In this document: piece by piece, positions 1 through 12,872 of the stretch | Layout: each line of letters opens with the position of its first letter | Numbering within the stretch: position 1 is the first letter of the stretch | Origin: Candidatus Zhuqueibacterota bacterium | GTDB lineage: Bacteria; SM23-31 | NCBI GenBank assembly: GCA_022562855.1 | Contig: JADFON010000020.1 | Span: forward strand, 1-12,872 | Length of the DNA stretch: 12,872 nt | Direction: 5' to 3' | The notes under the pieces: generated by a model | The model's database searches: none | Told to the model about the DNA's origin: nothing | The model's input: only the letters and a program-made list of their open reading frames with translations | Position numbers and translations under genes: made by a program

Positions 1-59
1 AATACCTATATTGGATTTCAGCGCAAGCTCTAAACATATAAAATAATACAAAAAAATCT

Positions 60-644
60 ATGTCTGAATCTACCGGTGATATAATACCCGTACGTGTGCA
101 TGGCGTTACCGCTGATCCAACGACAAATCAGTTTTTGATGCTGTTGATCGATGATGTCGGTAAGCGTCTGCTGCCCATTGTCATAGGGCAGTGGGAAGCT
201 CAATCTATTGCATGGAATATGCAGGGTGTGGAGATGCAAAGACCATTGACGCACGATCTTTTTAAAGCTGTAATAAACAAAACCGATCTTGAAATTTCGA
301 GAATATTGATCAACGATTTAAAAGAAAACACATTTTATGCCAAGATCGCTATAAAAAACAATGGCGAAACGTTTGACATCGATTCCAGACCGTCTGACGC
401 GGTAGCGATTGCCTTAAGGATGAAAGCCCCGATATTTGTCGATTCCCATGTAATCGATAAAGCAGCGGTTAATATCGACGATGACAATCAATTTGAAATT
501 TCCGAGGCTTCAACGTTAAAGGATCAACTGCAAAAGGCGATTGAAAACGAAGATTATGAAAATGCTGCGATTTTACGTGATAAACTTAAGGGATTAGAGG
601 GAAAGAACGGGAACGGTCCTGATTTTTCGAAAGAGTCCAATTAA
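60..644 (+). CDS. Bifunctional nuclease (BFN/DUF151) family protein with C-terminal UVR motif
   Basis: 194 residues. Residues 8-135 form a BFN (DUF151) domain: LPIVIG at 38-43 followed by E46-A47, RPLTHDL at 61-67, the FYA strand at 92-94, and the DSRPSDAVAIALR block at 108-120 followed by APIFV. These are the family's conserved blocks; the Thermotoga maritima member is structurally known, and plant and bacterial members have been reported with DNase/RNase activity. Residues 151-180 match a UVR motif (the UvrB/UvrC contact helix pair), ending in AAILRDKLKGLE. This BFN-plus-UVR architecture is known in several phyla. The protein has no signal peptide and is probably cytoplasmic. The ATG at 60 is preceded by an A-rich stretch with no Shine-Dalgarno sequence. 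A terminator follows the stop. The family call is firm; the cellular role and substrate are not known from sequence. Confidence 0.93.
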   Translation: MSESTGDIIPVRVHGVTADPTTNQFLMLLIDDVGKRLLPIVIGQWEAQSIAWNMQGVEMQRPLTHDLFKAVINKTDLEISRILINDLKENTFYAKIAIKNNGETFDIDSRPSDAVAIALRMKAPIFVDSHVIDKAAVNIDDDNQFEISEASTLKDQLQKAIENEDYENAAILRDKLKGLEGKNGNGPDFSKESN

Positions 645-702
645 CAGGAAAAATATATTTTATAAAAATAAAGCTAAAGTTCAGACATGCATAGTTCGAT
701 AT

Positions 703-738
703 ACCGAATCATAACGATATAAAGTGATTCGGTTTTTT
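703..738 (+). terminator. Intrinsic terminator after the BFN gene
   Basis: A perfect 9-bp stem (ACCGAATCA at 703-711 with TGATTCGGT at 725-733) encloses a 13-base loop and runs straight into six T at 733-738. It ends only 18 bases before the ATG of the next gene at 757, so that gene's promoter must lie within or upstream of the hairpin, or the gene depends on read-through. Confidence 0.85.
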
Positions 739-756
739 ATTTGTAGATGAACTAAA

Positions 757-1809
757 ATGCGCCAATCACATATCAGAAAATCAATTATTCACCTGGCTCT
801 ACTGCTTTTTTGCCTGACAATGCAGCAGCGCGATACATCGGGACAGAGCATTGCCAAATATGCGGGGGAATTTCTTTCTATCGGAGTTGGAGCAAGAGCT
901 CTGGCTCTCGGCGGGGCATTTGCAGCGATTGCGGACGACGGTACAGCCTTTTACTGGAATCCGGCGGGTATCGGACAATTGCTTAATCCGCAGATATCGG
1001 TGATGCACGCAGAACAGTTCGCCGGAGAAATAAACTACGATTTTGCAGGTATTGTTCTTCCGTTTAGAGATAAATCGACCATTGGATTCAGCGTGATTAG
1101 GCTTGGGATAGATGGGATACCGGATACAAGGAACGCGCTCATCGATTCAATTGAGCTCAATGGCAGAATCGATGAGGGGGAGCGCCTGAATATCGACAAA
1201 ATAACGTTTTTCACAAACTCTGATTACGCGTTTTACTTTAGTTTTGCTCATAAAAAGGGCTCTTCAACTTTTTTGGGGGCTAACGTCAAACTTATCAGAC
1301 GTTCGATCGGTGACGAGGGCGCCTGGGGCATTGGTTTTGACGCCGGTTTCCTTACGCATATTGGTGAAAGATTGACTTTCGGCGCAAATCTCATGGACGC
1401 CACCACGACAATACTTGTTTGGGATACTGCAAGCAAGGAATTGATCTCACCAACCTTAAAACTTGGATCGGGTTATAAAATCAGCAGCGGAAGATTTCCT
1501 GTATCTGCAACGCCCATTATAGACGCCGATCTGAGGTTTGAAAACCGCCGGACTGCCTCAAATTATAATGTCGGATCGGTCAGTATCGATATGCACTACG
1601 GAATGGAACTGAAATACCAGGAATATGGATCGTTCCGGATTGGATACGATGATATCAGGAGAATGTCTTTCGGATTGGGAGTGAAAGTTAGAAAAATGGT
1701 CATCGACTATGCTTTTACCAGCTTTGACGAGATAGGCGAACTGGGGAATTCACATAGAGTATCTTTGGCTTACAATTTTAAATCCGAAACTTTTGGAAGG
1801 TCTAATTAG
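757..1809 (+). CDS. PorV/PorQ family outer-membrane beta-barrel protein
   Basis: 350 residues. A basic start (RKS at 7-9) and hydrophobic stretch 10-22 form a signal peptide, with cleavage likely near residue 29-31. The N-terminal block of the mature protein is diagnostic: FLSIGVGARALALGGAF at 39-55, then ADDGTAFYWNPAGI at 59-72. This glycine-rich segment with the Trp-Asn-Pro-Ala-Gly motif is typical of the PorV/PorQ (UPF0164-like) family. The remainder alternates short amphipathic strands and turns, as in a barrel, and ends near RVSLAYNF followed by a short hydrophilic tail. PorV of Bacteroidota serves the type IX secretion system, but relatives occur across FCB bacteria without an evident T9SS, and no other T9SS gene is present here. 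Membership in the family is well supported; a role in secretion is not. No good Shine-Dalgarno precedes the ATG. Confidence 0.88.
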   Translation: MRQSHIRKSIIHLALLLFCLTMQQRDTSGQSIAKYAGEFLSIGVGARALALGGAFAAIADDGTAFYWNPAGIGQLLNPQISVMHAEQFAGEINYDFAGIVLPFRDKSTIGFSVIRLGIDGIPDTRNALIDSIELNGRIDEGERLNIDKITFFTNSDYAFYFSFAHKKGSSTFLGANVKLIRRSIGDEGAWGIGFDAGFLTHIGERLTFGANLMDATTTILVWDTASKELISPTLKLGSGYKISSGRFPVSATPIIDADLRFENRRTASNYNVGSVSIDMHYGMELKYQEYGSFRIGYDDIRRMSFGLGVKVRKMVIDYAFTSFDEIGELGNSHRVSLAYNFKSETFGRSN

Positions 1810-1867
1810 TTTAAACAATTAGAAATTTCTACCAACTTAAGCAATTCAATAATTCTTTAAAAAATTA

Positions 1868-1896
1868 TTGACATTAAAAAAAATTATTTGTACAAT
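1868..1896 (+). promoter_or_regulatory. Sigma70-like promoter before the exbB block
   Basis: TTGACA at 1868-1873, a 17-base spacer, then TACAAT at 1891-1896. The -35 box is a perfect consensus match, the -10 box matches at five of six positions and the spacing is optimal. The leader to the exbB start would be about 80 bases. Confidence 0.65.
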
Positions 1897-1898
1897 TG

Positions 1899-1930
1899 TT
1901 GTCTGTATATAAAGATTTTTTCTATCTTTG
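1899..1930 (+). promoter_or_regulatory. Possible Bacteroidota-type promoter (TTG ... TATCTTTG) before exbB
   Basis: TTG at 1899-1901 is followed 21 bases later by TATCTTTG at 1923-1930, which fits the TAnnTTTG -7 box and TTG -33 element described for Bacteroidota. It lies directly downstream of the sigma70-like promoter and would give a leader of about 50 bases. The region is AT-rich, so chance is a real alternative. Confidence 0.4.
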
Positions 1931-1985
1931 TATACTTTCGAAAGATGTCATTTATTTATTGCAGTAATTTGGGAGGATTTTTACT

Positions 1986-2603
1986 ATGGTGAGATATTTT
2001 AACGATGGTGGCGGTTTTATGTGGCCGATTCTAGTACTCTTGGTTATTGGTATTAGTCTCTCTATCTGGAAGTTTATAATGCTTACGGCGGCAACGGTTA
2101 ATACACGTAAGTTTCTCATTAAGATCAAAACCGCTTTACAGGATGGCGGAATCCAGGAAGCAGTCGATATTTGCGCTAATACACGCGGTCCGGTAGCATC
2201 TATTTTTCATGCCGGTCTGATGCGTTCCAGCCGGGGTATCGAGCAGGTAGAAAAAAGTATTATAAATGCCGGCACCGTGGAAATGGCATTTCTCGAAAGA
2301 GGGTTAATATGGTTGTCGACAATCGCTTCAATCGCCCCTATGCTTGGTTTTACCGGAACCGTGTATGGAATGGTGCTTGCTTTTGATACAATCAAAATTG
2401 CAAACGATATCAGTCCTTCTGTTGTCGCAGGCGGTATTTCTGTTGCACTCTTGACTACCTTGTTCGGTCTCATCGTTGCTATGATAATTCAAACAACGAA
2501 CAATTTCTTTGTATCCCGTATAGACAGGCTGATCATTGACATGGAAGAAAGCACCGTTGAACTTGTGGACAGTCTCATAGAAATGGAAACATCGTCAGCT
2601 TAA
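1986..2603 (+). CDS. exbB: ExbB/TolQ/MotA-family proton channel
   Basis: 205 residues, an inner-membrane channel subunit that works with ExbD to convert proton flow into movement of TonB. Three membrane helices are visible at about 12-33, 107-133 and 146-170, with a cytoplasmic loop between the first two, as in ExbB/TolQ. The family signature APMLGFTGTVYGMVLAF at 117-133 and the later GGISVALLTTLFGL segment at 149-162 are clear. A strong Shine-Dalgarno (GGGAGGA, 1971-1977) sits 8 bases before the ATG, the best in the window. This is the first gene of a same-strand block with two exbD and two tonB genes, and two overlapping promoter-like elements lie upstream. TolQ is the alternative name, but the adjacent tonB genes and absence of tolA, tolB or pal favour ExbB. 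Confidence 0.93.
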   Translation: MVRYFNDGGGFMWPILVLLVIGISLSIWKFIMLTAATVNTRKFLIKIKTALQDGGIQEAVDICANTRGPVASIFHAGLMRSSRGIEQVEKSIINAGTVEMAFLERGLIWLSTIASIAPMLGFTGTVYGMVLAFDTIKIANDISPSVVAGGISVALLTTLFGLIVAMIIQTTNNFFVSRIDRLIIDMEESTVELVDSLIEMETSSA

Positions 2604-2615
2604 GGAGAAAAAAAT

Positions 2616-3017
2616 ATGTTTGCCGAAAAGCGGGAAAAAAATACAGGAGAAATTCCAACGAGTTCAATGGCTGATATTGCATTCCTGCTGTTGATATTCT
2701 TTTTGGTAACTACGACGATCAATACCGATAAGGGTATACCATTGCATCTGCCTAAGTGGGGAGACCAGCTTGACGTCCCGAAGGAAAACATTCTAAATGT
2801 CTTGATCAATCCTGCGGGTGAAGTAATGATAGCCGATAGCCCAACGCCGATTTCTTTGATAAGTGAAAACATCCGAAAACGGATCGAGGCAAACGATCTT
2901 CTTATCATTTCGATAAAACCAAGTAACGAGACCGATTACCATGTGTTTATAACGGTTCTCGATCTTATAAGAATAGGTGGAGCAAAGAAAATATCAATAG
3001 CTGAACTTGACGGCTAA
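2616..3017 (+). CDS. exbD: ExbD/TolR-family protein, first copy
   Basis: 133 residues. A short cytoplasmic start, GEIPTSSMADIAFLLLIFF at 11-29, leads into a single membrane helix (about 19-36) and a periplasmic domain. Asp20, at the start of the helix, matches the essential proton-carrying aspartate of ExbD (Asp25 in E. coli). The periplasmic part contains the usual LNVLINPAGEV strand and ends with an IGGAKKISIAEL segment, as in the family. AGGAG at 2603-2607 overlaps the exbB stop codon and lies 8 bases before the ATG, so translation is probably coupled. Length is normal. Partner: the ExbB upstream; a second ExbD follows. Confidence 0.93.
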   Translation: MFAEKREKNTGEIPTSSMADIAFLLLIFFLVTTTINTDKGIPLHLPKWGDQLDVPKENILNVLINPAGEVMIADSPTPISLISENIRKRIEANDLLIISIKPSNETDYHVFITVLDLIRIGGAKKISIAELDG

Positions 3018-3034
3018 GTCCGGGGAAATTATCC

Positions 3035-3451
3035 ATGAAATTTAATAGAAAATCACAAGTCAAATCCGAAATCCCAACTGCCTCACTTCCTGATATAGTA
3101 TTCATGCTTCTGTTCTTTTTTATGGTGACAACGGTATTACGGGTGTTTACGGGGCTTCAAGTAGAATTGCCAGACGCCGAGACAATTCAAAAAATTGAAA
3201 GCAGGAGGCATACCTCATACCTGTGGATTAACAGGTCGGGAACAATGTCTTTTAATGATTTTGTTGTCGACCCGGATGACGATACACTTTATCAGATAGC
3301 TTATAAGTATCTAATCGAAGATAATCAGCTTATTATGTCTCTAAAATATGACGAGTTGGTGCCTTTTGAGCTTGTTGCAAAGGCAAACAACGAATTGCGC
3401 AAGGCGGGCGCCTTGAGAGTTAATTTTGCGACCGATGTTAAAGTCAGGTAA
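3035..3451 (+). CDS. exbD: ExbD/TolR-family protein, second copy
   Basis: 138 residues, a paralogue of the preceding protein. It has the same layout: basic N-terminus, SEIPTASLPDIVFMLLFFF at 11-29, a single helix, then a periplasmic domain. Asp20 is again in the proton-carrying position. The periplasmic domain diverges from the first copy and has a charged insertion (DPDDDTLY). Only 17 bases separate it from the first exbD, and a GGGGAA sequence lies upstream of its ATG. Two different exbD genes after one exbB are common in FCB bacteria and suggest a mixed ExbD dimer, or alternative ExbD partners for the two TonBs. The family call is firm; the division of labour is inference. Confidence 0.92.
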   Translation: MKFNRKSQVKSEIPTASLPDIVFMLLFFFMVTTVLRVFTGLQVELPDAETIQKIESRRHTSYLWINRSGTMSFNDFVVDPDDDTLYQIAYKYLIEDNQLIMSLKYDELVPFELVAKANNELRKAGALRVNFATDVKVR

Positions 3452-3509
3452 ACTAACCGGTCAGATTTAAATTATTTTGAACTTTTTTTTCTGATACCGT
3501 TAGAAGAGT

Positions 3510-3605
3510 ATGGCGAAAGATAAAATTCTAAAAGTACTTTTGGGATTTCAGCATCTAAGTTATAGAAAATACAAAAGTACTGATTCTAAGAAAATAAGCA
3601 GGTAA
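3510..3605 (+). CDS. Possible 31-residue basic small protein between exbD and tonB
   Basis: An ATG at 3510 opens a 31-codon frame ending in TAA at 3603-3605. The peptide is lysine-rich (KDKILKVLLGF early, SYRKYK in the middle, KKISR at the end) with a short hydrophobic centre. Only a weak purine stretch (GAAGAG, 3503-3508) precedes the start. It lies on the same strand as its neighbours and fills the largest gap in the exb-tonB block, but overlaps an inverted repeat and resembles no family I know. It may be a chance frame in AT-rich DNA or a leader peptide. Confidence 0.2.
   Translation: MAKDKILKVLLGFQHLSYRKYKSTDSKKISR
3533..3581. repeat. 10-bp perfect inverted repeat upstream of tonB
   Basis: AGTACTTTTG at 3533-3542 pairs exactly with CAAAAGTACT at 3572-3581, with 29 bases between. 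The left copy is also part of a 12-bp palindrome, AAAAGTACTTTT (3530-3541), so AAAAGTACT appears twice in the same direction, 43 bases apart (about four helical turns). No T-run follows the hairpin, so it is not an intrinsic terminator. It could be an operator pair or an RNA structure before tonB. Confidence 0.4.
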
Positions 3606-3633
3606 GTTTAACAAACCTTGAGGGGTAAAAGAC

Positions 3634-4293
3634 ATGAAAGTGAACCCAAAGGTAAACATAAAACTGAGGACACGCAAGTTGTATGAAGTGTGTCTTATCC
3701 TTTCGTTAGCAGGACATATTTTCTTTTTTCTTGCTTTTAAGGAGTTTGCCAGTTCAGACTTAGATTTGGAAAAACTGGATCAAATTCTTGAAATCGAAGA
3801 TATTCCTGAAACAGAACAACTTAAAAAGCCTCCCCCGCCGTCTGCTCCTGCTGTGCCTGTCGAATCCGAAGACGAAGATTTAATGGATGACATTACCATT
3901 GACGACACAGAAATTCTGGATTTCTCAAATTTTAACGCACCCCCGCCGCCTCCCCCGATCGAAGAAGAGGAAATTCCCGATTTCTTACCATTGGAAAACC
4001 AGCCGAAACCAATTGGCGGGATTGCTGCCATACGAAAACTTATAAAATATCCTGAAATAGCGAGAAAAGCAGGAATTCAGGGACAGGTCGTTATCCATGT
4101 TCTTGTCAACGAAGAAGGCGTTCCTGTAGCTACAAAGGTATTGCAATCACTTGGTAACAGCGGTTGTGACCAAGCAGCGATAGATGCAATCATGAAAACA
4201 AGATTTACTCCGGCGACCCAAAGAGGCAGAGCGGTAAAATTCTGGATGTCGATCCCGATCAGATTCCTGTTAAAAGGTGGCGATGATTTTTAA
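3634..4293 (+). CDS. tonB: Energy transducer TonB, first copy
   Basis: 219 residues. TonB spans the periplasm and passes energy from ExbB/ExbD to outer-membrane receptors. A basic cytoplasmic start leads into one membrane helix (about 19-36) with the pattern Ser24-x3-His28, which matches the Ser16/His20 pair of E. coli TonB needed for ExbB/ExbD response. An acidic, proline-rich linker follows: DIPETEQ at 56-62, PPPP at 66-69, PAVPVESEDED at 72-82 and six prolines at 103-108. The C-terminal TonB domain spans about 130-219, with the YPEIARKAG segment at 139-147, QGQVVIHVLVNEEG after it, and a WMSIPIRF final strand. GAGGGG at 3620-3625 is a reasonable Shine-Dalgarno 8 bases before the ATG. A terminator follows. 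Length and layout are normal for FCB TonBs. Confidence 0.92.
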   Translation: MKVNPKVNIKLRTRKLYEVCLILSLAGHIFFFLAFKEFASSDLDLEKLDQILEIEDIPETEQLKKPPPPSAPAVPVESEDEDLMDDITIDDTEILDFSNFNAPPPPPPIEEEEIPDFLPLENQPKPIGGIAAIRKLIKYPEIARKAGIQGQVVIHVLVNEEGVPVATKVLQSLGNSGCDQAAIDAIMKTRFTPATQRGRAVKFWMSIPIRFLLKGGDDF

Positions 4294-4349
4294 TATCTTT
4301 TTATAATTTAATAAGCAGGAACATTTTTGATTATGTTTTGTTTAAATAA

Positions 4350-4383
4350 AGAGGCGGTGTCGGTAATACTGCCTCTTTTTTTT
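4350..4383 (+). terminator. Intrinsic terminator between the two tonB genes
   Basis: AGAGGCGGT (4350-4358) pairs with ACTGCCTCT (4368-4376), a 9-bp stem with one G-U pair and a 9-base loop, followed by eight T at 4376-4383. The T-run ends 10 bases before the ATG of the next gene at 4394, so the hairpin occupies the place where that gene's ribosome binding site would be. Confidence 0.85.
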
Positions 4384-4393
4384 GAATGATACT

Positions 4394-5074
4394 ATGATAA
4401 TTAAATTTGAAAAATATATGTTGCCAAACCGCTTTCAGGTAACTCAGAGATCTCCGAAACATCCGAAAGTGGACGACCAGAATAAAAGCGGATTTTATTT
4501 TTCTTTAGGTGCAAGTGCAACCCTTTTTGTGCTCTTGATACTTGCTTTGGTTTACCAGGATTTTGAAAAGGAAATAACCGCCCCATACGTACCACAGGAT
4601 TTTGTCCTGGTTGTAGAAGACATACCCGAAACAAAACAGCAAAACAACCCGCCGCCGCCGCCAAAAATGCCTGCTGTACCAGTCGAGTCGGAAGAGGTCA
4701 TTGAGATGCTTGAGGAAATTGAATTTGAAATAGAATCACTTGATTTCTTCGATATACCCCCTATGCCTGTTTTGGATACGGGACCGGTTGGAGTTTCCAT
4801 AGGTCCCAGGCAAATCATAGAAAAATGGCCTGCCTACCCTGAGTCGGAAAAGAATAAAGGTCACGCAGGGGTTATCGATATGAGAATTCTTGTGGATGAA
4901 AGAGGTAATGTTGTAGATACGGAGATACTAAGAAACACAACAGGGAGCAAACTGCTGGAACAGATTTCGATTGAAGCTGCCATAGGGTGTAAATTTCAAC
5001 CCGCCCGGGATGGAAAAAATAATCCTATTCCTGTTTGGACGTCGAAGCAGTATACGTTTTCCGTAAAGAATTAA
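4394..5074 (+). CDS. TonB-like energy transducer, second copy, lacking the membrane-helix His
   Basis: 226 residues from the ATG at 4394; a TTG at 4382 is in frame but lies inside the terminator T-run, and an ATG at 4418 (residue 9) is another option. One membrane helix lies at about 34-54. The linker repeats that of the first TonB: EDIPETKQ at 75-82, five prolines at 86-90, PAVPVESEE at 93-101, then an acidic stretch. The C-terminal TonB-like domain is at about 138-226, with WPAYPESEKNKGHAG at 145-159, an ILVDERGNVVDTEIL segment and a final PVWTSKQYTF strand. Where the first TonB has Ser-x3-His in its helix, this one has Ser37-x3-Ser41, so the His is absent. No Shine-Dalgarno is visible. It may respond differently to ExbB/ExbD or serve other receptors. 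The TonB-family call is solid, its activity uncertain. Confidence 0.83.
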   Translation: MIIKFEKYMLPNRFQVTQRSPKHPKVDDQNKSGFYFSLGASATLFVLLILALVYQDFEKEITAPYVPQDFVLVVEDIPETKQQNNPPPPPKMPAVPVESEEVIEMLEEIEFEIESLDFFDIPPMPVLDTGPVGVSIGPRQIIEKWPAYPESEKNKGHAGVIDMRILVDERGNVVDTEILRNTTGSKLLEQISIEAAIGCKFQPARDGKNNPIPVWTSKQYTFSVKN

Positions 5075-5084
5075 TTGCTGTGTC

Positions 5085-5789
5085 ATGAATAATGCAAAAT
5101 ATTTAAATTCGATTACCCTCCTTTTGGTAATTCCCCTTATTTTTTCTTTATCGTGCAGCAGAACACAACAGTTGCAGGAGTCCGGTATTGTAACAAATCC
5201 TGACGAACCGGCTACTGAACAGCCTTATACTATATCCGATGAACTTCTGCCGATACCTCCCCCTGGAGCCAATGAAACTGAAATGTTCAAAGTACAAATA
5301 CTGGCGCTTGAGAGGTATGAAAACGCTGTAATTGAAAAAATAAGATTACAGGAGTTTACAGAAAAAACAATATTTCTTGTTAATGAAAGAAACTTATGGA
5401 AACTTCAAATTGGAGATTTTTCCATGAGGAGCGAGGCTGAAGCAGAAAAAAATACATTAAAAAGTCTTGGATGGGCGGACGCTTTTCTAATTCGATATAG
5501 AATTTCTGTTAACCCGGATGTCCCGCAAAATGAAGAGGATTCAGCCAACACGGCAATTTACTACACTGTTCAGTTGATCGCTACTACAAACAAGACCGAA
5601 GCGGAAAACATGCAGATAAATCTCAATATATTGAACATCTCGGATGTTACTTTGATTAAAGAGGGCGACTTCTGGAAAATTCGTGTCGGTAGTTTTGAAG
5701 ACATAAATGAAGCGACTATTTTACGGAACAGGATGCGTGAAATGGGTTTTGATGATTCCTGGATTACCAAACGAATAAAAAGGCAATAG
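5085..5789 (+). CDS. Probable lipoprotein with two SPOR domains
   Basis: 234 residues. A hydrophobic stretch (10-22) ends in FSLSC with Cys24, giving a plausible but imperfect lipobox (Ser at -3, Leu at -2), then SRTQQ. After a proline-rich spacer come two SPOR-like repeats at about 67-140 and 158-232. Each begins with a VQI/VQL strand (KVQILALE, TVQLIATT) and carries a WKLQIGDF or WKIRVGSF strand followed by a helix, the standard SPOR pattern. SPOR domains bind glycan strands stripped of stem peptides, often at division sites. The gene starts 10 bases after the second tonB stop, so the two are very probably co-transcribed, which suggests an envelope protein that links to peptidoglycan near the TonB machinery. 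That link is inference. Confidence 0.82.
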   Translation: MNNAKYLNSITLLLVIPLIFSLSCSRTQQLQESGIVTNPDEPATEQPYTISDELLPIPPPGANETEMFKVQILALERYENAVIEKIRLQEFTEKTIFLVNERNLWKLQIGDFSMRSEAEAEKNTLKSLGWADAFLIRYRISVNPDVPQNEEDSANTAIYYTVQLIATTNKTEAENMQINLNILNISDVTLIKEGDFWKIRVGSFEDINEATILRNRMREMGFDDSWITKRIKRQ

Positions 5790-5868
5790 TATTGCTAAAA
5801 AAACTAAAAAAAATATCACCATTAAATTTTATTTTAATAAAAGGTTATTATAAAGAACTAATTAAATA

Positions 5869-5896
5869 TTGACATAATTTGACAAAGATTGATAAT
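5869..5896 (+). promoter_or_regulatory. Sigma70-like promoter before the ECF sigma gene
   Basis: TTGACA at 5869-5874, a 16-base spacer, then GATAAT at 5891-5896 (five of six matches). A second TTGACA begins at 5879 but has no matching -10 box. The transcript start would be near 5903, about 70 bases before the sigma gene. Confidence 0.5.
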
Positions 5897-5899
5897 TGA

Positions 5900-5959
5900 A
5901 GGAACCTATTGGATTTCGGGTTTGTTGCTATCTTGTGGATGTGGGTTCCTCATTTTTTT
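5900..5959 (+). promoter_or_regulatory. Inverted repeat with T-run in the sigma-factor leader; possible ECF-type promoter inside
   Basis: AGGAACC (5900-5906) pairs with GGTTCCT (5944-5950); three more pairs (two of them G-U) extend the stem to 10 bp around a 31-base loop. Two bases later come seven T (5953-5959), 13 bases before the sigma start codon. It resembles a long-loop terminator or attenuator. The left arm also contains GGAAC (5901-5905), with GTTG at 5924-5927 after 18 bases, which resembles the GGAAT-N18-GTT promoters of SigR-type sigma factors. Either reading is tentative. Confidence 0.35.
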
Positions 5960-5972
5960 GGGTACAAATTAA

Positions 5973-6551
5973 ATGTGGGATTCTATACAAGAAAAACAGA
6001 AGGCGTTTGAAGAAGAAGCGGTAACGCATATGGATGCGTTATACAACTCTGCTCTTAAACTAACATATAACGAAGATGACGCGAAGGACTTAATACAGGA
6101 GTCTTACTTTAAGGCGTTCCGGTTTTTTGAACAGTTTGAGCCGGGTACAAGCTGTAAAGCCTGGCTGTTCAAGATTTTAAAAAATACATTTATAAATAAG
6201 TATAGAAAGAAAGTCAAACAACCTGAACAGGTTGATTTTAATACTGTCGAGTCGTTTGTAGATTTGATCAAAGACAAAAATTATGACGAGGATGAAGCTC
6301 TCGATGATGGAATAGTAAACAGTTATTTAAGTGATGAAATCAACGAAGCGTTGACAAAACTGTCCTATGAATTCAAAATGGTACTCATATTGTCTGATGT
6401 CGAAGGGTTCTCTTATAAAGAAATAGCTGATATTATGGATTGCCCGATAGGGACTATTCGCTCGCGTTTATCAAGAGCCAGGAAAATGATGTTCAAAAAC
6501 TTGCTAAAATACGCAAAAAAAGAGGGGTATTACCAGGAGGAGAAAGACTAA
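5973..6551 (+). CDS. ECF-family RNA polymerase sigma factor, SigR/SigH-like
   Basis: 192 residues, with only sigma regions 2 and 4. Region 2 is at about 19-80: the NEDDAKDLIQESYFKAF helix at 33-49 and then KAWLFKILKNTFINKYRKK at 62-80, the -10 recognition segment, which closely resembles the KAWL...NTFIN.YRK run of actinobacterial SigR/SigH. Region 4 is at about 119-175, with a helix-turn-helix in FSYKEIADIMDCPIGTIRSR (146-165) followed by LSRARK. The linker is acidic (NYDEDEALDD, 103-112). The stop codon overlaps the ATG of the next gene by one base (TAATG), the usual coupling of an ECF factor with its anti-sigma factor. A GGAAC...GTTG element upstream may allow autoregulation. The trigger is probably envelope or thiol stress, inferred from the partner. 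No clear Shine-Dalgarno is seen. Confidence 0.92.
   Translation: MWDSIQEKQKAFEEEAVTHMDALYNSALKLTYNEDDAKDLIQESYFKAFRFFEQFEPGTSCKAWLFKILKNTFINKYRKKVKQPEQVDFNTVESFVDLIKDKNYDEDEALDDGIVNSYLSDEINEALTKLSYEFKMVLILSDVEGFSYKEIADIMDCPIGTIRSRLSRARKMMFKNLLKYAKKEGYYQEEKD
6535..6541 (+). promoter_or_regulatory. Ribosome binding site that fixes the anti-sigma start
   Basis: AGGAGGA lies 9 bases before the ATG at 6551, inside the last codons of the sigma gene. It supports 6551 over the longer in-frame start at 6440, which lacks such a site and would add 37 residues encoded within the sigma gene. Confidence 0.8.
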
Positions 6552-7231
6552 TGATTTGTTCAACTGTAAATGAACTTATTGCACCGTATATCGATCAGGA
6601 ATTGTCGGAGGAAACGCTTATCAAAATGAATGAGCACTTCGAGAAGTGCAATTCTTGCAGAACCGAACTGAAAGCGCATATGGGAGCGCACAGACTTCTC
6701 GCTGAAAAACTTGAACATACTCCGGTAAATGACGATGTCAGGGATAAGATAATTGCAAAAATGCGAGAACAAGAGACTGCTTCTCCGAATTGGTTGTTTA
6801 AGAAAATTCACATTCCACTGCGACCGGTAACCGGTTTTGCCATTGCTGCTTCGCTGATATTCGGGATATTATTTATCGGAGATATTGTCGAATTTACGAA
6901 CCCGGATAATACTATAAGACCTATCGTTATTAATTCGGGTATGTCTCCTGTTATGCCGGACGGACTTCTCGCAACAGTCACCGGAGAAGTTGTCTGTGTC
7001 GGATGCTATATCAGGGAAAACTATAATGCCGAACATGACTGCGATATCAAAGGTCATATATTCGGTTTTCAATCAAGCGATGGCAATTTGTGGTCATTCA
7101 CTCACAACGAGCAAGCTGAAAACTTAATAAAGATCGATGAAGTTACCGGGAAAAAAGTAAAAATTGAAGGCAAATTATATTACAGCGCTCATTTTATTAA
7201 CATTGACCATTATTCCATTGTAGAAAACTGA
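6551..7231 (+). CDS. Membrane-anchored zinc-type (ZAS) anti-sigma factor with Cys/His periplasmic domain
   Basis: 226 residues. The cytoplasmic N-terminus is an anti-sigma domain with Cys3, His29, Cys33 and Cys36: H-x3-C-x2-C preceded by a Cys 26 residues before the His. The spacing equals the zinc ligands of RsrA (Cys11, His37, Cys41, Cys44), whose oxidation releases SigR. A membrane helix follows at about 93-113. The C-terminal part (about 137-226) would be periplasmic; it contains GEVVCVGCY (145-153), His162-Asp-Cys164, a GHIFGFQSSDGNLWSF strand pair (168-183) and GKKVKIEGKLYY (200-211). This resembles a small domain seen in uncharacterised proteins with a conserved Cys-Tyr then His-x-Cys pattern, possibly an OB-like fold; I cannot name it. 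Presumed role: it holds the upstream sigma factor until a redox or metal signal. Final gene of the plus-strand half. Confidence 0.87.
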   Translation: MICSTVNELIAPYIDQELSEETLIKMNEHFEKCNSCRTELKAHMGAHRLLAEKLEHTPVNDDVRDKIIAKMREQETASPNWLFKKIHIPLRPVTGFAIAASLIFGILFIGDIVEFTNPDNTIRPIVINSGMSPVMPDGLLATVTGEVVCVGCYIRENYNAEHDCDIKGHIFGFQSSDGNLWSFTHNEQAENLIKIDEVTGKKVKIEGKLYYSAHFINIDHYSIVEN

Positions 7232-7259
7232 TTATACTTAGCGAGATATTTTTGTTCTC

Positions 7260-7295
7260 AAACCTGCCTGATTCGATTATCGGGCAGGTTTTTTT
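7260..7295 (+). terminator. Strong intrinsic terminator after the anti-sigma gene
   Basis: AAACCTGCC (7260-7268) pairs with GGCAGGTTT (7283-7291), and further pairs extend the stem inward to about 7272/7279, leaving a six-base loop. Seven T follow at 7289-7295. It lies between convergent genes; read on the minus strand it lacks a good T-run, so it mainly serves the plus-strand unit. Confidence 0.9.
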
Positions 7296-7298
7296 ATG

Positions 7299-8168
7299 CT
7301 AACCGATTGAAGGTTTTATTCGCATCTTTGCCATTATCTTAAACTTTTCCCATCCGGACAATTGTATTACGCTTTTAAGAACCGGGATTCTACGTTCTAC
7401 GATTTTTTGGAGCAGGCGGTAGTAAACAGCGCCAATCATTACAACCGTAAAACGCGCATCTCTTGGAATCAGGTTGATGATCGGGTTTGCGTTTTTGAAA
7501 TATTTTGATGCACGTTCGACCTGAAATTGCATTAAATTAAAAAAGTTCTCATTTTCTTTTAATGATAATAATTCTTCTTCCGAGTATTTAAACTTTGATA
7601 TTTCGTCAAGGGGCAAGTAAATCCTGTTTTTTTGAAGGTCTTTGCCTACATCGCGTATAATGTTAGTGAGCTGGAGGGCGTAGCTCAGATTCTTTCCATA
7701 TTCGAAAGCATCCTTATCGAGATACCCAAAAATATGCAATGAAATTATGCTGATCGTTCCCGCCACAAGATCGCAATAATTTTGAAGTTCGTCAAACGAA
7801 TTAAATCTGTTGACAGATAGGTCCATTTTAAATCCCGCAATTGCGTCCAGGAACGGTTTTTTTGGAATTTGAAATCGTTCAATGACTTCGGCGAAAGCTA
7901 TCATAACAGGATGGGAGCCCGGGCTGCCCCGGTAACATTCATTCAACATGTGCTCCCACTTTACCAATTTTCCCCTGCTTTCCTTTACATCCGATATTTC
8001 ATCCGCAAAATCGTCCGCACATCTGTTAAATGCGTATACCGTATAGATAGCATTCTGTTTTTCCCTGGGAAGGAACCTAAAGCTCAGTGCGAAATTCGAA
8101 TCGGCTTTTAGTGTCAGATTCTTGCAGTAATTATAGGCTTCATCCAGAGTTTTTGTTGAATTCTTCAT
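7299..8168 (-). CDS. Squalene/phytoene synthase-family enzyme
   Basis: 289 residues, the usual length for the family, which condenses two prenyl diphosphates head to head (two FPP to squalene or dehydrosqualene, two GGPP to phytoene). Both aspartate motifs that bind the magnesium-diphosphate are present: DDFAD at 52-56, in a YAFNRCADDFADE context, and DVGKD at 173-177 in NIIRDVGKD. The FRFLPREK segment (30-37) and the NRIYLP block (181-186) are also typical. The helix with YCDLVAGTIS (131-140) carries Ile-Ser where phytoene synthases usually have Val-Gly. Product chain length cannot be told from sequence. Last gene of the minus-strand set, 9 bases after the FAD protein, which is likely to act in the same isoprenoid route. 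No other carotenoid or hopanoid gene is in view. Confidence 0.9.
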   Translation of the reverse strand: MKNSTKTLDEAYNYCKNLTLKADSNFALSFRFLPREKQNAIYTVYAFNRCADDFADEISDVKESRGKLVKWEHMLNECYRGSPGSHPVMIAFAEVIERFQIPKKPFLDAIAGFKMDLSVNRFNSFDELQNYCDLVAGTISIISLHIFGYLDKDAFEYGKNLSYALQLTNIIRDVGKDLQKNRIYLPLDEISKFKYSEEELLSLKENENFFNLMQFQVERASKYFKNANPIINLIPRDARFTVVMIGAVYYRLLQKIVERRIPVLKSVIQLSGWEKFKIMAKMRIKPSIG

Positions 8169-8177
8169 AGAGTCTTT

Positions 8178-9278
8178 TTAACGGGACCTGCACCACGAGC
8201 ACCGGTCCCCGTGTTTACAGTTCTTTTTCTTACCCCATGTTAGTTTAAGGATACTCGAGGGTATTTTTCTAAGAAAAGAGGGGTTATTGAGAAAGTATCC
8301 CGATTTTTGAAAGTCAAAATGCCGGGAAAATCTCAACAAATTAGTGTAACCTACGTTGCCGCCTAATTCAAAGAGAAACCTGCTGAGTATTCCACTTGAG
8401 AATTGTGCGCTAAACTGTTTTCTCCACAAAACATCGTAATTCAATCCAGAGATGATACTTTTTGCGGCAAGATAACCGGATTGTATCGATTTTCTTATAC
8501 CGAGACCGAAAAGATAGTCCTGAAATCCCGCAGCTTCCCCAACATACAATTTACCATTATCCATTGCGGTCCTTGGGACAAAAAAACCTATGGATGAAAC
8601 TGAAAACCTCTCATTTTTTACAGAAAATTTCCCTATTTGCTGAAATCTAAGCAAAACGTTCTCCGCAAATTCGTGAATATTCTTAAAATTCTTCATTACT
8701 GCCGTTCCCAGGGTTCCATTGCCGTTAATTATAAACAGGTAGGAAAATCCGAGGGGAGTAAGGTAATTGTCAAGAATTGTTATAAATGTGTCTTCTGCAT
8801 CCGTTTCAAACACAATTTCCTTAGCGATACCTGTCGCGTGCACAGACCCGCCGGAAATAATATCGGCTTCTTTGAGAGAAATTTTTGTATTAAAATGAAC
8901 GATTACCCCGGCGTCAACCGCCTGGTTATACAATGCTGTGTCGAGAGAGTCACTGTCGGGTCCCCGTTTAAGAAAATAGCCGAATGTTTTTTTCCCGGTT
9001 AAAGGATATTTGCGAAGCCTGCTGTCATAAAAATCAATATCCGACCTGGGAAGATAAAAGAAATCCGGCGCAATTCCCATTATTTTAAGTTCATCAAGCG
9101 CGTCAGTTTTGGATGTATAATTTTCAAGTATTTGCCAGCCGTTATGAAAATGAGCCCCGGATTTCTCCTGGTGCTCAAAAACCGAAACCTTGAAGTTTGA
9201 TTTAGCGAGATTAATAGCAGCGCTTAATCCCGCCGGTCCTGCTCCAAGTATTTTAATTTCCTTGTTAATATCGGACAT
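8178..9278 (-). CDS. Geranylgeranyl reductase-like FAD-dependent oxidoreductase
   Basis: 366 residues from the ATG at 9278; a TTG two codons upstream is an alternative. An N-terminal Rossmann motif GAGPAG (12-17) is followed by an acidic residue at the end of the second strand (VFEH). VGEAAGFQDYLFGLGI at 246-261 matches the second FAD-contacting block of the geranylgeranyl reductase/PHBH-like flavoproteins, normally VGDAAG...GGI; here the Asp is Glu. Members reduce isoprenoid chains of lipids, quinones or chlorophyll, or oxidise aromatic or polyene substrates. The gene lies 28 bases after purQ and 9 bases before a squalene/phytoene synthase gene, which suggests an isoprenoid substrate. The C-terminus is odd: Cys354, Cys360 and Cys363 lie in a short basic tail (CKHGDRCSWC). 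Function beyond a flavoenzyme is inference. Confidence 0.8.
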   Translation of the reverse strand: MSDINKEIKILGAGPAGLSAAINLAKSNFKVSVFEHQEKSGAHFHNGWQILENYTSKTDALDELKIMGIAPDFFYLPRSDIDFYDSRLRKYPLTGKKTFGYFLKRGPDSDSLDTALYNQAVDAGVIVHFNTKISLKEADIISGGSVHATGIAKEIVFETDAEDTFITILDNYLTPLGFSYLFIINGNGTLGTAVMKNFKNIHEFAENVLLRFQQIGKFSVKNERFSVSSIGFFVPRTAMDNGKLYVGEAAGFQDYLFGLGIRKSIQSGYLAAKSIISGLNYDVLWRKQFSAQFSSGILSRFLFELGGNVGYTNLLRFSRHFDFQKSGYFLNNPSFLRKIPSSILKLTWGKKKNCKHGDRCSWCRSR

Positions 9279-9306
9279 CGGCAAACCGGAAGATGTATTA
9301 CTCTAT

Positions 9307-10104
9307 TTATTGAAAATATTGGACTGCATTTCGGAAGATCTGCACACCTTCACCCTCATCGGGCAGTTTATCCTCCACTTTCAGGCGCGTCCAATACGGG
9401 TGATTATAAGGACTTATATATGCTTCGCAATGAGGCATTAATCCGAAAATTCTGCCGGTCGGGTCACAGATTCCGGCAATCGCCGCGGCAGAACCGTTCG
9501 GATTATAAGGATATTTATCGGTAGGTTTATCTGTCGCAGGATCAATGTAATATATCGGCGCCTGGTCTGATTCAAGTATTTTTTTTATGACAGATTCATC
9601 ATTAGCCGTAACTTTTCCTTCACCGTGTCTAACCGGAACGAAAAGAGACCGTATATTCCGTGTGAAAACGCATGGAGAGTTTGTATTCACCTTTAAATGT
9701 ACCCATCTGTCCTCGTAACGCATCGAATTGTTTGGCGACAGGGTATAGAGGTGATCGTCGTAATTACCGGAAAATCCCGGAAGTATGCCCATTTGGGTGA
9801 TTACCTGGAATCCGTTGCAAATACCTAAGATCAATGTATCGCTTCGTATGAATTCCTGTAATTCTTCGGACAGCCGGAACCGTAACTTGTTTGCAGCTAC
9901 TTTTCCGCCGCCGAGGTGGTCGCCATAACTGAATCCCCCGAGGAAAGCGATTACCTGGTATTCTGCGATTTTGGTCTCGCCGGATAATATGTCATTCATA
10001 TGTACAATATCCGGTCTGCCACCGCAGAATTCAAAAACGTAACTTGTTTCCCTCTCACAGTTAAATCCGTTACCGGATACAATCAATATTTTAGGAGATG
10101 CCAT
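9307..10104 (-). CDS. purQ: Phosphoribosylformylglycinamidine synthase, glutaminase subunit PurQ
   Basis: 265 residues from the ATG at 10104; an in-frame TTG lies one codon upstream. It is a class I glutamine amidotransferase that supplies ammonia to PurL for FGAR to FGAM in purine synthesis. The N-terminus KILIVSGNGFNCE, the GGFSYGDHLGGGKVAA block (56-71), the nucleophile Cys96 in GICNGFQ, and His225 and Glu227 in MPHCEAY complete the triad. In most PurQ proteins this last motif is PHPE, so Cys226 replaces a proline. The NPNGSAAAIAGICDPTGRIFG run is typical, and the YNHPYWTR tail matches the longer form of PurQ. It overlaps the end of purL by 14 bases in a different frame, so the two subunits are translationally coupled. 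Confidence 0.95.
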   Translation of the reverse strand: MASPKILIVSGNGFNCERETSYVFEFCGGRPDIVHMNDILSGETKIAEYQVIAFLGGFSYGDHLGGGKVAANKLRFRLSEELQEFIRSDTLILGICNGFQVITQMGILPGFSGNYDDHLYTLSPNNSMRYEDRWVHLKVNTNSPCVFTRNIRSLFVPVRHGEGKVTANDESVIKKILESDQAPIYYIDPATDKPTDKYPYNPNGSAAAIAGICDPTGRIFGLMPHCEAYISPYNHPYWTRLKVEDKLPDEGEGVQIFRNAVQYFQ

Positions 10105-12872
10105 CAAAGAAATCTTTCAATGTGTTTTTCCACGATTTTTTGAGGTTGGATAGAGGACACTGTATTACCGGTTCGCCGTCCAGTCCAATTATGGATAGGA
10201 ATTGCTCCTCGGTCGTTATGCCGATTTCGGCAAATGTCACACCTTTAAGACAGTTTTCAAATTCACCTTTTTTGTCCGGATGAACCGTAACGATAAAACG
10301 GCTGTTCGATTCGGAAAAAAGAATATGGTCATTACGTTTACAACCTGTTTGAGGTATCTTTCGGAGGTCGATTTTTATTCCGATTTCTCCCGCAAACGCC
10401 GATTTCGAGAATGCAACCCCCAGACCTCCAATAGTCGGCGTATGAATCGAATGGGCTAATCCCGCCCGCGTAACGCATTCAATCGCCCGATAGGTCTTTA
10501 CTGCGGAACCTGCCTGAACCTCAGGAATGTTTTTGCCGAGATAAGGCTTACGCCCGATTTGTTCCCCGATCAGTTTATAATACTCCGATCCGCCAAGTTC
10601 GAAAAACGTTTCTCCAACAATATAAACTATGTCGCCGGCACGTTTGACATCCATGGTAACCGATTTGCTGATGTCGTCAATTTTACCGATTACGGAAAAG
10701 AGAAAAGTGGGAGGTATCGAGATTTTAATTCCGTCCATAATGCTGTCGTTTTTCATGCTGTCTTTGCCGGAAATACACGGAACGCCGTAAGCGGTCGTAT
10801 AATCGAATAATGCCTTATTCGCCCGGACAAGCTGAGCTAATTTGTATTTACCGTCAGGTGTTTTTTCGGAATGCACCGGGTCGGGCCAACAGAAATTATC
10901 CAAACCTGCAATATAGTTTAGTGTTCCTCCCGTTGCAATAATCCTTCTTACCGCTTCATCTATCGCAGATGCTGCCATATGATAAGTATCTATATCAGAA
11001 TATCCCGGATTTCTGCCTTCGGCTAATATTACACCCTCCATTGACCCGTGCTCAATAATAAAAACCGACGCATCGGAATTTACATCCATTCTCTTGCCGA
11101 CAAACGGTTTTATAATACTCAGCCCTTTAACTTCGTGGTCATATTGCCGTGACACACCTTCCCCTGAGCATATATTTAACCTGCCAAGCAAATCACCGAG
11201 TATTTTATCAAGGTCATCCGGCTCTTCAAAATCGGGTTCGGTCAGCTCCGGGGGAATCCAAACGGCTTCTAATTCCATTTGCGGATGTCCGTCGTGAAGA
11301 AAATCCATTTCCAGCCAGGCTATGGTCGCATTGTTATACAGTACGTGAAAAACTCCCGAACCGGTAAATTCCCCCAGTCCGGTTATCTCAACGCCTCTTT
11401 TATCTGCAAGGGACGAAAGCTCATTCATTTTGTCCGGTGGCACTGCAAGCGTCATCCGTTCCTGTGCTTCCGAAAGCAATATTTCCCACGGTTTCAATCC
11501 GGGGTACTTCAGTGGCGCATTGGTAAGGTCAAGTCTGCATCCTCCGCTAAATTGCGCCATTTCACCTACCGAAGACGAAAGTCCGCCGGCTCCGTTGTCG
11601 GTTATACATGAATAAAGCCCTGAATCTCTTGCCTCAAGCAGGAAATCAGACATCTTTTTCTGTGTTATCGGATCACCGATTTGAACAGCCTGAATCGGTG
11701 AATCCTGCCTTAATTCTTCCGATGAAAACGTCGCACCGTGAATTCCATCCTTCCCGATCCTTCCGCCGACCATGACAATCAGGTCGCCTGGATTCACCGA
11801 TTTATCATACGAAGGTTTTTCATTTACTTCTGCAGGGAGATAACCTACAGTTCCGCAGAAAACCACCGGTTTTCCGATGTAGCGGTCGTCAAAATATTCC
11901 CAGCCTCTTGCATAAGGAATACCGGATTGATTACCCCCGTCTATCACTCCTTTGTGCACACCCACGCGAATTCTGTTAGGATGCAAAAGCCCCTTCGGAA
12001 TTGTACCTGAATAAAACGGTGAACCGAAACAATATCCCCATACGTTAAAGAGCAGTGCAGACCCCATCCCCGTTCCCATCGGGTCACGGTTCACGCCGAC
12101 TATTCCCGTCAAGGCGCCGCCATATGGCTCAAGGGCGGAGGGGCTGTTGTGTGTTTCAACCTTGTACACAAGATTTATTGTATCATTGAATTTGATTACA
12201 CCTGCATTATCCTTAAACACAGAAAGAAGCCAGGGAACCTTGCCGCTTATCAGGCTTGTAGACTTTTTTATGTACGTGTTAAATATGCTGTCAATGATTT
12301 CAGTTTTGCCATTTTCGGTGTAATGAATGCGGCTGCTGAAAATTTTGTGTTTGCAATGTTCCGACCAAGTTTGTGCAAGAGATTCCAATTCAACGTCGGT
12401 TATGCTTGAGGATAAACCTGCATTTTTCCTTAATTCAACAACTTTTTTTTGGGATAAATATTTTTTAATAGTCTGCATTTCCTTTAGAGACAACGCTAAG
12501 GATTTCCCGCCGCTCATTTTAACGAGGGAATCGTCATCAACATTTAAGTCGATCTCCTCCACTGAATTATCCCCGGGTTCAAATACAGAAAGTATATCGA
12601 AATTTTGGGGGTAATGTTTCCAGTCGTCATAACTTTGAACGATAATATTTTCGATCACCTGATTTCCGAGATATTCCTCACCGAGTTTTTGAACGTGGTT
12701 TATTGTCAAATCCTGTCCCGAAATTCTGTATTGTTTTGCGGTATAAATTCGTTGGGAGCGTTGAAACTTCTTGTTCAGGAGGTACTCGACTGCGCCTTTT
12801 GCCGTACTTCCGACAGCATCGGTCACGCCCGGTTTAAACCCAATTTCAATACACCAATCGAATGTTCCAGTA
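10091..12872 (-). CDS. purL: Phosphoribosylformylglycinamidine synthase, fused PurS-PurL (5' end outside the window)
   Basis: Partial: the frame is open through the right edge, with 926 residues visible. A GTG at 12826 is not the true start, because upstream codons continue a conserved segment (IEIGFKPGVTDAVGSTA), the PurS N-terminus with its KPGV.D motif. A PurS-like domain (about the first 85 visible residues) is therefore fused to the ATP-dependent PurL catalytic part. PurL marks include TWSEHCKHKIF, GNQSGIPYARG, GGRIGKDGIHGATF, ITDNGAGGLSSSVGEMA, and near the C-terminal half DNFCWPDP and GKDSMKND. The protein amidates FGAR to FGAM using ATP and ammonia from PurQ, encoded just downstream. 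Fused PurSL of this size, intermediate between bacillary PurL and the large PurLQ of E. coli, is known in several phyla. No internal frameshift is seen. Confidence 0.95.
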   Translation of the reverse strand, partial: TGTFDWCIEIGFKPGVTDAVGSTAKGAVEYLLNKKFQRSQRIYTAKQYRISGQDLTINHVQKLGEEYLGNQVIENIIVQSYDDWKHYPQNFDILSVFEPGDNSVEEIDLNVDDDSLVKMSGGKSLALSLKEMQTIKKYLSQKKVVELRKNAGLSSSITDVELESLAQTWSEHCKHKIFSSRIHYTENGKTEIIDSIFNTYIKKSTSLISGKVPWLLSVFKDNAGVIKFNDTINLVYKVETHNSPSALEPYGGALTGIVGVNRDPMGTGMGSALLFNVWGYCFGSPFYSGTIPKGLLHPNRIRVGVHKGVIDGGNQSGIPYARGWEYFDDRYIGKPVVFCGTVGYLPAEVNEKPSYDKSVNPGDLIVMVGGRIGKDGIHGATFSSEELRQDSPIQAVQIGDPITQKKMSDFLLEARDSGLYSCITDNGAGGLSSSVGEMAQFSGGCRLDLTNAPLKYPGLKPWEILLSEAQERMTLAVPPDKMNELSSLADKRGVEITGLGEFTGSGVFHVLYNNATIAWLEMDFLHDGHPQMELEAVWIPPELTEPDFEEPDDLDKILGDLLGRLNICSGEGVSRQYDHEVKGLSIIKPFVGKRMDVNSDASVFIIEHGSMEGVILAEGRNPGYSDIDTYHMAASAIDEAVRRIIATGGTLNYIAGLDNFCWPDPVHSEKTPDGKYKLAQLVRANKALFDYTTAYGVPCISGKDSMKNDSIMDGIKISIPPTFLFSVIGKIDDISKSVTMDVKRAGDIVYIVGETFFELGGSEYYKLIGEQIGRKPYLGKNIPEVQAGSAVKTYRAIECVTRAGLAHSIHTPTIGGLGVAFSKSAFAGEIGIKIDLRKIPQTGCKRNDHILFSESNSRFIVTVHPDKKGEFENCLKGVTFAEIGITTEEQFLSIIGLDGEPVIQCPLSNLKKSWKNTLKDFFDGIS

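Follow-up and report, generated by a model that had tools for sequence, protein, structure and literature searches.

The SigR/RsrA pair of Streptomyces is the textbook cytoplasmic thiol-stress switch, and anti-sigma factors that combine a zinc motif with a membrane helix are already known. The locus described here lies in a window of 12,872 nucleotides, one contig (G000:C403) of a 2.5 Mb draft genome. It shares with SigR/RsrA, and with SigH/RshA of Mycobacterium, the ligand spacing of the zinc motif, a SigR-like sigma factor, a GGAAT/C-N18-GTT promoter motif and candidate targets in thiol-redox metabolism. RsrA and RshA, however, are soluble and sense in the cytoplasm, whereas the window protein is membrane-anchored and carries a CxxC-containing OB-fold domain outside; the zinc ligands, moreover, are dispensable in its relatives.

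Membrane association of a zinc-type anti-sigma factor is also seen in RslA of M. tuberculosis, a redox-sensitive protein in which the redox change takes place within the cytoplasmic motif itself (PMC2877774); an outside OB-fold domain with a CxxC, as in the window protein, is not described for RslA in that source. The joining of a zinc-type anti-sigma domain to a separate C-terminal domain recalls ChrR of Rhodobacter sphaeroides, whose C-terminal domain is a metal-binding sensor; ChrR, in contrast, is soluble and uses a cupin for sensing singlet oxygen, while the window protein is predicted to carry an OB-fold past its membrane helix. An envelope OB-fold with cysteines is known from the C-terminal OB domain of NlpE in the Escherichia coli Cpx pathway, where the cysteines report periplasmic redox state (review PMC6737893). 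NlpE, unlike the window protein, is an outer-membrane lipoprotein signalling to a histidine kinase, and it has in common with the window domain the fold only (Z 6.8), with no sequence relation found. By analogy, the logic of the window anti-sigma factor resembles that of ChrR and NlpE and appears to belong to neither. Three features had no precedent in the libraries and the mostly non-subscription literature searched: a CxxC-bearing OB-fold on the outside, its partnership with a SigR-like sigma factor, and loss of the inside site.

The reading preferred here, given a probability of roughly 60%, is that of an ECF switch which responds to thiol-redox or thiol-metal state in the envelope by way of a sensor domain not yet catalogued. 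A SigR-related sigma factor appears to have been rewired to an extracytoplasmic cysteine domain, with predicted targets that maintain thiols outside the cytoplasm. The locus offers a candidate envelope redox sensor for uncultured phyla and a starting point for assigning a function to an OB-fold family that is widespread but not annotated.

Organisation of the locus

The forward strand of the window encodes a SigR-like ECF sigma factor of 192 residues (5973..6551) and a membrane-anchored anti-sigma factor of 226 residues (6551..7231), whose start overlaps the sigma stop by one base in the sequence TAATG. An intrinsic-terminator-like hairpin followed by a T run can be read in the sequence 3' of the anti-sigma gene (7260..7296, forward strand), and an Rfam search of the window gave no match. 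The anti-sigma factor was aligned within a set of 28 proteins, itself included, in which the outside domain is fused to an anti-sigma domain (fused proteins hereafter), drawn from three phylum-level groups. A sigma gene is adjacent in 25 of these 28 loci, and the other three have none within the stretch examined.

Immediately upstream of the sigma gene lies a gene for a SPOR-like envelope protein (5085-5789). The same arrangement occurs at L002-L005, and thus in 5/5 phylum genomes compared. The downstream neighbour varies among these five, being a squalene/phytoene synthase gene in three and a DnaA-like gene in two. At two related loci the anti-sigma frame is broken: in L003 (G001:C121, SM23_31, from the window's family) a frameshift separates the zinc-type domain from the membrane helix, and in L071 (G452:C95) an in-frame TAA interrupts the OB domain; either assembly error or decay could account for these breaks. 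At L074 (397-1746, G411:C170), sigma and anti-sigma factor share a single open frame of 450 codons, possibly a natural sigma/anti-sigma fusion.

The sigma factor is related to SigR

The window sigma factor contains Pfam Sigma70_r2 and r4_2, and its best NCBIfam model is TIGR02947 (SigH_actino) at 182.8 bits, below the curated cut-off of 251.55. The first-pass annotation had called it SigR-like from region 2, and this top-ranking match, even if under the cut-off, supports a SigR-like assignment. Sigma factors paired with fused anti-sigma factors score 160-417 bits to the window sigma, as against 24-97 bits for those beside ordinary zinc-type anti-sigma factors in the first search. On the sigma tree, the fused label requires 4 changes, compared with 24 in shuffles, and falls into two clades. 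SigR-like sigma factors also occur with zinc-type membrane anti-sigma factors that have a different outside domain (L134, L135, L136, L138, L139 and L146); a protein of that general type at L092 resembles DUF3379 below the cut-off.

The cytoplasmic zinc-type domain and the membrane helix

The N-terminal part of the anti-sigma factor matches Pfam zf-HC2 over residues 3-37 (30.1 bits, cut-off 22.2) and carries the motif C3-x25-H29-x3-C33-x2-C36 (6557..6658, forward strand); zf-HC2 is likewise matched by 23 of 25 fused relatives at E values up to 0.1. In the structural model, this region forms helices at residues 3-14, 20-32 and 34-53 with pLDDT above 90. Judged by motif and sigma adjacency together, the protein is a class I zinc-type (ZAS) anti-sigma factor. 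The ligand spacing noted in the first-pass annotation is present exactly as described, but its use as a mark of RsrA goes too far: the spacing is that of the general zinc-type motif and does not make the protein an RsrA, and the RsrA model TIGR03988 gives 36 bits against a cut-off of 62.5. The ChrR model TIGR02451 gives 16.2 bits against 124.5.

A single membrane helix follows at about residues 92-115 (6824..6895, forward strand), as defined by hydropathy, which peaks at 2.24 over residues 95-113, and by the model helix; the one helix proposed earlier is thereby confirmed. Lysine and arginine number 3 in the 20 residues preceding the helix and 1 in the 20 following, and the C-terminal domain is taken to lie outside. 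With a helix and a further domain beyond it, the protein departs from the solubility of RsrA. It is nothing unusual for a zinc-type anti-sigma factor to have a membrane helix, and a zinc motif is present in about 48% of the class I anti-sigma factors that are membrane-bound (PMC7406223).

Six of the 28 fused proteins (L074, L075, L077, L079, L081 and L082) have none of the four cytoplasmic zinc ligands left, and every one of these six retains the outside CxxC. In the maximum-likelihood tree, well-supported branches force two independent losses. These counts bear directly on the earlier proposal of sensing on both sides of the membrane, in which the cytoplasmic zinc site would read thiol stress as in RsrA, the outside site would read envelope thiols or metals, and either would release sigma. 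Such a two-sided sensor would fit the intact state of both sites, seen in the window protein and its counterparts from three further genomes of the phylum, as well as the finding that the sigma factor and the zinc-type domain are most SigR/RsrA-like by NCBIfam. Against this, relatives that keep the outside site have twice dispensed with the inside ligands, a structural role has been proposed for the zinc motif in mixed groups (PMC7406223), and ChrR senses through its C-terminal domain rather than its zinc-type domain (PMC2877774). Since the outside CxxC is kept in 28/28 and the inside ligands are lost in 6/28, the protein is probably not a two-sided sensor, and the earlier proposal, now quite improbable, is not supported. 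Rather, the cytoplasmic zinc site looks structural and the outside site looks like the sensor. With two cysteine sites in one protein, which of them controls sigma is directly testable.

The outside domain is a predicted OB-fold with an invariant CxxC

The extracytoplasmic domain spans about residues 138-224 (6962..7222, forward strand). AlphaFold2, supplied with 42 aligned sequences, predicts it with pLDDT 92.2 and pTM 0.80, and strands at positions 10-20, 42-46, 51-54, 73-81 and 86-94 of the domain model give the five-stranded OB-fold topology. Matches in the PDB are mostly OB-folds of many functions (best Z 7.7, with none of those aligned reaching Z 8) and include the envelope proteins NlpE, YgiW, CusF/SilF and CcmE; they support the predicted OB-fold, not a function. 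A search with the full-length model likewise returned mainly OB-fold proteins, with RsiW at rank 46 and none significant.

By sequence, the C-terminal domain falls outside every Pfam and NCBIfam family. DUF4431, DUF5818 and DUF5074 were considered as names and set aside, as they give only sub-threshold partial matches. A PDB sequence search with the domain alignment yielded only chance, zinc-ribbon-like matches and did not recover NlpE. A profile search of the window's phylum (sampled by six genomes), a second phylum and wider genomes found relatives in the window's phylum, across 386 genomes, and in 24 of 82 genomes of the second phylum (that of G195); a third phylum-level group contributes one fused case (G352, L047), and viral contigs yielded no relative. 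Homologues lacking conserved C-terminal cysteines had been named beforehand as a refutation, and the invariant CxxC is the favourable outcome of that test.

The CxxC (C149 and C152; 6995..7006, forward strand) is present in 28/28 fused proteins; in the wider alignment of 42 domain sequences, C149 is found in 42 and C152 in 38. Because most of the fused proteins are only 15-26% identical to the window protein, this conservation is well beyond chance. A third and a fourth conserved position extend from C164 to H169 (7040..7057, forward strand). Among the 28 fused proteins, position 164 is occupied by Cys in 7 cases and by His in 15; among the 42 domain sequences it is Cys in 21, with His in many others. 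H169 is present in 27 of 28 fused proteins, the remaining one having a shifted His, and in 40 of 42 domain sequences. The residues named in the first-pass annotation (C149, C152, H162 and C164) all exist, but H162, being His in only 4 of 42 domain sequences, was rejected as a ligand; the conserved histidine is H169, and the set becomes C149, C152, C164 (Cys or His) and H169. In the model, C149 lies at the end of strand 1, C152 at the start of the next helix, and C164 and H169 in the stretch preceding strand 2, so that clustering of the four residues is plausible.

Distant stand-alone OB relatives at L062, L050, L053 and L052 are fused to HMBD (heavy-metal binding) or YHS domains, a hint that other members of this OB family may have functions connected with metals.

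Genomic context of related loci

In a phylum other than the window's, genes directly 3' of fused anti-sigma genes encode stand-alone OB-domain proteins at L040 (1685-2167), L063 (1062-1466) and L064 (1474-1884), and the order at these three loci is sigma, anti-sigma, stand-alone OB protein and DsbD. At L066 the order is sigma, anti-sigma and DsbD, and in the sister sigma clade of the same phylum, DsbD directly follows sigma at ten loci with no intervening anti-sigma gene. Unfused domain proteins also occur near ECF genes: one adjoins the ECF sigma and anti-sigma genes of an Armatimonadetes genome (L090), and in a Desulfocapsa genome (L092) a gene for a DsbD_TM protein separates another from an ECF sigma/anti-sigma pair.

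In the stand-alone copies at L040, L063 and L064, Glu replaces the second Cys of the CxxC (VCxxEEM), while the later Cys and His are kept; these close copies show that the fold can do without the Cys pair. Their persistence is compatible with the outside cysteines forming a structural zinc site or a structural disulfide, in which case the domain would sense some other thing, such as a protein or a ligand, both of which OB-folds frequently bind. This explanation is very improbable, given that no feature of the fused domain is better conserved than the Cys pair and that the genes found as operon partners and promoter targets belong to thiol-redox metabolism. The operon and promoter context instead favours thiol or metal sensing outside.

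Promoter motif and candidate targets

A predicted SigR-type autoregulatory promoter, GGAAC-N18-GTT, lies 47 nt before the sigma ATG (5901..5926, forward strand). It agrees with the published SigH/SigE consensus GGAAT/C-N18-19-GTT (PMC10012870) and with the SigR/SigH-type consensus given in PMC5005934. Upstream of the sigma genes of fused systems, GGAAY-N18-GTT occurs at 12 of 26 loci against 0.17 expected, and other spacings from 13 to 22 show no comparable excess in these 26 regions. As judged from the sequence motif, the systems have a SigR/SigH-type promoter with predicted autoregulation.

A pattern search for GGAACY-N16-TGTT in five genomes of the phylum found 67 sites, compared with 37 for a control pattern of shorter spacing. 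Sites 20-150 nt before an open reading frame number 17/67 as against 0/37 (Fisher p 5e-4), and intergenic sites 37/67 as against 3/37 (p 9e-7). The 17 sites, a count that omits a BCP peroxiredoxin site in G005 (L182) with an uncertain start codon, include 3 sigma genes, 3 CcdA-TlpA operons and 4 AhpC/TSA or thioredoxin-fold proteins, together with one gene each for a stand-alone OB-domain protein and for cation efflux, HMA and DUF438 proteins. The window genome has only two convincing sites, before its own sigma gene and before one thioredoxin-fold gene. G002 encodes three further sigma factors of the same kind, so motif targets there may belong to a paralogue.

The sites preceding the cation efflux and HMA genes are among the points that would suit a pure metal sensor, in which Cu, Ag, Zn or Hg would bind directly to the outside site and metal load, not disulfide formation, would be the signal. 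The C/C/(C or H)/H set resembles a metal site, the fold matches include CusF and SilF, which are metal chaperones with an OB-fold, and the distant stand-alone relatives have HMBD or YHS partners. This is nevertheless unlikely: the predicted targets are mostly thiol-redox genes, DsbD is the recurrent operon partner, and the fold matches are generic OB-folds with Z below 8.

Proposed mechanism

In the preferred thiol-redox or thiol-metal switch, the anti-sigma factor would use its helical N-terminal domain to hold the SigR-like sigma at the inner membrane face, and its cytoplasmic zinc site would be mainly structural. The CxxC, the third Cys/His and the histidine of the outside OB-fold domain would form a thiol or thiol-metal site. 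Oxidation, reduction or a change of metal at this site could alter the state of the domain, and sigma might then be released through conformational change or proteolysis of the anchor. The freed sigma would upregulate its own gene together with genes that keep thiols and disulfides balanced outside the cytoplasm, namely CcdA/DsbD electron import, TlpA-like thioredoxins and peroxiredoxins. In favour of this switch count the unequal conservation of the two sites, the high-confidence fold, the DsbD operons, the unfused copies beside ECF genes and the SigR-type motif before sigma and target genes; against it count the variable third ligand position, the stand-alone copies with Glu for C152, the mere two motif sites of the window genome and the G002 paralogues. 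The fuller proposal is put forward tentatively, at slightly under even odds: a distinct ECF system that spans at least two sigma clades and three phylum-level groups. Its uncatalogued OB-fold domain would use the outside CxxC to monitor how thiols and disulfides are balanced in the envelope, and would thereby drive a SigR-like regulon comprising genes for DsbD/CcdA, TlpA and peroxiredoxins, of which several likely encode selenoproteins.

Thioredoxin-fold genes with in-frame TGA codons

Three thioredoxin-fold (AhpC/TSA) genes located 3' of a SigR-type motif have an in-frame TGA precisely where the first Cys codon of the CxxC would stand, in the contexts W-TGA-V-C, W-TGA-P-Y-C and W-TGA-G-F-C. 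These genes, at L180/L212 (G000:C234:10252-11397, minus strand), L208 (G002:C138) and L210 (G005:C271), likely encode selenoproteins. The L210 gene contains a second TGA, inside its DsbD_N-like part.
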